Below are positions 1-51,659 of a DNA stretch of 51,659 bases, in pieces. The notes below the pieces were generated by a model. It worked only from the letters and a program-made list of their open reading frames with translations. It was not told where the DNA came from and ran no database searches. The stretch covers positions 1-51,659 of the forward strand of contig JAPLTF010000016.1 of the NCBI GenBank assembly GCA_026398275.1, written 5' to 3'. Numbering within the stretch: position 1 is the stretch's first letter; the number at the start of each line of letters is the position of its first letter. The position numbers and the translations under genes were made by a program. The DNA is from Verrucomicrobiota bacterium (GTDB lineage Bacteria > Verrucomicrobiota > Verrucomicrobiia > Chthoniobacterales > Terrimicrobiaceae).

Positions 1-90
1 GGCATGCACGTCCAGCCCCAGCTTGATAGTTGTCGGTTCTTCCTTGGCTTTCGCCAAAGAACTGTCTTTGGTTTTCTCGTTAGTGTTCAT
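1..90 (-). mobile_element. IS110-like transposase, N-terminal 30 codons (runs off the window)
   Basis: On the minus strand an ATG at 90 opens a frame that runs without a stop to base 1. The translation has a charged, Lys/Glu-rich leader of about 20 residues and then TTIKLGLDVHA. A hydrophobic strand followed by a D-x-H-A-type acidic position is how IS110-family transposases begin; their RuvC-like DEDD domain puts the first catalytic Asp there. The rest lies outside the window, so the family call rests on this short motif. It follows the lipoprotein hydrolase gene on the same strand, and a strong hairpin ends two bases before its ATG. Another enzyme starting with a similar strand (for example another RNase H-like fold) is possible. 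Confidence 0.55.
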
Positions 91-92
91 GA

Positions 93-138
93 CGCCGACA
101 GGATGGCACCTCCGGTGCCTCCTGTCGGCTACATGTCA
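93..138. repeat. Perfect hairpin abutting the transposase start
   Basis: GCCGACAGGA and GGCACC are followed by a three-base loop and then GGTGCC and TCCTGTCGGC, giving a 16-bp stem with one bulged T. On the minus strand the structure ends just before the transposase ATG and holds GGAGG-like ribosome-binding sequence inside its stem. It could limit translation from read-through transcripts, be an element-end structure, or terminate the hydrolase transcript. No T-run follows it, so a simple rho-independent terminator is less likely. Confidence 0.6.
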
Positions 139-191
139 TCTACCAGAAATCACTTTCACCCGCACCCACATTTAATCAGAGCTGGGCCGAT

Positions 192-1781
192 TCAGCGCCG
201 GGCGTGATTTTTCTCCAGGATCCGCTTGATCTCGGCGATGGCGGCGGGGGCGTCGAAGGAGCCGTGGTCGTCCGGCACGATGACTTCCGATTCCGCGCTG
301 TCCAGATGCGAGCTCCAGTAGGGGACGACGCCGTCCGAGCTGTTGGGCGTGTCGCCGCGGCCGCGGTCCCCGATGATCGAATGGTGCGGGGCCCGGATGG
401 GGATTTTTTCGAGGGCCTTGTAGAGCGGGTTGGTCGGAGAAAGGCGCGAGATGCTGGTGTAGTGTTCCGGGTTTGTGAGCAGGGTCGGAATGAGGTCCAC
501 GGCGGCGGATGTGAGCTTTGACGGAAGGTGGATGAACTTCGTGAACCACGTCGTGAGCGACCAGTCAGCCATCCCGCTTCCGCGGTGGGGCGTGCTGATG
601 AAGATGATGCGCTCGACGTCGGGGTTGGCGTGGAATTCGATCGACTTGCGGGCGATGTGCGTTGCGGGGGTCTTCTTGAATTGTTCCCAGCGGCTCTGCG
701 GGAGAAGGGCGTGCATCAACGTGTCGCCAGGGGAGATCGCCTGCATCCGGGCAAGGAGTCCGCCCATGCTATGGCCGACGAGAACGATGTCCTTCTGGCG
801 TCCGAGCGCCTTGTCCACCGCGGCGAGGTCCTCGCGCAGCCGCATCGCGGAGTAGGCAATCGGCCAGCCGGTCGGGTAGTAGTAAACCCAGAACTGGTAG
901 CGCGCGGAGATGTCCGGGTCCGCCATCAGATCATTGATCACGTCGCGCCACATCCTCGGGTGGGACATCAGTCCGTGGATGAAAACAACGGGGATTTTCT
1001 CAGGGTCATACGGCTGCAGCATGCCGAGGGAGGCATCGTGGACCTCGGGATCGATCAGACCCTCGAGCGCGAGGAGGAGTTCGCGGACATTCCGGGTTTG
1101 ATCCACGAGCGGCGCGCTGAAGTCGGCGGCCAGCGGAAGCGTTTTTCCATCCGAACGTACGGACTTCACAACTGTCGGATCGAGGAACTTCAATCGGACT
1201 TTTCCACCGGTCTTCCCGGAAAATTCCAGCCATGCGGTGACTGGCGCAATGTATCCGGTCGGGGGAGCAAATTTTGCCTGCGCCTTGTTGGCCGGCGGAT
1301 TCCATTTCGCGGCAACGGGAGCGCCGACGCCAGGGCGGGCCTGCCAGTCTTTGACAAGCGCATGGTGGACTTCGGAGGCCGGCTTGAGAGATGCGAATGA
1401 TGAGGCCGGGATCGTGCCTGGGCCGCCGGGCAGGGAGAGGTCGTAGGTGATCCCCTGATACGAGAACTGCCTGGAGCCGCCGGAGCGGTCGCTGACAACG
1501 GCCCAGGATGCGATCGCCGCAGTCGAAGCCTCGCTGATTGCCTTCGCCCTTGCGGAGCTGGCGGGCTGCGAGGATGCGATCTGGGCCGCGCGGAGCTGGG
1601 AAACAACAAAACGCTCGGGATCACGCGACGGCGATCCGGCCGATTTCTGGAGCGCGGCCGCCTGGTCGAGCGGCGAGTTCCGGACATCGTGGGGCGCGGT
1701 CGCACAGGATGTCAGGAACGCCGGAAGGATCAGCGCGATGGCGATCCGGCTGCGCAGGAGAATGTGTAACGAGGGTTTCAT
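192..1781 (-). CDS. Lipoprotein alpha/beta hydrolase (esterase/lipase, PGAP1-like)
   Basis: The 529-residue protein starts with a basic, hydrophobic signal ending in a lipobox (LTSC, Cys about residue 26), so it should be lipid-anchored outside the inner membrane. Residues about 30-240 form a variable N-terminal region. An alpha/beta-hydrolase domain follows: FIHGLMSHP oxyanion segment, nucleophile elbow GHSMGG near residue 340, a STPHRGS segment, an acid candidate in SSDGVVPYW and the His in DDHGSFDAP near the C-terminus. The triad is thus complete. The gene starts 9 bases after metX and is probably co-transcribed with it, though no functional link to methionine synthesis is evident. The substrate is unknown; carboxylester or lipid hydrolysis is inferred. 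Confidence 0.85.
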   Translation of the reverse strand: MKPSLHILLRSRIAIALILPAFLTSCATAPHDVRNSPLDQAAALQKSAGSPSRDPERFVVSQLRAAQIASSQPASSARAKAISEASTAAIASWAVVSDRSGGSRQFSYQGITYDLSLPGGPGTIPASSFASLKPASEVHHALVKDWQARPGVGAPVAAKWNPPANKAQAKFAPPTGYIAPVTAWLEFSGKTGGKVRLKFLDPTVVKSVRSDGKTLPLAADFSAPLVDQTRNVRELLLALEGLIDPEVHDASLGMLQPYDPEKIPVVFIHGLMSHPRMWRDVINDLMADPDISARYQFWVYYYPTGWPIAYSAMRLREDLAAVDKALGRQKDIVLVGHSMGGLLARMQAISPGDTLMHALLPQSRWEQFKKTPATHIARKSIEFHANPDVERIIFISTPHRGSGMADWSLTTWFTKFIHLPSKLTSAAVDLIPTLLTNPEHYTSISRLSPTNPLYKALEKIPIRAPHHSIIGDRGRGDTPNSSDGVVPYWSSHLDSAESEVIVPDDHGSFDAPAAIAEIKRILEKNHARR

Positions 1782-1790
1782 GGCGGGTAA

Positions 1791-4878
<3,088 letters not shown>

Positions 4879-4882
<4 letters not shown>

Positions 4883-5442
4883 AGATCGAGAAAATTCCGG
4901 AGAAGCTTTTTCCCTTCGGTGGTGAGGATTGATTCCGGGTGGAACTGGACGCCGTAGACCGGCAGCTCGCGATGGGCGAGGCCCATGATCTCTCCCTCGG
5001 CGGTCTCCGCCGTGATCTTGAGGCACGCTGGCAGCGAGTCCCGTTTGACGAGCAGCGAATGATACCGGGTGGCCTCAAAAGGATTCGGGAGGTTTGCAAA
5101 AATGTTCTCGCCGTGATGATGGATCGGCGAGGTTTTGCCGTGCATGAGGCGGTCCGCCCGCACGACCTCCCCGCCGTAGACCTGCCCGATGCACTGGTGG
5201 CCGAGGCACACGCCCAGGAGAGGGATTTTTCCTCCGAAATTCCTTATGACATCGCAGCTGATGCCCGCCTCGTTCGGGGTGCAGGGTCCGGGGGAAACGC
5301 AGATTTTTTCCGGTGCGAGCGCCTCGATTTGCGGGACCGTGATCCCGTCGTTCCGCTTCACGAGAACCTCCTGGCCGAGCTCGCCGAAATACTGGACGAG
5401 GTTGTAGGTGAACGAGTCGTAGTTATCGATGACGAGAATCAT
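4879..5442 (-). CDS. trpG: Anthranilate synthase glutamine amidotransferase subunit
   Basis: A 187-residue class I glutamine amidotransferase that supplies ammonia to TrpE for making anthranilate from chorismate. It starts with [14 protein letters not shown], has the nucleophile Cys in LGVCLGHQ and the His/Glu pair in VQFHPES. Its ATG overlaps the trpE stop as ATGA. TrpG and PabA are hard to tell apart by sequence, and this subunit may also serve 4-amino-4-deoxychorismate synthesis. The open frame continues upstream to 5655, but those codons are out of frame with trpE and lack family similarity. Confidence 0.95.
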
Positions 5443-6923
5443 GTGTCCTTTCTGGCGCGGTCGATTGCGCGCATGCCGGCCATGGCCTTGTTGACGGTCT
5501 CCTGGTATTCGCCCTCCGGCGTGGAATCCGCGACGACGCCGCCGCCGGACTGGACATACGCGCGCCCGTCCTTGAGCAGCACCGTCCGCAGCGCGATGCA
5601 GGAGTCGAGGTTGCCGTCGAAGCCGAAATACCCGACCGCGCCCGCATACGAGCACCGCTTGCTTTTTTCCAGCTCGTTGATGATCTGCATGGCGCGGACC
5701 TTCGGGGAGCCGGAGACCGTGCCCGCCGGGAATGTTGCGCGCATGACGTCGTAGGCGCTCCGTCCGCCAGCAAGCTTGCCGGAGACGTGGGATACGATGT
5801 GCATCACGTGGCTGTATTTTTCGACGGTCATGAAATCGCTCACCTTGACCGACCCGAATTCCGCGATGCGCCCGACGTCGTTGCGGGCGAGGTCGACCAG
5901 CATGAGATGTTCGGCCCGCTCCTTGGGATCGGCGAGCAGTTCGTCCGCATTCGCGCTGTCCTGCTCCGGCGTCTCGCCGCGGCGGCGCGTGCCGGCGATC
6001 GGGCGGATCTCAACCAGCGAGTCCGTGAGCCGGACGTGAACCTCCGGCGAACTTCCGACGAGGGAATATCCGCCGGGGCAGCGCAGGCAGAACATGTAGG
6101 GCGACGGGTTCACAAACCTCAGGGCGCGATACAGGTCGAGCGCGTCGCCGGGGAATGCCGTCTCGAACCGCTGCGAGGGCACGATCTGAAAGATGTCGCC
6201 GGCGCGGATGTATTCCTGCGCCTTCTCCACCATCGCGTGGTATTCCTCCCGCGTGGTGTTTGAGGAACTGTCCACCTGCGGAGGCGTGGTGCCGGTGAAG
6301 ATCGGATCAAATGCCAGCGGGCGCCGCAGGGATTGGAGGATCTCCGTGATCCGGGCGCAGGCCGCGTCGTAGGCGGCATCGATGCCGCGGTCGTCGAGAA
6401 ATGCGTTTGCGACAATCTGGATCCGCCGCCGCTTGTGATCGAAAACCACCACCGATCCGGTGATCTGGAAAAACATGTCCGGGATCCCCAGCTCGTCTTT
6501 CGGCGGCTCGGGGATCGTCGGCTCGAACCACCTCACACAATCGTATCCGAGGTAGCCGACCGCGCCCCCGCAGAATGGCGGAAGGTCGGGATGCGGGGAG
6601 ACGCGGTATCTCTCCATCCACCGCTCGAGTTCGTCGAGCGGATCTCGCTCGGCCTCGCAGGTCTTCGTGAGCCGGTCCTCGGTGAGCGTCACGGATTTTC
6701 CGGACGCGGTGAACGTGGCCTGCGCCCCGAATCCGATGAACGAATACCGTCCGACCTGGTCATTCTGCTCTGCGGATTCCAGCAGGAACGACGGGGCATT
6801 TCCACCCAGCTTGGCGAATGCGGAGACCGGCGTGTCGCCATCCGCGACGATCTCGGTCCACACCGGCACCACGCGGGCGGCCGCCGCCTGTTCCGCAAAG
6901 GCGGATCGCGACGGGCGGATCAT
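5439..6923 (-). CDS. trpE: Anthranilate synthase component I
   Basis: A 494-residue chorismate-binding enzyme. The N-terminal half carries the LLESAE segment of the tryptophan feedback site, so allosteric inhibition by tryptophan is likely. The C-terminal catalytic half shows [20 protein letters not shown]-type [26 protein letters not shown] and [15 protein letters not shown]. These favour TrpE over PabB. It overlaps trpG downstream and lemA upstream by four bases each, so the subunits are probably made in step. No other trp genes lie in the window. Confidence 0.96.
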
Positions 6924-7525
6924 GAAAACGAAACCTTTGGGGCCTGCTTCTCCTCCGGATTGTCAATCTGGAACAACTCCGCCGCCTGGAACTGGAACAT
7001 GCCGGCGATGATGTTGGTCGGAAAAACCTCGCGCTTCGTGTTGTAGGTCATAACCGAGTCGTTGTAGGCCTGCCGCGCGAACGCGACCTTGTTCTCGGTC
7101 GAGGTGAGCTCCTCGGTGAGCTGCATCATGTTCTGGTTGGCCTTGAGATCGGGATAGGCCTCGGCCACGGCGAGGAGGCGTCCGAGCGCGCCGGTGAGGC
7201 CGGCCTCCGCGCCCGAGAGGTCCTTCATCGCCTGCGGATCTCCGGGGTTTGCGGCCGCGCGGCCGCCCGCCGCCTGCGCGAGATTGCGGGCCTGGGTGAC
7301 GGCCTCGAGGGTTTCGCGCTCGTGCTTGATGTAGCCCTTCGCCGTCTCGACAAGGTTCGGGATGAGGTCGTAGCGGCGCTTGAGCTGCACGTCGATCTGC
7401 GCGAACGCATTTTTGAAACGGTTCCGCAGAGCCACCAGCCCGTTGTATTGGCCGATGGCAAAAAGACCGGCGATGACAACGAACGCGACGATCGCCAGGA
7501 GGATTCCGAGAAGTATGGTAGCCAT
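6920..7525 (-). CDS. lemA: LemA family protein
   Basis: 201 residues with one N-terminal membrane segment (about residues 4-25) and a long helical domain. The family signatures are present: YNGLVALRNRFKNAFAQIDVQLKRRYDLIPNLV after the membrane helix can be recognised in pieces (NRFKNAF, IDVQLKRR, DLIPNLV), and a C-terminal YN...FPTNIIAGMF. LemA proteins sit in the cytoplasmic membrane with the helical bundle outside the membrane; their function is not settled. It is first in the unit with trpE, and its stop overlaps the trpE ATG. That pairing is unusual and is probably an accident of operon structure. Confidence 0.93.
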   Translation of the reverse strand: MATILLGILLAIVAFVVIAGLFAIGQYNGLVALRNRFKNAFAQIDVQLKRRYDLIPNLVETAKGYIKHERETLEAVTQARNLAQAAGGRAAANPGDPQAMKDLSGAEAGLTGALGRLLAVAEAYPDLKANQNMMQLTEELTSTENKVAFARQAYNDSVMTYNTKREVFPTNIIAGMFQFQAAELFQIDNPEEKQAPKVSFS

Positions 7526-7709
7526 GCCGACATTTTGCTCCGAGCCGCCGCCGGGCGCAACTGCGAAAATCGGACTTGAGAACCACCAAAGAAAACGGGG
7601 CTCTCAAGCATGGCAAGATAATCTGCGTCCGAAGCCGCAGGTTGTGGCGTCGTGCGCCCCCCGCCGGGCGCAGTCTCTTTTTCCTTGCGAAATGCAAAAG
7701 GTGGAATAG

Positions 7710-8339
7710 ATGAACTACGTGCGCAAGCAATGGGGGGTTATTCTACTGGCTGTTGTCCTGGCCTCTCCGGCCATGGCGGCGAATCCATTGCTGAAAGGAA
7801 ACATGCTCCAGAGCCTGACGGTAACGAGCGCAACCGATGGGATTCCATCCGGCTGGTGCGGACGGGCGATGCTATCGCTGCTGAACAAGGCCGGTCTGGC
7901 ACGAGGGCTGAAGCCTGGGAATGGTCAGGATTGGGAGCAAATCCTCTCCAGCGCGGGTTGGAAGCCGGTCAAGGTTGCCAGTCCGGCGAGAGCTCCTCTT
8001 GGAAGCGTTCTTGTGTATTCGGGCGATCAGAGGCTTGGAAAGATACCACGGGGAACACCCGGCGGGTATTTCGGCCATGTCGAAATGGTTTCGCTGGCCC
8101 CGAATGGCGGGAGAATTTACGTGGCGGACTGCCCGAGGCCGATTCCGGGAGGCAGCGTTCCGAACAATTTCACCGGCAGGGCCTGGGTTCCGCCCGGCAC
8201 GCTGGTTGGAGCTCCGCTTCCTGTGGACTCGCAGGTGGATGCCATCCTGCAGCAGCGGCTTGCGATGGCGCAGGCGTATTTCAGCGCGCAGAGGACCGAG
8301 CACGCTTCGCTCCAGACGTCATTGCGGACCCCGGAGTAG
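7710..8339 (+). CDS. Secreted papain-fold-like protein (CHAP/NlpC-type, hypothetical)
   Basis: 209 residues. Residues 1-23 are a classical signal peptide (basic start, hydrophobic core, cleavage after AMA). The mature part has SGWCGRAM near the start and GYFGHVEMV about 75 residues later, followed by a Val-Ala-Asp-Cys strand. A Cys-then-His order with this spacing recalls CHAP or NlpC/P60 cysteine peptidases that cut peptidoglycan, but I cannot place it in a named family. An AAGGTGG site five bases before the ATG supports the start. It is divergent from lemA and convergent with the next gene. Confidence 0.7.
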   Translation: MNYVRKQWGVILLAVVLASPAMAANPLLKGNMLQSLTVTSATDGIPSGWCGRAMLSLLNKAGLARGLKPGNGQDWEQILSSAGWKPVKVASPARAPLGSVLVYSGDQRLGKIPRGTPGGYFGHVEMVSLAPNGGRIYVADCPRPIPGGSVPNNFTGRAWVPPGTLVGAPLPVDSQVDAILQQRLAMAQAYFSAQRTEHASLQTSLRTPE

Positions 8340-8348
8340 ATTTCTGAA

Positions 8349-8412
8349 CTGGAGGGATGACCGCTGTGTCGTCCCTTGAATAAGTCGGACCGGACAGCGC
8401 CGGTCCCTCCAG
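8349..8412. repeat. Imperfect palindrome between convergent genes
   Basis: CTGGAGGGA at 8349 pairs with TCCCTCCAG ending at 8412, and the inner arms share CGCTGT/ACAGCG. It begins ten bases after the stop of the secreted-protein gene and ends about 30 bases before the stop of the convergent methyltransferase gene, so it may act as a two-way terminator. No T-run is seen. It differs from the other palindromes in the window. Confidence 0.55.
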
Positions 8413-8443
8413 TAGTCCGGAACGGAATTCCGGCAACTGCGGA

Positions 8444-9562
8444 TTACAGTTGGATTTTTCCGGCGTATTGGAATCCGGAAAGTCCCGCGCCGGAAACGCC
8501 TTTGGAGAAGAGGATGGCATGGAACTGGCGGCCCATGCTTTCCGGGTGGAGAAGCATTTTCAGCGAGCGGAGTGTTTTTCTTCCGGCCGCGTCCGGAGTT
8601 TTGCCATCCATCGAGAGGAGGAGCGATGTGGCGGCTCCCACGAGAAAGTGATGCTGGTCGGTGAAGTTCCCGAACTGCCAGCCGGCCTCGACGGCATCCT
8701 GCGCGAGGAGGGAAAAATTGACGTGGGCGGTGAGGTCTTTTTGTCCCGGCGATTCGAGCGGGTTCGAGTCCCGCCGGTGGCCGCGATAGCAACTCAGCGT
8801 GCCACCGGTGCGGTGTTCGGCGAGGAGGGACTCCCGGGACATGCCGTAATCCACGGCGAGAAGAAATCCGCGGGTGATTTTTGCAGCGATCGTTTGCAGG
8901 AGAGGACGGTGGGCAAGGCAGACTTCGGAGGTGAAGCCTTTCGCGCGCGCGGGAAATTCCGCCACGATCCCGGCCAACTCGCCCGCCACCGGCATTTCCA
9001 GCCAGGTGAAGGATTCCTCCTTGCGGTCCACATAGAGTTCGGCCCAGCCGCCGCCGGTCGAGCGGATGATGTGAACAGGAAAGGCGTCGAACAACTCGTT
9101 CGAGTAGTGGACGCCGCAGAGTTCCGGAAGCGCGTCGGCATTGGCAACCCACGAGACATCGTGGCCGCTCAGTTTTTCTGATTGGATTTTCCGGAGCGCG
9201 TCCGAGGGTTCAATGACGATGAGCGGAGCCCCGGCAAGGGCGGTGGCGGCAAGCGCGTTGAGGATATCCTGCGCAAGCTGCCCATCCCCCGCCCCCTGCT
9301 CGATGAGCGTGAAGCCGGCTGGCCGACCGAGCATCTGCCACATCTCGACAAACTGGCCGACCAGAACCTCGCCATAAATGGGACCGATGCTGACATTGGT
9401 AAAAAAATCCCCCTGCTTTCCGATCGCGGATTTTCCCGAGGAATAATATCCATCCTCCGGATCGTAGAGCGCGCGCTCCATGAAACGGTCGAACGGGATC
9501 GGGCCGGAAGTTTGGATTTCCGCCGCGAGGCGGGCCTCAAGGCCGGGTGACTTCCCGGACAT
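8444..9562 (-). CDS. MidA/NDUFAF7-type SAM-dependent methyltransferase
   Basis: 372 residues of the DUF185 (MidA/NDUFAF7) family. The N-terminus MSGKSPGLEARLAAEI leads into GPIPFDRFMERALYDPEDGYY, the family hallmark; the SAM-binding loop is LIEQGAGDGQLAQDIL; later come HYSNELFDAFP and GFLLAVDYG. The mitochondrial homologue methylates an arginine in complex I subunit NDUFS2, so a protein-methyltransferase role linked to respiratory complex I is a fair inference, though bacterial members are little studied. Its start overlaps the preceding gene by 26 bases. Confidence 0.9.
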   Translation of the reverse strand: MSGKSPGLEARLAAEIQTSGPIPFDRFMERALYDPEDGYYSSGKSAIGKQGDFFTNVSIGPIYGEVLVGQFVEMWQMLGRPAGFTLIEQGAGDGQLAQDILNALAATALAGAPLIVIEPSDALRKIQSEKLSGHDVSWVANADALPELCGVHYSNELFDAFPVHIIRSTGGGWAELYVDRKEESFTWLEMPVAGELAGIVAEFPARAKGFTSEVCLAHRPLLQTIAAKITRGFLLAVDYGMSRESLLAEHRTGGTLSCYRGHRRDSNPLESPGQKDLTAHVNFSLLAQDAVEAGWQFGNFTDQHHFLVGAATSLLLSMDGKTPDAAGRKTLRSLKMLLHPESMGRQFHAILFSKGVSGAGLSGFQYAGKIQL

Positions 9563-10991
9563 AGACGTTCACCTGGCCGTCGGCCCCCTCACGAACATCC
9601 GTGATCTGGAATGGCCGGCGGGCATCGCGGGAAAATGTCGCCCCCTCCCCCGGCGGGCGGACGCCGGCGGGGAACTCGACGATCACGCGGACATTGCTGG
9701 ACCTGCCCCCAATGCCGATCGCCTCGGTGATCGCGCCCTGCGTGCGCAGGACAGCCCGGTTCTGGCCCGCGGCGGTCACCACGAAATTTCCCTGAAGATA
9801 GATCCGCTCGCTGTTCACATCCGCGCCAGCCATGCCCGACATGTCTTTGACATTGAGGAGACGCCCGCGGGGCATCTGACCGGGTTCATAAGTCGGCCAC
9901 GCACCGGTTGAGGAGGCGACGATGGCTCCCGGCGTCGGGGTCGGGGAAGGCGGTAGCTGCGGAGTTGGCGAGGCGGATGCAACCGCCGTGGTTGTTGCCG
10001 GGACGGGAGTGGCATTGAGCGGGATCGCCGGGCGCACCTGTGGGATATCCGCTGTCGCAGGGACCGGCGTCTGCGCGGGCACGGCCGGGGTGTTCACTGC
10101 GATGGGGCGCTCCACGCGCATGAGCCGGTTCTGCGGTGGTCCCTCCTGCGTTGTCTCGGCGAGGCCGGCGCGCTTGCGGAATCCGCTGTATTTTTTATCC
10201 GCATCCTCCTGCCGGCGGGCGGTGATGACCGGCAGTCCGGCGGCCACATTCAGCACCTGCGGAGGATCGAGGGTGAATGTGCCCGAGGCGGTGGCGGATT
10301 CGTAGCTCGGGTAAAGGATGGAGATCGCCGTGGCCTTGATCCGCCCGTCGGAGAGCCTCTCGACATGAATGATCGCCGAGAGTTCGTTTTCGCGTTTGAG
10401 GTCGATATCCAGGCCGGTGAGAAGCGTGCGGTGAAGGGCGGGAACGACTTTGGAATCCGCCGTGAACACCTGCTCCAGCAGGACCTGCGGGGTCTCTTTC
10501 GACTGGGCGAGCGCCACGACGCCGGACTCAAAAAGATCCGCTCCCGTGAGCTCGAACGAATCGAGGATGTTATACGTGCCGACCACATACGGCACGAGGT
10601 CCTGGGTGAGCTTGTAGTTCCGGAGATAGTTTCGGAACAGCGCCTCGTTCGCGTGCACGAGCTCGCGCGGGGTCAGCTTGCCGTAGCGGTCCAGAATCTG
10701 CGAGGCCTTCAAAAACTCGCCGCGCGGGGCCACGGTCAGCTCGAAGCGCTTCGGCGATTCCAGCTTTTTCAGTTTGTTAAGAATGTCGTAGCTGAACGGC
10801 TTTTCCGGGTGCCCGAAGATGTAGAAGCTTCCGATCCAGCACGCGATGGCGAACCCGATGAGCAGGAGGATGATGATTGTCCATATGAACAGGCTGCCGT
10901 CTCTCGCGGGGCGCTCGTCGTCCGCAGCATCAAAATCCCCCCCGGAAAAACGCGAGGGAATCTTTTTTCTGAGGCGCGGGTCGGACGGCAT
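9537..10991 (-). CDS. Membrane-anchored hypothetical protein with Pro/Thr-rich linker
   Basis: 484 residues, no family recognised. A charged cytoplasmic start of about 30 residues precedes one membrane helix (FIWTIIILLLIGFAIACW, about 34-52), so most of the chain is likely periplasmic. Residues about 75-275 are a mixed alpha/beta region; about 275-370 is low-complexity, rich in Pro, Ala, Thr and Val; the last 100 residues form a small beta-rich domain. It overlaps the methyltransferase gene and follows the IscA-type gene by six bases, so the three form an operon. A structural or assembly role at the envelope is only a guess. Confidence 0.75.
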   Translation of the reverse strand: MPSDPRLRKKIPSRFSGGDFDAADDERPARDGSLFIWTIIILLLIGFAIACWIGSFYIFGHPEKPFSYDILNKLKKLESPKRFELTVAPRGEFLKASQILDRYGKLTPRELVHANEALFRNYLRNYKLTQDLVPYVVGTYNILDSFELTGADLFESGVVALAQSKETPQVLLEQVFTADSKVVPALHRTLLTGLDIDLKRENELSAIIHVERLSDGRIKATAISILYPSYESATASGTFTLDPPQVLNVAAGLPVITARRQEDADKKYSGFRKRAGLAETTQEGPPQNRLMRVERPIAVNTPAVPAQTPVPATADIPQVRPAIPLNATPVPATTTAVASASPTPQLPPSPTPTPGAIVASSTGAWPTYEPGQMPRGRLLNVKDMSGMAGADVNSERIYLQGNFVVTAAGQNRAVLRTQGAITEAIGIGGRSSNVRVIVEFPAGVRPPGEGATFSRDARRPFQITDVREGADGQVNVYVREVTRP

Positions 10992-10997
10992 GGCTGG

Positions 10998-11324
10998 TCA
11001 GGACTCTTTGGGTTCGAACGAGGTGCCGCATCCGCACGATCTCGCGGCGCGGGGGTTTTGGATGCGGAATCCCGACCCCGCCAACCCCTCCTCGTAATCG
11101 AGCGTGCATCCCTCAAGCTGAGCGGCGCTTTCCGCATCCACAAAAACGCTGGCACCGAGGTGCGACGCGACAAGGTCGCCGGCCTGTGCAGGCCCGATCG
11201 TCATCGCGTATTGCAGGCCGGCGCAACCGCCTTTTTCCACGGCCAGGCGAAGCCCCTCCCCCGCCGCTTTTTCGCGGACAAGCTCCAGAAGTGCACGGGC
11301 GGCATTGTCGGTCACTGTGATCAC
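10998..11324 (-). CDS. HesB/IscA-type iron-sulfur cluster carrier
   Basis: 108 residues of the A-type carrier family that delivers Fe-S clusters to apoproteins. The three expected cysteines are present: one in KGGCAGLQY and two in RSCGCGTSF near the C-terminus. The start is GTG at 11324; no ATG is available because a TAA lies a few codons upstream in frame. ErpA, IscA and SufA cannot be separated here, and no isc or suf genes are near. It is divergent from mutL with a 40-base gap between starts. Confidence 0.92.
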   Translation of the reverse strand: MITVTDNAARALLELVREKAAGEGLRLAVEKGGCAGLQYAMTIGPAQAGDLVASHLGASVFVDAESAAQLEGCTLDYEEGLAGSGFRIQNPRAARSCGCGTSFEPKES

Positions 11325-11364
11325 GTTCTTTTCTTATGAACGAATCCATGCGAAGTCAAATGGC

Positions 11365-13125
11365 ATGGGAAAGATTCGTTTGCTTCCGGACGACGTGGCC
11401 AGCCAGGTTGCGGCGGGTGAGGTCGTGGAGCGCCCGGCCTCGGTCGTCAAGGAACTCGTGGAAAACAGCGTCGATGCCGGCGCCGGACGGATCACCGTGG
11501 AGTTCGTCCGCGGAGGCACCCAGCTGATCCGGGTCGTGGATGACGGATGCGGCATGGACCGCGAGGATGCCCTGCTCTCGCTGGAGCGCCACGCCACCAG
11601 CAAAATCCGGACGGCGGGAGATCTTGCGGCTGTCACGACGATGGGGTTTCGCGGCGAGGCGGTGCCGAGCATTGCCAGCGTCTCGCGGTTCCGCATGGCC
11701 ACGAGGCCTCACGGGGAGGACGCCGGCACCGGGATCGTGGTCGCGGGTGGAAAAATCGAATCGGTCTCGGACAGCGGCGAGGCGCCGGGAACGTCGATCG
11801 AGATCCGCTCGCTCTTTTTCAATCTTCCCGCCAGGAGAAAATTCCTCCGCGGGGAGGAGACCGAGTCCGCACACATCATCCACCAGATGCAGGCGCTGGC
11901 GCTGGCCCATCCGGACGTGGCGATGACGCTTCTGCGCGAAGGAAAAATGCTCTGGCAGGCGGCGGCCACCGCGGACCTTGGCGTGCGGATCCGGGATCTT
12001 TTTGGAGAGGACTTTTTGCGCCGGATGCTGCCGCTCGAGCCCGGCGCGGAAAACGGGATCGAGATCTCGGGGTTCCTGTCCAGGCCCGGCGAGGGCCGGC
12101 CGGACCGCGAGCAGCAGTTTGTGATTCTGAACGGGCGGGTCGTCCAGTGCCCGGCAATCTTTCAGCCGCTGCGGGAGGCCTACTCGGAAGCGCTGCCCCG
12201 CGGCCGGCATCCGCTGGCGGTCCTGTGCATTTCGATGGATCCCCTCGCGTTCGACTGCAACGTCCACCCGGCAAAGCGCGAAATCCGCCTCCACCGGCCG
12301 GACCAACTCCGCCAGGCGGTCTTCCTCACGGCGCGGCGGTTGCTGGAAAATTTGCGGAAGCCGGCAATCCGGGTCGAGCCGCAGGTCCCGCCCCCCGTCC
12401 CGGCGCGAATCTCTGCGCAGCAGGACGCGCCCGCCTGCCCCGCGCCCGCTCCAGCAGCCGTTCCTGCTGCCCCGGCCGAGCCTGCACGACCGTTGGTTGA
12501 GGCATTCCGCCCACCTTCCCAGGAGCCGCTGAACCTTGAGAAGCCGGTGCCGGCGCAGGACGCTTTCCGCCTGATCGGCGGCCTCGACAACCGCTGGATC
12601 CTGATGGAGGGGAATGACGGGCTCGTGCTGCTGAACATCCGCGCGGCATCGGAGCGGATCCTCTTTGAGACTATGAGGCGCGAGATGGAATCCGGCCATG
12701 TGCCCATGCAGCGGCTGCTCATCCCCGAGGTGATCGAGCTTCCCGTGAAGGACGCTGTCTGGATTTCCGAAAACCTCCCGGCCCTCCAGTCGACCGGGTT
12801 TGCGCTCGAGCCGTTCGGCGGAAGCACTTTCAAAATCGAAGCCCTGCCCCCGGCCCTTGCGGGGCGGGACGCACGGGCGACCCTCCTCGACATCTGCGAG
12901 TCGCTGCGGGCCTCCGGATCGCTCGGCAACCGGACGCTAGCGACCGACGCGCTCGCGCGGTCGGTGTCCGTCCTCGCCGCCATGGACGGATTCGCATACG
13001 AGGAAAGCCGCGCCGCAAAGCTCGTCCGCGAACTCCTCACGTGCGAGCTCCCCTATGCCAGCCCTCGCGGCCATCCGACCATGATCCAGTGGTCATTTTC
13101 GGAGCTGGAGCGGAAATTCGGCTGA
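11365..13125 (+). CDS. mutL: DNA mismatch repair protein MutL (endonuclease motif degenerate)
   Basis: 586 residues from the ATG at 11365 (MGKIRLLPDDVASQVAAGEV); the open frame starts earlier at 11305 but those codons overlap iscA. The GHKL ATPase half is intact: VKELVENSVDAGA, DDGCGMDREDA, HATSKI, TMGFRGEA. A Pro/Ala-rich linker at about 345-395 leads to the dimerisation domain. Where endonuclease MutL proteins have DQHAx2Ex4E this one reads NIRAASERILFE, and the late CPHGRP-type motif reads SPRGHP. The latent nicking activity is therefore probably lost, as in E. coli MutL. It acts with MutS; mutS is not in the window. Confidence 0.96.
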   Translation: MGKIRLLPDDVASQVAAGEVVERPASVVKELVENSVDAGAGRITVEFVRGGTQLIRVVDDGCGMDREDALLSLERHATSKIRTAGDLAAVTTMGFRGEAVPSIASVSRFRMATRPHGEDAGTGIVVAGGKIESVSDSGEAPGTSIEIRSLFFNLPARRKFLRGEETESAHIIHQMQALALAHPDVAMTLLREGKMLWQAAATADLGVRIRDLFGEDFLRRMLPLEPGAENGIEISGFLSRPGEGRPDREQQFVILNGRVVQCPAIFQPLREAYSEALPRGRHPLAVLCISMDPLAFDCNVHPAKREIRLHRPDQLRQAVFLTARRLLENLRKPAIRVEPQVPPPVPARISAQQDAPACPAPAPAAVPAAPAEPARPLVEAFRPPSQEPLNLEKPVPAQDAFRLIGGLDNRWILMEGNDGLVLLNIRAASERILFETMRREMESGHVPMQRLLIPEVIELPVKDAVWISENLPALQSTGFALEPFGGSTFKIEALPPALAGRDARATLLDICESLRASGSLGNRTLATDALARSVSVLAAMDGFAYEESRAAKLVRELLTCELPYASPRGHPTMIQWSFSELERKFG

Positions 13126-13159
13126 CCGGAAAAATCCGCCCCGGAGTTCCGAACCGCTC

Positions 13160-15970
13160 CTATTTTTTAACCGGCAGCGGATCCCGGAGCTTCTTGAATT
13201 CCTCCTCTTCGCGCCAGGGGGCGAAGAGCGGGTGATCGAAGACCGCCTCGCGCATCGGGAGCCCGCCTTTTTGGATCGCAGTCCTGGCTGCGGAATAGAA
13301 GTTCGTTTTGTCGTTATTCCTGAAGCAGGCGCGGGCGAGAAGGAGGAAATCGTCGCCGGAGTTGGTGCCGGGGGCGACAAGCTTTTGGGCCGCCGCCACC
13401 TGCTGCGCCGGGAGGTTGTTGATCTCCCCGAATTGGACGGCCTTGCGGAGAAACTCTGGATCATCGTGGAATATTTCCACCGACTTCGCGATCAGCTCGG
13501 TCGTTTTGTTGGTTTCCCCGGTGCTGGAATAAAGCTCCAGAAGCTTCTCGGTTTTTTCGCGGTCCTTGGGATCTTTTGCGAGCGAGTCGGTCAGCCCGCG
13601 GATATCCCCTTCGAGTTCCTTGCGCTTCTCCGCAAAAACCCTCATCCGCCAGAGCGGGAAATTGTTCGGATCCGCGGCATTCGCCGGCTCGAGGATTTTG
13701 ATCACGCCCTCATAATCTCCGCGGTCCCAAAGGATGCCGTTGAGTGCGTTGAGGCTCTCCGGATTTCCGGGCCACATCAGGAGCGACTGCCGGTAGGCGA
13801 TCTCTGCCTCTTTCAGCATTTTCCAATGCTGGTAGAGGTGGCCGGTTGTCGTCCGGAGCTTCGAGAACGACCGCTGGGCATCGTAGTCCTCGGCAAATTC
13901 GGGATTCCGCAGAAGTGACTCGATGTAGCCATTCCAGAATTCCATGTCTTTTTTCACAACATCCTGTGGGAGCTCCTTCAGCGGCTCCTTGGTGATCTGG
14001 TAGACCAGCCCGTGCGGCAGGGCGTGGTCGTAGGACCATTCGAGCGGAAAGCTCTCCTCCACAAAAAAGTCATGCGCGTCTTTGTTCTTTTCCCAGATCA
14101 GGCGGGTCACCACGCTGTGGGCAGCGACCGGATCCACGCCGCCTGCGGCGGACTGCTTCTCCATCTCCTTCTCGACGGCCGCGCGGATTTCCTCGTCGGT
14201 CGGAAAAACCAGCGGCGTTTTCGGGTAGGCGTCCGCCCGGCCGAGCCAGCGCTCGAAGGCATTCTTCGGTGCCGGACGGTCCGGCCCGTATTGGTCGGCA
14301 AGGTATTTCCGGTAGAGCCCCTCGCCCACCCCGTTCTGCGTGATGATGTAGAGGTCGCGGCGGTCAAAATCCGGATCCCGCTTCACCCATGGCGGCTGGC
14401 TGCTCTCGCCGAGAATCATATACGTCGGCACAAACCGTCCGGGGTCGGTCCCTCCAAAAATCACGCTGCCCTTGGGGACATCCTTGAGCATGTCGTGACC
14501 GAACTGCCACCCGAACCAGCGCCCGCGCTGGCTGCTCCCCTCCTCGTTGAGCATCAGGGGCATGACCGGCAGGAGAAGGAGAAGGAAACGCAGCCAGGCG
14601 AGCCGGGGAAATCTGGAAAACAACGCGGTGCACCCGAGCGCGATGCCGAGGGCGGCAAGCAGGGTGAAGATCAGGTTGGTATACGTGTGATACGGCATCT
14701 GCAGCCACCATCCGGACACGTCGATCTCCGCCCCGTCGGCCACCGGCTGGAGGATCGCCGCCAGCACAAAGCCCAATTCCGTGAGGTAGACCCAGGTCCG
14801 GCGCGAAACATCGGTCAGTCGGAAGATCACAAGCAGGGCGGCAAAATAGCCGATGACACCGATCGGCGTGAAACTTCTGGCAAGCTGGAGCCAGAAAAAA
14901 CCCGCCCAGTCCTGCAGTTCCGTGTAGAGCGATTTCTCTCCGGGCTGCGGAGGCTTTTCTGAGGCATCCACCGGCACTCCCGCACTTCCCATGAGTTTTC
15001 CGAGACTCCGCAGGCTCTGCTGCGAAAGGCTTCCGCTGTATTGGGAGCGGTTGAACGAAAAATAAAATCCCTCCGCCGTGCGAGTGTAACCCCAGTTCAT
15101 CGGCGGATTCGTCGAGGACGCAACCGGCATGTAGGCATAGGGCAGCAGCCCCAGCGCCACAACGAACGGCAGATATGCCACCAGCCGCCATTCGATCTGA
15201 AAACGCCGGACGACAACCAGCACAACGAGCCCGAGCATCACGCAGTAAAAAAACCGGATCGCGGTCTTCAGCACGAGTGGCTCCGCCGACAGGATGGCGA
15301 AGCCCAGATAGGCGAGCAGCACGGTGAGAAGGCCAGCAAGCACGAGCTCCAAAAACATCTGCCGCCGGACCAGAAGAACCGCAATGAACGGCAGCGGCGC
15401 CATCGCCACGCTCAGGTGATGGTTGCTGAATGAAAGCGCGAGCAAAAAGAATGTCAGCAGCAGATATCCCAGACAATCCGGCCTGCGCAGCCACACGTAG
15501 AGGGCGGAAAGAATAAGCCCGATCATCAGGGCATGCAGCGCATAGACCTCGGCAATGGTGGCCTGCGACCACATGGAAAAACTGAATGCGAACAGCAGCC
15601 CGCACGTCACCGAAAGGATCGTGGTGAGCCCACGCCATGGCTCCAGGGCCTCGCCCATCAGCCACCGCAGAGAACTCCGCGTGAGCGCCGTGGTCAGGCC
15701 GACGGCCAGGGCCGCGCAAACCCCGCTGAAAATTGCCACCTCCCACGCGGCATTTCCAAGCGGCAGCAGCAGAAAAATCCATGTGAGCAGCGTCCAGAGC
15801 GGATACCCGGTCGGATGCGGGACTCCGAAGTGCTGCGCCGCGACAATGAACTCGCCGGAGTCGAGCAGGGTCACATTCGGCGCGGCCGTCCACGCATACA
15901 CCGCAAACGAAACCAGACCGGTAAAAAGCCCGGCCAGCACATCCGCCCGCGTCCAGATCCGGTCCTTCAT
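13160..15970 (-). CDS. DUF2723 membrane protein with C-terminal TPR-like region
   Basis: 936 residues. The N-terminal half (about 1-500) has a dozen or so membrane helices. Its first loop, NVTLLDSGEFIVAAQHFGVPHPTGYPL in outline (LLDSGEF, HPTGYPL), is the DUF2723 signature, related to GT-C protein O-mannosyltransferases. The acidic residue in the first loop fits a GT-C catalytic position. The C-terminal half is soluble; its last 300 residues contain helical repeats of TPR type (QHWKMLKEAEIAYRQSLLMWP is one unit). A lipid-linked-sugar glycosyltransferase is plausible but unproven. It overlaps the downstream end of the vapC frame by four bases. Confidence 0.85.
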   Translation of the reverse strand: MKDRIWTRADVLAGLFTGLVSFAVYAWTAAPNVTLLDSGEFIVAAQHFGVPHPTGYPLWTLLTWIFLLLPLGNAAWEVAIFSGVCAALAVGLTTALTRSSLRWLMGEALEPWRGLTTILSVTCGLLFAFSFSMWSQATIAEVYALHALMIGLILSALYVWLRRPDCLGYLLLTFFLLALSFSNHHLSVAMAPLPFIAVLLVRRQMFLELVLAGLLTVLLAYLGFAILSAEPLVLKTAIRFFYCVMLGLVVLVVVRRFQIEWRLVAYLPFVVALGLLPYAYMPVASSTNPPMNWGYTRTAEGFYFSFNRSQYSGSLSQQSLRSLGKLMGSAGVPVDASEKPPQPGEKSLYTELQDWAGFFWLQLARSFTPIGVIGYFAALLVIFRLTDVSRRTWVYLTELGFVLAAILQPVADGAEIDVSGWWLQMPYHTYTNLIFTLLAALGIALGCTALFSRFPRLAWLRFLLLLLPVMPLMLNEEGSSQRGRWFGWQFGHDMLKDVPKGSVIFGGTDPGRFVPTYMILGESSQPPWVKRDPDFDRRDLYIITQNGVGEGLYRKYLADQYGPDRPAPKNAFERWLGRADAYPKTPLVFPTDEEIRAAVEKEMEKQSAAGGVDPVAAHSVVTRLIWEKNKDAHDFFVEESFPLEWSYDHALPHGLVYQITKEPLKELPQDVVKKDMEFWNGYIESLLRNPEFAEDYDAQRSFSKLRTTTGHLYQHWKMLKEAEIAYRQSLLMWPGNPESLNALNGILWDRGDYEGVIKILEPANAADPNNFPLWRMRVFAEKRKELEGDIRGLTDSLAKDPKDREKTEKLLELYSSTGETNKTTELIAKSVEIFHDDPEFLRKAVQFGEINNLPAQQVAAAQKLVAPGTNSGDDFLLLARACFRNNDKTNFYSAARTAIQKGGLPMREAVFDHPLFAPWREEEEFKKLRDPLPVKK

Positions 15971-16371
15971 GCCCTGGTCCAGTCTTCCACCTTCAACCGG
16001 GGGATGCGCTCAAATTCCCGCGTGTTGTTTGTCACCAGCACCCACCCCCGCGCAACGGCGATCGCCGCAATCTGCAAATCGTGCGGCCCGATCACTTCTC
16101 CGCTCATTTCGAGTTCCTGGCGCAACCGTCCGGCTTCGGCCGCCGCCGCGTCGTCAAAATCCGCGGATTTGTGACGCGAAAAAAGATCCTGGAGAATCGC
16201 GAGGCGGGCCTGCCGGTTGGCATGCTTGTGCGCCCCGTAATAGAGCTCCTCTTTGACCACGGAGCAGAAGCGGACATCTTCCGGGGCGACCGTGTCGAGT
16301 TTTCGCCCCAATGCGGGAGTGCGCCCCTTCAACAAAAAAATCCAATGGTTGGTGTCCAGGAGGAAGGCCAT
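15967..16371 (-). CDS. vapC: PIN-domain toxin (VapC-like)
   Basis: 134 residues from ATG 16371. PIN-fold acidic residues are in place: Asp in FLLDTNHW, Glu in VKEELYYGA, Asp in GPHDLQIAA and the TNNTREF segment near the end. VapC toxins are Mg-dependent RNases that cut tRNA or rRNA. The ATG shares one base with the antitoxin stop (TAATG), so the pair is coupled. The frame extends upstream to 16419 but that part overlaps the antitoxin and lacks the PIN start. Confidence 0.9.
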   Translation of the reverse strand: MAFLLDTNHWIFLLKGRTPALGRKLDTVAPEDVRFCSVVKEELYYGAHKHANRQARLAILQDLFSRHKSADFDDAAAAEAGRLRQELEMSGEVIGPHDLQIAAIAVARGWVLVTNNTREFERIPRLKVEDWTRA

Positions 16372-16619
16372 TACCACTCCTCGCGCTTTTCCGTGGATGC
16401 CGGAGCCGGCTCCTCCCACTTCTCGCCCTTCACCAAGCCAAAGTAGTTGTTCCAGTATCCGGAAAAATGCCCGGGCCTTTGCGCTGCCGGGACCTGGGAA
16501 TCCTCCAGAACACGCCTCAGCCCTTCCGCCACCAGCTCCTTGATTTTTCTCCCCCGCATGGCCGCCGCAATCTTGGCCCTCCGGTAGAGGTCGTTATCCA
16601 GCTCAATGGTGGCTTTCAT
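16371..16619 (-). CDS. vapB: Ribbon-helix-helix antitoxin (VapB-like)
   Basis: 82 residues. Residues 1-40 look like a ribbon-helix-helix DNA-binding unit (MKATIELDNDLYRRAKIAA, then a helix ending ELVAEGLRRVLED), and the acidic/aromatic C-terminal tail would wrap the toxin. It lies directly before vapC with a one-base overlap. Autoregulation by the toxin-antitoxin complex is the family norm. Confidence 0.85.
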   Translation of the reverse strand: MKATIELDNDLYRRAKIAAAMRGRKIKELVAEGLRRVLEDSQVPAAQRPGHFSGYWNNYFGLVKGEKWEEPAPASTEKREEW

Positions 16620-16626
16620 AAAAACA

Positions 16627-16655
16627 AGCTAACTGTAAAACCATATTTCTGTCAA
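16627..16655 (-). promoter_or_regulatory. Putative promoter of the first vapBC pair
   Basis: On the minus strand a perfect TTGACA lies at 16655-16650, in an A/T-rich island unlike its surroundings. A weak -10 candidate (TTAGCT/TAGCTT) follows 17-18 bases later. A start from it would fall within a few bases of the antitoxin ATG at 16619, giving a leaderless or nearly leaderless message. Confidence 0.4.
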
Positions 16656-16694
16656 TTTTCTTTCCTCACCCCGGACCCGCATCACGGACATTTC

Positions 16695-16755
16695 GGGAGG
16701 GTGAGGCTCCGGCCGAACCCACATATTACGGCTCAGACGGAGCTTCGCCCTCCCT
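16695..16755. repeat. Palindromic repeat, family B copy 1
   Basis: GGGAGGGTGAGGCTCCG pairs with CGGAGCTTCGCCCTCCC across an A/T-richer centre (ACATATTA). The right arm, cGGCTCaGACGGAGCtTCGCCCTCCCT, recurs with two or three changes at 33471-33496. The repeat supplies the last codons of the adjacent membrane-protein gene (REGEAPSEP and stop). Confidence 0.8.
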
Positions 16756-19116
16756 GGTCAGGACTCCGGAGAGCAGGGTCAGCCCCAGCACTGCAGCCCA
16801 GGAAGCGAGCCCGATTCCCGCGCAGATATTATACCACCACGGCTGCTGAAAGCGGAATTCGACGCCCTGTTTTCCGTCGGTCTTGACGGCCTGAAAGGCC
16901 AGAAATGCGCGCCGGTTTTTGAGCGGCTTGCCGGCTTGAAACGCCTGCCAGTCGGGATGCCAGGCCTGGTTCATGACCAGCCATCCCGCCTCTCCGGCCG
17001 GCGCAAACGGCACGGTCTGGTAGGTGCCGGTGCCGGCCAGTCCCACTCGCACGAACGGCTGCCCCTCCTGCATCGCCTCCCCGTCCTTCGCGGCCTCGAT
17101 GTGCCCGTCCACAATGCGTCCGCGCAAGCCCGGCTCATCCGCAGCGACGCCCGCGAGCTCGACGGTCGCCATATTGTAATGGGCTCCGCCCAATGCCGCG
17201 GTGGAGACTTCCGGCTTGCTGTCCGGCGCCTGGATAAAATCCTTCGCGAGGAAACCGGCCCCGAGGGAGCCCTTGTTCTCGAGCACCACGAACCTGTCAT
17301 TTTCGAATCCGACAGGGAGCAGGCTGCGCAGCCGGCCTTGCAACTCCGCGGAGGTATCGACATCGCATTTATCAATGAGAAGGTGCGAGACGCCGGCGAT
17401 GTTGAAATAGGACATCAGGGTCTCATCGTTGGTGAAGGCAACTCCCTGCAGGATGGCCGCGCCCCGCTGCTGGAGGTAGCTGTTGAACGCCTCGGAGACC
17501 AGCGGGCGGCCGGTCAGATACGGGGTCAGCAGATAAAAATACCGGCCGGAAAATGCCTGGACCCGCCCGGGAATCGGCGACGATTTGATGTGGGCTTCGG
17601 CTGCGAGGAAGTCCTCAAAAACCTCCGCATCCATGGCCCCAAGAAAAAACGGCTTCGCATACGGGGAAACATCGAGCAACACCAGGCAGCAGGCCGCTGC
17701 GGCGACAGCCGAGCGGAGCACCCCGGCCCGAAACCTCGAGAAGAGGATGCCGGTGACAATCGCCGCCGAGATCACCACGCAGACGGCACCGGTGACCTGG
17801 AAGAAATCAAACGGCGTCGGGATATTCCGGTGGAGCGGCAGCCATGCCAGGAGGCTGAATCCCGGGACCAGCAGGTAGATCAGCGACAGGATCGACGCCA
17901 GGATCAGCCGGCCGGGCCAGCCGGGAGGCACAAGCCGGAAGATGATCCAGACTTGCGCGGCCAGGAAGAACCAGCCGAGCGCGGGGGAAAAATCCGGAGC
18001 ATTCAGCGAGAGGGACAGGTAGAGCAGGTGGCCGCCCAGCACGCCCTTCGGGCCGAACGAAAGCCAGAACGTGAAAAGGGCCAGAACCAAAAACAGACGC
18101 GCTTTCCGGCCCGCGGACGACTCGTGAAATGTTCCGAGAAAAAGGGCTGCTGTGAAAACGGCAAAGACCCCCAGCCCGAGATAGGTGCCCCCGTTTCCCG
18201 TCGTGGGCGCGTAGCCGCCGTCAATCCCCTGCGTGAGCCACCCTCCGCGATCAATCCACCCAAGGGCGGACTTTGTCGAAAAGGCATATTGCCAGCCGCG
18301 GAACGGACTGAATTCGAACATCGCCATGAATCCCCGCTCCCGCAGCGAGGGAAGCATCGGCACCACCGCCAGAAGCAGCACCGCCGAGACGGTCCACACA
18401 AACAGGCCGCTCCGTGGCCTCGATCCGCGCGGGCAGCGAAAATATTCCGTCGCCGAAAAAATCAGCAGAACCGGCAGGGCCATCATGCCGGCCTTCTCAT
18501 CGACCAGCATCAGGGCCGAAAACGCGATGGCCGGAAGCAGCGAGGTCCGGATCGCCGGATCGCGAAAAAACACCCGCACCGCAAGGAATGCCCACGGCAG
18601 CAGGGCCATCGCGCACACGGTCGCGAAATGCTCGTAACCCGCCGCATGCGTCAAAAGTGAGGGACAAAGCACGAAGAGAACGGATCCGATTCCGGCGATC
18701 AGATCGTCCCCGACGAAATTGCGGAGGAACAGGAAGACCCCGGCGGATCCCACGGCCATGGCGAGAAGGATTGCGACCTTCGGGCCGGCCAGAAACCCCA
18801 GCGGGATGCTGAACGCCCACATCGCCACATTCGCCACCATGTGGGTCCACGACGCGGCCAGGCTCGATCCCTGCATGAACATCGGCGACCACCACGGCAG
18901 CCCGCCCACGCTCTTCGCCGCCGCCAGAAAGTCCTGGGATTTGGCGAAGCCCGCCAGCAGCTCATGGTCCGACACCGGCTGCCTCAGCCAGGCCGCGCCG
19001 ATCACCCCCAGCAGAACGGCCGGAACAAGAAGAATGAGCCACGCGGCCGGATGGGAACGCCTCCCGACTGGCTGTTCGGTGACATCGGGGGCCGCAGAAG
19101 AAAATCGGAACATCAT
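16726..19116 (-). CDS. Large multi-pass membrane protein (YfhO/GT-C-like, hypothetical)
   Basis: About 796 residues. After a short start, residues about 20-490 contain roughly 13 membrane helices; a soluble C-terminal region of about 270 residues follows, ending with one more helix. The layout (QPVSDHELLAGF first loop, helices, then a beta-rich domain) recalls YfhO-like or GT-C glycosyltransferases, but I see no decisive motif. I take ATG 19116 as start (MMFRFSSAAP). The last nine residues, REGEAPSEP, are encoded by a dispersed palindrome, so the original C-terminus was probably changed by that repeat. Confidence 0.75.
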   Translation of the reverse strand: MMFRFSSAAPDVTEQPVGRRSHPAAWLILLVPAVLLGVIGAAWLRQPVSDHELLAGFAKSQDFLAAAKSVGGLPWWSPMFMQGSSLAASWTHMVANVAMWAFSIPLGFLAGPKVAILLAMAVGSAGVFLFLRNFVGDDLIAGIGSVLFVLCPSLLTHAAGYEHFATVCAMALLPWAFLAVRVFFRDPAIRTSLLPAIAFSALMLVDEKAGMMALPVLLIFSATEYFRCPRGSRPRSGLFVWTVSAVLLLAVVPMLPSLRERGFMAMFEFSPFRGWQYAFSTKSALGWIDRGGWLTQGIDGGYAPTTGNGGTYLGLGVFAVFTAALFLGTFHESSAGRKARLFLVLALFTFWLSFGPKGVLGGHLLYLSLSLNAPDFSPALGWFFLAAQVWIIFRLVPPGWPGRLILASILSLIYLLVPGFSLLAWLPLHRNIPTPFDFFQVTGAVCVVISAAIVTGILFSRFRAGVLRSAVAAAACCLVLLDVSPYAKPFFLGAMDAEVFEDFLAAEAHIKSSPIPGRVQAFSGRYFYLLTPYLTGRPLVSEAFNSYLQQRGAAILQGVAFTNDETLMSYFNIAGVSHLLIDKCDVDTSAELQGRLRSLLPVGFENDRFVVLENKGSLGAGFLAKDFIQAPDSKPEVSTAALGGAHYNMATVELAGVAADEPGLRGRIVDGHIEAAKDGEAMQEGQPFVRVGLAGTGTYQTVPFAPAGEAGWLVMNQAWHPDWQAFQAGKPLKNRRAFLAFQAVKTDGKQGVEFRFQQPWWYNICAGIGLASWAAVLGLTLLSGVLTREGEAPSEP

Positions 19117-19229
19117 GGGTGAGTGGCGCAGTGCTTCATAACCGAATGCCAAAAAATTGCACTTCAATTGCGGACCCCAACTCCGCCCGCTTGCCAATGG
19201 CCATCGGATGAATTACGCTCCGGTTTGGA

Positions 19230-19451
19230 ATGCACCCGGTCATCAATCTGGAAGAAACCATCGGAAAAACCGTGGGGCGGAGGCTTGGTGTCGCCCCGTT
19301 GCGGGCGCTTCCGTCGGAAACAGAATCCAACAAACAGTGGAGGGATGCCGGTTGCGGAATTCGTGCCCGCCGGGGGGTCTACCGTTTCAAAAGTCACGAG
19401 GAGGCCGATCAATGGCTGATGGACCATATGACCCGGAAACCGGCGAACTGA
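19230..19451 (+). CDS. Small hypothetical protein, antitoxin-like
   Basis: 73 residues in the gap between two minus-strand membrane-protein genes; its stop abuts the stop of the convergent gene at 19452. The C-terminus GVYRFKSHEEADQWLMDHM resembles short Verrucomicrobiota and proteobacterial ORFs that precede nucleotidyltransferase-type toxins, but no toxin gene follows. No clear Shine-Dalgarno site is seen. Two other overlapping frames exist here; this one has the most protein-like composition. Confidence 0.5.
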   Translation: MHPVINLEETIGKTVGRRLGVAPLRALPSETESNKQWRDAGCGIRARRGVYRFKSHEEADQWLMDHMTRKPAN

Positions 19452-21221
19452 TTAAGCGGGAGAAAGAAGCACGCAGACCAAATCACCAGCGGCACTCTCG
19501 ATCACCCGGGAATTCCCCATCGTTGAGAGCGATTGAATGATCCCCTTGGCCTTATCCGGAAATCCGCTCCGGTTGATCAGGATCGCCTGGAACCCGAGAC
19601 CGCGCAGCTTGGCCACGGCAGCCTCGAGCGTGAGGCCGGCGAGATCCTTCTGCCATTGGGTATCCTCCCGACCTTTCATGGAACCGAAGGAAAAGCGGAG
19701 GCTTTTGCTGAAAAGATACGGCCTCAGGTGGTCGTAAGGCGAGAGTCCGGCGATTGGCGTCTCGGGGAATTCCATGATGGGAAGTTGGAAAACCATCGCG
19801 CCGGGAGGCAGCGCTGCTTCCATCTTCTCGACGATTTCCTGATCGGACTCGATCTGGAATGCCACTAGCTCCCTCTCCTTGAGATCCGGAGGACGGGGAA
19901 CCTGATCCCAAAAAACCAGTGTGGCTGCCAGAACCGCCAGGAGCGATGCAAACCCGCTCCGAAGCCGCAGAGAAGACAGCCAGCGGGCCGCAAACATCAG
20001 CACGATCGCCAGGATCACAACGCTGTAGCGGCATCCGGTCCGGAACATCGTGAACCCCAGCGCGCCCGCGATGGCATTCAATCCTCCCGTCGTAAAAACC
20101 ACCAGAATCCAGGAAACCTGCCAGGCCTCGATCGGGATCTGCGCTTTCCGGATGAACGCCGCCACCGTTGTAAAAATCAGGAGCGCCAGGGAAAGAAGGC
20201 CAAGGATCCCGAGATACGACCCCTCGTCCTGCAACGGGGCTCCGGTGCGGTGCTGGAACGCAAACCCCGCAAGAAGATCGGACCGGTGCGTGATCGGCGG
20301 CACCACCAGATCCACAATCTTCAGCCCGTAGATCTCGAGCCATTTGTATTCCCTCACAACGGCACCAATATTCGGACCGTGAACAAGCCGGTAGGTCCAC
20401 GTGTCGAGATTCATGAGCCCAAACGCCAGAGCAGCCGCCAGGATGATTCCCAAACAGGCCTGCAGGGTCGGAACCGAGCGCGTCCGGATAAAGACCGCCA
20501 ACCCACCGAGAAGGGTCAGTTGGCAGAGAATGTTCGTGTAGTAGACGTTCTGCGTGCCGGCAAGAAACGCGATCCCCGCGGAGATCCAGAACCGCCTCGA
20601 CCAGGGCGCGATCCCCGCTCCTGTCGAAATCCACCGCCAAACCGGAATAAACAGCGGCACATGCCAGACAGCCGCAACCGTGATGTGGTGCGGCGACTCG
20701 GTAAATATAAATGGGGCCAAGCCGTAGGCGAGCGCCCCCACAAAGCTCCATTTTTTCTCACAGCCGGAAAACCTTGCCACTCCATAAAAGACGCCCGCAG
20801 CCAGCAGGTGACAGATCAGAAGGCTGAGGTTCAAACCTGCAAAAAGTCCGAATACCCGCGCCAGCACCCCTTCCACAAAGAGCGGAATTTCCTCGGTGAT
20901 CGGATAGTCGTTCCAATTTGCACCACCCGGCGCGCCGAGCTCGGGAATATTTTTCCAGAGCAACGGGAGGAAATGCCCGTCCGATGCGGCCTTTATCCCG
21001 GCCAGCGTTCCGAGAATGTCGGAGGTGACGGGAGCGGAGTAAGCCGAGGGCTGCTGCCAGGAAAGCGCGTCCCACTTCGCATTGGCGGCACACCATGAAA
21101 AGACGACGGCTGCGAGCAGAAGTGCCAAGGCACCCAGTTCATTCCACGTGCAAAAACCAGCGGGGCGCGGATTGTTAGAATCGGGAGTGCTGGTTTCCAA
21201 TGGGGGGTGAGACATGAACAA
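19452..21221 (-). CDS. Multi-pass membrane protein (GT-C-like, hypothetical)
   Basis: 589 residues with about 11-12 membrane helices between residues 25 and 430, then a soluble domain of about 150 residues. The first extracytoplasmic loop has SDILGTLAGI and later NWNDYPITEEIP, acidic positions typical of GT-C glycosyltransferases. The tail holds PPGAMVFQLPIMEFPET and LRPYLFSKSLRFSFG. It lies 67 bases after the radical SAM gene and may be the distal gene of the glycan operon. Start could be ATG 21221 or 21215. Transfer of a sugar from a polyprenyl carrier is an inference. Confidence 0.75.
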   Translation of the reverse strand: MFMSHPPLETSTPDSNNPRPAGFCTWNELGALALLLAAVVFSWCAANAKWDALSWQQPSAYSAPVTSDILGTLAGIKAASDGHFLPLLWKNIPELGAPGGANWNDYPITEEIPLFVEGVLARVFGLFAGLNLSLLICHLLAAGVFYGVARFSGCEKKWSFVGALAYGLAPFIFTESPHHITVAAVWHVPLFIPVWRWISTGAGIAPWSRRFWISAGIAFLAGTQNVYYTNILCQLTLLGGLAVFIRTRSVPTLQACLGIILAAALAFGLMNLDTWTYRLVHGPNIGAVVREYKWLEIYGLKIVDLVVPPITHRSDLLAGFAFQHRTGAPLQDEGSYLGILGLLSLALLIFTTVAAFIRKAQIPIEAWQVSWILVVFTTGGLNAIAGALGFTMFRTGCRYSVVILAIVLMFAARWLSSLRLRSGFASLLAVLAATLVFWDQVPRPPDLKERELVAFQIESDQEIVEKMEAALPPGAMVFQLPIMEFPETPIAGLSPYDHLRPYLFSKSLRFSFGSMKGREDTQWQKDLAGLTLEAAVAKLRGLGFQAILINRSGFPDKAKGIIQSLSTMGNSRVIESAAGDLVCVLLSPA

Positions 21222-21288
21222 ATCGTCGGTTCCAAGCGGCAGTCTGCGCTGAAACTGCGAAAAAAACCAGAGCTGCGATCCAGCTAAT

Positions 21289-22350
21289 TCACTTCACAAA
21301 ATCCTCTTCGCTGAACACCTCGGTCCAGGAGATCGGAAGTTCCTTTCCGTAGGATTTGGCCATGTAATTCTTGATGAAGTTGCGGTCCTCGCTCGACAGG
21401 CACAGCCGGCTGTAGTTCTTGAACCACTTGATGCTCTGCCCGAGTTTGATCGCCTCCTCGAGCGTGCCGGTGAAGACATTTCCGATGCCGATGTGGATGT
21501 AGACGCAGGGCATGATGTCGCCATACTGCGTGATGTGCAGCGTGGAATGCACGGCCCCGCAGCCTTTGTCCATGCCGTAGGCGGGCCACACATCGCGGTG
21601 GAGCACCGGATACTCCTTGTGGGCCGCGAAGAGGTAGTCCTCGTCTTCGGGGGTGATCAAGACGTCGTATCGGCCCTCCCAGGACCCGGTGGGACGGGCG
21701 GCGAGAATGTCCACGGTGTAGTCGTTCTCCGTGGCGAATTTCGCCATCTCGATGATCTGACCGGTCTGGCAATTCTGATGGGTCACGCAGGTCTGGACGA
21801 CCACGCCCATCCCCGCTTCCCTGGCATTCGCCATGGCGGTGATCGCCTTGCCGTAGGCACCCTCGCTGTGCCGGTTCGCGTCGTGCGCCTTCGGGTCGAA
21901 ATCGTCCAGGCTGATCTTGACCTTGTCGAGGCCCAGACTTTTCAGGTGTTTGGCCTTTTCCTTGGTCAGAAAGTGCCCGTGCGTGCTCATCGTCAGGTGG
22001 AACTTGTCTGGCTGGAGCGCCAAAATCACCTCATCCAAATCCTTGAAAACCGTCGGCTCCCCGCCGGAGATGCAGAACTGGGCCAGCCCCAGCGAATCCG
22101 CTTCGTCGCTGATCCGGCGAAGATCCTGCGGAGTCAGGATCCGCTCCCCCTTCGGCCTCATCCACCTCCCGCGCCACGCAGTGCAATGGCTGCAGCTCAG
22201 ATTGCAAATATAGCTGTAGGCGATATCGATAATCGGCGTCGCGATCCCCCGGCTGTGCCGGTCGGAAATCTTGATGATCTTGTCGTAAACCAGGGGCTTT
22301 TCGCTCCGGAGTTTTTCCCGTTTCGCCTGCTCGATTTGCTGGAGTGTCAT
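21289..22350 (-). CDS. Radical SAM protein (first of two in the glycan operon)
   Basis: 353 residues from ATG 22350. The cluster motif is CNLSCSHC (Cx3Cx2C) near residue 50, followed by ISGGEPTVF, the SAM-contacting GGEP. The C-terminal part has further cysteines (DKGCGAVH, DIMPCVYIH, SRLCLS) that fit a SPASM or twitch extension holding a second Fe-S cluster. A TTG start overlapping the upstream stop (TTGA at 22389) is possible. Substrate unknown; in this operon a sugar or lipid-linked sugar modification is the natural guess, for example C-C bond formation, epimerisation or dehydration. Confidence 0.85.
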   Translation of the reverse strand: MTLQQIEQAKREKLRSEKPLVYDKIIKISDRHSRGIATPIIDIAYSYICNLSCSHCTAWRGRWMRPKGERILTPQDLRRISDEADSLGLAQFCISGGEPTVFKDLDEVILALQPDKFHLTMSTHGHFLTKEKAKHLKSLGLDKVKISLDDFDPKAHDANRHSEGAYGKAITAMANAREAGMGVVVQTCVTHQNCQTGQIIEMAKFATENDYTVDILAARPTGSWEGRYDVLITPEDEDYLFAAHKEYPVLHRDVWPAYGMDKGCGAVHSTLHITQYGDIMPCVYIHIGIGNVFTGTLEEAIKLGQSIKWFKNYSRLCLSSEDRNFIKNYMAKSYGKELPISWTEVFSEEDFVK

Positions 22351-22385
22351 TTTGTTGATGCAAGTTAAAAAGCTTCTGCGGGAAG

Positions 22386-23411
22386 TCAACGAATACCTCG
22401 GAACCGGGCCAGATAAATAAGCCCGCCGGGAAGCGACCAGAGGAGTTCGTTCGCAACCATGAGGAGCGAGAGGGACACCACAAACTCGGCCGCACCGCCC
22501 GCCCCTCCGGATGCCGGAAGGATGTGGAGCACTTGAAAATAGTAAATCAGGACGAGCTCGCGCAGGCCGTGGCCGTTGACCGTGATCGGTACCATCATGA
22601 GCACCAGCAGCACGGGCAGGAAGATCAGCGTGTCCGCATAGGTGATCGAGAATCCGAGAGCGCGGGAAAACAGGAAAAACAGAAAGAATGAAAAGAGATG
22701 AATTCCGAATGAAAGCGAAAAGCCTGCTGCCAGCGTGCCTCCCGGCCGCACGCCCGTTTTCATGGCTTCAACAAACCTGAAAACCTGCGCACGCACGGGC
22801 AGGCGGTGCCGCAAAAAATATCCGAGCACAGCCAGAAGAACAAGAACCCCGACGGAAGCAACCGGAAGCCACGGCGGCAGGTGCCAGCCCTCGGGAAGTT
22901 TCGGGATCGGCTGGCGGAGAAGCGAGGCTCCCGCCAGCACCAGCAGCGCGGCAAGCGCCACAAGCCTGTCCACTACCACGCTCGCAACCGCCCCCGCCTT
23001 GTGGTGCGGCGAGATGCGGCAGAGATGGAAGATTTTGACAAAGTCCCCCCCGGTGTTGCCGGGAAGAACGGTGTTGAAAAACTGGCCGGCCCACGTGAGA
23101 AAAAAGACGCTTTTCCCGGACACGGAGATTCCCTGCTGGCGGATGAAAAGATGCCAGCGCATGGCGAGGAGGAATACCGGGAGGATCGTCAGGGAGGAGG
23201 CGATTGCCAAAAGCCGCCAGTCGGCATGTCTGAGAATTCTTTCCACGGACAACCAGTCGAGCTTCCTAACCACAAGCCAGATCATCCCGACGGATGCAAC
23301 GGCACGGAGGATGAAGAACGCATTTTTTCTGAGGCCGGAAGCATCCGGGACATTCCGATCACAAGCAGTGGAATCGGCCCCGGCTTCCTCGTCCCCTGGC
23401 GCGGACTTCAT
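22386..23411 (-). CDS. Flippase-like integral membrane protein (LPG-synthase TM / UPF0104)
   Basis: 341 residues with about eight membrane helices. The family signature of the lysylphosphatidylglycerol-synthase membrane domain is visible: WHLFIRQQG, LTWAGQFFNTVLPGNTGGDFVKIFH and PITVNGHGLRELVL. Members without the aminoacyltransferase domain are thought to move lipids or lipid-linked sugars. It overlaps the C-methyltransferase gene by four bases (ATGA), supporting a role in exporting the product of this operon. Confidence 0.88.
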   Translation of the reverse strand: MKSAPGDEEAGADSTACDRNVPDASGLRKNAFFILRAVASVGMIWLVVRKLDWLSVERILRHADWRLLAIASSLTILPVFLLAMRWHLFIRQQGISVSGKSVFFLTWAGQFFNTVLPGNTGGDFVKIFHLCRISPHHKAGAVASVVVDRLVALAALLVLAGASLLRQPIPKLPEGWHLPPWLPVASVGVLVLLAVLGYFLRHRLPVRAQVFRFVEAMKTGVRPGGTLAAGFSLSFGIHLFSFFLFFLFSRALGFSITYADTLIFLPVLLVLMMVPITVNGHGLRELVLIYYFQVLHILPASGGAGGAAEFVVSLSLLMVANELLWSLPGGLIYLARFRGIR

Positions 23412-25291
23412 CGGCCGTCGCCCGTGATTTCCAGCCGGTTCTCTCTCAGGATGGCAACGGTGATCTGCGAGCCGTGCTCGCGGGCGATGATATTCGCGAC
23501 CTCGTCGGAATAGCTCGCCGCCATGACGATCACCGCCTCAACGGGATCGGATACAAGGGCTGAGGGAGGAACGACCGGCAGGTGCGTTGCGGGGGTGAAT
23601 TTTCCCTGTTTAAACGGCGCGGAGTCGACCACGTAGCGGATGGAGGAGGCAATCCCCGAAAGGGCGAGAACCGCCAGCGCCTGATGCCCGGCTCCCCAAA
23701 CGGCAACCCTCCTCTCGGGATACCCTGCGACAAATTTCGCGAGCTCCTGCGAGATCGTTTGCTGGCAGCGGGAAAATTCCGACAGGTCGAGCGGCTCGCG
23801 TTTCCGCACAGCGACCGAGAGCACGTAGTCGTCGCGCAATTCCTCCGTCCCGATCACGTCAAAACCATTCCACCGCAGCGTCGAAAGAAGCGTCTCGCGC
23901 GAAAAATACAGGAGGTGGTCGGAGATAAATTCCGAGAACAGCCGCTCGCGGACCATCATGTCGAAATTCGGGACCTCGATCAGGCCGATGCCACCCGGCA
24001 CCAACTGGTCCCGGATTGCGCGAAGGGAAGCGCCCGGGTCGGGCATGTGCTCGAGAAACATCAGGAGAAAAAATGCGTCGAACGGACCGCCTGGAATATC
24101 GCCCGAGGCCGCATCGGGGTATCCCCGCGAAACCTGCAATCCGGACTCCCTGCAATGCCGGACGGCCTCCTCGGAAAACTCGATCCCGTGCGCCTCGACC
24201 GGCAGTTGGTGAAGGATCGAAAGAAACTCGCCGCGGCCGCAGCCGATCTCGATCACCTTTTTCCCCGTCAGCCCGTGTCGGCTGATAAACTCCGCAAACT
24301 GCCGGCGCTTCGCTTCGGAAAGCACTTGGGAGATCCCGGCGGCGCGGATCACCTCGCGGAAATATGGAACAGGTTCCGCCTCAAGCTGAACAAGTCCGCA
24401 CCCGGAACACTGGTAAATGTCCAAATCCACGCCTGCGTCAGCGGGCGCGTCGGAGAAAGGAGCGCGGGCGTCCCGCCCGCTTGGGGATCCGGATGCGGGC
24501 GGGACGCCCACGCTCCCGTGGCCGAGAGTGAAGCAACCGTTGCCTAGACGGGCCTTTTTGGGGTTGTCATGGATGTAGGCGAGGCACGCGGCGAAGTGGC
24601 ATTCGTTCCGGATAAGACGGTCCCAGTATTCGTGCTGCCAAAGTGGTCCGGTTTTTCCAAGGGACTTGTTGATCGCCTTTGCCGTAAAACTTTTCCACGA
24701 GTGCAGGATGTCGGGAAGCGCGAACTCCAGCCCCAGCTTGAGAAGGACATGCACATGGTTCGGCATGATCACATAGCTCACGAGATCGTAGCGTTCAGAG
24801 TCAAAGCGGGCCAGCGCATCGCCAACGATTTTTCGCAGGGCAGGATTCAGGAGCAGACAGGATCCGTGCCCGGCATCGAGCCACTCGTCGAGACGCGAAC
24901 TGAAAAGCTCATGGTACTCCCGCTCAGTTGCCTCATCCCAAGGCCTCGGGTGGTCTTTGAGCCAGGATTCCCGGGTGAGGCTCCACTCGTCGAGTTTGGC
25001 CTTCGGCAGTGCGTCGTCGAGCCGCCATGTGACAAAGCAGAAGCAGTCGGATTGGCTCCAGTGAGGAAGCTTGTGTTTGGTGACGCCGGTGTCATCGAGA
25101 GGATTGAAGAAAGGAGCGCGGGCGTCCCGCCCGCTTGAGGAAACGGATGCGGGCGGAACGCCCACGCTCCCGTCGGGGGCCGGGATGGCATCCGGAAACC
25201 CCTGCGCAGCGGCGGGCATGTTCCGGTAGCTCAGGAGCGGTTCGGGAAAGAGCGGCTGAGCGCAAACCCGGCAGTTCTTCGCGGCGCTCAT
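23408..25291 (-). CDS. Sugar C-methyltransferase with an in-frame RAYT transposase inserted
   Basis: One open frame of 627 codons. Residues 1-40 hold the first zinc pair (CRVC, 7-10) of a three-domain C-methyltransferase. Residues about 41-279 are foreign: repeat-encoded GVPPASVSSSGRDARAPF, then a RAYT (KLPHW at 74; HVH at 179-181; catalytic Tyr candidate in AYIHDNP at 239), then GVPPASGSPSGRDARAPF. The host resumes with the second zinc pair (CSGC, 295-298), the SAM loop VIEIGCGRGEF (346-356) and the C-terminal domain (VWGAGHQA). Without the insert it would be about 388 residues, close to the family norm. Both ends overlap neighbours by four bases. The host probably methylates a keto-deoxy sugar; whether it still folds is open. 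Confidence 0.85.
   Translation of the reverse strand: MSAAKNCRVCAQPLFPEPLLSYRNMPAAAQGFPDAIPAPDGSVGVPPASVSSSGRDARAPFFNPLDDTGVTKHKLPHWSQSDCFCFVTWRLDDALPKAKLDEWSLTRESWLKDHPRPWDEATEREYHELFSSRLDEWLDAGHGSCLLLNPALRKIVGDALARFDSERYDLVSYVIMPNHVHVLLKLGLEFALPDILHSWKSFTAKAINKSLGKTGPLWQHEYWDRLIRNECHFAACLAYIHDNPKKARLGNGCFTLGHGSVGVPPASGSPSGRDARAPFSDAPADAGVDLDIYQCSGCGLVQLEAEPVPYFREVIRAAGISQVLSEAKRRQFAEFISRHGLTGKKVIEIGCGRGEFLSILHQLPVEAHGIEFSEEAVRHCRESGLQVSRGYPDAASGDIPGGPFDAFFLLMFLEHMPDPGASLRAIRDQLVPGGIGLIEVPNFDMMVRERLFSEFISDHLLYFSRETLLSTLRWNGFDVIGTEELRDDYVLSVAVRKREPLDLSEFSRCQQTISQELAKFVAGYPERRVAVWGAGHQALAVLALSGIASSIRYVVDSAPFKQGKFTPATHLPVVPPSALVSDPVEAVIVMAASYSDEVANIIAREHGSQITVAILRENRLEITGDGR
24455..24519. repeat. 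Palindromic repeat, family A copy 1
   Basis: GGAGCGCGGGCGTCCCGCCCGC at the left pairs with GCGGGCGGGACGCCCaCGCTCC at the right across a short spacer (TTGGGGATCCGGAT). On the minus strand it is read through as GVPPASGSPSGRDARAPF. It has the same length and orientation as copy 2. Confidence 0.9.
25109..25173. repeat. Palindromic repeat, family A copy 2
   Basis: A direct copy of the 65-bp palindrome at 24455, differing mainly in the spacer (TTGAGGAAACGGAT) and one arm base. It marks the N-terminal edge of the RAYT insertion and is read as GVPPASVSSSGRDARAPF on the minus strand. Confidence 0.9.
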
Positions 25292-26247
25292 GCGTCCGGG
25301 TTCGGGAAGTTGATCGTTTCCTCAATAACGGCCAGCGGGCGGCTCTTCACCTGGGTGAGAATGGCTCCGACGTATTCTCCGATGATCCCGATGAAGATGA
25401 GCTGGACGGCGGAGAAGAAGAACACCCCGATGATCAGCGGAGCCAGGCCGAGCGTGAACGTGTCCCAGTAGAGGAGCTTGTAAACGAGATAACCCAGGGC
25501 GAGCAGGAGGCTGATCCCGGCGATCAAAAACCCGCTGAACGTCGCCAGCCTGAGCGGAAGCTTCGAGTGGTTGATCACCCCGCTCATCGCCAGATCGTAA
25601 AGCGACAGGAAGGCGTGCTTGGATCTTCCCTGCTTTCTCTCCGGCTGCTCGAACGGAATCTCCGCACGCCGGAATCCGATCTCGCTGACAAAGCCGCGAA
25701 GATAGGGAACCGGGTCCCGGTAGCGCCGCAGGACGTTGAGGAAAACGCGGTCGTAGAGACCGAAACCGGTGAAATTCTGGATGACTTGGTCGGTGTCTGA
25801 TAAAAAACTCAAAACCTTGTAGAAACACTTTCGGGCGAAAAAAATCACAGGCGTCTCCCGGCTGGACGCCTTCACGGCCACGACCACCTTGAACCCCTCC
25901 TCCCATTTCCGGATCATTTCCGCAATGAGCTCGGGAGGATCCTGAAGATCGCAGGCCATCAGGATCACCGCGTCACCGGTCGCGAGCAGAAAGGCGTTGT
26001 ATCCGGATCGCACCGGACCAAAGTTGCTCGAATTGAAAATCACCTTCAGGCGGGAATCCGCCGCCGCGAGGCTCCTCAGGATCTCCCGCGTCCTGTCGGT
26101 CGAGCAGTTGTCTGCAATGATGAGCTCGTAGGCATAGCCGGGAAACTCCGACAGAACCTTGGTGACGCGGGAGTAGTAGTCCTCGACGTTGCCCTGTTCG
26201 TTGAGGCAGCCGGTGACGATGCTGATCTTTATTTTATCCGGTGTCAT
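25288..26247 (-). CDS. Family 2 glycosyltransferase with two C-terminal membrane helices
   Basis: 319 residues. Residues 5-230 form a GT-A domain: SIVTGCLNEQGNVEDY start, IIADNCSTDRT, and ACDLQDPPELI (the DLQDPPE metal/nucleotide site typical of DPM1/ArnC-type enzymes that charge polyprenyl phosphate). Two helices at about 235-300 anchor it in the cytoplasmic membrane. It probably links a sugar to undecaprenyl phosphate for the GT-C-like proteins nearby. Overlaps the next gene by four bases. Confidence 0.92.
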   Translation of the reverse strand: MTPDKIKISIVTGCLNEQGNVEDYYSRVTKVLSEFPGYAYELIIADNCSTDRTREILRSLAAADSRLKVIFNSSNFGPVRSGYNAFLLATGDAVILMACDLQDPPELIAEMIRKWEEGFKVVVAVKASSRETPVIFFARKCFYKVLSFLSDTDQVIQNFTGFGLYDRVFLNVLRRYRDPVPYLRGFVSEIGFRRAEIPFEQPERKQGRSKHAFLSLYDLAMSGVINHSKLPLRLATFSGFLIAGISLLLALGYLVYKLLYWDTFTLGLAPLIIGVFFFSAVQLIFIGIIGEYVGAILTQVKSRPLAVIEETINFPNPDA

Positions 26248-26257
26248 GACAAGTGGG

Positions 26258-27313
26258 CTAGCCCGCCCCGGTTATCGGTTCTGAAACGGAAGCCCGGAGG
26301 AGCTTCTCCACAGGAAATCCGTCGACCGTATCCTTGGTGTAATGGTTGCTGCGGTAGATATCACAACGGGCACAGGAAGGGTTTTCGCGCATCCGGCTCT
26401 CGAGATGCATCTTTTGAAACTGATACCATTCCTCGGAATGCCACAGGTCCTGCAGCGACCTCTGATCGACATTGCCGAGGTTTGTCCCGCCGATGAAGTC
26501 CACGCAGCACGGCGAAACGTCACCGTTTGCCCGGACGGCCATCGTGGTGAACGGCATCGGGCATGCGGTGCGCCGGGTGCTGTTCGTCAGGAGATCCTCC
26601 TTGGCGCGGGCGGCATCCTCCCCGTAATAGCCCTCGATAAAATCCTTCTCCTTCACCCGGATCCAGCCATGCGGCTTGTCCAGATAGACCTCGTCGGCGA
26701 CCGGCTTGAACAGGTCGAGAAAAACCTCGTTGTCCGCAGAAAAGGTGTCCAACGTTTTGCAGCTCACAAAAGGATGCTCGCTCGACATCCGCCGCTTGAT
26801 TTCCTGGAGGGCTGCCAGGTTGTCGCGGATGGCTTCGAGGTGCGTTCGCGAGCCGGTGACGGCCTCGTGCTTTTCCTGGGTGGCCCCGTAGATGGAAACC
26901 CGTATGTAGTCGAGCCCGGCGGCGACGAGTTGTTCCGAGATCGCGGGCTTGAGAAGCGATCCATTCGTCGTCATCTCGACACGCTCGGCGACGCCGGAGG
27001 CCACCGCCAGCCGCGCCATTTCCGGAAAATCCGGACTCACGAGCGGCTCGCCGTAGATGGTGAGTTTGAGGACCTTGATCTTCGGCCCGCTCCAGGATGC
27101 GAGCTGATCGAGCACGCGGCGGAACCGCTCGAGCGGCATGTTGGCTTTGGTCTCGGAGAAATACGACTTCTCCTTGAGGCTCTGGAAGCACTGGACGCAG
27201 CGGAAATTGCAGAGGCCTGAAGGTTCGATAAGAACCGTGAACGGCTTCTGCAGCGGCAGAACTTCGAGCAGGTTGTGCCGGTTTGTCTTGTGAAGCTCGG
27301 TATACTTGATCAT
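26258..27313 (-). CDS. Radical SAM/SPASM protein (second in the glycan operon)
   Basis: 351 residues from ATG 27313, whose ATGA overlaps the fkbM-like stop; eleven upstream codons of the open frame are ignored. The cluster motif is CNFRCVQC (Cx3Cx2C). The C-terminal SPASM region carries CPMPF, SPCCVDF and CARCDIY, enough cysteines for an auxiliary cluster. IYGEPL replaces the usual GGEP, which is common in this branch. Targets of SPASM enzymes range from peptides to sugars; here a sugar or aminosugar is likelier. It and the 21289 gene differ enough to act on separate steps. Confidence 0.87.
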   Translation of the reverse strand: MIKYTELHKTNRHNLLEVLPLQKPFTVLIEPSGLCNFRCVQCFQSLKEKSYFSETKANMPLERFRRVLDQLASWSGPKIKVLKLTIYGEPLVSPDFPEMARLAVASGVAERVEMTTNGSLLKPAISEQLVAAGLDYIRVSIYGATQEKHEAVTGSRTHLEAIRDNLAALQEIKRRMSSEHPFVSCKTLDTFSADNEVFLDLFKPVADEVYLDKPHGWIRVKEKDFIEGYYGEDAARAKEDLLTNSTRRTACPMPFTTMAVRANGDVSPCCVDFIGGTNLGNVDQRSLQDLWHSEEWYQFQKMHLESRMRENPSCARCDIYRSNHYTKDTVDGFPVEKLLRASVSEPITGAG

Positions 27314-28473
27314 GCGGTAACATCCTCCGGAGGGAGCGCGTAGCAAACGGTTTCGTATTCGAGCTTGGTGTGGTGCCTGAGAAAAATCCGGTATTCCGGA
27401 ACGAGGCTCTTGATGAACAGCGGGATTTCCCAGAGGTCCTTGAAGTGGTGGTAGACGCAGATGGCCAGCTTGGGCTTGTTGGCGAGGATCGTGCCTCGCG
27501 CGCCTTCGAGGGCTTTGAGCTCCGCCCCCTCGATATCCATCTTCAGGAGGGTGACCCGCGCATCGCCGATGAGGTCGTCCAGACGGGCGACATGCCCCAG
27601 CGCATCTCCGGCCCCAATCGTGCTCTGGGAGAGCTCAACGCTGTAGGAGATATCGAGCGGCTCGTTCCAGAGCCCCTCCGGATGAAGGAAAATTTTCTCC
27701 GCCCCCGGAAGTGCGGACACCGTGGATTGCAGGCCTTCAAAATTCGCCGCATTCAGCTCGAAACAGTGCATCGAATCGAAGCTTCCATCCGTGCGCCTGA
27801 TAAAATCGCAGACCGTGTCTCCGGTGAATGCCCCCGCATCCACAAACGACTCGTCCGGCTTCAGCCGGATGAGATCGGCCGGAAAATACTGGTCCCCCTC
27901 GCAAACCCCCGCCATGAGGCCCGGAGCGCTTCCGGCATCGAGCAGCCTGTCGAGCGTGGCATCGAACACCCGCACCGAGCGGTCATCCGCAAGAAGGGCG
28001 CGGACCGCCTCCAGCTTCGCCGCCACCTCATCCAGATTCTGCCGGGACAAATAGTCCGAGCTGACAAGATCGTATTTGTAGATCAGGTGGACGCAGGGGA
28101 ATTTCTTTTCGGCGAGAAAATCCAGAACGGGCTCGAAGTCGCCGACGGTCACGAAGACGGCTAGTTCGTCTTTGTATTTTTCGAGTTCGGATGGGGGGAT
28201 GCATGTGACGCCAGAGTAGACCTTGCCCCATTTTTCGGGATTCGAGTCGCAGCAAAAATCGATGTTCCGGCCCACGAGTTCGCGCCAGGTTTCGGCGATG
28301 CTGCCGAAAATCGCCCCGCAGCCATAGAACGCGACGAACCGGCTCGCCGCAGTCATCGCCAGAACTTCCGCGCGGTAGTTTCGCCGCGCCGCAAGGAGTC
28401 GGGCAATACGTTCCGGGGCGGCGGGATCCGGCTGGCGAGAGGCGGGGATCAGTTCAGGGGCAGGCATGTTCAT
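27310..28473 (-). CDS. FkbM-family methyltransferase
   Basis: 387 residues. The C-terminal half is the FkbM domain: FVDAGAFTGDTVCDF (SAM loop), HCFELNAANFEGL, LLKMDIEGAELKALEGA (family signature) and an ending YETVCYAL. FkbM enzymes O-methylate sugars and polyketides. The N-terminal ~190 residues contain a Rossmann-like stretch (VAFYGCGAIFGS, FVTVGDFEPVLDFL) that could be a nucleotide-binding or reductase-like module. It overlaps the ThDP gene by 20 bases; an internal ATG at 28467 is an alternative start. Confidence 0.88.
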   Translation of the reverse strand: MNMPAPELIPASRQPDPAAPERIARLLAARRNYRAEVLAMTAASRFVAFYGCGAIFGSIAETWRELVGRNIDFCCDSNPEKWGKVYSGVTCIPPSELEKYKDELAVFVTVGDFEPVLDFLAEKKFPCVHLIYKYDLVSSDYLSRQNLDEVAAKLEAVRALLADDRSVRVFDATLDRLLDAGSAPGLMAGVCEGDQYFPADLIRLKPDESFVDAGAFTGDTVCDFIRRTDGSFDSMHCFELNAANFEGLQSTVSALPGAEKIFLHPEGLWNEPLDISYSVELSQSTIGAGDALGHVARLDDLIGDARVTLLKMDIEGAELKALEGARGTILANKPKLAICVYHHFKDLWEIPLFIKSLVPEYRIFLRHHTKLEYETVCYALPPEDVTA

Positions 28474-30286
28474 CGTTGTCTAGGGCGATCATGTTCGCCC
28501 GGAGCTCTTCGGGCGGCAAATACGGCCACATATCTTCGAGCGGTTTCGAGATCATGCTGCCCTCGGGGGTTTTCATGGACTGGACGCGGGGGGCGGTAAC
28601 CTGGACTTGGGAAACCCGGATCACGCAAAGCGCGGGATCGCCTCCCTCAAGTGTGCGGGCGATCGCGCCGGAAAGGTCTTCGTATGTTTCCGCCCGTTCC
28701 GTGCGGATGCCGTAGGCGCTGGCGATGGCGGCGGTGTCCGGCATGGTGAGACCGCTCGACATTCCCGAACCGACATAAAATCCGCCGAAGAGATTCCGCT
28801 GCGTGGCCCGGATGCTGGCGTAGCCGTCGTTGTCTAGAATGAACATTTTAACCGGGAGCCCGAGGCGCGAAAGCGTTTGGAGCTCCTGGATGTTGAGCTG
28901 GAATGCGCCGTCGCCGTTGATGAGGATCGTGCGCTTCCCGGTCGTCAGGCAGGCCCCGATCGCATACGGCAGGCCGAATCCCATCGAGCCAAGGCCGGCC
29001 GCATTTTTGATTTGCTGGCCTTTTTTGACACGGATCGCCTGGTAGGTGATCTCACCGGCCGCGCCGGAGCTTTCCGGCGTGATCACATCATCGCTCGTGA
29101 GATGGTCGCTCAGCACATCGGTAAAAACATAGAGGTCAATGCTCTCGCCGGGTTTCCGGTATTCCTCGAGCACGACCGGATAGCGGGCCTTGAGGTTGCG
29201 GGCGTAGGCCAGCCATGCTTGGCGGCTGGACGGGAGCGCGGGCATCTTGCCCGCTTCTTCATCATGCGGGCGGGACGCCTGCGCTCCCAGCAGGGCGCGC
29301 AGGAATTCCCCGGCGTCAGCAACAACCGGCACATCCGCCCGCCGGATTTTCCGGATTTCCGCCTCGTCGATATCCACCATGACCAGTTTGGCATGCGGTG
29401 CGAACCCGGCGGAGTTAAATGCGGTGATGCTGGGCTCGAGTCTGGAGCCGATCACCAGCAGGAGGTCGCAATTCTGCACGAGAAAATTTGCAGTCCGGCA
29501 TCCGATGATCCCCGGGCTCCCGAAATTGAGCGGGTGCGAGTGGTCGAGAAAATCCACCGCCTTCCAAGTGAGGACGAGCGGAATTTCTTCCGACTCGATG
29601 AGCCGGGAGAATTCCTCCACGGCCCCTGCGAGTTTGATCCCGTTGCCGGCGAGGATGAGCGGGCGCTTGGCGGCGGCGAGCAGGGCGGCGACTTCGGAGA
29701 TTTGAGCGGCGGAAGGTGCGGGTGGGTGGTCGCAGTCCGGGACAAAGCCTTCCAGCAAGTTCGGCTCAATCGTGGCGGCCTGAACATCGAGCGGGATGTC
29801 CAGCCATACCGGGCCCATGCGGCCGGTCGTCGCGAGATGCCAGGCCTTTTCGACGTGAAAACGGATGCTCTCCGGCTCGATGACGGTCACGGCGTATTTC
29901 GTAATCCCCGAAACCATCGAGACGATATCGACTTCCTGCGATCCCATCTGCCGCACGCCGCTGTCGGCCTTCAGGTCCTGCCGCTTGCATTGCCCGGAAA
30001 TCATGAAGACCGGAGTCGAGTCAAAATAGGCGGCGGTCACGGCGGTCACGGTATTCGTCGCGCCGGGGCCGGAGGTCACGAGCCCGACCCCGGGAAAATT
30101 CGCGAACTGTCCGGCGGCCTCGGCCGCGATCGCAAGCGCCTGCTCGTGCAGGAAGCACGTGTATTCGATCCGCCCGCTGCGCCCGAGTGAATCGTCGAGG
30201 TGCATGGCCCCTCCCCCGGTAAGAACGAAGACGCGCTTGACGCCCTTGTCCGCGAGAAATTCGAAGATGTAGTCGGAGAGCTTCAT
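28454..30286 (-). CDS. ThDP-dependent enzyme, acetolactate-synthase-like, with an in-frame palindrome
   Basis: 610 residues with the three-domain layout of acetohydroxyacid-synthase relatives: the catalytic Glu in FLHEQALA (residues about 45-52), the central domain, and the ThDP/Mg motif GDGAFQLNIQELQTL...DNDGYAS. It is not part of an ilv operon; in surface-glycan operons such enzymes can add a two-carbon unit to a keto-sugar (the yersiniose enzyme YerE is the model). Residues about 333-352, AQASRPHDEEAGKMPALPSS in one-letter code, are encoded by family A repeat copy 3, making the protein longer than usual. Overlaps the phosphatase gene by four bases. Confidence 0.88.
   Translation of the reverse strand: MKLSDYIFEFLADKGVKRVFVLTGGGAMHLDDSLGRSGRIEYTCFLHEQALAIAAEAAGQFANFPGVGLVTSGPGATNTVTAVTAAYFDSTPVFMISGQCKRQDLKADSGVRQMGSQEVDIVSMVSGITKYAVTVIEPESIRFHVEKAWHLATTGRMGPVWLDIPLDVQAATIEPNLLEGFVPDCDHPPAPSAAQISEVAALLAAAKRPLILAGNGIKLAGAVEEFSRLIESEEIPLVLTWKAVDFLDHSHPLNFGSPGIIGCRTANFLVQNCDLLLVIGSRLEPSITAFNSAGFAPHAKLVMVDIDEAEIRKIRRADVPVVADAGEFLRALLGAQASRPHDEEAGKMPALPSSRQAWLAYARNLKARYPVVLEEYRKPGESIDLYVFTDVLSDHLTSDDVITPESSGAAGEITYQAIRVKKGQQIKNAAGLGSMGFGLPYAIGACLTTGKRTILINGDGAFQLNIQELQTLSRLGLPVKMFILDNDGYASIRATQRNLFGGFYVGSGMSSGLTMPDTAAIASAYGIRTERAETYEDLSGAIARTLEGGDPALCVIRVSQVQVTAPRVQSMKTPEGSMISKPLEDMWPYLPPEELRANMIALDNDEHACP
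29231..29289. repeat. Palindromic repeat, family A copy 3 (in frame within a gene)
   Basis: GGGAGCGCGGGCATCTTGCC and its partner GCGGGCGGGACGCCTGCGCT with trailing CCC form the same hairpin as the copies around the RAYT, in the same orientation, with a spacer CGCTTCTTCATCAT. It replaces no stop and keeps the ThDP enzyme frame open. Confidence 0.8.
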
Positions 30287-30765
30287 CGCGGGGTTGCTGC
30301 CTGGCCACAGAGGCCGAGATGGTCGAGGGCCTCGCGCACGGCCCCGCGCCCGCCGCCGGCCTTTGCCACAAAGTCAGCCGCTTCGAGAACGAGCGGGTGG
30401 GCGTCGGATGGCGCGGCGGAAAATCCGGCGAGGGCGATGGCAGAGAGGTCGTTGACGTCGTCTCCGACGAATCCGATCTCCTCAAGCGGAAGGCCTGTGG
30501 ATTCCGCAAATTCCTTGAGGGCATCGGCCTTGTTCCTGCAGGCTTTCCACACGAAGTTGATCCGCATTTTCTCCGCGTAGCGGTCGATCAGCGGCCCGGC
30601 CTCGCCGGTGATCAGCGCAAAGGCAACCCCCGCGCGGGTGGCCAGCGAGATCCCCATGATGTCGCGAAATGAAAACGATTTCGACTCCGCCCCATCCGGC
30701 CCCCAGACAAAGGTGCCGTCGGTCAGCACGCCATCCACATCGAGCGCGATTGCCCGGATCGGCAT
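30283..30765 (-). CDS. KdsC-like HAD phosphatase
   Basis: 160 residues of the C0-type HAD family. Motif I is ALDVDGVLTDG, motif II ITGE, the Lys is in CRNKADAL, and motif III is GFVGDDVNDL. Enzymes of this type remove the phosphate from KDO-8-P or from nonulosonate 9-phosphates. Directly after the NeuB-like gene (one-base TGATG overlap), it likely dephosphorylates that enzyme's product. Confidence 0.92.
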   Translation of the reverse strand: MPIRAIALDVDGVLTDGTFVWGPDGAESKSFSFRDIMGISLATRAGVAFALITGEAGPLIDRYAEKMRINFVWKACRNKADALKEFAESTGLPLEEIGFVGDDVNDLSAIALAGFSAAPSDAHPLVLEAADFVAKAGGGRGAVREALDHLGLCGQAATPR

Positions 30766-31646
30766 CAGGCGCGGCCCCCGACCCGGCGGAGCTTTTTCAT
30801 GACGGGAATCTCGCTGTCGAATACCCGCTTCGTGCTGGAGCCCATGGCCATCTCCACGAGCCGGGTATCGCGCACCAGCCGGGTAAGCCCGCTAGGCCCG
30901 AGTGAAGCCGCCTGGTCGGATCCCCACATCGAGCGCTCGAGCGTGATATGGCGCTCGACCACGCAGGCCCCAAGGGCAACCGCCGCGACCGAGGACGCGA
31001 TGCCGGTCTCATGCCCGGAATATCCCACCGGCACGCCGTAGCGCTTGCGAAGATCCGGAATCACCCGCAGGTCGAGCTCATCGTAATTCGAAGGATACGT
31101 GCTCGTGGCATGGAGGATGACAAGGCCCTCCTTGCCGAGGACTTCGACCGCGTGATCGATCTCCTCAATCGTGCTCATCCCGGTGGAAAGCAGAACCGGC
31201 TTCCCGGCCGCCCGGGTGTGGCGCAGCAATGCGTCGTCGGTCAGAGAAGCGGACGCGACTTTGAAACACGGCACATCGAACTGCGCGATGAAATCCACCG
31301 AGGGCTCATCCCAGCACGACGCAAACCACGGAAGCCCCATCTCCTGGCAGAACTCATCGATTTTCTGGTATTGCTCCAAGCCGAATTCCAGGCCGCGCTT
31401 GAGGTCGCCGTTTGTCGCGCCGAAGGGGTTCTCGCGGGGCTTGGCCAACTCCTCCGCAGTGTAAACAATTTCCACGGTTCGCTTCTGGAATTTCACCGCG
31501 TCGCATCCCGTGTTTTTTGCGACCGAGATGAGGTTCTTCGCGATGTCGAGGCTCCCGTTGTGGTTGATGCCGATTTCGCCAATAATATAGCTCGGCTGCC
31601 CGTCGCCGATGGCGCGCGAACCGAGATGGATGGTGTTGTTGGACAT
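30765..31646 (-). CDS. NeuB-family nonulosonate synthase without SAF domain
   Basis: 293 residues from ATG 31646. The TIM-barrel of sialic-acid-type synthases is clear: YIIGEIGINHNGSLDIA, AVKFQKRT, FDVPCFKVASASL, PVLLSTGMSTIEEI, HATSTYP and GYSGHETG, and HITLERSMWGSDQAASL. The enzyme would condense phosphoenolpyruvate with an aminosugar or its phosphate. The usual C-terminal SAF (antifreeze-like) domain of NeuB is absent. The open frame runs on upstream to 32696, but that part is antisense-like shadow of the epimerase gene. No CMP-sugar synthetase lies in the window. Confidence 0.93.
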   Translation of the reverse strand: MSNNTIHLGSRAIGDGQPSYIIGEIGINHNGSLDIAKNLISVAKNTGCDAVKFQKRTVEIVYTAEELAKPRENPFGATNGDLKRGLEFGLEQYQKIDEFCQEMGLPWFASCWDEPSVDFIAQFDVPCFKVASASLTDDALLRHTRAAGKPVLLSTGMSTIEEIDHAVEVLGKEGLVILHATSTYPSNYDELDLRVIPDLRKRYGVPVGYSGHETGIASSVAAVALGACVVERHITLERSMWGSDQAASLGPSGLTRLVRDTRLVEMAMGSSTKRVFDSEIPVMKKLRRVGGRA

Positions 31647-31744
31647 GGAAAATAGTGGGCGTCGGAAACTTGGGAGGGGGGTGAGAGGCGGTGCGGCTCG
31701 TGCCCGTGCAGGATTGCTTCTGCCCAGGACCGGCGCAAGTTTTT

Positions 31745-32761
31745 TCAGTGGCCCGCGGACGCCCGCAGCCACCTCCATGTCCGCGCAAGCGCCTCCGGAA
31801 ATGGAAGGTCGGGGGCCAGGCGGAAAGCCTGCTCGATCCGCGTGATATCCGGGACGTAGTAAGAAAATCCGGAGCGCTCGCGAAGAATTCGGACTTCCGC
31901 GGTTGGCTGAACCAAAGCAGCGACGGCAGCGGCGACATCCCCAATGCTGAGCTCCTGCGCGGCACCCACATTGTAAGTTCCTCCCGGCTGCCCGTGGACG
32001 AGGATGTGCCACAGCCGCACCGCAAGGTCCGCCGCGTGAAGGTAGGAGCGGATCGGAGAACCGTCTCCATGGACGATGACGGGGCGTCCAGACAAGACGT
32101 CCCGAAGAAAATTTCCAACGGCAAATTGCCCATCGAGCGGAAGGCGCGGCCCAACAAACGCAAACCCCCTGGCAATCGTGACGGGCAATCCGGATCTCGC
32201 AAATCCCGCCTCCCACTGGTCTTCGACCTGTGCGCGGATCCGTGGATAAGACAGCGGATCGCCTGCTCCGAAGCGCGGCCAGTTTTCCAGAATGGGCGAG
32301 CGGGATGGCTTGTAAACGGCCCCGGTGCTGCACAGCAGGCAACCGGCCGAACTCCTCAGCGCCGCAATCTCCAGAAGCCTTCGGGTTGCGAGCTCGTAGT
32401 GCGCCTCCATTTCCTCCAGCGGGGCGGGAGCAAACAGCGAATGCACCACATAATCGACCGGCCCCTCCGGCACCGCCATCGTGGCCGCATCGGACTCCAG
32501 AATCTCCACGCGCGGGTCGCCCGCAAGATGGGGCAGATATTCGGAAAACCGCCGCGCGTCGCGGGTCACCGCAATCGCACGGAATGGAAGGCCCGACTTG
32601 GTCCCCGCATACAGGTAAGATTCCAGCATCCAGCTTCCGAAGAATCCCGAGGCCCCGGTAAATAGCACGCGCTTCCCTTCGAGCCGGTTCCAACATCCGC
32701 CGGCATGATGAAAAATGTGTTCAAGGTCCTCCGGTGGAAGCGGTGGGCTCAACGAGGTCAT
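31745..32761 (-). CDS. NAD-dependent epimerase/dehydratase
   Basis: 338 residues from ATG 32761 (ATGA overlap with the Uma2 stop). Extended SDR features: VLFTGASGFFGSWM (nucleotide loop), STGAVYKPS and YPRIRAQVE, where the active-site Tyr is followed by Arg three residues later rather than the usual Lys (YxxxK). Later come GDGSPIRSYLHAADLA and NVGAAQELSI. Sugar-nucleotide epimerase or dehydratase is the likely role. The replaced Lys, if my reading of YPRIRAQ is right, deserves checking. The 98 bases to the NeuB-like gene hold nothing recognisable. Confidence 0.88.
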   Translation of the reverse strand: MTSLSPPLPPEDLEHIFHHAGGCWNRLEGKRVLFTGASGFFGSWMLESYLYAGTKSGLPFRAIAVTRDARRFSEYLPHLAGDPRVEILESDAATMAVPEGPVDYVVHSLFAPAPLEEMEAHYELATRRLLEIAALRSSAGCLLCSTGAVYKPSRSPILENWPRFGAGDPLSYPRIRAQVEDQWEAGFARSGLPVTIARGFAFVGPRLPLDGQFAVGNFLRDVLSGRPVIVHGDGSPIRSYLHAADLAVRLWHILVHGQPGGTYNVGAAQELSIGDVAAAVAALVQPTAEVRILRERSGFSYYVPDITRIEQAFRLAPDLPFPEALARTWRWLRASAGH

Positions 32762-33354
32762 CTGCCGGGAGGCGCCTCGACTGGCACAAACTCGACCCGC
32801 TCGTAGATCTCCGCGAACGGGATCTCGCATGCGATGGAGGTCAGGTTGACGAAGGCGGTGGGGTCGGTGGTGATGCGGAGGTTCCACCCGCCGTCGGGCT
32901 GGCGGAGGAACTGCTCGACGCGGGGTTCGGATTGCGAGACGAGGACGTATTCCTGCAGCGACGGTAGCGCGCGGTAGAGGTCGAACTTTTTCACCCGATC
33001 GTAGCGCTCGGTCGTCTCGGAGAGCACTTCGACGATGAGGGTCGGGTTCAGGAGCGTGTCGAGCCTGTCGTCCTCGAATCGCTGCTCGCCACAGACGACC
33101 ACGAGGTCGGGATACGTGTAAAGGCCGTTCGCCTCGACCTTCACACGCAGGTCGGTGGCGAAGGGCTCGCATTTTCGGCCTTTGAGCCGGGCGGAAAGTT
33201 CGCGGGAAAGATTCATCACGATCCGGGCATGGTTCTTTGTGGTTCCGGCCATCGCGAAGATCTCGCCGTCGAAGAACTCGCTCTTTGTTTCTGCAGCGCG
33301 CTCGATGGCGAGGTAATCGGCGGCGGTCAGGGACGTTTTAGGAAGCGCGCTCAT
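32758..33354 (-). CDS. Uma2-family protein (DUF820, restriction-endonuclease-like fold)
   Basis: 198 residues. Family features: TAADYLAIERAAETKSEFFDGEI at the start in outline (EFFDGEI), then the PD-(D/E)xK-like core YPDLVVVCGEQ and NPTLIVEVLSETTERYDR, and KFDLYRALPSLQEYVLVSQ. The fold suggests a nuclease, but the cellular role of this abundant family is unknown. It is the first frame of the operon that continues into the glycan genes, probably by chance. Confidence 0.9.
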   Translation of the reverse strand: MSALPKTSLTAADYLAIERAAETKSEFFDGEIFAMAGTTKNHARIVMNLSRELSARLKGRKCEPFATDLRVKVEANGLYTYPDLVVVCGEQRFEDDRLDTLLNPTLIVEVLSETTERYDRVKKFDLYRALPSLQEYVLVSQSEPRVEQFLRQPDGGWNLRITTDPTAFVNLTSIACEIPFAEIYERVEFVPVEAPPGR

Positions 33355-33431
33355 GTGCTGGAAAGCGTATCACCGGGCACCAAGAGAGTCAAAGGCGGAC
33401 GCCCTACCCTGATCCGCGCGTAACGCCAACA

Positions 33432-33496
33432 AGGAGAGGGCGAACCTCCGTGTGAGCCCATTTGTTATCACGGCTCGGACGGAGCCTCGCCCTCCC
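33432..33496. repeat. Palindromic repeat, family B copy 2
   Basis: GGAGAGGGCGAACCTCCGTG and CGGACGGAGCCTCGCCCTCC pair across an A/T-rich centre (TTTGTTATCA). The right arm matches the family B copy at 16695-16755. It sits between the Uma2 gene start and the MFS gene end, where it may also act as a terminator for the transporter. Confidence 0.8.
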
Positions 33497-33562
33497 TCGC
33501 GTTATCGACAGGTCGGCGATCCGTTCCCATCTCATTTCTTTCCTTACGCGCGGATTTGGGCC

Positions 33563-34888
33563 CTACCGGTGCCAGAGCTTTCCTGCGCGGCGGAGGCGGG
33601 CATAGACGAGGCCCGGTGCCTCGCCCCCGCGGGTCTCATGGAGCCGGCGGATGAGCGTGAGGGCGATGAGGTTGAGCACAAACAGCGCCAGGAAATAGAT
33701 GCTGTGCCGCCGCCAGTGAAAGGCTCCGGTCACCGCCTCGTAGGTCCCGATGAAATCCAGCGAGACGCCCCAGACAATCGGAGCCGCGCCGAGGCCGAGG
33801 CTGGTGATCACGGTGAACATCGCAAAGAAATGGTTGCGCCCCATCTCCGGCATCGTGGCCATGATGATCCGGACGTTGGCGAGGTTGAAATTCGATCCCG
33901 CAACCCCCGCGAAAAAGTTGAGCGTCCCGATCACCCACAGCGTGCAGGGAAGCACCCCGGCCGCCACCAGAAACCAGCCGAAGATCACGGTGCCGAACAG
34001 CATCAGCGCCCCGGTCATCACCGGCTTGCTCCCAGCCTCGTCCACCAGCCGCCCCACAAACGGCAGGCTCACCAGCGCCCCGATGAAGGAGATGCCGGAG
34101 AGGTAGAGAACCAGCGACACGTCGAAGTGCGGAAACTCCCGGAGATACTCGACCGTGAACACGCCCAGGCTCCCGATCACAGCCATGAAAAGCACATTGA
34201 ACCTCAGCAGCTCGCGGAATGGCGGGTAGGCAAGGATCTGCTTCCACGGCACCGGCTCGGAGGATTTGCGGACAGATTCGGAGGCGGCGACTTCGGGGAT
34301 CCGGCGGATGAAATTCAGGCTCAACGTCGCCCCGACAGCGCTCATGAGAAACACGACGGCATATTCCCACGGCTCGACCTTCCCGGTCATGACGATCGCC
34401 GAGGCCACAAGCGCGAGCAGGGATCCCGAATGCATGAAGATCTGGTCGAGCGACAGAAACCGCCCGCGGATTTCCTCGGGAATGAGGATCGTGATCCATG
34501 GCATCCACGCGGCGGACGAGATCCCGCGCAGAAGGTTGAAAACAAACAGCGACGCGAGGATCACCGCGAGCTTCGTCGTGCTGTCCAAAAACACGGCCAG
34601 CGGAACCGCCGTGATAAGAAAGATAAAAATCGTGCGCAGGCTCCAGCCCATCAGGATGAATTGCTTGTATCCATACCTGCCGAGAAATTGCGCTGCCGGG
34701 AGTTGGAAGACCGTCATCAGCGGGGTGAACGAGGCGATGATCCCCAGAACGGTCGAAGACGCCCCGATGCTTTTCGCATACAGGATGATCGGCGCACCCA
34801 GGATGATCTGAAACGAAACCGCATTGCAGAGGCTGAACCAATGGGCATTGAATGAGCCCTTGGGATAATGTCGGAGAGCCGGGTTCAC
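33563..34888 (-). CDS. Major facilitator superfamily transporter
   Basis: 441 residues with about 12 membrane helices, starting at GTG 34888 (NPALRHYPKGSFNAHW). The loop after helix 2 (FLGRYGYKQFILMGW) and the loop after helix 8 (FVGRLVDEAGSKPVMTG) are of MFS A-motif type (DRxGRR-like, degenerate). There is a charged central loop (RKSSEPVPWKQ). Substrate unknown; no neighbouring catabolic or resistance gene indicates one. Flanked by palindromes on both sides. Confidence 0.88.
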   Translation of the reverse strand: MNPALRHYPKGSFNAHWFSLCNAVSFQIILGAPIILYAKSIGASSTVLGIIASFTPLMTVFQLPAAQFLGRYGYKQFILMGWSLRTIFIFLITAVPLAVFLDSTTKLAVILASLFVFNLLRGISSAAWMPWITILIPEEIRGRFLSLDQIFMHSGSLLALVASAIVMTGKVEPWEYAVVFLMSAVGATLSLNFIRRIPEVAASESVRKSSEPVPWKQILAYPPFRELLRFNVLFMAVIGSLGVFTVEYLREFPHFDVSLVLYLSGISFIGALVSLPFVGRLVDEAGSKPVMTGALMLFGTVIFGWFLVAAGVLPCTLWVIGTLNFFAGVAGSNFNLANVRIIMATMPEMGRNHFFAMFTVITSLGLGAAPIVWGVSLDFIGTYEAVTGAFHWRRHSIYFLALFVLNLIALTLIRRLHETRGGEAPGLVYARLRRAGKLWHR

Positions 34889-34945
34889 CCCGCAAAAGAT
34901 GGAGAGAAAACGGACTCAGCCCAAATACTGTTCTCTTTGCTGCAA

Positions 34946-35009
34946 AAAGGAGCGTGGGCGGGACGCCCGCAACCGAAAAACCAGCGGGCGGGACGCCCGC
35001 GCTCCCGTC
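34946..35009. repeat. Palindromic repeat, family A copy 4 (intergenic)
   Basis: AAAGGAGCGTGGGCGGGACG...CGCGCTCCCGTC with arms GGGCGGGACGCCCGC repeated in the same direction on both sides of AACCGAAAAACCA. Outer arms pair as in the other copies, but the left inner core is flipped relative to copies 1-3. It lies between the MFS start and the small secreted-protein gene. Confidence 0.8.
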
Positions 35010-35045
35010 TTAAGTGAACAGCATTGGACTTAGCCCGGAAACGTG

Positions 35046-35360
35046 TCACTGAACCAACGCCGGAGCGGATGTCTGAACGAGCAGGACGCTGGCGGGACGG
35101 AAGACGAGGCGGTCGGTCGGCCCGTCGATTGGCTTGGGCGGCTGGATCAGGCTCTCGGCGATGAACTCGGGATTGATCGGAGCGATCAGGCTGTAGCCAC
35201 CTTTGCCATCGGGCAGCATCGGGGTCCCCCACATGTTCCGACACACGACCTCCTTCGCCGGGATCAGCTCCCCGCGCAGCGTATGATTCATCATGTCGGG
35301 TTCCTGAGGGGCGGTAAAAGCGCCGACAAAGGCACCTCCGGCAATGAGCAGCCAGTTCAT
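35046..35360 (-). CDS. Small exported hypothetical protein
   Basis: 104 residues. A short hydrophobic start (MNWLLIAGGAFVGAFTAP) could be a signal or anchor; the rest has no membrane segment and no family I recognise. Codon use looks like that of neighbouring genes, but no good ribosome site precedes the ATG and the frame is short, so the call is tentative. It is divergent from the flavoenzyme gene, with 106 bases between the starts. Confidence 0.5.
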   Translation of the reverse strand: MNWLLIAGGAFVGAFTAPQEPDMMNHTLRGELIPAKEVVCRNMWGTPMLPDGKGGYSLIAPINPEFIAESLIQPPKPIDGPTDRLVFRPASVLLVQTSAPALVQ

Positions 35361-35466
35361 AAGGAGTTTCTATTAAACAAAATCGCAGCCCATGAAAAGC
35401 GGATTATTTCAGTTTTCTCGCGATCCGTTTGCGTTGCGGGGAAATTTTCCCTAGAAACCGGGGTGG

Positions 35467-36984
35467 ATGAACGAGAGGTATGATGTTGCATTGATCGGGG
35501 GCTCCTTTTCGGGTGCGGCATCGGCGCTCCTCCTCAAACGGGAACGTCCGGAGCTGCGGGTGATCATCGTCGAGAGGTCTGCGGTCTTCGACAGGAAAGT
35601 CGGGGAGGCGACCACCGAGGTGAGCGGAAGCTTCCTGAGCAAAAAGCTCTGCCTGACCAGCCACCTCAACCACAACCATATCGCCAAACAGGGCCTGCGG
35701 TTCTGGTTTTCAAACAGCGGCTCGGCGGATTTCGGGCGGTGCGGTGAGCTCGGGGCGCTTTATCAGGTCCGCATGCCGTCCTACCAGGTGGACCGGGAAG
35801 TTCTCGACCAGCACGTGCTCGATCTCGCGGTCGCGGCGGGCGCGGAGTTGGTCCGCCCGGCAAAAGCCGCCTCGATCGAAATCGGCGAATCCTCATCGCA
35901 GCTCGTCGTCGAATCGGGCGGCGAAAAGCGCACGATCACCGCCCGCTGGGTCATCGATGCGAGCGGGCGTGCGGCCGTGCTGGCCAGGAAATTCGGCCTG
36001 CTCAACCCGCTTCCGGAACACCCGACAAATTCCGTGTGGGCCCGATTCCGGGGGGTGAAGGATCTGGACGGCCTGGAGCTCAGGACCCGGTATCCGGGGT
36101 TTGCGCGGGCCTGCCATGCGAGCCGCACCGCAGCCACCAACCACCTGACCGGATACGGCTGGTGGTGCTGGATCATTCCGCTCAAGGGCGGCGACACCAG
36201 CGTGGGCATCGTCTATGACGAGCGCCTTTTCACTCTGCCTCCGGGGGAAAACCTCGCCTCCAGGCTGTCCGCCCACCTGATGACCCATCCGGTGGGGCGC
36301 GAGCTTTTTGCAGATGCGGAGGTCGTCCCAGGCGACGTCAAGGCCTACTCCGCGCTGCCGTATTTTTCCAGCGAGGTGGCCGGACCCGGATGGCAGATCG
36401 TGGGCGACGCCGCCGCCTTCCTTGATCCGCTCTACAGCGCTGGCCTCGACTTTTGCTCCTGGACGATCACCGCCGCCGTCAACCGGGTTTTGACCGAACT
36501 GGCCGGGCAGACCGTGGATTACAAGGATACCAACGCGCGCTTCCTCCGGTCCTACCACGGATGGTTCCAGGCTCTGATCAAGGACAAATACCATTACATC
36601 GGCGACGCCCAGCTCATGCGGGCGGCATTCCTCATGGACCTCGGATGGTTCTTCTTCGGGCCGGTCCGCGAGCTCTGCAAGTGTCCGAAGGGCGGGTTTG
36701 AACGCTTCCCGTTTGACGGTCCGGTGGACGGCGCAGTGAGCAAATTCATGGCCTTCGCCAACCGGCGCCTCACGAGGATCGCGCTGAAGCGTCGGGCCTG
36801 TGGCGTCTATGGATCGCACAACCTCGACCACCGCATGATGGTGGCGGGATTTGAACCGACGCCGAAAGTCCTCCGCATGGTCTGGCAGGGCATCAAACTC
36901 TGGCTGCGCGCGGAATGGCAGGCGCTCTTTCTGCGGCAGCATCCCGCGCCCGCCGCCAAACAAATCCCTGCTCCGGCAACGTAA
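35467..36984 (+). CDS. Flavin-dependent halogenase-like oxidoreductase
   Basis: 505 residues. FAD-binding start VALIGGSFSGAASALLL, then VGEATTE, RMPSYQVDRE and GDAAAFLDPLYSAGLDF. Two marks of flavin-dependent halogenases are visible: WCWIIP, which fits WxWxIP, and a Lys in AKQGLRFWF at the place of the catalytic Lys of tryptophan halogenases. Geranylgeranyl-reductase relatives share much of this fold, so halogenation is not proven. The next gene, seven bases on, is a UbiD decarboxylase, suggesting an aromatic or prenylated phenolic substrate for both. Confidence 0.8.
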   Translation: MNERYDVALIGGSFSGAASALLLKRERPELRVIIVERSAVFDRKVGEATTEVSGSFLSKKLCLTSHLNHNHIAKQGLRFWFSNSGSADFGRCGELGALYQVRMPSYQVDREVLDQHVLDLAVAAGAELVRPAKAASIEIGESSSQLVVESGGEKRTITARWVIDASGRAAVLARKFGLLNPLPEHPTNSVWARFRGVKDLDGLELRTRYPGFARACHASRTAATNHLTGYGWWCWIIPLKGGDTSVGIVYDERLFTLPPGENLASRLSAHLMTHPVGRELFADAEVVPGDVKAYSALPYFSSEVAGPGWQIVGDAAAFLDPLYSAGLDFCSWTITAAVNRVLTELAGQTVDYKDTNARFLRSYHGWFQALIKDKYHYIGDAQLMRAAFLMDLGWFFFGPVRELCKCPKGGFERFPFDGPVDGAVSKFMAFANRRLTRIALKRRACGVYGSHNLDHRMMVAGFEPTPKVLRMVWQGIKLWLRAEWQALFLRQHPAPAAKQIPAPAT

Positions 36985-36991
36985 TAATTCC

Positions 36992-38452
36992 ATGTCCTTC
37001 CCTTCCTTCCGCTCGTTCTGCGAAAAATTGGAGTCCTCCGGCGAACTCCGCAGAATCCCCTCGCCTGTCGCGACCGAACTCCAGATCACGGAGCTCGCCG
37101 ACCGCGAAATGAAGTCCCCGGGCGGCGGCAAGGCCCTCCTCTTTGAAAAGCCGACGATCGACGGCAGGGAATCCGCATTCCCGCTCGCGATCAATACCAT
37201 GGGCTCGCGCCGCCGGATGGCCATGGCTCTGGGCCTGGAAAAAATTGACGAGCTGGCCGACCAGATGCAGTTCCTCATGAAGGCGAAGCCGCCGCGCACG
37301 CTGAAGGAGGCGTTCACGCTCCTCCGCAACGGGATCGACGTCATCCACGCGAAGCCACGCCATGTCCGCTCCGCAGCCTGCCAGGAGGTCGTCCATGAGC
37401 CGGGCGGGAATTTCTCCCTCCACGATCTCCCGATCCTCCGCTGCTGGCCGGACGACGGCGGGCGGTTCATCACGCTTCCGACGGTGTTTACAAAAGACCC
37501 CGACACCGGCGACCGCAATGTCGGCATGTATCGGATGCAGGTCTACGACGGATGGACGACCGGCATGCACTGGCAGGTCCACAAAGTCGGCGCACGGCAT
37601 GGAAAGCGCTACTACGAACGTGGCGAAAAAATGTCCGTCGCCGTCGCGCTCGGCGGCGATCCAGCGCTCACGTTCGCCGCCACCGCCCCACTCCCCGACG
37701 GGCTGGATGAGATCCTCTTCGCGGGCTTCGCCAGGAAAAAATCCGTCGAACTCATCAAGGCGGCAACCGTCGATATCGATGTGCCCGCGAATGCGGACTT
37801 CGTCATCGAGGGCTACGTCCAGCCGGGCGAGATGCGGGCCGAGGGGCCGTTCGGCGACCACACCGGATTCTACACAAACGTGGACGACTACCCGGTTTTC
37901 CACGTCACCGCGATCACCCACCGCCGCGATGCGGTCTATCCGGCCACGATCGTCGGCATCCCGCCGATGGAGGATTTTTACATGGGCGAGGCCAGCGTCC
38001 GGGTTTTTCTGCCGGTCTTCAAAATGAATTTCCCCGAGATCGTGGACATGGCGCTCCCGGCCGAGGGCGTCTTCCACAACCTCGTCTTCGTCTCGATCCG
38101 AAAACAATACCCTCTCCAAGCCTACAAAATCATGCACGGTCTCTGGGGGATGGGACAGATGATGTTCTCAAAATACATCGTCGTCGTGGACGAGGACTGC
38201 GATGTCCACAACACCAGCGAGGTCCTCTTCCGACTCTGCGCAAATACCGACCCGCAGCGCGACACCACGTTCATCAAAAACCCGACCGACTCGCTCGACC
38301 ACGCCCCCACCGTCGCCAACATCGGCTCCCACATGGGATTCGACGCCACCCGCAAACTCCCAAGCGAAGGCTACTCCCGCGGCTGGCCGTCACTGGTGAA
38401 GATGTCCCCCGAAATCCAGACCTGGGCGGACAAATTCTCGGGTCCCGTGTAG
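36992..38452 (+). CDS. UbiD-family (prenylated-FMN) decarboxylase
   Basis: 486 residues from ATG 36992; the open frame extends upstream but overlaps the flavoenzyme. Typical UbiD segments: MGSRRRMAMALG, the prFMN-site stretch FAGFARKKSVELIKA, IEGYVQPGEMRAEGPFGDHTGFYT in outline (EGPFGDHTG), and HGLWGMGQMMFSKYIVVVDEDCDV. Members decarboxylate ubiquinone or menaquinone precursors (UbiD, MqnL) or other aromatic acids. With no ubiX or mqn gene in view, MqnL in futalosine-route menaquinone synthesis is one option and a partner of the upstream flavoenzyme another. Confidence 0.92.
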   Translation: MSFPSFRSFCEKLESSGELRRIPSPVATELQITELADREMKSPGGGKALLFEKPTIDGRESAFPLAINTMGSRRRMAMALGLEKIDELADQMQFLMKAKPPRTLKEAFTLLRNGIDVIHAKPRHVRSAACQEVVHEPGGNFSLHDLPILRCWPDDGGRFITLPTVFTKDPDTGDRNVGMYRMQVYDGWTTGMHWQVHKVGARHGKRYYERGEKMSVAVALGGDPALTFAATAPLPDGLDEILFAGFARKKSVELIKAATVDIDVPANADFVIEGYVQPGEMRAEGPFGDHTGFYTNVDDYPVFHVTAITHRRDAVYPATIVGIPPMEDFYMGEASVRVFLPVFKMNFPEIVDMALPAEGVFHNLVFVSIRKQYPLQAYKIMHGLWGMGQMMFSKYIVVVDEDCDVHNTSEVLFRLCANTDPQRDTTFIKNPTDSLDHAPTVANIGSHMGFDATRKLPSEGYSRGWPSLVKMSPEIQTWADKFSGPV

Positions 38453-38548
38453 CGGAACACGGAGCGTGTTTCGTGAGCGCGGCCCGCGCATCCGATGCCA
38501 GCATCGAAATTCTTTCAGAATTCCGCTGCGTAGCGGAAGACGGAACGT
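38449..38548. repeat. Hairpin cluster after ubiD with a 19-bp direct repeat
   Basis: GTAGCGGAACACGGAGCGT at 38449 recurs as GTAGCGGAAGACGGAACGT at 38530; the first copy includes the ubiD stop codon. Between them are perfect hairpins: CGATGC-CA-GCATCG (38493-38506), AATTCT-TTC-AGAATT (38508-38522) and TTCCGCT-GCGT-AGCGGAA (38521-38538). It lies between convergent genes and could terminate both, or be a mosaic repeat element. Confidence 0.6.
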
Positions 38549-38567
38549 CAAAACGCCGCTTTCAAGT

Positions 38568-38963
38568 TCATCTCCACGACCGGATTTTGAGCCCTTTGAC
38601 GCGTTGGAACTCCTTGGTATTGGCGGTGACCAGAGCAGCTCCGAGGCTGAGGGCTTGGGCGGCGATGAGGAGATCCATCGGTCCGATTGGTGTCCCTTCT
38701 GCTTCCAGAGCGGCGCGGATGTCGGCGTAGTGGAGAGCGGCATCAAGAGTAAAATCGGCGAGCCAGAAAAGACTCAGAAATGCTTCGAGACGCGCCGCCT
38801 GCTGCGGATGCGTCCGGACGTTCTTTTTCACCCCGGTCCAAAGCTCCGCGGCGACAATAACCGGGATGCCAGTGAGCGCGGGGTCAGGCAGCCTGCCGAG
38901 GCCGACCGCATTGCGCAGCACCGGGATGCAGGCGCTGGAGTCCAGAAGAAATGCCGGATTCAC
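38568..38963 (-). CDS. vapC: PIN-domain toxin (VapC-like, second pair)
   Basis: 131 residues from GTG 38963, six bases after the antitoxin stop. PIN acidic residues: Asp in FLLDSSACI, Glu in VAAELWTGV, Asp in GPMDLLIAA, and the TANTKEF segment at the end. It should be an RNase toxin neutralised by the upstream AbrB-type antitoxin. It is convergent with ubiD. Confidence 0.9.
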   Translation of the reverse strand: MNPAFLLDSSACIPVLRNAVGLGRLPDPALTGIPVIVAAELWTGVKKNVRTHPQQAARLEAFLSLFWLADFTLDAALHYADIRAALEAEGTPIGPMDLLIAAQALSLGAALVTANTKEFQRVKGLKIRSWR

Positions 38964-38969
38964 AAACGG

Positions 38970-39224
38970 CTAGAATTCGAGGATCGGCCGCTCATGCTTC
39001 TTGGGACGCGGTGGCGGGTCGGGAAACTCTCCGGCATCGGGAAACTTCTCCTCGAGGTAGCGGGCAATCTCGGTGAAGGACCGGAACTTCGGCGCCAGCA
39101 TCGGCTTGAGAACAACTTCTTCGCCGTGTTTTTCGATCGCGACCTCGGTGCCGGAAAATCGGAAAGCCTTGGGAAGACGGACCGCCTGGCTGCCTCCATG
39201 CTGGAAGATTTTCGCCGTTATCAT
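38970..39224 (-). CDS. vapB: AbrB/SpoVT-type antitoxin (VapB-like)
   Basis: 84 residues. Swapped-hairpin DNA-binding start MITAKIFQHGGSQAVRLPKAF and VAIEKHGEEVVLKP are hallmarks of AbrB-type VapB antitoxins. The Pro/acidic C-terminal half would bind the toxin. It lies upstream of vapC with direct repeats over its start, as expected for an autoregulated pair. Confidence 0.9.
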   Translation of the reverse strand: MITAKIFQHGGSQAVRLPKAFRFSGTEVAIEKHGEEVVLKPMLAPKFRSFTEIARYLEEKFPDAGEFPDPPPRPKKHERPILEF

Positions 39225-39260
39225 ATCTATATATTGTATCTATATTTTTTCGGAGTCAAG
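39224..39260 (-). promoter_or_regulatory. Promoter/operator of the second vapBC pair
   Basis: An A/T-rich island carries two direct TATCTATAT copies (39224-39232 and 39237-39245; + strand), 13 bases apart. On the minus strand TACAAT at 39238-39233 is a good -10 and TTGACT at 39259-39254 a fair -35 with a short 15-base spacer. A start from it would lie almost on the ATG, giving a leaderless message. The repeats overlap the -10 and so could be the operator for VapBC. Confidence 0.55.
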
Positions 39261-39269
39261 AAATCCGGT

Positions 39270-39457
39270 TTATCTCGAGCGGATTTTCCGGAGCTCCTTG
39301 TGCGTGCATTTGCCGCACAGGCAGCCATCCTTCCCACGCGAATACCCTCCCGCCCCGAGATCGATCACCTCATTGCAGTCCCGGCACCGGGTCGGCTCGA
39401 AAGCTGGCGGATCGGACAGCTTCTCGAAATCTTCTGAACGGCAGGTTTCTCTTTCAT
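39270..39457 (-). pseudogene. Small zinc-ribbon protein, apparently frameshifted
   Basis: A strong ribosome site (AAGGAG, five bases before) marks ATG 39457, which also overlaps the upstream gene's stop (ATGA). That frame ends after 30 codons. From about codon 5 the neighbouring frame reads CRSEDFEKLSDPPAFEPTRC, then a CxxC pair (RCRDC), EVIDLGAGGYSRGKDG and a second knuckle CLCGKC before a TAA at 39272. The second frame has the four-cysteine look of a zinc ribbon but no start of its own, so a small indel near 39440 has probably split a ~60-residue gene. Sequencing error is an alternative. Confidence 0.5.
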
Positions 39458-39627
39458 AAATTCTCCTTGGTATGCCCGCGCTCCGACTCCGCCGGCTTTT
39501 CCTTCCGGCCCGTTGGCGATGACGGAAAAACGCCGACGAGGCGGGCGATGAAGATCACGGTGAACAGCTGGGCAAGGATCAGGAACAGAAACGGGCGGTC
39601 CTTCACCCACTGTCGTCTCGAATGCAT
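39454..39627 (-). CDS. Small single-helix membrane protein
   Basis: 57 residues from ATG 39627. Basic start (MHSRRQWVKDR), one membrane helix (PFLFLILAQLFTVIFIARLVG) and a charged tail. It lies 20 bases after the P-type ATPase gene and ends with an overlap into the zinc-ribbon gene. A longer open frame upstream to 40143 is the Arg/Pro-rich shadow of the ATPase gene. It could be an accessory subunit of the pump, though this is only a guess from position. Confidence 0.6.
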   Translation of the reverse strand: MHSRRQWVKDRPFLFLILAQLFTVIFIARLVGVFPSSPTGRKEKPAESERGHTKENL

Positions 39628-39647
39628 GGTGTGGAGAACCTGCCGCG

Positions 39648-42191
39648 TTACGGATTCCGCCGGCGGCTGTGCACTCCGCCGTAGGGTTGGAGCGAATGGC
39701 TCATGCGCCGGAAGAACAGCGAGTATCCCTGATGGGTCATGCTGTGCCCCTGCAGGATTTCGTAGAGGGCCATCTTGACGAGATCGAGCGCGAACATCCA
39801 CGCGATGTTGTAGAGCCAGACAAGGCCGATGATTCCCCACGGCAGCGCGGGCACGACGTTGCCGATACCGATCCCGCAGGCGAGGACCGCGATCAGCTGG
39901 GTTCCGACGATGGCGAAAAACAGCCGGGGATCGGGAAAAGGCGGCTTCCAGAACGCGCCGACCGAGCGGGTCACGAAGAGCAGGAGGTGTCCGCCGGCGA
40001 CGAGCTGCAGGAACATCATCGTCTGCAGGTGCGTGGCGTCGAGGTGGTAGAGGTTCCGGCCGAGGAACAGCAGCAGGAAGCTCTGCACCACGGCGAAAAG
40101 GCCCAGCACCGATGAGATGAGAAACACGCGCGGCATGTCCCACTTGACCGGCTTCGGAGCGGCCAGCGCGTTGTCGTAGGCGATCGTCATGATCGGCAGA
40201 TCATCGAGCAGGGCGAGCGCGATGATCATCACGGCGGTCATCGGAAAGAAGTTGAAGAACATGACCGAGGAGACGACGAAGAACATGATCGCGATCGTCA
40301 TGGCCACCCGGTAGAGCATGTAGCTCATCATCCGCTCAAAAATCCGCCGCGCCTCCTGGATTCCGTCGATGATCACCGAGAGCCCGGGAGCGGTGAGGAT
40401 GAGGGCGGCGGCAGCGCGGGCGGCATCGGTCGCGCCCGAGACCGCGATGCCGACATCCGCCTGCTTCAGCGCGGGGGCGTCGTTGACTCCGTCACCGGTC
40501 ATGCCGACGATATGGCCGGCGGCCTGGAGCGCTTTAACCACGCCGTATTTGTGCTCGGGAAAGACGCGGGCGAATCCGTCGGCCGCGACAATTTTATCCG
40601 CCGCATCCGCCGGCAGCGAGCCGTTCAGGGAATCCGCCGGGAACAGATCCGAGGCGAGCTGGATGTTTGTGCCCATGCCGAGCTCGCCGGAGATCGTGCG
40701 GGCGATCGCCACGTCGTCGCCGGTGACCATCTTGACCTTGACCCCGAGCTTGTTGGCCTCGGCGATCGTCTGCTTCGAGTCCGTGCGGGGAGGATCCATG
40801 AGGGGAAGGACGCCGAGAAACGTCCACGGTCCGCCGACCTCGGAGCGGGCCGCGGCCAGCGCGCGCATGCCCTTGGCCGCGAGGGCGGCGACCTGGGCCT
40901 CGACCTTTGCCTGCCCGGCTTCAGGAAGTTTGCAGAGCGCGAGGATTACCGCCGGCATGCCCTTGGTGGTGCGGAAGGTTTTCCCCGCGAAATCCTGCAG
41001 GGTGGCCTCGGTCCGCTTCGAGACGGGATCGAACGGCACGAAGGCGGTCTGCTTGTAGCCCGTGAGCAGGGAGGGATCCTTCAGGCCGCCCATCACCGCG
41101 AGATCGATGGGATCCTTGTCCTCGGCCTTGGAGGCGAGGGAGCCGGCCAGGACGACATCCTGCGCGGTGGCCCCGCCGTAGGGCAGGACGTCCCCGAGCG
41201 TCAGCTTGTTCTGCGTGAGGGTTCCGGTCTTGTCCGAGCAGAGGATGTCGATCCCGGCAAGTTCCTCGATCGACTCGAGCCGCGAGACGATCGCCTTCTT
41301 CACCGCCAGCTTCTTGGCCCCGAGCGCCATCGTCACCGAGAGCACCGCGGGGGTCGTGAACGGCACCGCCGCCACGAGCAGGACCAGCACATACTCCGCC
41401 AGCTTGAAAATCGCATCCTTCGAAAAATGGTGGTCCATCGCCGCCAGCCGGTCGATCACCAGGATCGCCGCCAGCGCGATCGTGAGGACGATGAGAAAAT
41501 TTCCGATCCCGACGACCGCCTGCTGGAAGTGGGATTTCGCGCCGGCCGAGGCCACGAGGTTTGCGGTGCGTCCGAAAAATGTCTTGCCCCCGGTGGCCGT
41601 GATCACGGCGGTCATCTCGCCCTTCTTCACGATCGAGCCGGAGTAAACCGTGTCGCCGCTTTTCTTGGAAACCGCCAGAGATTCGCCGGTGAGCGCCGCC
41701 TGATCGACGCTGAGATAGTCGCCTTCAAGAAGGACGCCATCGCCGGGGACCACATCTCCGAGCCGAATGCGGACGATGTCGCCGGGCACAAGATCCGCCG
41801 CCTTCACGTCGCCCCATTTCCCATCGCGCAGGGCCTTGGCTGTGAGCGCGAGGGAATTTTTCAGCGCGGAAAGCGCGCTCGAGGCCGCGCTCTCCTCCCA
41901 AAATCCCAGCACCGCATTGAAGACCAGCATGAATGTGATGATCCCGAAATCCACCCAGTCCTGGATCACCAGCGCCATCACCGCCGGCGCCTCGACCATC
42001 CACGGCAGCGGGCCCCAGAAATACCCGGCAAACTTTTTCAGCGCGCTCTCCTTTTCCTCCTCCAGCGCGTTCGGGCCGTATTTGGCAAGTCGCCCGGCGG
42101 CTTCGCTGGAAGCGAGCCCCTTGGCGGGATCCACCTGAAGTTCCCCGAGGATCTGCTCCGGCGTTTTAACGGGTGCGTCTGTCATGTTCAT
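39648..42191 (-). CDS. Plasma-membrane proton-type P-ATPase (P3A)
   Basis: 847 residues with P-type ATPase order: actuator TGES (AALTGESLAV), phosphorylation site DKTGTLTQNK, nucleotide-binding segment (FDPVSKRTEAT, KGMPAVIL), MVTGDD and the hinge GDGVNDAPALKQADVG. The membrane segment LALLDDLPIMTIAYDN matches P3A proton pumps, which have an Asp for proton binding in the M6 region. It would extrude protons at the cost of ATP. Start is ATG 42191 or 42185. It sits directly downstream of rpsD but behind a cluster of hairpins, so it probably has its own promoter in the 224-base gap. Confidence 0.93.
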   Translation of the reverse strand: MNMTDAPVKTPEQILGELQVDPAKGLASSEAAGRLAKYGPNALEEEKESALKKFAGYFWGPLPWMVEAPAVMALVIQDWVDFGIITFMLVFNAVLGFWEESAASSALSALKNSLALTAKALRDGKWGDVKAADLVPGDIVRIRLGDVVPGDGVLLEGDYLSVDQAALTGESLAVSKKSGDTVYSGSIVKKGEMTAVITATGGKTFFGRTANLVASAGAKSHFQQAVVGIGNFLIVLTIALAAILVIDRLAAMDHHFSKDAIFKLAEYVLVLLVAAVPFTTPAVLSVTMALGAKKLAVKKAIVSRLESIEELAGIDILCSDKTGTLTQNKLTLGDVLPYGGATAQDVVLAGSLASKAEDKDPIDLAVMGGLKDPSLLTGYKQTAFVPFDPVSKRTEATLQDFAGKTFRTTKGMPAVILALCKLPEAGQAKVEAQVAALAAKGMRALAAARSEVGGPWTFLGVLPLMDPPRTDSKQTIAEANKLGVKVKMVTGDDVAIARTISGELGMGTNIQLASDLFPADSLNGSLPADAADKIVAADGFARVFPEHKYGVVKALQAAGHIVGMTGDGVNDAPALKQADVGIAVSGATDAARAAAALILTAPGLSVIIDGIQEARRIFERMMSYMLYRVAMTIAIMFFVVSSVMFFNFFPMTAVMIIALALLDDLPIMTIAYDNALAAPKPVKWDMPRVFLISSVLGLFAVVQSFLLLFLGRNLYHLDATHLQTMMFLQLVAGGHLLLFVTRSVGAFWKPPFPDPRLFFAIVGTQLIAVLACGIGIGNVVPALPWGIIGLVWLYNIAWMFALDLVKMALYEILQGHSMTHQGYSLFFRRMSHSLQPYGGVHSRRRNP

Positions 42192-42315
42192 ATAGGAAGG
42201 GCGAATACTTCGCCATCCTAGCAGGTGAACCCGGACGCTGACGAATCAAAAACCTGCCATCCTGACGGGCCGGGCGGAAATCCGAATATGAAAATGACCT
42301 CGGTCAATATTTGCG

Positions 42316-42404
42316 GCGGCGAGAGCCGCAGGACTGCGTCAGTCTGATGCAGGCCCTTGTGCGAAGGGCCTGTCTATTTCAACAGGCGGTTGGCACAACC
42401 GCCT
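42316..42404. repeat. Four tandem perfect hairpins between rpsD and the P-ATPase gene
   Basis: Reading the + strand: GCGGC-GAGA-GCCGC (42316-42329), GACTG-CGT-CAGTC (42332-42344), CAGGCCCTT-GTGCG-AAGGGCCTG (42350-42372) and AGGCGGTTG-GCA-CAACCGCCT (42384-42404). On the transcribed minus strand they follow the rpsD stop by about 11 bases. None has a following T-run on the minus strand, so a classical terminator is not clear; a 3'-end protecting structure or a repeat element is possible. Confidence 0.7.
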
Positions 42405-42415
42405 CCACAACATTG

Positions 42416-43027
42416 CTACCGCGAGTAAAGTTCGACGACGAGCTGCTCGTTGACGATCGGGTTGATCTCCTGGCGGGTCGGGATGCGGACGACGCTGCCG
42501 GTGAGGTTTTCCTTGTCGGCCAGCAGCCAGTCGGGGGTCGTGGCGATCTGGGTGAGCTCGACGCCGCGAACGCCGAGGCGCTTGGATTTTTCGGCGGTCT
42601 TGACGGCGACGACGTCGCCGGGCTTGAGGTTCATCGAGGCGGTGTCCGTCTTGCGGCCGTTGACCGTGATGTGCCCGTGGGCGACCATCTGGCGGGCGCC
42701 GCGAAGGGTTTTCGAGAAGCCGAGCTTCTGGACGACATTGTCGAGACGGGTCTCCAGGAGCTGGAGAAGAATCTCGCCCGTGACGCCGCGGCGGGTGCTC
42801 GCGATCTGGAAGTAGCGGCGGAACTGCTTTTCCAGCACGCCATACTGGTGGCGGAGCTTCTGCTTCTCGGCGAGGGCCAGGGAGTAATCGCTCTGCTTCC
42901 GGCGCGAACCTTTCGGTCCGTGCTGGCCGGGAGGGTAGTTCTTGTTTTCGAAAGCTTTCGCCGATCCGCTGATGAGAACGCCGTAGCGGCGGCTGACTTT
43001 TGTTTTGGGTCCTGTGTAACGTGCCAT
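42416..43027 (-). CDS. rpsD: Ribosomal protein S4
   Basis: 203 residues, full length for S4: MARYTGPKTKVSRR start, KQKLRHQYGVLEKQFRRYF, and the S4 RNA-binding fold from about residue 95 (LETRLDNVVQKLGFSKTLRGARQMVAHGHITVNGR in outline). S4 nucleates assembly of the 30S 5' domain and often represses its own operon. It is the last ribosomal gene here; rpoA and rplQ do not follow. Confidence 0.98.
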   Translation of the reverse strand: MARYTGPKTKVSRRYGVLISGSAKAFENKNYPPGQHGPKGSRRKQSDYSLALAEKQKLRHQYGVLEKQFRRYFQIASTRRGVTGEILLQLLETRLDNVVQKLGFSKTLRGARQMVAHGHITVNGRKTDTASMNLKPGDVVAVKTAEKSKRLGVRGVELTQIATTPDWLLADKENLTGSVVRIPTRQEINPIVNEQLVVELYSR

Positions 43028-43035
43028 GGATTAAA

Positions 43036-43063
43036 TTTGAGATTTGAGATTTGAGATTTGAGA
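43036..43063. repeat. Heptamer tandem repeat in the rpsK-rpsD gap
   Basis: Four units of TTTGAGA in a row, in an A/T-rich gap of a GC-rich operon. A variant array of the same heptamer lies in the rpmJ-rpsM gap (44233-44260). Confidence 0.85.
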
Positions 43064-43077
43064 TCCCCGAAGGGGCG

Positions 43078-43815
43078 TCAGACGCGGCGCTGTTTCGGCG
43101 GGCGGCATCCGTTGTGCGGAACCGGAGTCACGTCGCGGATGACGGTGACATCGAGGCCGATCGCCTGCATGGCGCGGACGGCGGATTCGCGGCCGGCCCC
43201 GGGGCCTTTGACGCGAACTTCCACTTCCTTGAGGCCGTGGCCCATGGCCTGGCGGCAGGCATCCTGCGCCACCATTTGTGCGGCGTAGGCGGTGCTTTTA
43301 CGCGAGCCTTTGAAGCCGCATTTTCCGGCGCTCGACCATCCGATCACCGAGCCGCGGAGGTCGGTGATGCTGACGATCGTGTTGTTGAAGCTGGCCTGCA
43401 CATGGGCGATGCCCTGCGAGATGTTTTTGCTGCCCTTCGCCTTGACGATCTTGACCGGCTCGATGGCGTCATCCAGAGAAATGCTGATCGGCGCGGGAGC
43501 GGCGGCTGCGGCCGATTCCTTGGTTTTCTTCGGGGCCTTGACCCGGACGGCCTTCGGCTTTTCCTCAGCTGCGGCGGGAGCGGGAGCGGCGGGAGCTGCT
43601 TCAGCGGCCGGTGCGGCCTCAGTAGCGGCAGCGGCAGGAGCCTCAACCGGTGCGGCGGGCGCTTTTTTCTTTGCGGGAGCCTTGGGCTTTTTCACCACTT
43701 CCGCGGCGGGAGCCTCAGAAGCGGGTGCATTGGTGACAGGAGCCTCTGCTGCTGGGAGTTCGGTGGCTGGCACCTCTGCGGCGGGCGTTTCGTTGGATGG
43801 ATTCTCTTCGGCCAT
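43078..43815 (-). CDS. rpsK: Ribosomal protein S11 with long Ala/Pro-rich N-terminal extension
   Basis: 245 residues; S11 is normally about 128. Residues about 120-245 are a standard S11 ([60 protein letters not shown] in outline). Residues 1-117 are low-complexity: first acidic with repeated PAAE-type units, then Lys/Ala/Pro ([13 protein letters not shown]), then Ala-rich again. The extension is in frame with no alternative start close to the core, though internal GTG codons exist. S11 sits on the 30S platform by the Shine-Dalgarno helix, so a flexible tail there could affect mRNA contact. Confidence 0.96.
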
Positions 43816-43828
43816 GGTCAGTTTCTAA

Positions 43829-44224
43829 TTAGACTTTTCCCGCCTTGGCGTCCTTGTTGCGCTGGACACCGACGGTTTTGCGCGGACCCTTGCGGGTGCG
43901 GGCGTTGGTGGAGGTGCGCTGTCCGCGCACCGGGAGGCTGCGGCGGTGGCGGATGCCACGGTAGCAGTTGATCGCCTGAAGGCGCTTCAGGTTGCCCTGA
44001 ACTTCGCGGCGCAGATCGCCCTCGATCGGGATTTTATTGGCGTTGATCGCATGGATGATCGCGTTCAACTGCTCGGGCGAAAGGTCTTTGGCGCGGGCGT
44101 TCGGGTCGATGTTCGCCTGTTCGAGAACTTTTTTCGTGTTGCTCGGGCCCATGCCGTAAATATACGGCAGGGAGGCTTCGATGCGTTTGTCGCCGGGGAT
44201 GTCTACTCCAAGTAAGCGTGGCAT
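43829..44224 (-). CDS. rpsM: Ribosomal protein S13
   Basis: 131 residues: [19 protein letters not shown], the helix-hairpin-helix region [17 protein letters not shown], and the basic tail [24 protein letters not shown] in outline. S13 sits in the 30S head and touches the P-site tRNA and the 50S subunit. It is 13 bases upstream of the S11 gene on the minus strand. Confidence 0.98.
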
Positions 44225-44232
44225 ATTATTGA

Positions 44233-44260
44233 TTCGAGATTTGAGATTTCAAATTTGAGA
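44233..44260. repeat. Heptamer tandem repeat in the rpmJ-rpsM gap
   Basis: Units TTCGAGA, TTTGAGA, TTTCAAA and TTTGAGA in a row; two match the array at 43036 exactly and the third is close to its inverse, so part can pair with its neighbour. Confidence 0.75.
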
Positions 44261-44269
44261 TGGCTGGTC

Positions 44270-44383
44270 TCAGCCTTGTTTTTGTTTGTGGCGGGGGTTC
44301 TTGCAAACCACGCGGACGACGTTCTTGCGGCGCACAATTTTACAGGCTTCGCACATTCTTTTGACTGAGGCTCGGACTTTCAT
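44270..44383 (-). CDS. rpmJ: Ribosomal protein L36
   Basis: 37 residues, [20 protein letters not shown] followed by [17 protein letters not shown]. The zinc knuckle Cys-Cys-Cys-His (CEAC, VVC, PRH) is intact, so this is the zinc-binding C+ form. Its ATG overlaps the infA stop as ATGA. Small, but its place after infA is the standard one. Confidence 0.96.
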
Positions 44384-44634
44384 TTTCTTCTATAGTTATT
44401 TGGTGACGACGATTCGTTTTTGTGCCGGTAGGTGATTCGGCCCTTGCTGAGGTCGTAGGGGGACATCTCCACCATGACCCGATCACCGGGGAGGATGCGG
44501 ATGAAGTGCAGCCGCATCTTACCGGAGATATGAGCGAGGATGCGGTGCCCGTTCTCCAGTTCAATTCGGAACATGGTATTCGGGAGCAGCTCGACAACTT
44601 TACCTTCTACCTCAATAGCGTCTTTCTTGGCCAT
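44380..44634 (-). CDS. infA: Translation initiation factor IF-1
   Basis: 84 residues from ATG 44634: [20 protein letters not shown], then an OB-fold ([32 protein letters not shown] in outline) and [15 protein letters not shown]. The tail is about 12 residues longer than in E. coli. IF-1 binds the 30S A site during initiation. It overlaps map by 28 bases and rpmJ by four. Confidence 0.97.
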
Positions 44635-45371
44635 GTCAATACTTCCGGCAGGTTGTCGGTGACCAGCACCGTGTGCTCGAAATGGGCGGAGGGGAGGCCG
44701 TCTTCGGTGACGGCGGTCCACTTGTCGGCGAGGACGCGGACTTTCGCCTTTCCCATGTTGATCATGGGCTCGATGGCGATCGTCATGCCGGCCTTCAATT
44801 TGGGTCCGGTGCCGCGCTTTCCGAAGTTGGGGACCTGGGGGTCCTCGTGCAGGCTGCGGCCGACTCCGTGTCCGACAAATTCGCGGACGACGCTGTAGCC
44901 GTTATTGTGGGCTTCGGTCTCCACGTAGTGGGAGATGTCACCGACCTTGTTGCCCGGGCGGGCGAGGCTCACGGCCCCGCGGAGAATTTCCTCGGTTACG
45001 GTGAGGAGTCGCTCGACCTCGGGTTCGACGATTCCGACCGGAACCGACATCGCGGTGTCGCCGATCCAGCCATCGCGGATGATGCCCACGTCCATTTTCA
45101 CCACGTCTCCGTAGGCGATTTTCCGGGGTCCGCCGATCCCGTGGACGACCTCCTCGTTGAGGCTGATGCAAATATGGCCGGGGAATTTCCTGTAGCCGAG
45201 AAAGGCGCTGCGCACGCCGGCGTCCGACATGAGCTGGGAGGCGGCGTGGTCGATTTCTCCGGTTGTCACGCCCGGGGCGACCAGCGTGGCCAGCTCATTG
45301 AGAATCTGCGCTGCCGACTCGCCGGCGAGTCGCATCTTTTCGATCTCATGTGGGCGCTTGATCGGAATCAT
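44607..45371 (-). CDS. map: Methionine aminopeptidase, type I
   Basis: 254 residues. Metal ligands of the pita-bread fold: Asp in [20 protein letters not shown], His in [13 protein letters not shown], Glu in TIAIEPMI and Glu near the end (FEHTVLVTD). [14 protein letters not shown] is the substrate-pocket signature. It removes the starting Met from new proteins. Type I, without the insert or the N-terminal zinc domain. Overlaps adk by four bases. Confidence 0.97.
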
Positions 45372-46027
45372 GAGTCGGCCCTCAGATCGTTGTAAAGGTC
45401 GTTGTAGAGAAGCTGGAAAACCGCATCGCGGCCGAACCGGACATCCACCTTTTTCAAGAGCCCCGCCGCCTCGTAGTAGTCGGAGATCGGCTTGGTGAAC
45501 TCGTGGTATTGGGCCAGGCGCTGATCGAGAGCCTCCAGTGTGTCATCCTGCCTGCGCGCGAGCAAGCCATCGCACTTCGGGCACGGCTCACCCACGGAAA
45601 GCTTGTGAAATTTCTCGCTGAAAACCGCGCCGCAATTGCTGCAGGTGAGGCGGCCGAGCATGCGGATGCGGACCACGTCATCGGGGAGTTCGAGAAGATA
45701 GACGGTCTGGAGGCCGATGGATTTGGCTTCGAGAAGCGAGTTCAGGGCGACCGCCTGCCCGATGGTGCGTGGGAATCCGTCGAAGATAAAGCGGGAGTGG
45801 GTGCCGAGCCATTGTCCGACAAACCGGAGCGCCAGTTCGTCGGGAAAAAGAAGCCCGCGGCTCGCATACGAATCCGCCTCGACCCCGATGGGAGTCCCCT
45901 TTGCGCGCTCGTCCCGGACGATGGCTCCGGTGGAGACATGCGGGATACCGAAGACCGCTCCGAGGAGGGAGGCTTGCGTGCCCTTGCCGGAAGCCGGCGG
46001 ACCGAGCAGAACAATGCGGTTCTTCAA
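45368..46027 (-). CDS. adk: Adenylate kinase with zinc-binding LID
   Basis: 219 residues: P-loop LLGPPASGKGTQA, AMP site STGAIVRDE, FDGFPRT, and a LID with two CxxC pairs (CSNCGAVF and CPKC), so a structural zinc is likely, as in Gram-positive enzymes. It converts AMP and ATP to two ADP. A late start of the ARRQDD segment is normal. The gene is 16 bases after secY. Confidence 0.96.
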   Translation of the reverse strand: MKNRIVLLGPPASGKGTQASLLGAVFGIPHVSTGAIVRDERAKGTPIGVEADSYASRGLLFPDELALRFVGQWLGTHSRFIFDGFPRTIGQAVALNSLLEAKSIGLQTVYLLELPDDVVRIRMLGRLTCSNCGAVFSEKFHKLSVGEPCPKCDGLLARRQDDTLEALDQRLAQYHEFTKPISDYYEAAGLLKKVDVRFGRDAVFQLLYNDLYNDLRADS

Positions 46028-46043
46028 TTGTTCGGTGCGCGCA

Positions 46044-47552
46044 CTACTGGTGCGACGCGAGATAGATGGTCACCCCTGCGATGATGAGGAGGCCAAGCGC
46101 GGCATACATCCAGACGAGCGTCTGATCGTTGAGCAGATTGCCCGAACCCATCCGCGGACGTTGGTCGCGCGCCCCGCGGATCCGTCCTTTGCGAAGGAAC
46201 CCGTCGTAGTGGCGCTGGAGGAGGTGGGTCTCCACCTGGCGCATCGTATCAAGCACGACGCCGACAATGATCAGGAGGCCGGTGCCGCCGAAAAATTGCG
46301 AAGTCATGTAAGGCACTTTGAGCCCCTGGGTCAGCATCTGCGGAAGAACCGCGATGATTGTGAGGAAGGCCGCACCCGCAAAAGTCAGGCGCGTCATCGT
46401 GTAATCGAGAAAATCCGCTGTCGGCTTGCCGGGACGGACGCCGGGGATGAATCCCCCGTATTTTTTGAGATCGTCCGCGATCTGGACCGGCTGGAACTGG
46501 GTGGCGACCCAGAAGTAGCTGAAGAAGAAAATCATCACGGCGTAGAGCGCGTAGTGGATCCAGCCCGACGTCAATTCGTTCGAGAGGGCCTGCGCCCAGC
46601 GCTGGCCGGGGAAGGCCATGTTGAAAATGGTCGACGGGAAAAGCAGGATCGCCTGGGCGAAGATGATCGGCATGACGCCCGCGTAGTTGATCTTCAGCGG
46701 CATGTATTGGGTCTGCCCGCCGTAGACCTTGCGGCCGACGACACGCTTTGCGTATTGGATGCTGATCTTTCGCTGCGCCTGCGTGACGGCGATGACGGCG
46801 GCGACGACAAACACCAGGAACGCGACCATGAGGACAAGCACGACCGGGCTGACAGCGGCTTGGGCATCAGCGCCCGAGGGAACGAATGTTCTCCAGGCCT
46901 GGATGAGGCCGGCCGGAAGCTGGGCCAGGATGCCGACGGTGATGATCAGGGAGACGCCGTTGCCGATGCCCCGTTCGGTGATCTGGTCGCCGATCCACAT
47001 CAGGAACATGGTTCCGGCGGTCATCGTGAGGATGATCGTCATCTGGAATCCGAATCCCGGAGATGGCACGAGGCTGACGCCCATCCGGTTGATCGTGTCC
47101 ATGATCTGCGGCAGGAAGGGGTTGTGCTGCGGGTTCTCGAAGGATTTGGCGAGCAGGTAGGCCTGAAAAATGCAAAGCCCGATCGTCGCATACCGGGTAT
47201 ACTGCATGATCTTCTGGCGTCCGCCGTCCTCGCGAGAGAGCTTCCCGAGCTGCGGGATGACCGCGGTGAGGAGCTGGAGCATGATCGAGGCGCTGATGAA
47301 CGGCATCACGCCAAGAGAGAAGATCGCGCAGTTCTGGAGCGCGCCGCCGCTGAAGAGGTTGAACAGATCGGCCACGCCGCCCGCGGACGCCGCGTTGGCG
47401 CGGTCGAAGAACCAGTGCCGGAGGACGTCGGCATTGACGCCGGGAGCCGTGATCGCCGAACCGGCGCGCACGACAACAATCATCGCCATGGTGAACAGCA
47501 CACGGGTGCGCAGTTCCGGGATTTTGAAGATGTTGGCGAAGGCGGCGATCAT
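46044..47552 (-). CDS. secY: Preprotein translocase subunit SecY
   Basis: 502 residues with ten membrane helices. Recognisable parts: NIFKIPELRTRVLFTMAM start, the plug region with the SGGALQNCAIFSLGVMPFISASIMLQLL segment in outline, AQRKISIQYAKRVVGRK before helix 6, and the C-terminal GTGLLIIVGVVLDTMRQVE. An enlarged loop at about 230-245 and a basic C-terminal tail (KGRIRGARDQRPRMG) are additions. It forms the protein-export channel with SecE and SecG. Confidence 0.98.
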   Translation of the reverse strand: MIAAFANIFKIPELRTRVLFTMAMIVVVRAGSAITAPGVNADVLRHWFFDRANAASAGGVADLFNLFSGGALQNCAIFSLGVMPFISASIMLQLLTAVIPQLGKLSREDGGRQKIMQYTRYATIGLCIFQAYLLAKSFENPQHNPFLPQIMDTINRMGVSLVPSPGFGFQMTIILTMTAGTMFLMWIGDQITERGIGNGVSLIITVGILAQLPAGLIQAWRTFVPSGADAQAAVSPVVLVLMVAFLVFVVAAVIAVTQAQRKISIQYAKRVVGRKVYGGQTQYMPLKINYAGVMPIIFAQAILLFPSTIFNMAFPGQRWAQALSNELTSGWIHYALYAVMIFFFSYFWVATQFQPVQIADDLKKYGGFIPGVRPGKPTADFLDYTMTRLTFAGAAFLTIIAVLPQMLTQGLKVPYMTSQFFGGTGLLIIVGVVLDTMRQVETHLLQRHYDGFLRKGRIRGARDQRPRMGSGNLLNDQTLVWMYAALGLLIIAGVTIYLASHQ

Positions 47553-47558
47553 GCGGCC

Positions 47559-48023
47559 TTACTTGGTGGCTTCCGATTTTGGAATCTCAACCGTCCCGCC
47601 GGCTTTCTCGATCTTTTCGCGGGCAGTGGCGCTGACTTCGTCAACGAGAACATTGAGAGCCTTGGTGATTTCCCCGCGGCCGAGGATCTTGACGCCATCG
47701 AAGCGGCCGTTGACAAGGCCCGCCTTGCGGAGCGAATCCTCGGTCACCGAGTCCCCTGCGGAAAATGTCTTCTCGAGCGAGTCGAGATTGACGACGCCGT
47801 AGACGGTCTTGAAAGCGGCGTTGTTGAACCCGCGCTTGGGCAGGCGGCGGTAGATGGGCATCTGGCCGCCCTCGAAACCGGGACGGATCGATCCGCCCGA
47901 GCGGGCCTTCTGGCCCTTGTGGCCCTTGCCGGAGGTCTTCCCCTTGCCGGAGCTTTCGCCGATACCGAGGCGTTTGCGGCGGTGTTTGGCACCGGGATTG
48001 GGTTTCAGGTCGTGAAGTCTCAT
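47559..48023 (-). CDS. rplO: Ribosomal protein L15
   Basis: 154 residues from ATG 48023: MRLHDLKPNPGAKHRRKRLG, the Gly/Lys-rich stretch GKGKTSGKGHKGQKAR, GFEGGQMPIYRRLPKRGF and a regular C-terminal domain. It follows rpsE with a four-base gap, so no rpmD (L30) gene lies between them. The open frame runs further upstream into rpsE shadow. Confidence 0.98.
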   Translation of the reverse strand: MRLHDLKPNPGAKHRRKRLGIGESSGKGKTSGKGHKGQKARSGGSIRPGFEGGQMPIYRRLPKRGFNNAAFKTVYGVVNLDSLEKTFSAGDSVTEDSLRKAGLVNGRFDGVKILGRGEITKALNVLVDEVSATAREKIEKAGGTVEIPKSEATK

Positions 48024-48027
48024 GGGA

Positions 48028-48582
48028 TCAGGCTGCTGCTGGCACCGCTGCTTCGACTTTGGCCCGGATGGCCTTGCCGCGCAGGCGGAAAATTTCTTCT
48101 TTTTGGCGGAGCTGGGTGAGGGCCGCGATCGTGGCGTGGACCACATTCGCGTGGTTGCTCGATCCCAGCGATTTCGCGAGGACGTCGCGGATGCCTACCG
48201 CTTCGATGACGGCGCGGACGCCGCCGCCCGCGATGACGCCGGTTCCCGGAGAGGCGGGACGAAGGAGGACGCGTCCGCCTCCGAATTCGCCGAGAACCTC
48301 ATGCGGGATGGTGTTTTCATGGACCGCGATTTTGACCATGTGTTTCCTCGAGGCATCGGTCGCCTTGCGGATCGCTTCGCTGACTTCATTCGCCTTGCCG
48401 AACCCGACGCCGACTTTTCCCTTGTGGTCTCCGCAGACGATCAGGGCGCTGAAGCTGAAGCGGCGTCCGCCCTTCACGACTTTGGCGCATCGGTTGATGA
48501 ACACGACTTTCTCGGTCGTCTCCTTGGGTTCGCTGGGAGTGTCCGAGCGTGAATTCCTTCTATCTCTGGGTTTCGGAGGCAT
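48028..48582 (-). CDS. rpsE: Ribosomal protein S5
   Basis: 184 residues: [42 protein letters not shown] in outline is the S5 N-terminal double-stranded RNA-binding fold, and [22 protein letters not shown] the second domain. S5 contributes to decoding accuracy and mRNA unwinding. An Arg/Ser-rich start of about 20 residues precedes the core. Confidence 0.98.
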
Positions 48583-48594
48583 GATGTATAATGA

Positions 48595-48951
48595 TTAAAA
48601 TTCAAATCCGCCTTCGCGGGCGGCGTCGGCCAGGGCTTTGACTTTGCCATGGTATTTGAAACCGCCGCGATCGAAGACCACCTTGGTGATTTTTTTGGAG
48701 GCGGCGCGCTCGGCGACGAGCTTGCCGACCTTCTGGGCACCCTCCACGTTTGCACGTGTCTTGGCCCCCGAGCGGAGGTCCGCTTCGGTGGTGTTGACGG
48801 AGACGATGGTCTTCCCCGCCTCGTCGTCGATGACCTGGGCGGTGATGTGGCGTCCGGAAAAATGGACAGCCAGGCGCGGACGCTCTGCGGTTCCCGTGAC
48901 TTTCTTGCGCAGGCGGACGTGGCGGTGTTGGCGTTTGTCGGTGGCGGACAT
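48595..48951 (-). CDS. rplR: Ribosomal protein L18
   Basis: 118 residues: [45 protein letters not shown], and [23 protein letters not shown] at the end, in outline. L18 binds 5S rRNA with L5 and L25. Its ATG is three bases after the TAA that ends the rplF reading in the shifted frame, which supports that TAA as the true L6 end. Confidence 0.97.
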
Positions 48952-48954
48952 GAT

Positions 48955-49487
48955 TTATTGGACGGTTTTGCCTTCTTTGCGGCGGATTTGCTCGCCAACG
49001 AAACGCACGCCCTTGCCCTTGTAGGGCTCCGGCGGATAAGGATGTCGGCGGCGCACTGACCCACGATGTGGTTGTCGATGCCTTCGATGGTGATTTTCGT
49101 GTTGTCTGCGACGGTGATTTTGATTTCCGCCGGAATCGGGAAGAGGATCGGGTGGGACTTGCCGAGGCTGAGGTTCAGGGTCTTGCCCTGGACAGCGGCC
49201 TTGAAGCCGACGCCCTGGATTTCGAGCTCGCGCTTGAAGCCATCATTGACGCCCGTGACCATGTTGGCGACGAGAGCGCGGGAGAGGCCGTGAAGCGCCT
49301 TTTCCTGGCGGGATTCGCCCGCACGCGTGAGCGCGACTTCGGCGCCCTCTACCTTGGCCGAGATGGCGGCGGGCAGCGTCCACTCCAACTTGCCCTTGGG
49401 ACCTTCCACACAGACGGATCCGGACCCGGAAACCGAGACCTTCACCTTGGCGGGAAGCGTGATTTTTTTGTTTCCGATACGTGACAT
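48955..49487 (-). pseudogene. rplF: Ribosomal protein L6, reading frame broken near 49030
   Basis: From ATG 49487 the frame reads as L6 (MSRIGNKKITLPAKVKVSVS, then [19 protein letters not shown]) up to VGQCAADI. There the natural next residues, basic ones followed by PPEPYKGKG, are missing in frame. In the neighbouring frame CCGCCGGAGCCCTACAAGGG gives [20 protein letters not shown] and ends in TAA at 48957-48955. The family normally has four residues (such as RKIR) where only five bases (CTTAT) are present, so about seven bases seem to be missing. L6 is part of the 50S GTPase region and nearly essential, so an assembly error is as likely as a real mutation. Read unshifted, the frame would run to 48474 through L18. 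Confidence 0.9.
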
Positions 49488-49489
49488 GG

Positions 49490-49879
49490 TTACCAGATGT
49501 AGGCCAGCACTTCGCCGCCGACGTTTTGTTTGCGCGCTTCCTGACCGGAGAGCACTCCCCGCGGAGTCGAGAGCACCGCGATGCCCATGCCGCCGAGGAC
49601 GCGGGGGATTTCCCCGGCTCCCACATAGCGGCGCAGGCCGGGGCGGCTCACTCGCTTGAGCCCGGCGATGGCGCTGGTTTTGTTGACAAATTTGACGCGG
49701 ATTTTGAGCTGGGGATGCTTCTCCGTGGTGTCGAGCTCGTAGTCGCTGATGTAGCCTTCCTTCTTGAGGACTTTGGCGACTTCGCTCTTGAGCTTCGAAT
49801 ACGGCATCTTGAATTCGGTTTTCTTGGCGCCGGTGGCGTTGCGCAACCGGGTCAGAAGGTCTGCGATGGGATCATTCAT
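49490..49879 (-). CDS. rpsH: Ribosomal protein S8
   Basis: 129 residues: MNDPIADLLTRLRNATGAKK start, and the C-terminal RVSRPGLRRYVGAGEIPRVLGGMGIAVLSTPRGVLSG in outline with the conserved STPRG loop that binds 16S rRNA helix 21 and, in E. coli, the spc mRNA. It follows rplE with an 11-base gap, so there is no rpsN (S14) between them as in E. coli. Confidence 0.98.
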   Translation of the reverse strand: MNDPIADLLTRLRNATGAKKTEFKMPYSKLKSEVAKVLKKEGYISDYELDTTEKHPQLKIRVKFVNKTSAIAGLKRVSRPGLRRYVGAGEIPRVLGGMGIAVLSTPRGVLSGQEARKQNVGGEVLAYIW

Positions 49880-49890
49880 GTTGTGGTTCC

Positions 49891-50481
49891 TCAGGCAGCG
49901 GCTTCCGCGACCTTGACAGGGGCTTTCTTGGCTTTGTCGGCGAACGGCATTCCGAGTTCGCTCAGGAGGGACTTCGCCTCCTCGTTGGTGGCGGCCGTCG
50001 TGACGATCGTCACATCGAAGCCGATGTTCTTTTTGATGCGGTCGAGCTCGATCTCCGGGAAAATCGACTGGTCGGTGACGCCGAGGGTATAATTCCCGTT
50101 GCCGTCAAACGCGCGGGTCGAGACGCCGCGAAAGTCGCGGATACGCGGCAGCGCGGTCTTGATCAGGCGCTCGAGGAACTCATACATGATGCGGCCGCGG
50201 AGCGTGACCTTGGCTCCGATCGCCTGGTTGTCGCGGAGCTTGAAGTTCGAGATGGCCTTTTTCGAGGTCGTGGTCAGCGGCTTTTGTCCGGTGATCGTGG
50301 TGAGCTCGGTCCTGGCGATTTCCAGCGCTTCCTTGGTGTCGGCGGAGGAGCCGATGCAGGTGTTGACGACGACCTTCGAGATCTTCGGGATCTCATTGAC
50401 GTTTTTGTAGCCGTGCTTCTCGCGCAGGGCGGGAATGACACGGGTTTTGTATTCGATGAGAAGTTCGGGTTCCTGGGTCAT
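49891..50481 (-). CDS. rplE: Ribosomal protein L5
   Basis: 196 residues: PKISKVVVNTCIGSSADTKEAL, TGQKPLTTTSKKAISNFKLRDNQAIGAKVTLRG in outline, and the FPEIELDRIKKNIGFDVTIVTTA region. A short Ala/Lys tail follows the core. L5 binds 5S rRNA and touches the P-site tRNA. Confidence 0.98.
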   Translation of the reverse strand: MTQEPELLIEYKTRVIPALREKHGYKNVNEIPKISKVVVNTCIGSSADTKEALEIARTELTTITGQKPLTTTSKKAISNFKLRDNQAIGAKVTLRGRIMYEFLERLIKTALPRIRDFRGVSTRAFDGNGNYTLGVTDQSIFPEIELDRIKKNIGFDVTIVTTAATNEEAKSLLSELGMPFADKAKKAPVKVAEAAA

Positions 50482-50484
50482 GGC

Positions 50485-50757
50485 TTAGGCGGCCTTCTTT
50501 TTGGCGGGTTTGTCCGAAGCGGCCTTTTCGACCAGCTTGACGTTCGAGATGTGGAGCGGGCCCTCGCGCTCGATGATCGCGCCGTTCGGTTGGTCCTGGG
50601 ATTTGCGCTGGTGTTTTTTGATCATGCGGACGCCCTCGACGATCACCTGGTTTTTCCCCGCGATGATTTGAAGGACCTTGCCGCTGGCACCTTTGTGGTT
50701 GCCGGAGATCACCTGGACGATGTCTCCGCGGTGGACATGGAAATTGGGTCTGCTCAT
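50485..50757 (-). CDS. rplX: Ribosomal protein L24
   Basis: 90 residues with the KOW motif [20 protein letters not shown], a basic loop [13 protein letters not shown] and a Lys/Ala tail. L24 starts 50S assembly. Overlaps rplN by four bases. Confidence 0.97.
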
Positions 50758-51119
50758 AGAACCTCCGGGGCCAGCGAGATGATTTTCATGAAGTTTTTTT
50801 CGCGCAGTTCGCGGGCGACAGGCCCGAAGATGCGGGTGCCGCGAGGGTTCATGTCCTTGTCGATGATGACGATCGCGTTGTTGTCAAAGCGGAGGTAGGA
50901 GCCATCTTCCCGGCGGACGGGTTGGCGGGTGCGGACGACCACTGCGCGGACGACGTCGCCCTTTTTCACGGTGCCGCCCGAGGAGGCCTCCTTGACGTTG
51001 GCGGTGATGATGTCGCCGACATGGGCCTCGGACGAGGACTTGCCGATGACGCCGATCATGGTGGCCATGCGGGCGCCGGTATTGTCGGCCACATCGATGC
51101 GGGTGCGGAGCTGGATCAT
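50754..51119 (-). CDS. rplN: Ribosomal protein L14
   Basis: 121 residues: [20 protein letters not shown], the [17 protein letters not shown] stretch, [33 protein letters not shown] in outline. It forms bridge B8 with the 30S subunit. Separated from rpsQ by one base. Confidence 0.98.
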
Positions 51120-51120
51120 G

Positions 51121-51408
51121 TTAGTGCTTGAGTATTTCGACCAGGCGCCAGCGTTTTTGGCGGCTGAGAGGACGGGTTTCCATGATGCTCACGCGGTCGC
51201 CGATCTTGGCTTCGTTCTTCTCGTCGTGGGCATGAAATTTGGAGACCTGCTTGGTGATCTTGCCGAACTTCGGGTGTGGCACACGGGTGACGGTGCGGAC
51301 GACGATGGTTTTATCCATGGCGTCCGAGACGACCTCGCCGACGCGGGTTTTCCGGAGTGAGCGGTCGCGGGCGGCCGGGGTTTCTGGTGTGGTGATGGTT
51401 TCGCTCAT
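51121..51408 (-). CDS. rpsQ: Ribosomal protein S17
   Basis: 95 residues. After about 20 polar residues ([16 protein letters not shown]) the S17 OB-fold begins: [38 protein letters not shown] and [21 protein letters not shown] ends it one base before rplN. Confidence 0.97.
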
Positions 51409-51611
51409 TTCTTTGCGGTGGTGGGCCGTGTCTTCTCGGTGAGCACGGTTTCAATTTTTGCGATATTGCGGCGGAGCAGGTGGAGCATGTGCGGCTTCTC
51501 GAGCTGGCCGCTCTGCTGTTGCACGCGGAGGTTGAAGATTTCCTCGCGCAGCTCGCGCTTGCGGGAGAGAAGTTCTTTGGCGGTGAGTTCTTTGATTTCA
51601 GCGATCTTCAT
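51405..51611 (-). CDS. rpmC: Ribosomal protein L29
   Basis: 68 residues forming the usual two-helix hairpin: [20 protein letters not shown] and [20 protein letters not shown], then [16 protein letters not shown]29 sits at the peptide-exit site. Overlaps rpsQ by four bases. Confidence 0.97.
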
Positions 51612-51619
51612 GGCGTGGA

Positions 51620-51659
51620 TCAGCCTGCGTGGTGGCGGGCGATGAAGCGGGTGCGAACC
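51620..51659 (-). CDS. rplP: Ribosomal protein L16, C-terminal end (partial)
   Basis: The last 12 codons before a TGA read VRTRFIARHHAG. A basic tail like this after the L16 core (KLPV-type strand) and its place just upstream of rpmC, as in other S10-spc clusters, make L16 the expected gene. The rest lies beyond the window edge. Confidence 0.75.
   Translation of the reverse strand, partial: VRTRFIARHHAG

Follow-up and report, generated by a model that had tools for sequence, protein, structure and literature searches.

Inteins with homing endonucleases sit in frame in conserved single-copy genes, form lineages resident at a given site, occur as empty and occupied alleles, and spread laterally to the same site. 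IStrons join a group I intron to an IS605 element, and carry a transposase of the IS200/IS605 type into genes without destroying them. Published accounts portray RAYTs as domesticated genes, present in a single copy and inherited vertically (PMC8049555), and as separate genes adjoining their repeats (PMC3733652). In a published model of RAYT repeats, insertion of a copy into a gene is assumed to destroy that gene (PMC8049555). Palindromic repeats in frame within protein-coding genes, tRNA synthetases included, are known from intragenic REPs and from the Rickettsia palindromic elements (PMC3733652; reviewed in PMC10969869), with most intragenic GTAG REPs found in Opitutus terrae (PMC3733652); these insertions are short (some tens of codons) and carry no transposase, whereas at the locus described here a whole transposase forms the embedded domain. 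No report of in-frame RAYTs inside essential genes was found in the open-licence literature searched, an absence that is not proof. A 2018 survey set aside "unexpectedly long proteins", which it took for fused genes or errors of annotation (PMC6006769), and this practice may explain the lack of earlier reports.

The locus lies in a stretch of 51,659 nucleotides (the window) from contig JAPLTF010000016.1 of a Verrucomicrobiota bacterium (assembly GCA_026398275.1). A reading of the sequence alone had proposed that a RAYT is inserted in frame in the zinc module of a sugar C-methyltransferase, within one uninterrupted frame of 627 codons. The frame is confirmed at 23408-25291 (reverse strand), where a methyltransferase of 627 residues carries an intact RAYT; Pfam finds Methyltransf_23 and Methyltransf_14 in the host and Y1_Tnp in the insert, and NCBIfam agrees on the RAYT. 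The first host part (25172-25291, reverse strand) encodes residues 1-40 of the N-terminal zinc module with the first CxxC pair, CRVC at residues 7-10. The second (23408-24454, reverse strand) holds the second pair, CSGC at residues 295-298, followed by the SAM methyltransferase and Methyltransf_14 domains recognized by Pfam. Both parts are bounded by alignment to an empty-site homologue of the kind that the sequence-only reading had suggested looking for, present in another genome (G143, L269:1436-2578, reverse strand) and 44% identical to the methyltransferase of the window. In this alignment the RAYT insert opens a 247-residue gap within the loop that separates the CxxC pairs, and the relative encodes exactly the 380 residues that remain (627 - 247 = 380), bearing out the claim that removal of the insert gives a methyltransferase of normal length; the span first proposed for it, residues 41-279, covers it correctly. 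The alignment supports the view that the RAYT interrupts an ancestral methyltransferase of 380 residues. The surrounding region (21000-33000) resembles a surface-sugar cluster, with a NeuB-type synthase, a glycosyltransferase, an FkbM methyltransferase, radical SAM proteins and a flippase-like protein.

The RAYT domain itself, an HUH Y1 transposase at 24536-25108 (reverse strand) supported by profiles and by an AF2 model, is complete and lies between the two host CxxC pairs, as had been claimed. It has an FFNP entry motif, LPHW at residues 75-78, the HUH pair as HVH at 179-181, and the single catalytic tyrosine at 239, the last two being class features of RAYTs. The NCBIfam model REP_Tyr_transpos matches residues 150-249 at 72.5 bits (E-value 3.2e-20), just under its curated cut-off of 80, against 5.9e-4 for transpos_IS200, which places the insert nearer to RAYTs than to IS200 TnpA. 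The domain has an AF2 model with pLDDT 83, and profile and fold comparisons both give as the best PDB match 4er8, the structure of the E. coli RAYT in complex with a REP hairpin. Structure prediction on the full chain, another suggested check, was confident for the RAYT (residues ~80-250) and not for either linker; the host part, modelled without a host alignment, was uninformative. The locus thus resembles the RAYT/REPtron systems (TnpA-REP, as in 4er8) in the HUH pair, the tyrosine, the fold, and the palindromic repeats on both sides. It is unlike them in that the copies described here occur several to a genome, in frame in coding genes, mostly with no ATG of their own, and with apparent lateral movement. 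Since the window copy, rather than being a free-standing gene, is embedded in a host frame of 627 residues, and since embedded copies mostly lack their own ATG, the enzyme is best classed by its sequence as a RAYT by family, at a locus that represents a variant lifestyle.

Direct copies of a palindromic repeat bound the RAYT on both sides and read through as peptides, again as first described, although the copies prove to be 91 nt long, with a palindromic core of ~58-65 nt. They occupy 24429-24519 and 25083-25173, are 86% identical, and lie 654 nt (3 x 218) apart. On the reverse strand the upstream copy (25083-25173), through its core at 25113-25170, is read as GSVGVPPASVSSSGRDARAP; the downstream copy (24429-24519) is read, at an offset of 654 and so in the same phase, as GSVGVPPASGSPSGRDARAP. 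A 15-mer from the repeat has 65 sites in the source genome (10 for a reversed control), and the repeats are thus both palindromic and dispersed, as RAYT repeats are. The same kind of repeat also occurs in frame with no RAYT. A TPP-dependent enzyme of the same cluster (28454-30286, reverse strand) has such an insertion at 29250-29310 (ends approximate, reverse strand), with the peptide LGAQASRPHDEEAGKMPALP between its central and C-terminal domains (near 29267-29287). Two histidine kinases of the source genome, identified by eye, have repeat-only in-frame insertions in their ATPase domains (L027:2446 and L027:5750). These two kinases, the TPP enzyme, and both repeats flanking the RAYT all present what defines intragenic REPs and Rickettsia palindromic elements, an in-frame palindromic repeat within an ORF; among the repeat-only insertions the reading phases differ. 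Repeat-only insertions were also seen in two further ORFs of the source genome that resemble NADH dehydrogenase subunits, one NuoD-like and one NuoL-like (L028:2376 and L028:8308, by-eye identification). In an apparently intergenic part of the window (34949-35005), two more repeats of this family form a pair whose arms are inverted.

A search of the source genome for this RAYT family yields nine matches, four of them inside host genes: the methyltransferase, a leucyl-tRNA synthetase (1080 codons stop to stop), a DNA methylase (810), and an alanyl-tRNA synthetase (1135) whose RAYT is of a short type. The other five are free-standing or broken and belong by sequence to different subfamilies, so that in this genome the two subfamilies represented by the four occur only as embedded copies, each in frame and on the strand of its host. 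The RAYTs in leuS and alaS fall between neighbouring columns of the host profiles (359 and 363, and 376 and 380, respectively), and a whole-genome search finds these two genes to be the only leuS and alaS present. Leucyl- and alanyl-tRNA synthetases are essential enzymes. The chimeric genes, being sole copies, must therefore be tolerated.

Beyond the source genome, the searches turned up more than 100 additional embedded RAYTs, spread over about 25 host families. Such RAYTs occur in 128 of 197 genomes of the order, and the frames that hold most of the matches listed there span 400 to 1570 codons; when the phylum was sampled more widely, about one-third of the matches listed lay in frames longer than 400 codons. 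A scan of named genomes adds cases labelled Verrucomicrobia, Kiritimatiellota, Planctomycetota, Bacteroidota, Ignavibacteria, Methylomirabilota, Acidobacteriota and Pseudomonadota. A search for RAYTs on plasmids gave no match. In the collection of RAYTs assembled for comparison, which is enriched for long frames, 123 of 168 RAYT ORFs are in frames longer than 330 codons, and a host could be assigned to 114 of the 123 by comparison with representatives (a few assignments were corrected by reading). The main host families, verified by Pfam, are CarB, LeuRS, ValRS (at two sites), AlaRS, RecG, ClpB, Sua5, CCA-transferase, exonuclease VII (XseA), MetH, a DinG-type helicase, adenosine deaminase, a B12-radical SAM enzyme, an ADH-GFO fusion, and many restriction-modification proteins; ThrRS and MqnA were recognized from sequence only. 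For the main hosts Pfam verified host sequence on both sides of the insert, which excludes a chance reading frame. Two single-contig genomes have an in-frame RAYT in their only IspG (GcpE) gene. The proposal that insertion of the element can leave host genes unbroken is accordingly supported far beyond the methyltransferase locus. Three unusual frames may be recorded: a MetH frame that seemingly holds two short-type RAYTs at two different sites (L202; G076:C150), a LeuRS with an embedded RAYT and an extra C-terminal part in an unusually long frame of 2175 codons (L275:800-7324, reverse strand, G343), and a repeat-RAYT unit duplicated in tandem, near-exactly, with the frame kept across both copies (L141:3874-6024, reverse strand, G067).

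Embedded RAYTs are intact and constrained. Both histidines and the tyrosine are retained in 111 of 112, and dN/dS values of 0.04-0.27, from pairs with unsaturated dS, indicate purifying selection. Of 103 embedded copies, 28 have a methionine within 30 residues before the RAYT core, compared with 23 of 28 free-standing ones (p = 3e-7, counting ATG starts only); most embedded RAYTs would therefore seem to depend on host translation. Direct repeats are still present on both sides at 60 of the 121 loci tested. Where these are ungapped, 44 of 47 pairs are in the same phase, though the loci share ancestry and binomial p values overstate their independence. Stop codons in the other frames of the repeat cannot alone account for this phase-lock, since it holds for 36 of 39 pairs whose repeat is open in two or three frames. 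Phase-locked repeats and repeat-only insertions would fit either entry at a repeat already in frame or insertion as an open unit of 3n bases. The in-frame pattern may, however, stem wholly from selection after random insertion, as these counts cover insertions in frame and on the host strand only.

The distribution of RAYTs among alleles of one host gene is best seen in CarB, which is matched in 170 of the 197 genomes, mostly once per genome. At a single loop of CarB, some alleles are empty (~34 residues between fixed motifs) and others have repeat-like peptides only; close to thirty hold a long-type RAYT, and the RAYT in L265 comes from a different, short subfamily. In a further allele (L252) both flanks of the occupied allele are kept and the RAYT core is absent, an in-frame deletion remnant that indirectly indicates that the element can be lost in frame. 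In LeuRS, ten of ten cases fall at one loop of the editing domain, and the RAYTs there belong to three clades. The presence of different RAYT subfamilies or clades at the CarB and LeuRS loops suggests that RAYTs probably entered these permissive sites on more than one occasion.

RAYT lineages tend nonetheless to stay with their hosts. A FastTree phylogeny of 166 RAYTs, in which many branches are weakly supported, has 48 changes of host label where shuffled labels give 112.7, and none of 200 shuffles is as low. The ClpB copies form one group, the Sua5 copies another, and the CarB copies nearly so. Two MqnA RAYTs are nested in the CarB clade and have the same flanking peptides as its members, which is indirect evidence of a jump between these two host genes. 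Host and RAYT distances are correlated weakly for CarB (r = 0.22) and at 0.59 and 0.42 for LeuRS and RecG. In two of three close pairs examined, synonymous identity rises sharply over the cassette: 83/102 against 221/432 for a CarB pair (L176/L177; Fisher p = 1.5e-8) and 137/151 against 280/392 for a LeuRS pair (L144/L147; p = 7e-7), p values that are indicative only, because the pairs were picked (two for low RAYT dS, one as comparison) and the bounds were set after looking. These peaks are indirect signs that the cassette has passed laterally at the same site in both pairs, though ordinary allelic recombination, rather than homing driven by the RAYT, could also produce them. Empty sites, the apparent CarB/MqnA jump, the tandem duplication and the lateral transfer together point, if indirectly, to mobility.

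The sequences themselves show RAYTs that reside in frame, are intact and evolve under constraint, repeats locked in phase, hosts of essential kinds present as single copies, and repeated use of the same sites, and we consider it quite likely on these grounds that a repeat-RAYT-repeat cassette lives in host coding sequences in a splicing-free, intein-like manner, translated with the host while the host enzyme goes on working. The cassette would consist of an HUH transposase bounded by direct palindromic repeats, open throughout and a multiple of three bases in length. Flexible loops would be its points of entry; it would probably use a repeat already present there in frame, and strand transfer by the RAYT or recombination between repeats would bring it in. 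As the RAYTs are intact and in frame inside working genes, we infer a fused polypeptide: the chimera would most likely be made whole, the RAYT being an extra domain or outgrowth on loose linkers encoded by the repeats, expressed from the host promoter and presumably active, with the host enzyme still functional. In an essential host, frameshifts and stop codons arising in the element would be purged along with the host. A lineage would then persist within a single host gene and reach the same site of other species by lateral transfer; at times it would move to another gene, and it could be lost through in-frame deletion. We lean, if only slightly, toward a broader proposal: that widespread autonomous mobile elements exist as unspliced in-frame domains of essential proteins, homing to the same loops elsewhere by means of the HUH enzyme and in-frame palindromic landing pads, with the essentiality of the host guarding their frame.

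The sequence-only reading had raised the prospect of a RAYT domesticated into one biosynthetic operon. More generally, each host might have recruited a RAYT for a DNA-binding or regulatory role, to be kept through host benefit; conserved catalytic residues, purifying selection, and the long residence of lineages in CarB, LeuRS, RecG and ClpB would agree with this. The methyltransferase, however, is an incidental host, one among about 25 unrelated families. With hosts that have no function in common, domestication is improbable as an explanation for the whole set, and it accounts poorly for presence and absence that vary within one genus, for the in-frame deletion remnant, for different RAYT subfamilies or clades at the same CarB and LeuRS sites, and for same-site transfer that looks lateral in some pairs.

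Removal of the segment from protein or mRNA, restoring the host protein, was another early suggestion, and conserved single-copy hosts with site-specific lineages do recall inteins and introns. Yet a search of 23300-25400 for Rfam introns (group I or II, E up to 1) gave no match, nor was any other credible RNA family found over the insert; Pfam scans of the window ORF and the embedded hosts contain no intein domain; the repeat peptides at the junctions vary from one genome to another, and a conserved Cys/Ser ... His-Asn motif is not seen; and a removable RNA would need no open frame across both junctions. Splicing is very unlikely on this evidence, and so is a conserved signal for processing. 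Misassembly, in which repeats lead to RAYT contigs being joined into repeat-bearing genes, is suggested by the repeats at the flanks and by the fragmented drafts that make up most of the genomes, the window's own included. Against it, the same host, site and RAYT lineage recur in dozens of separate assemblies, always in frame, and two of the records with embedded RAYTs, those of Flavobacterium branchiophilum NBRC 15030 (L123) and Pontiellaceae bacterium B12227 (L099), have no metagenome-assembled label. With the two single-contig genomes whose only IspG holds a RAYT, misassembly becomes extremely improbable as a general explanation.

The best reading of the element, from sequence comparison, is that of a RAYT by family that is intein-like by lifestyle, without splicing. 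Embedded RAYTs share with inteins their in-frame, single-copy hosts, site residence, empty and occupied alleles, and same-site lateral spread; they are unlike inteins in that no splicing domain or motif is seen, the enzyme is an HUH transposase, and the linkers are repeat peptides. They are unlike IStrons in that no intron RNA lies over the insert in the window and the frame is open across it. Intact RAYTs inside single-copy LeuRS, AlaRS, CarB and IspG, and also in RecG, ClpB and others, must be tolerated by these hosts, whose genomes carry the labels of several phyla. This changes the view of how RAYT elements persist, and would make them a splicing-free counterpart to inteins. Some annotated housekeeping enzymes, it would appear, carry an intact-looking DNA nicking domain, and embedded RAYTs may serve to mark natural, evolution-tested insertion points in essential enzymes.

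Follow-up and report, generated by a model that had tools for sequence, protein, structure and literature searches.

The window, i.e. the whole analysed stretch of 51,659 nucleotides from a Verrucomicrobiota bacterium, carries a gene for a halogenase-like flavin-dependent enzyme (FMO1) directly followed by a UbiD-family gene, assigned below as mqnL. The pair, its motifs and its upstream neighbour are located as follows:

33563..34888, minus strand: MFS-like transporter (MFS named from the translation), upstream neighbour outside the FMO1-mqnL unit
35467..36984, plus strand: FMO1, halogenase-like flavin-dependent enzyme, ORF with ATG start, 505 aa
35497..35514, plus strand: Rossmann motif GxSxxG, in which the second Gly of GxGxxG is replaced
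35686..35688, plus strand: K74, in the column of the halogenase Lys
36163..36180, plus strand: WxWxIP motif (WCWIIP, W233-C-W235-I-I-P238)
36418..36444, plus strand: FxxPxxSxG motif (FLDPLYSAG)
36985..36991, plus strand: gap of 7 bases between the FMO1 stop and the mqnL start
36992..38452, plus strand: MqnL, UbiD-family decarboxylase of the futalosine route to menaquinone, ATG at 36992, 486 aa

The first-pass annotation of this locus had described a flavoenzyme with WxWxIP and the aligned Lys of halogenases, and a UbiD gene starting seven bases downstream; the exact WCWIIP, K74 and the spacing were all recovered. It had seen neither ubiX nor a flavin reductase nearby, and indeed ubiX is located on another contig (C37), away from the pair. 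No flavin reductase was found in the ten of the window's larger ORFs that were scanned.

The motifs of FMO1 were followed through alignments of 30 relatives and through a wider set of 38 family rows. K74 and FxxPxxSxG are invariant in both (30/30 and 38/38), as are W233, W235, I237 and P238 in the 30 relatives; WxWxIP is kept in 35 of the 38 family rows, with A or Q replacing P in three clade-iii rows. The K74 column holds Lys in six out of six reference halogenase rows (PrnA-like, CmlS-like and SgcC3-like) and in none of four reductases. A passage of a review on these enzymes gives Fx.Px.Sx.G as a halogenase motif and links WxWxIP to the blocking of monooxygenation (PMC8407142). The Rossmann motif and position 328 are unusual: the column of the second Gly is A or S in 36/38 family rows (GxGxxG in 2/38), and position 328 is D in 38/38 rows as opposed to H in the CmlS- and SgcC3-like rows. 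The GxSxxG of FMO1, in place of the GxGxxG dinucleotide motif of flavin-dependent halogenases, counts against a halogenase-type reading. As GxGxxG is described in the same passage as the motif of most flavoenzymes (PMC8407142), its loss concerns the FAD site more than halogenation.

The Pfam model Trp_halogenase matched FMO1 with 48.5 bits (cut-off 21), and no NCBIfam model was exceeded at its cut-off. The best NCBIfam score was that of QhpG (99 bits, cut-off 240); the CmlS model NF033113 gave 74 bits (cut-off 900), the geranylgeranyl reductase family TIGR02032 63.5 bits (cut-off 158.8) and the MenJ model 43 bits (cut-off 700). The AlphaFold model of FMO1 (pLDDT 90) has Bmp2, PltM, CtcP and 3nix as PDB neighbours. 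A profile search of the PDB returned 77 to 119 bits for CmlS, CtcP, PltA, CndH, RadH, Bmp2, PltM and their kin (CmlS, 119 bits), compared to 36.7 bits for 3oz2 and 29.5 bits for the QhpG structure 7ctq. In the family tree, from which FMO2_L145 was left out, FMO1 falls outside the geranylgeranyl reductase family, and the four reductases scoring above the cut-off lie on the other side of the root. These four have YxWxFP and no Lys at position 74, and they are devoid of WxWxIP and FxxPxxSxG. The rows of PrnA and PrnC have long branches, and their placement relative to FMO1 is hence unsure. The halogenase-like rather than geranylgeranyl-reductase-like character of FMO1, already proposed in the first-pass annotation, is supported by the agreement of profile search, predicted structure, tree and motif alignment. 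Halogenation itself is a predicted activity.

The UbiD protein contains the UbiD_N, UbiD and UbiD_C domains, exceeds the cut-off of the equivalog model TIGR03701 (601.4 bits vs. 495.9) and is the sole UbiD in its genome. Elsewhere in the same genome mqnA, mqnD, mqnE and ubiX are found, i.e. two PF02621 proteins as well as MqnE and UbiX, each of the latter above its cut-off. Judged by its sequence, the window UbiD is the decarboxylase MqnL of the futalosine route to menaquinone, predicted to work with prenylated FMN. Over its whole length it is closest to the MqnL proteins of genomes G001 and G003; with the same closest relatives all along the protein, there was no sign that the pairing arose by recombination within mqnL, and this origin was rejected.

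Among 213 genomes of the order, seven carry a close (clade-i) relative of FMO1, and in 7/7 it immediately precedes mqnL, both genes being arranged and oriented as in the window. The stop-to-start gaps measure 7, 29, 3, 3, 3, 1 and, counted by eye from a GTG, ~2 bases. Since order and orientation are the same in all seven carriers, the pair represents more than chance. The paired MqnL proteins belong to two non-sister lineages (64–67% vs. 92% identical to the window MqnL), and the pair occurs in at least four different neighbourhoods, so that the link either outlived rearrangement or formed twice. The first-pass annotation had named grouping with geranylgeranyl reductases and missing linkage to ubiD as grounds for abandoning its proposal; as FMO1 groups elsewhere and the linkage is conserved, neither applies. 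The occurrence of FMO1 before mqnL in one small group of Verrucomicrobia hints at a coupling of the polyene and menaquinone pathways.

MqnL is present in all 26 genomes with a clade i/ii FMO1, and co-occurrence across the whole FMO1 family is weak (both in 44 genomes, FMO1 only in 14, MqnL only in 21, neither in 18); 9 of the 14 genomes with an FMO1-family gene and no detected MqnL are under 93% complete. Conversely, G002 and G003, of the same genus, possess MqnL and lack a clade-i FMO1. Pairing with mqnL as a rule for the whole family was rejected. Forty MqnL loci without an adjacent FMO1 were selected, and MqnL could be read in 38. No other mqn gene was among their frequent neighbour clusters; the frequent neighbours inspected were moaA, moaC and a gene resembling squalene/phytoene synthase (named from sequence). 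At one locus (L085) MqnD lies some kb from MqnL.

More distant relatives of FMO1 sit in aryl-polyene (xanthomonadin-type) clusters, often together with a second flavoenzyme, FMO2. The cluster at L149 comprises FMO1, LolA, an MMPL exporter, an AMP-ligase, ACP, a FabA/ApeI-like dehydratase and FMO2, along with two ketosynthase-type proteins, LpxL and other acyltransferases; clusters with FMO1 relatives also contain a polysaccharide deacetylase. In other phyla, FMO2 is found near FMO1 at five of nine named loci (L179, with only a short piece of FMO2, L180, L182, L183 and L184), and all five show matches to ketosynthase, dehydratase, LpxL or exporter. A ketosynthase adjoins FMO1 at L177, and neither FMO2 nor ketosynthase was seen near FMO1 at L176, L178 and L181. 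Over 97 genomes, FMO1 and FMO2 occur together in 51, FMO1 alone in 7, FMO2 alone in 4 and neither in 35. These figures count 58 rather than 59 FMO1 genomes, as the only match of G077 (E 3.5e-25, 30%) is FMO2-like, and include G061 and G072 as carriers of a close-type FMO2 found only as contig-edge pieces. Clade i/ii FMO1 co-occurs with a ketosynthase (KS) of the type encoded on contig C8 of the window's genome in 25/26 genomes, a KS piece in G088 (E 2.1e-77) being left out of the count.

The genome of the window itself has FMO2 on C37, a KS-CLF-like pair on C8 and an MMPL exporter on C22. The set of KS, dehydratase, ACP, AMP-ligase, acyltransferase, LolA and exporter that marks an aryl-polyene cluster surrounds the relatives and not the window FMO1; no polyene gene adjoins it in its own genome, which counts against a polyene-pathway role, as does the presence of only a divergent FMO2 (38–39%) in G051 and G059, two genomes with a clade-i FMO1. 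FMO2 overlaps ubiX in the window's genome. This overlap is confined to G000 and G001, 2/30 FMO2 loci, and was rejected as a general rule.

Taken together, we lean, with little more than even confidence, towards FMO1 as a predicted halogenase or monooxygenase of the polyene pathway coupled to mqnL. The small pathway proposed in the first-pass annotation, decarboxylation and halogenation of one aromatic compound, is not supported: the UbiD is MqnL, the FMO1 family resides in aryl-polyene clusters, and the family extends to the 14 genomes with no detected MqnL. That FMO1 is a hydroxylase of the polyene head group instead of a halogenase appears a serious, if unlikely, option. QhpG, a monooxygenase, has the FMO1 fold, which counts against a halogenase-type reading; an excerpt of PMC7876137 presents it as a dihydroxylase with CmlS as its closest structure. 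It also gave the top NCBIfam score, and D328 and the missing GxGxxG fit the same option. Still, that score is well under its cut-off, 7ctq scores far below the halogenases, and K74, FxxPxxSxG and WxWxIP, the motif tied to blocked monooxygenation, are all retained. Much less probable is a MenJ-like enzyme saturating the menaquinone side chain. MenJ would make sense beside mqnL, and weak TIGR02032 and MenJ scores exist; this reading was rejected on the size of those scores, the PDB profile, the tree and the motifs.

FMO1 might also act within the menaquinone route, where hydroxylation or halogenation of the ring, either in (demethyl)menaquinol or in the naphthoate that MqnL handles in prenylated form, would give a modified menaquinone. 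The strict link to mqnL, maintained over two MqnL lineages and several neighbourhoods, and FMO2 beside ubiX fit such a substrate at least as well, and MqnL accompanies every clade i/ii FMO1; the FMO1 genomes lacking a detected MqnL, the MqnL carriers G002 and G003 and the polyketide clusters of the relatives argue the other way, and we regard it as rather improbable. A further reading, in our estimate still more doubtful, is that the futalosine and xanthomonadin-type routes of Chthoniobacterales share an aryl unit. The polyene starter would then be fed by a compound of the Mqn series, such as 3-[(1-carboxyvinyl)oxy]benzoate, effectively 3-hydroxybenzoate in masked form, or 1,4-dihydroxy-6-naphthoate, and FMO1 and FMO2 would tailor its ring. 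Across families of the order, four futalosine-route genes (mqnL, ubiX, mqnE and mqnC) lie directly beside three polyene genes (FMO1, FMO2 and KS). This was compared with control genes at 103 anchor loci (from 43/58 FMO1, 30/55 FMO2 and 30/48 KS genomes) with flanks of 1.5 kb, some shortened by contig ends: 4/6 futalosine genes abut polyene genes vs. 5/160 controls, one further control (L111 13299) being left out for its FMO2-like flavoenzyme identity. Two of the cases, mqnL and ubiX, had been known beforehand; without them the ratio is 2/4 vs. 5/160 (Fisher one-sided p 0.009), and controls of broader spread gave p from 0.02 to 0.09. These adjacencies, the two MqnL lineages and the differing surroundings also speak against a neutral accident, one landing that was then carried along, which we consider hardly probable. 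In its favour, clade i is a single clade, so that the adjacency could have a single origin, and in G003, where FMO1 is absent, mqnL lies at the corresponding position, again next to the MFS gene.

In the polyene reading that we favour, FMO1 would be a halogenase-superfamily enzyme serving a type II polyketide pathway to aryl polyenes of the xanthomonadin type, the genes of which are dispersed; in a small Chthoniobacterales clade it would have been brought into one transcription unit with mqnL. A separate reductase would supply free FADH2, which would react with O2 on FMO1, and the resulting C4a-hydroperoxide would either oxidise halide to HOX or hand on its oxygen directly. FMO2, encoded elsewhere in the genome, would work in the same pathway, and MqnL with prenylated FMN from UbiX (contig C37) would decarboxylate the 1,4-dihydroxy-6-naphthoate unit of menaquinone. 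Pairing would then provide co-expression for two chorismate-derived, membrane-bound aromatic lipids rather than successive steps on one molecule. Halogenation, the FMO1 substrate, the co-transcription with mqnL and the reason for the coupling are what we infer here; the genes and motifs, the identity of MqnL, the conserved gene order, the co-occurrence with FMO2 and a KS-CLF pair and the polyene-cluster setting of the relatives are observed. On this reading the supposed small aromatic pathway is re-identified as a site where menaquinone and aryl-polyene pigment routes meet, and halogenase-like enzymes whose flavin motif is altered are defined as a family spanning at least four phyla. For the reading with a shared aryl unit, XanB2, which supplies both ubiquinone and xanthomonadin from chorismate, is a published parallel. 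The cultured clade-i strain Spartobacteria bacterium LR76 (locus L173) and its kin offer a test case for whether bacteria couple the formation of respiratory quinones and pigments beyond the case of XanB2.

Comparison with known systems shows both agreement and departure. With CmlS, PltA, CndH, CtcP, RadH, Bmp2 and PltM, which we take to be variant-B-type flavin-dependent halogenases, FMO1 has in common the fold, the Lys column, WxWxIP and FxxPxxSxG; it differs in GxSxxG and D328, is 19–25% identical and passes no equivalog cut-off. The Cytophaga hutchinsonii flavoprotein 3nix, of unassigned function, is among the best structural matches to the FMO1 model (Z 33.5, rmsd 3.1, 388 aligned) at ~21% identity, albeit with a length closer to that of FMO2. 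MqnL agrees with the SCO4490-type UbiD of the futalosine pathway in its equivalog score and in the accompanying PF02621 proteins, MqnE and UbiX, and differs in apparently sharing an operon with a gene for a halogenase-like enzyme; a literature search gave no paper joining futalosine, menaquinone and halogenase. Published xanthomonadin and arcuflavin clusters include a halogenase gene according to PMC3691225 and PMC3949708, the latter listing halogenase, PS-deacetylase, exporter, LolA, acyltransferase, dehydratase, AMP-ligase and ACP. FMO1 relatives are accompanied by similar genes, a likeness in gene content. Unlike in those clusters, the window FMO1 stands alone beside mqnL, and two flavoenzymes take the place of one.

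The flavoenzyme (FMO1, a name used here also for its family) and the UbiD protein are encoded by an isolated two-gene unit on the forward strand, with genes of the opposite strand flanking it on both sides:

35467-36984, + strand: FMO1 flavoenzyme ORF, 505 aa
36992 (ATG) to 38452, + strand: UbiD ORF (mqnL), starting 7 bases past the FMO1 stop

The ORF map bears out the first-pass annotation, which had placed the flavoenzyme directly before UbiD with seven bases between them. FMO1 is preceded by a gene that, judged by its translation, encodes an MFS-like transporter; small genes follow mqnL. Elsewhere in the window, a single ORF (23408-25291) fuses an IS200-type transposase match (residues 165-242) with methyltransferase domains; this may reflect an ORF called too long or what is left of an insertion.

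The UbiD protein contains all three UbiD domains in complete form (Pfam) and, with 601.4 bits, passes the cut-off (495.9) of TIGR03701, an equivalog model for the menaquinone biosynthesis decarboxylase. No other PF01977 protein was found in the window's genome, which is 98.7% complete. The same genome encodes UbiX and MqnE above their cut-offs (460 bits for MqnE) and two PF02621 proteins, one adjoining MqnE; neither has an NCBIfam match, and their names, MqnA and MqnD, are based on Pfam, plus position for one. The TIGR03701 score, the sole UbiD and the accompanying PF02621, MqnE and UbiX genes place the protein in the menaquinone pathway that runs via futalosine. PMC4746308 uses MqnL for the UbiD homologue of this pathway. 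In this order, and even inside a single family, MqnL falls into two clearly separate lineages (the window's genus versus genera g4 and g5), which suggests replacement of an essential quinone gene.

FMO1 falls into Pfam Trp_halogenase weakly, yet above the cut-off (48.5 bits vs 21), and stays below the cut-off of each of the 25 NCBIfam families listed. Its AlphaFold model (mean pLDDT 90) has a predicted fold resembling Bmp2 (mutant 5bul; Z 34.3, rmsd 3.0, 382 aligned), 3nix (Z 33.5, rmsd 3.1, 388 aligned) and PltM (Z 33.3, rmsd 3.0, 435 aligned), with tied rows throughout the top matches; the geranylgeranyl reductase-like 3oz2 ranks lower (Z 27.1, rmsd 3.4, 363 aligned). A profile of 30 relatives gave 119 bits for CmlS, 106 for CtcP and PltA and 105 for CndH among PDB sequences, versus 36.7 for 3oz2, 36.2 for tryptophan 5-halogenase and 29.5 for QhpG.

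A geranylgeranyl reductase identity was considered and rejected as unlikely. A 57-row tree splits off four true reductases (sequences above the TIGR02032 cut-off) from all halogenase, FMO1 and FMO2 rows (SH-aLRT 99), FMO2 being a second flavoenzyme type; the PrnA-like and PrnC-like rows, on long branches, are unsurely placed. Moreover, K74, WxWxIP and FxxPxxSxG occur in the FMO1 family and in 6/6 reference rows and are absent from 4/4 reductases. Among the reference rows, SgcC3-like, PrnA-like and PrnC-like are our names, given in part from gene neighbourhood; the database records read tryptophan 7-halogenase or tryptophan halogenase family protein. Fold, profile, tree and motifs uphold the proposed likeness to halogenases. 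The Rossmann motif departs from GxGxxG: 36 of the 38 family rows read GxSxxG or GxAxxG instead. FMO1 most likely works like a halogenase; it is not filed as one because GxGxxG, a listed motif, is lacking and halogenation is only predicted.

At several loci, in Verrucomicrobia, on a Janthinobacterium plasmid and on the plasmid of Streptomyces globisporus C-1027, a cation:proton antiporter (PF00999, or so annotated) is close to or adjoins a flavoenzyme of the halogenase family, and a connection with halide or pH is conceivable. The loci with antiporter and flavoenzyme are:

L149, 17578-19899
L153, 2946-4214
L151, 8860-10167 (antiporter named only by clustering with scanned proteins)
L185, 12422-13723
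L186, 3981-5348

Close FMO1 relatives (clade i) were found in 7 of 213 genomes of the order including the window's, the others being 57-77% identical (E <= 1e-183). Conserved pairing with ubiD, a check proposed earlier, was confirmed, but in a small clade: FMO1 lies directly 5' of mqnL on the same strand in 7/7 genomes, with gaps of 7, 29, 3, 3, 3, 1 and about 2 bases. Named carriers with adjoining MqnL are Verrucomicrobiaceae MAG PowLak16_MAG3, Verrucomicrobia MAG SCN18, Spartobacteria LR76, Chthoniobacterales bin_113 and Terrimicrobiaceae STA_90. The clade i flavoenzymes form a single clade (SH-aLRT 99), whereas their MqnL partners do not: in the window's genus they cluster with the unlinked proteins of G002 and G003, and the remaining five belong to a distant lineage. 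The neighbouring genes, too, are not the same in the window's genus, genus g4, G051 and G059, so the pairing either arose twice or outlasted mqnL replacement and repeated rearrangement. The MFS-mqnL order is kept without FMO1 in G003; hence MqnL does not need FMO1.

In the order, more distant FMO1 relatives (39-55% identity) are frequent, and many are located in aryl-polyene-like clusters. The cluster at L149 comprises an acyltransferase, FMO1, LolA, an MMPL exporter, an AMP-ligase, an ACP, a FabA/ApeI-like dehydratase, a polysaccharide deacetylase, two ketosynthase-type proteins, FMO2 and an LpxL-type acyltransferase. Nine named loci represent Acidobacteriota, Planctomycetota and Alphaproteobacteria: five have FMO2 near FMO1, a sixth has a ketosynthase and three have neither. 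A Pseudoalteromonas megaplasmid (L189) carries an aryl polyene cluster of similar kind with an annotated "tryptophan 7-halogenase". Halogenase genes are also present in the xanthomonadin and arcuflavin clusters, according to PMC3691225 and PMC3949708. Some FMO1 occurs in 58/97 genomes, together with FMO2 in 51 (FMO1 alone in 7, FMO2 alone in 4), and the 26 genomes with clade i or ii FMO1 contain a C8-type ketosynthase in 25, a close-type FMO2 in 24 and MqnL in all 26; kinship makes these genomes non-independent, so that p-values overstate the case.

In the window's own genome, FMO2 is found on contig C37, overlapping the ubiX end; contig C8 encodes a ketosynthase pair that matches the one of L149 at 40% and 31%, and an MMPL exporter (37%) lies where contig C22 ends. 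Together with the clade i/ii co-occurrence, these genes point to a dispersed polyene pathway as likely present. The genes on C37 (L034 1-3301) each overlap the next, a xylulokinase-like gene first, then ubiX, then FMO2, in the same order as in G001.

Further contacts between the two gene sets were observed. ubiX precedes FMO2 at 2 of 30 FMO2 loci (G000, the window's genome, and G001), and mqnE adjoins the ketosynthase pair in divergent, head-to-head orientation at 2 of 30 ketosynthase loci (G062, L220 396-2703; G027, L227 1495-3847); one of these two mqnE genes scores 436.3 bits and the other 433.4 (cut-off 434.55). In G052, mqnC (491 bits, cut-off 428) lies upstream of a polyene-type FMO1 (L067 7005-10085). 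Over 103 anchor loci, a polyene-gene neighbourhood was obtained for 4/6 futalosine-route genes versus 5/160 control genes, the controls being less widespread than mqn genes and two of the four cases known beforehand; minus these two, p is 0.009 to 0.09. A wider link of futalosine-route and polyene genes is rated as suggestive. A further FMO2-like flavoenzyme (L111 13299-14001) lies ~5 kb from mqnL in G081.

One small aromatic pathway of decarboxylation plus halogenation or hydroxylation, as first envisaged, finds no support: the UbiD is MqnL, and many kin of FMO1 reside in aryl-polyene-like clusters. The best supported reading is a putative flavin halogenase or monooxygenase of the polyene pathway, coupled with the menaquinone decarboxylase. 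In literature largely without subscription papers, no paper brought together futalosine, menaquinone and a halogenase, and among papers on two or more of aryl polyene, menaquinone, futalosine and flexirubin none of the titles listed (12 of 180) dealt with such a link. The product of MqnA is an enolpyruvyl ether of 3-hydroxybenzoate. The dual products of XanB2 were reportedly described by Zhou et al. 2013. According to PMC3949708 and PMC4307914, the 3-hydroxybenzoate that XanB2 makes goes into xanthomonadin and its 4-hydroxybenzoate into coenzyme Q. It is a published parallel to the wider link, one enzyme supplying both pigment and quinone.
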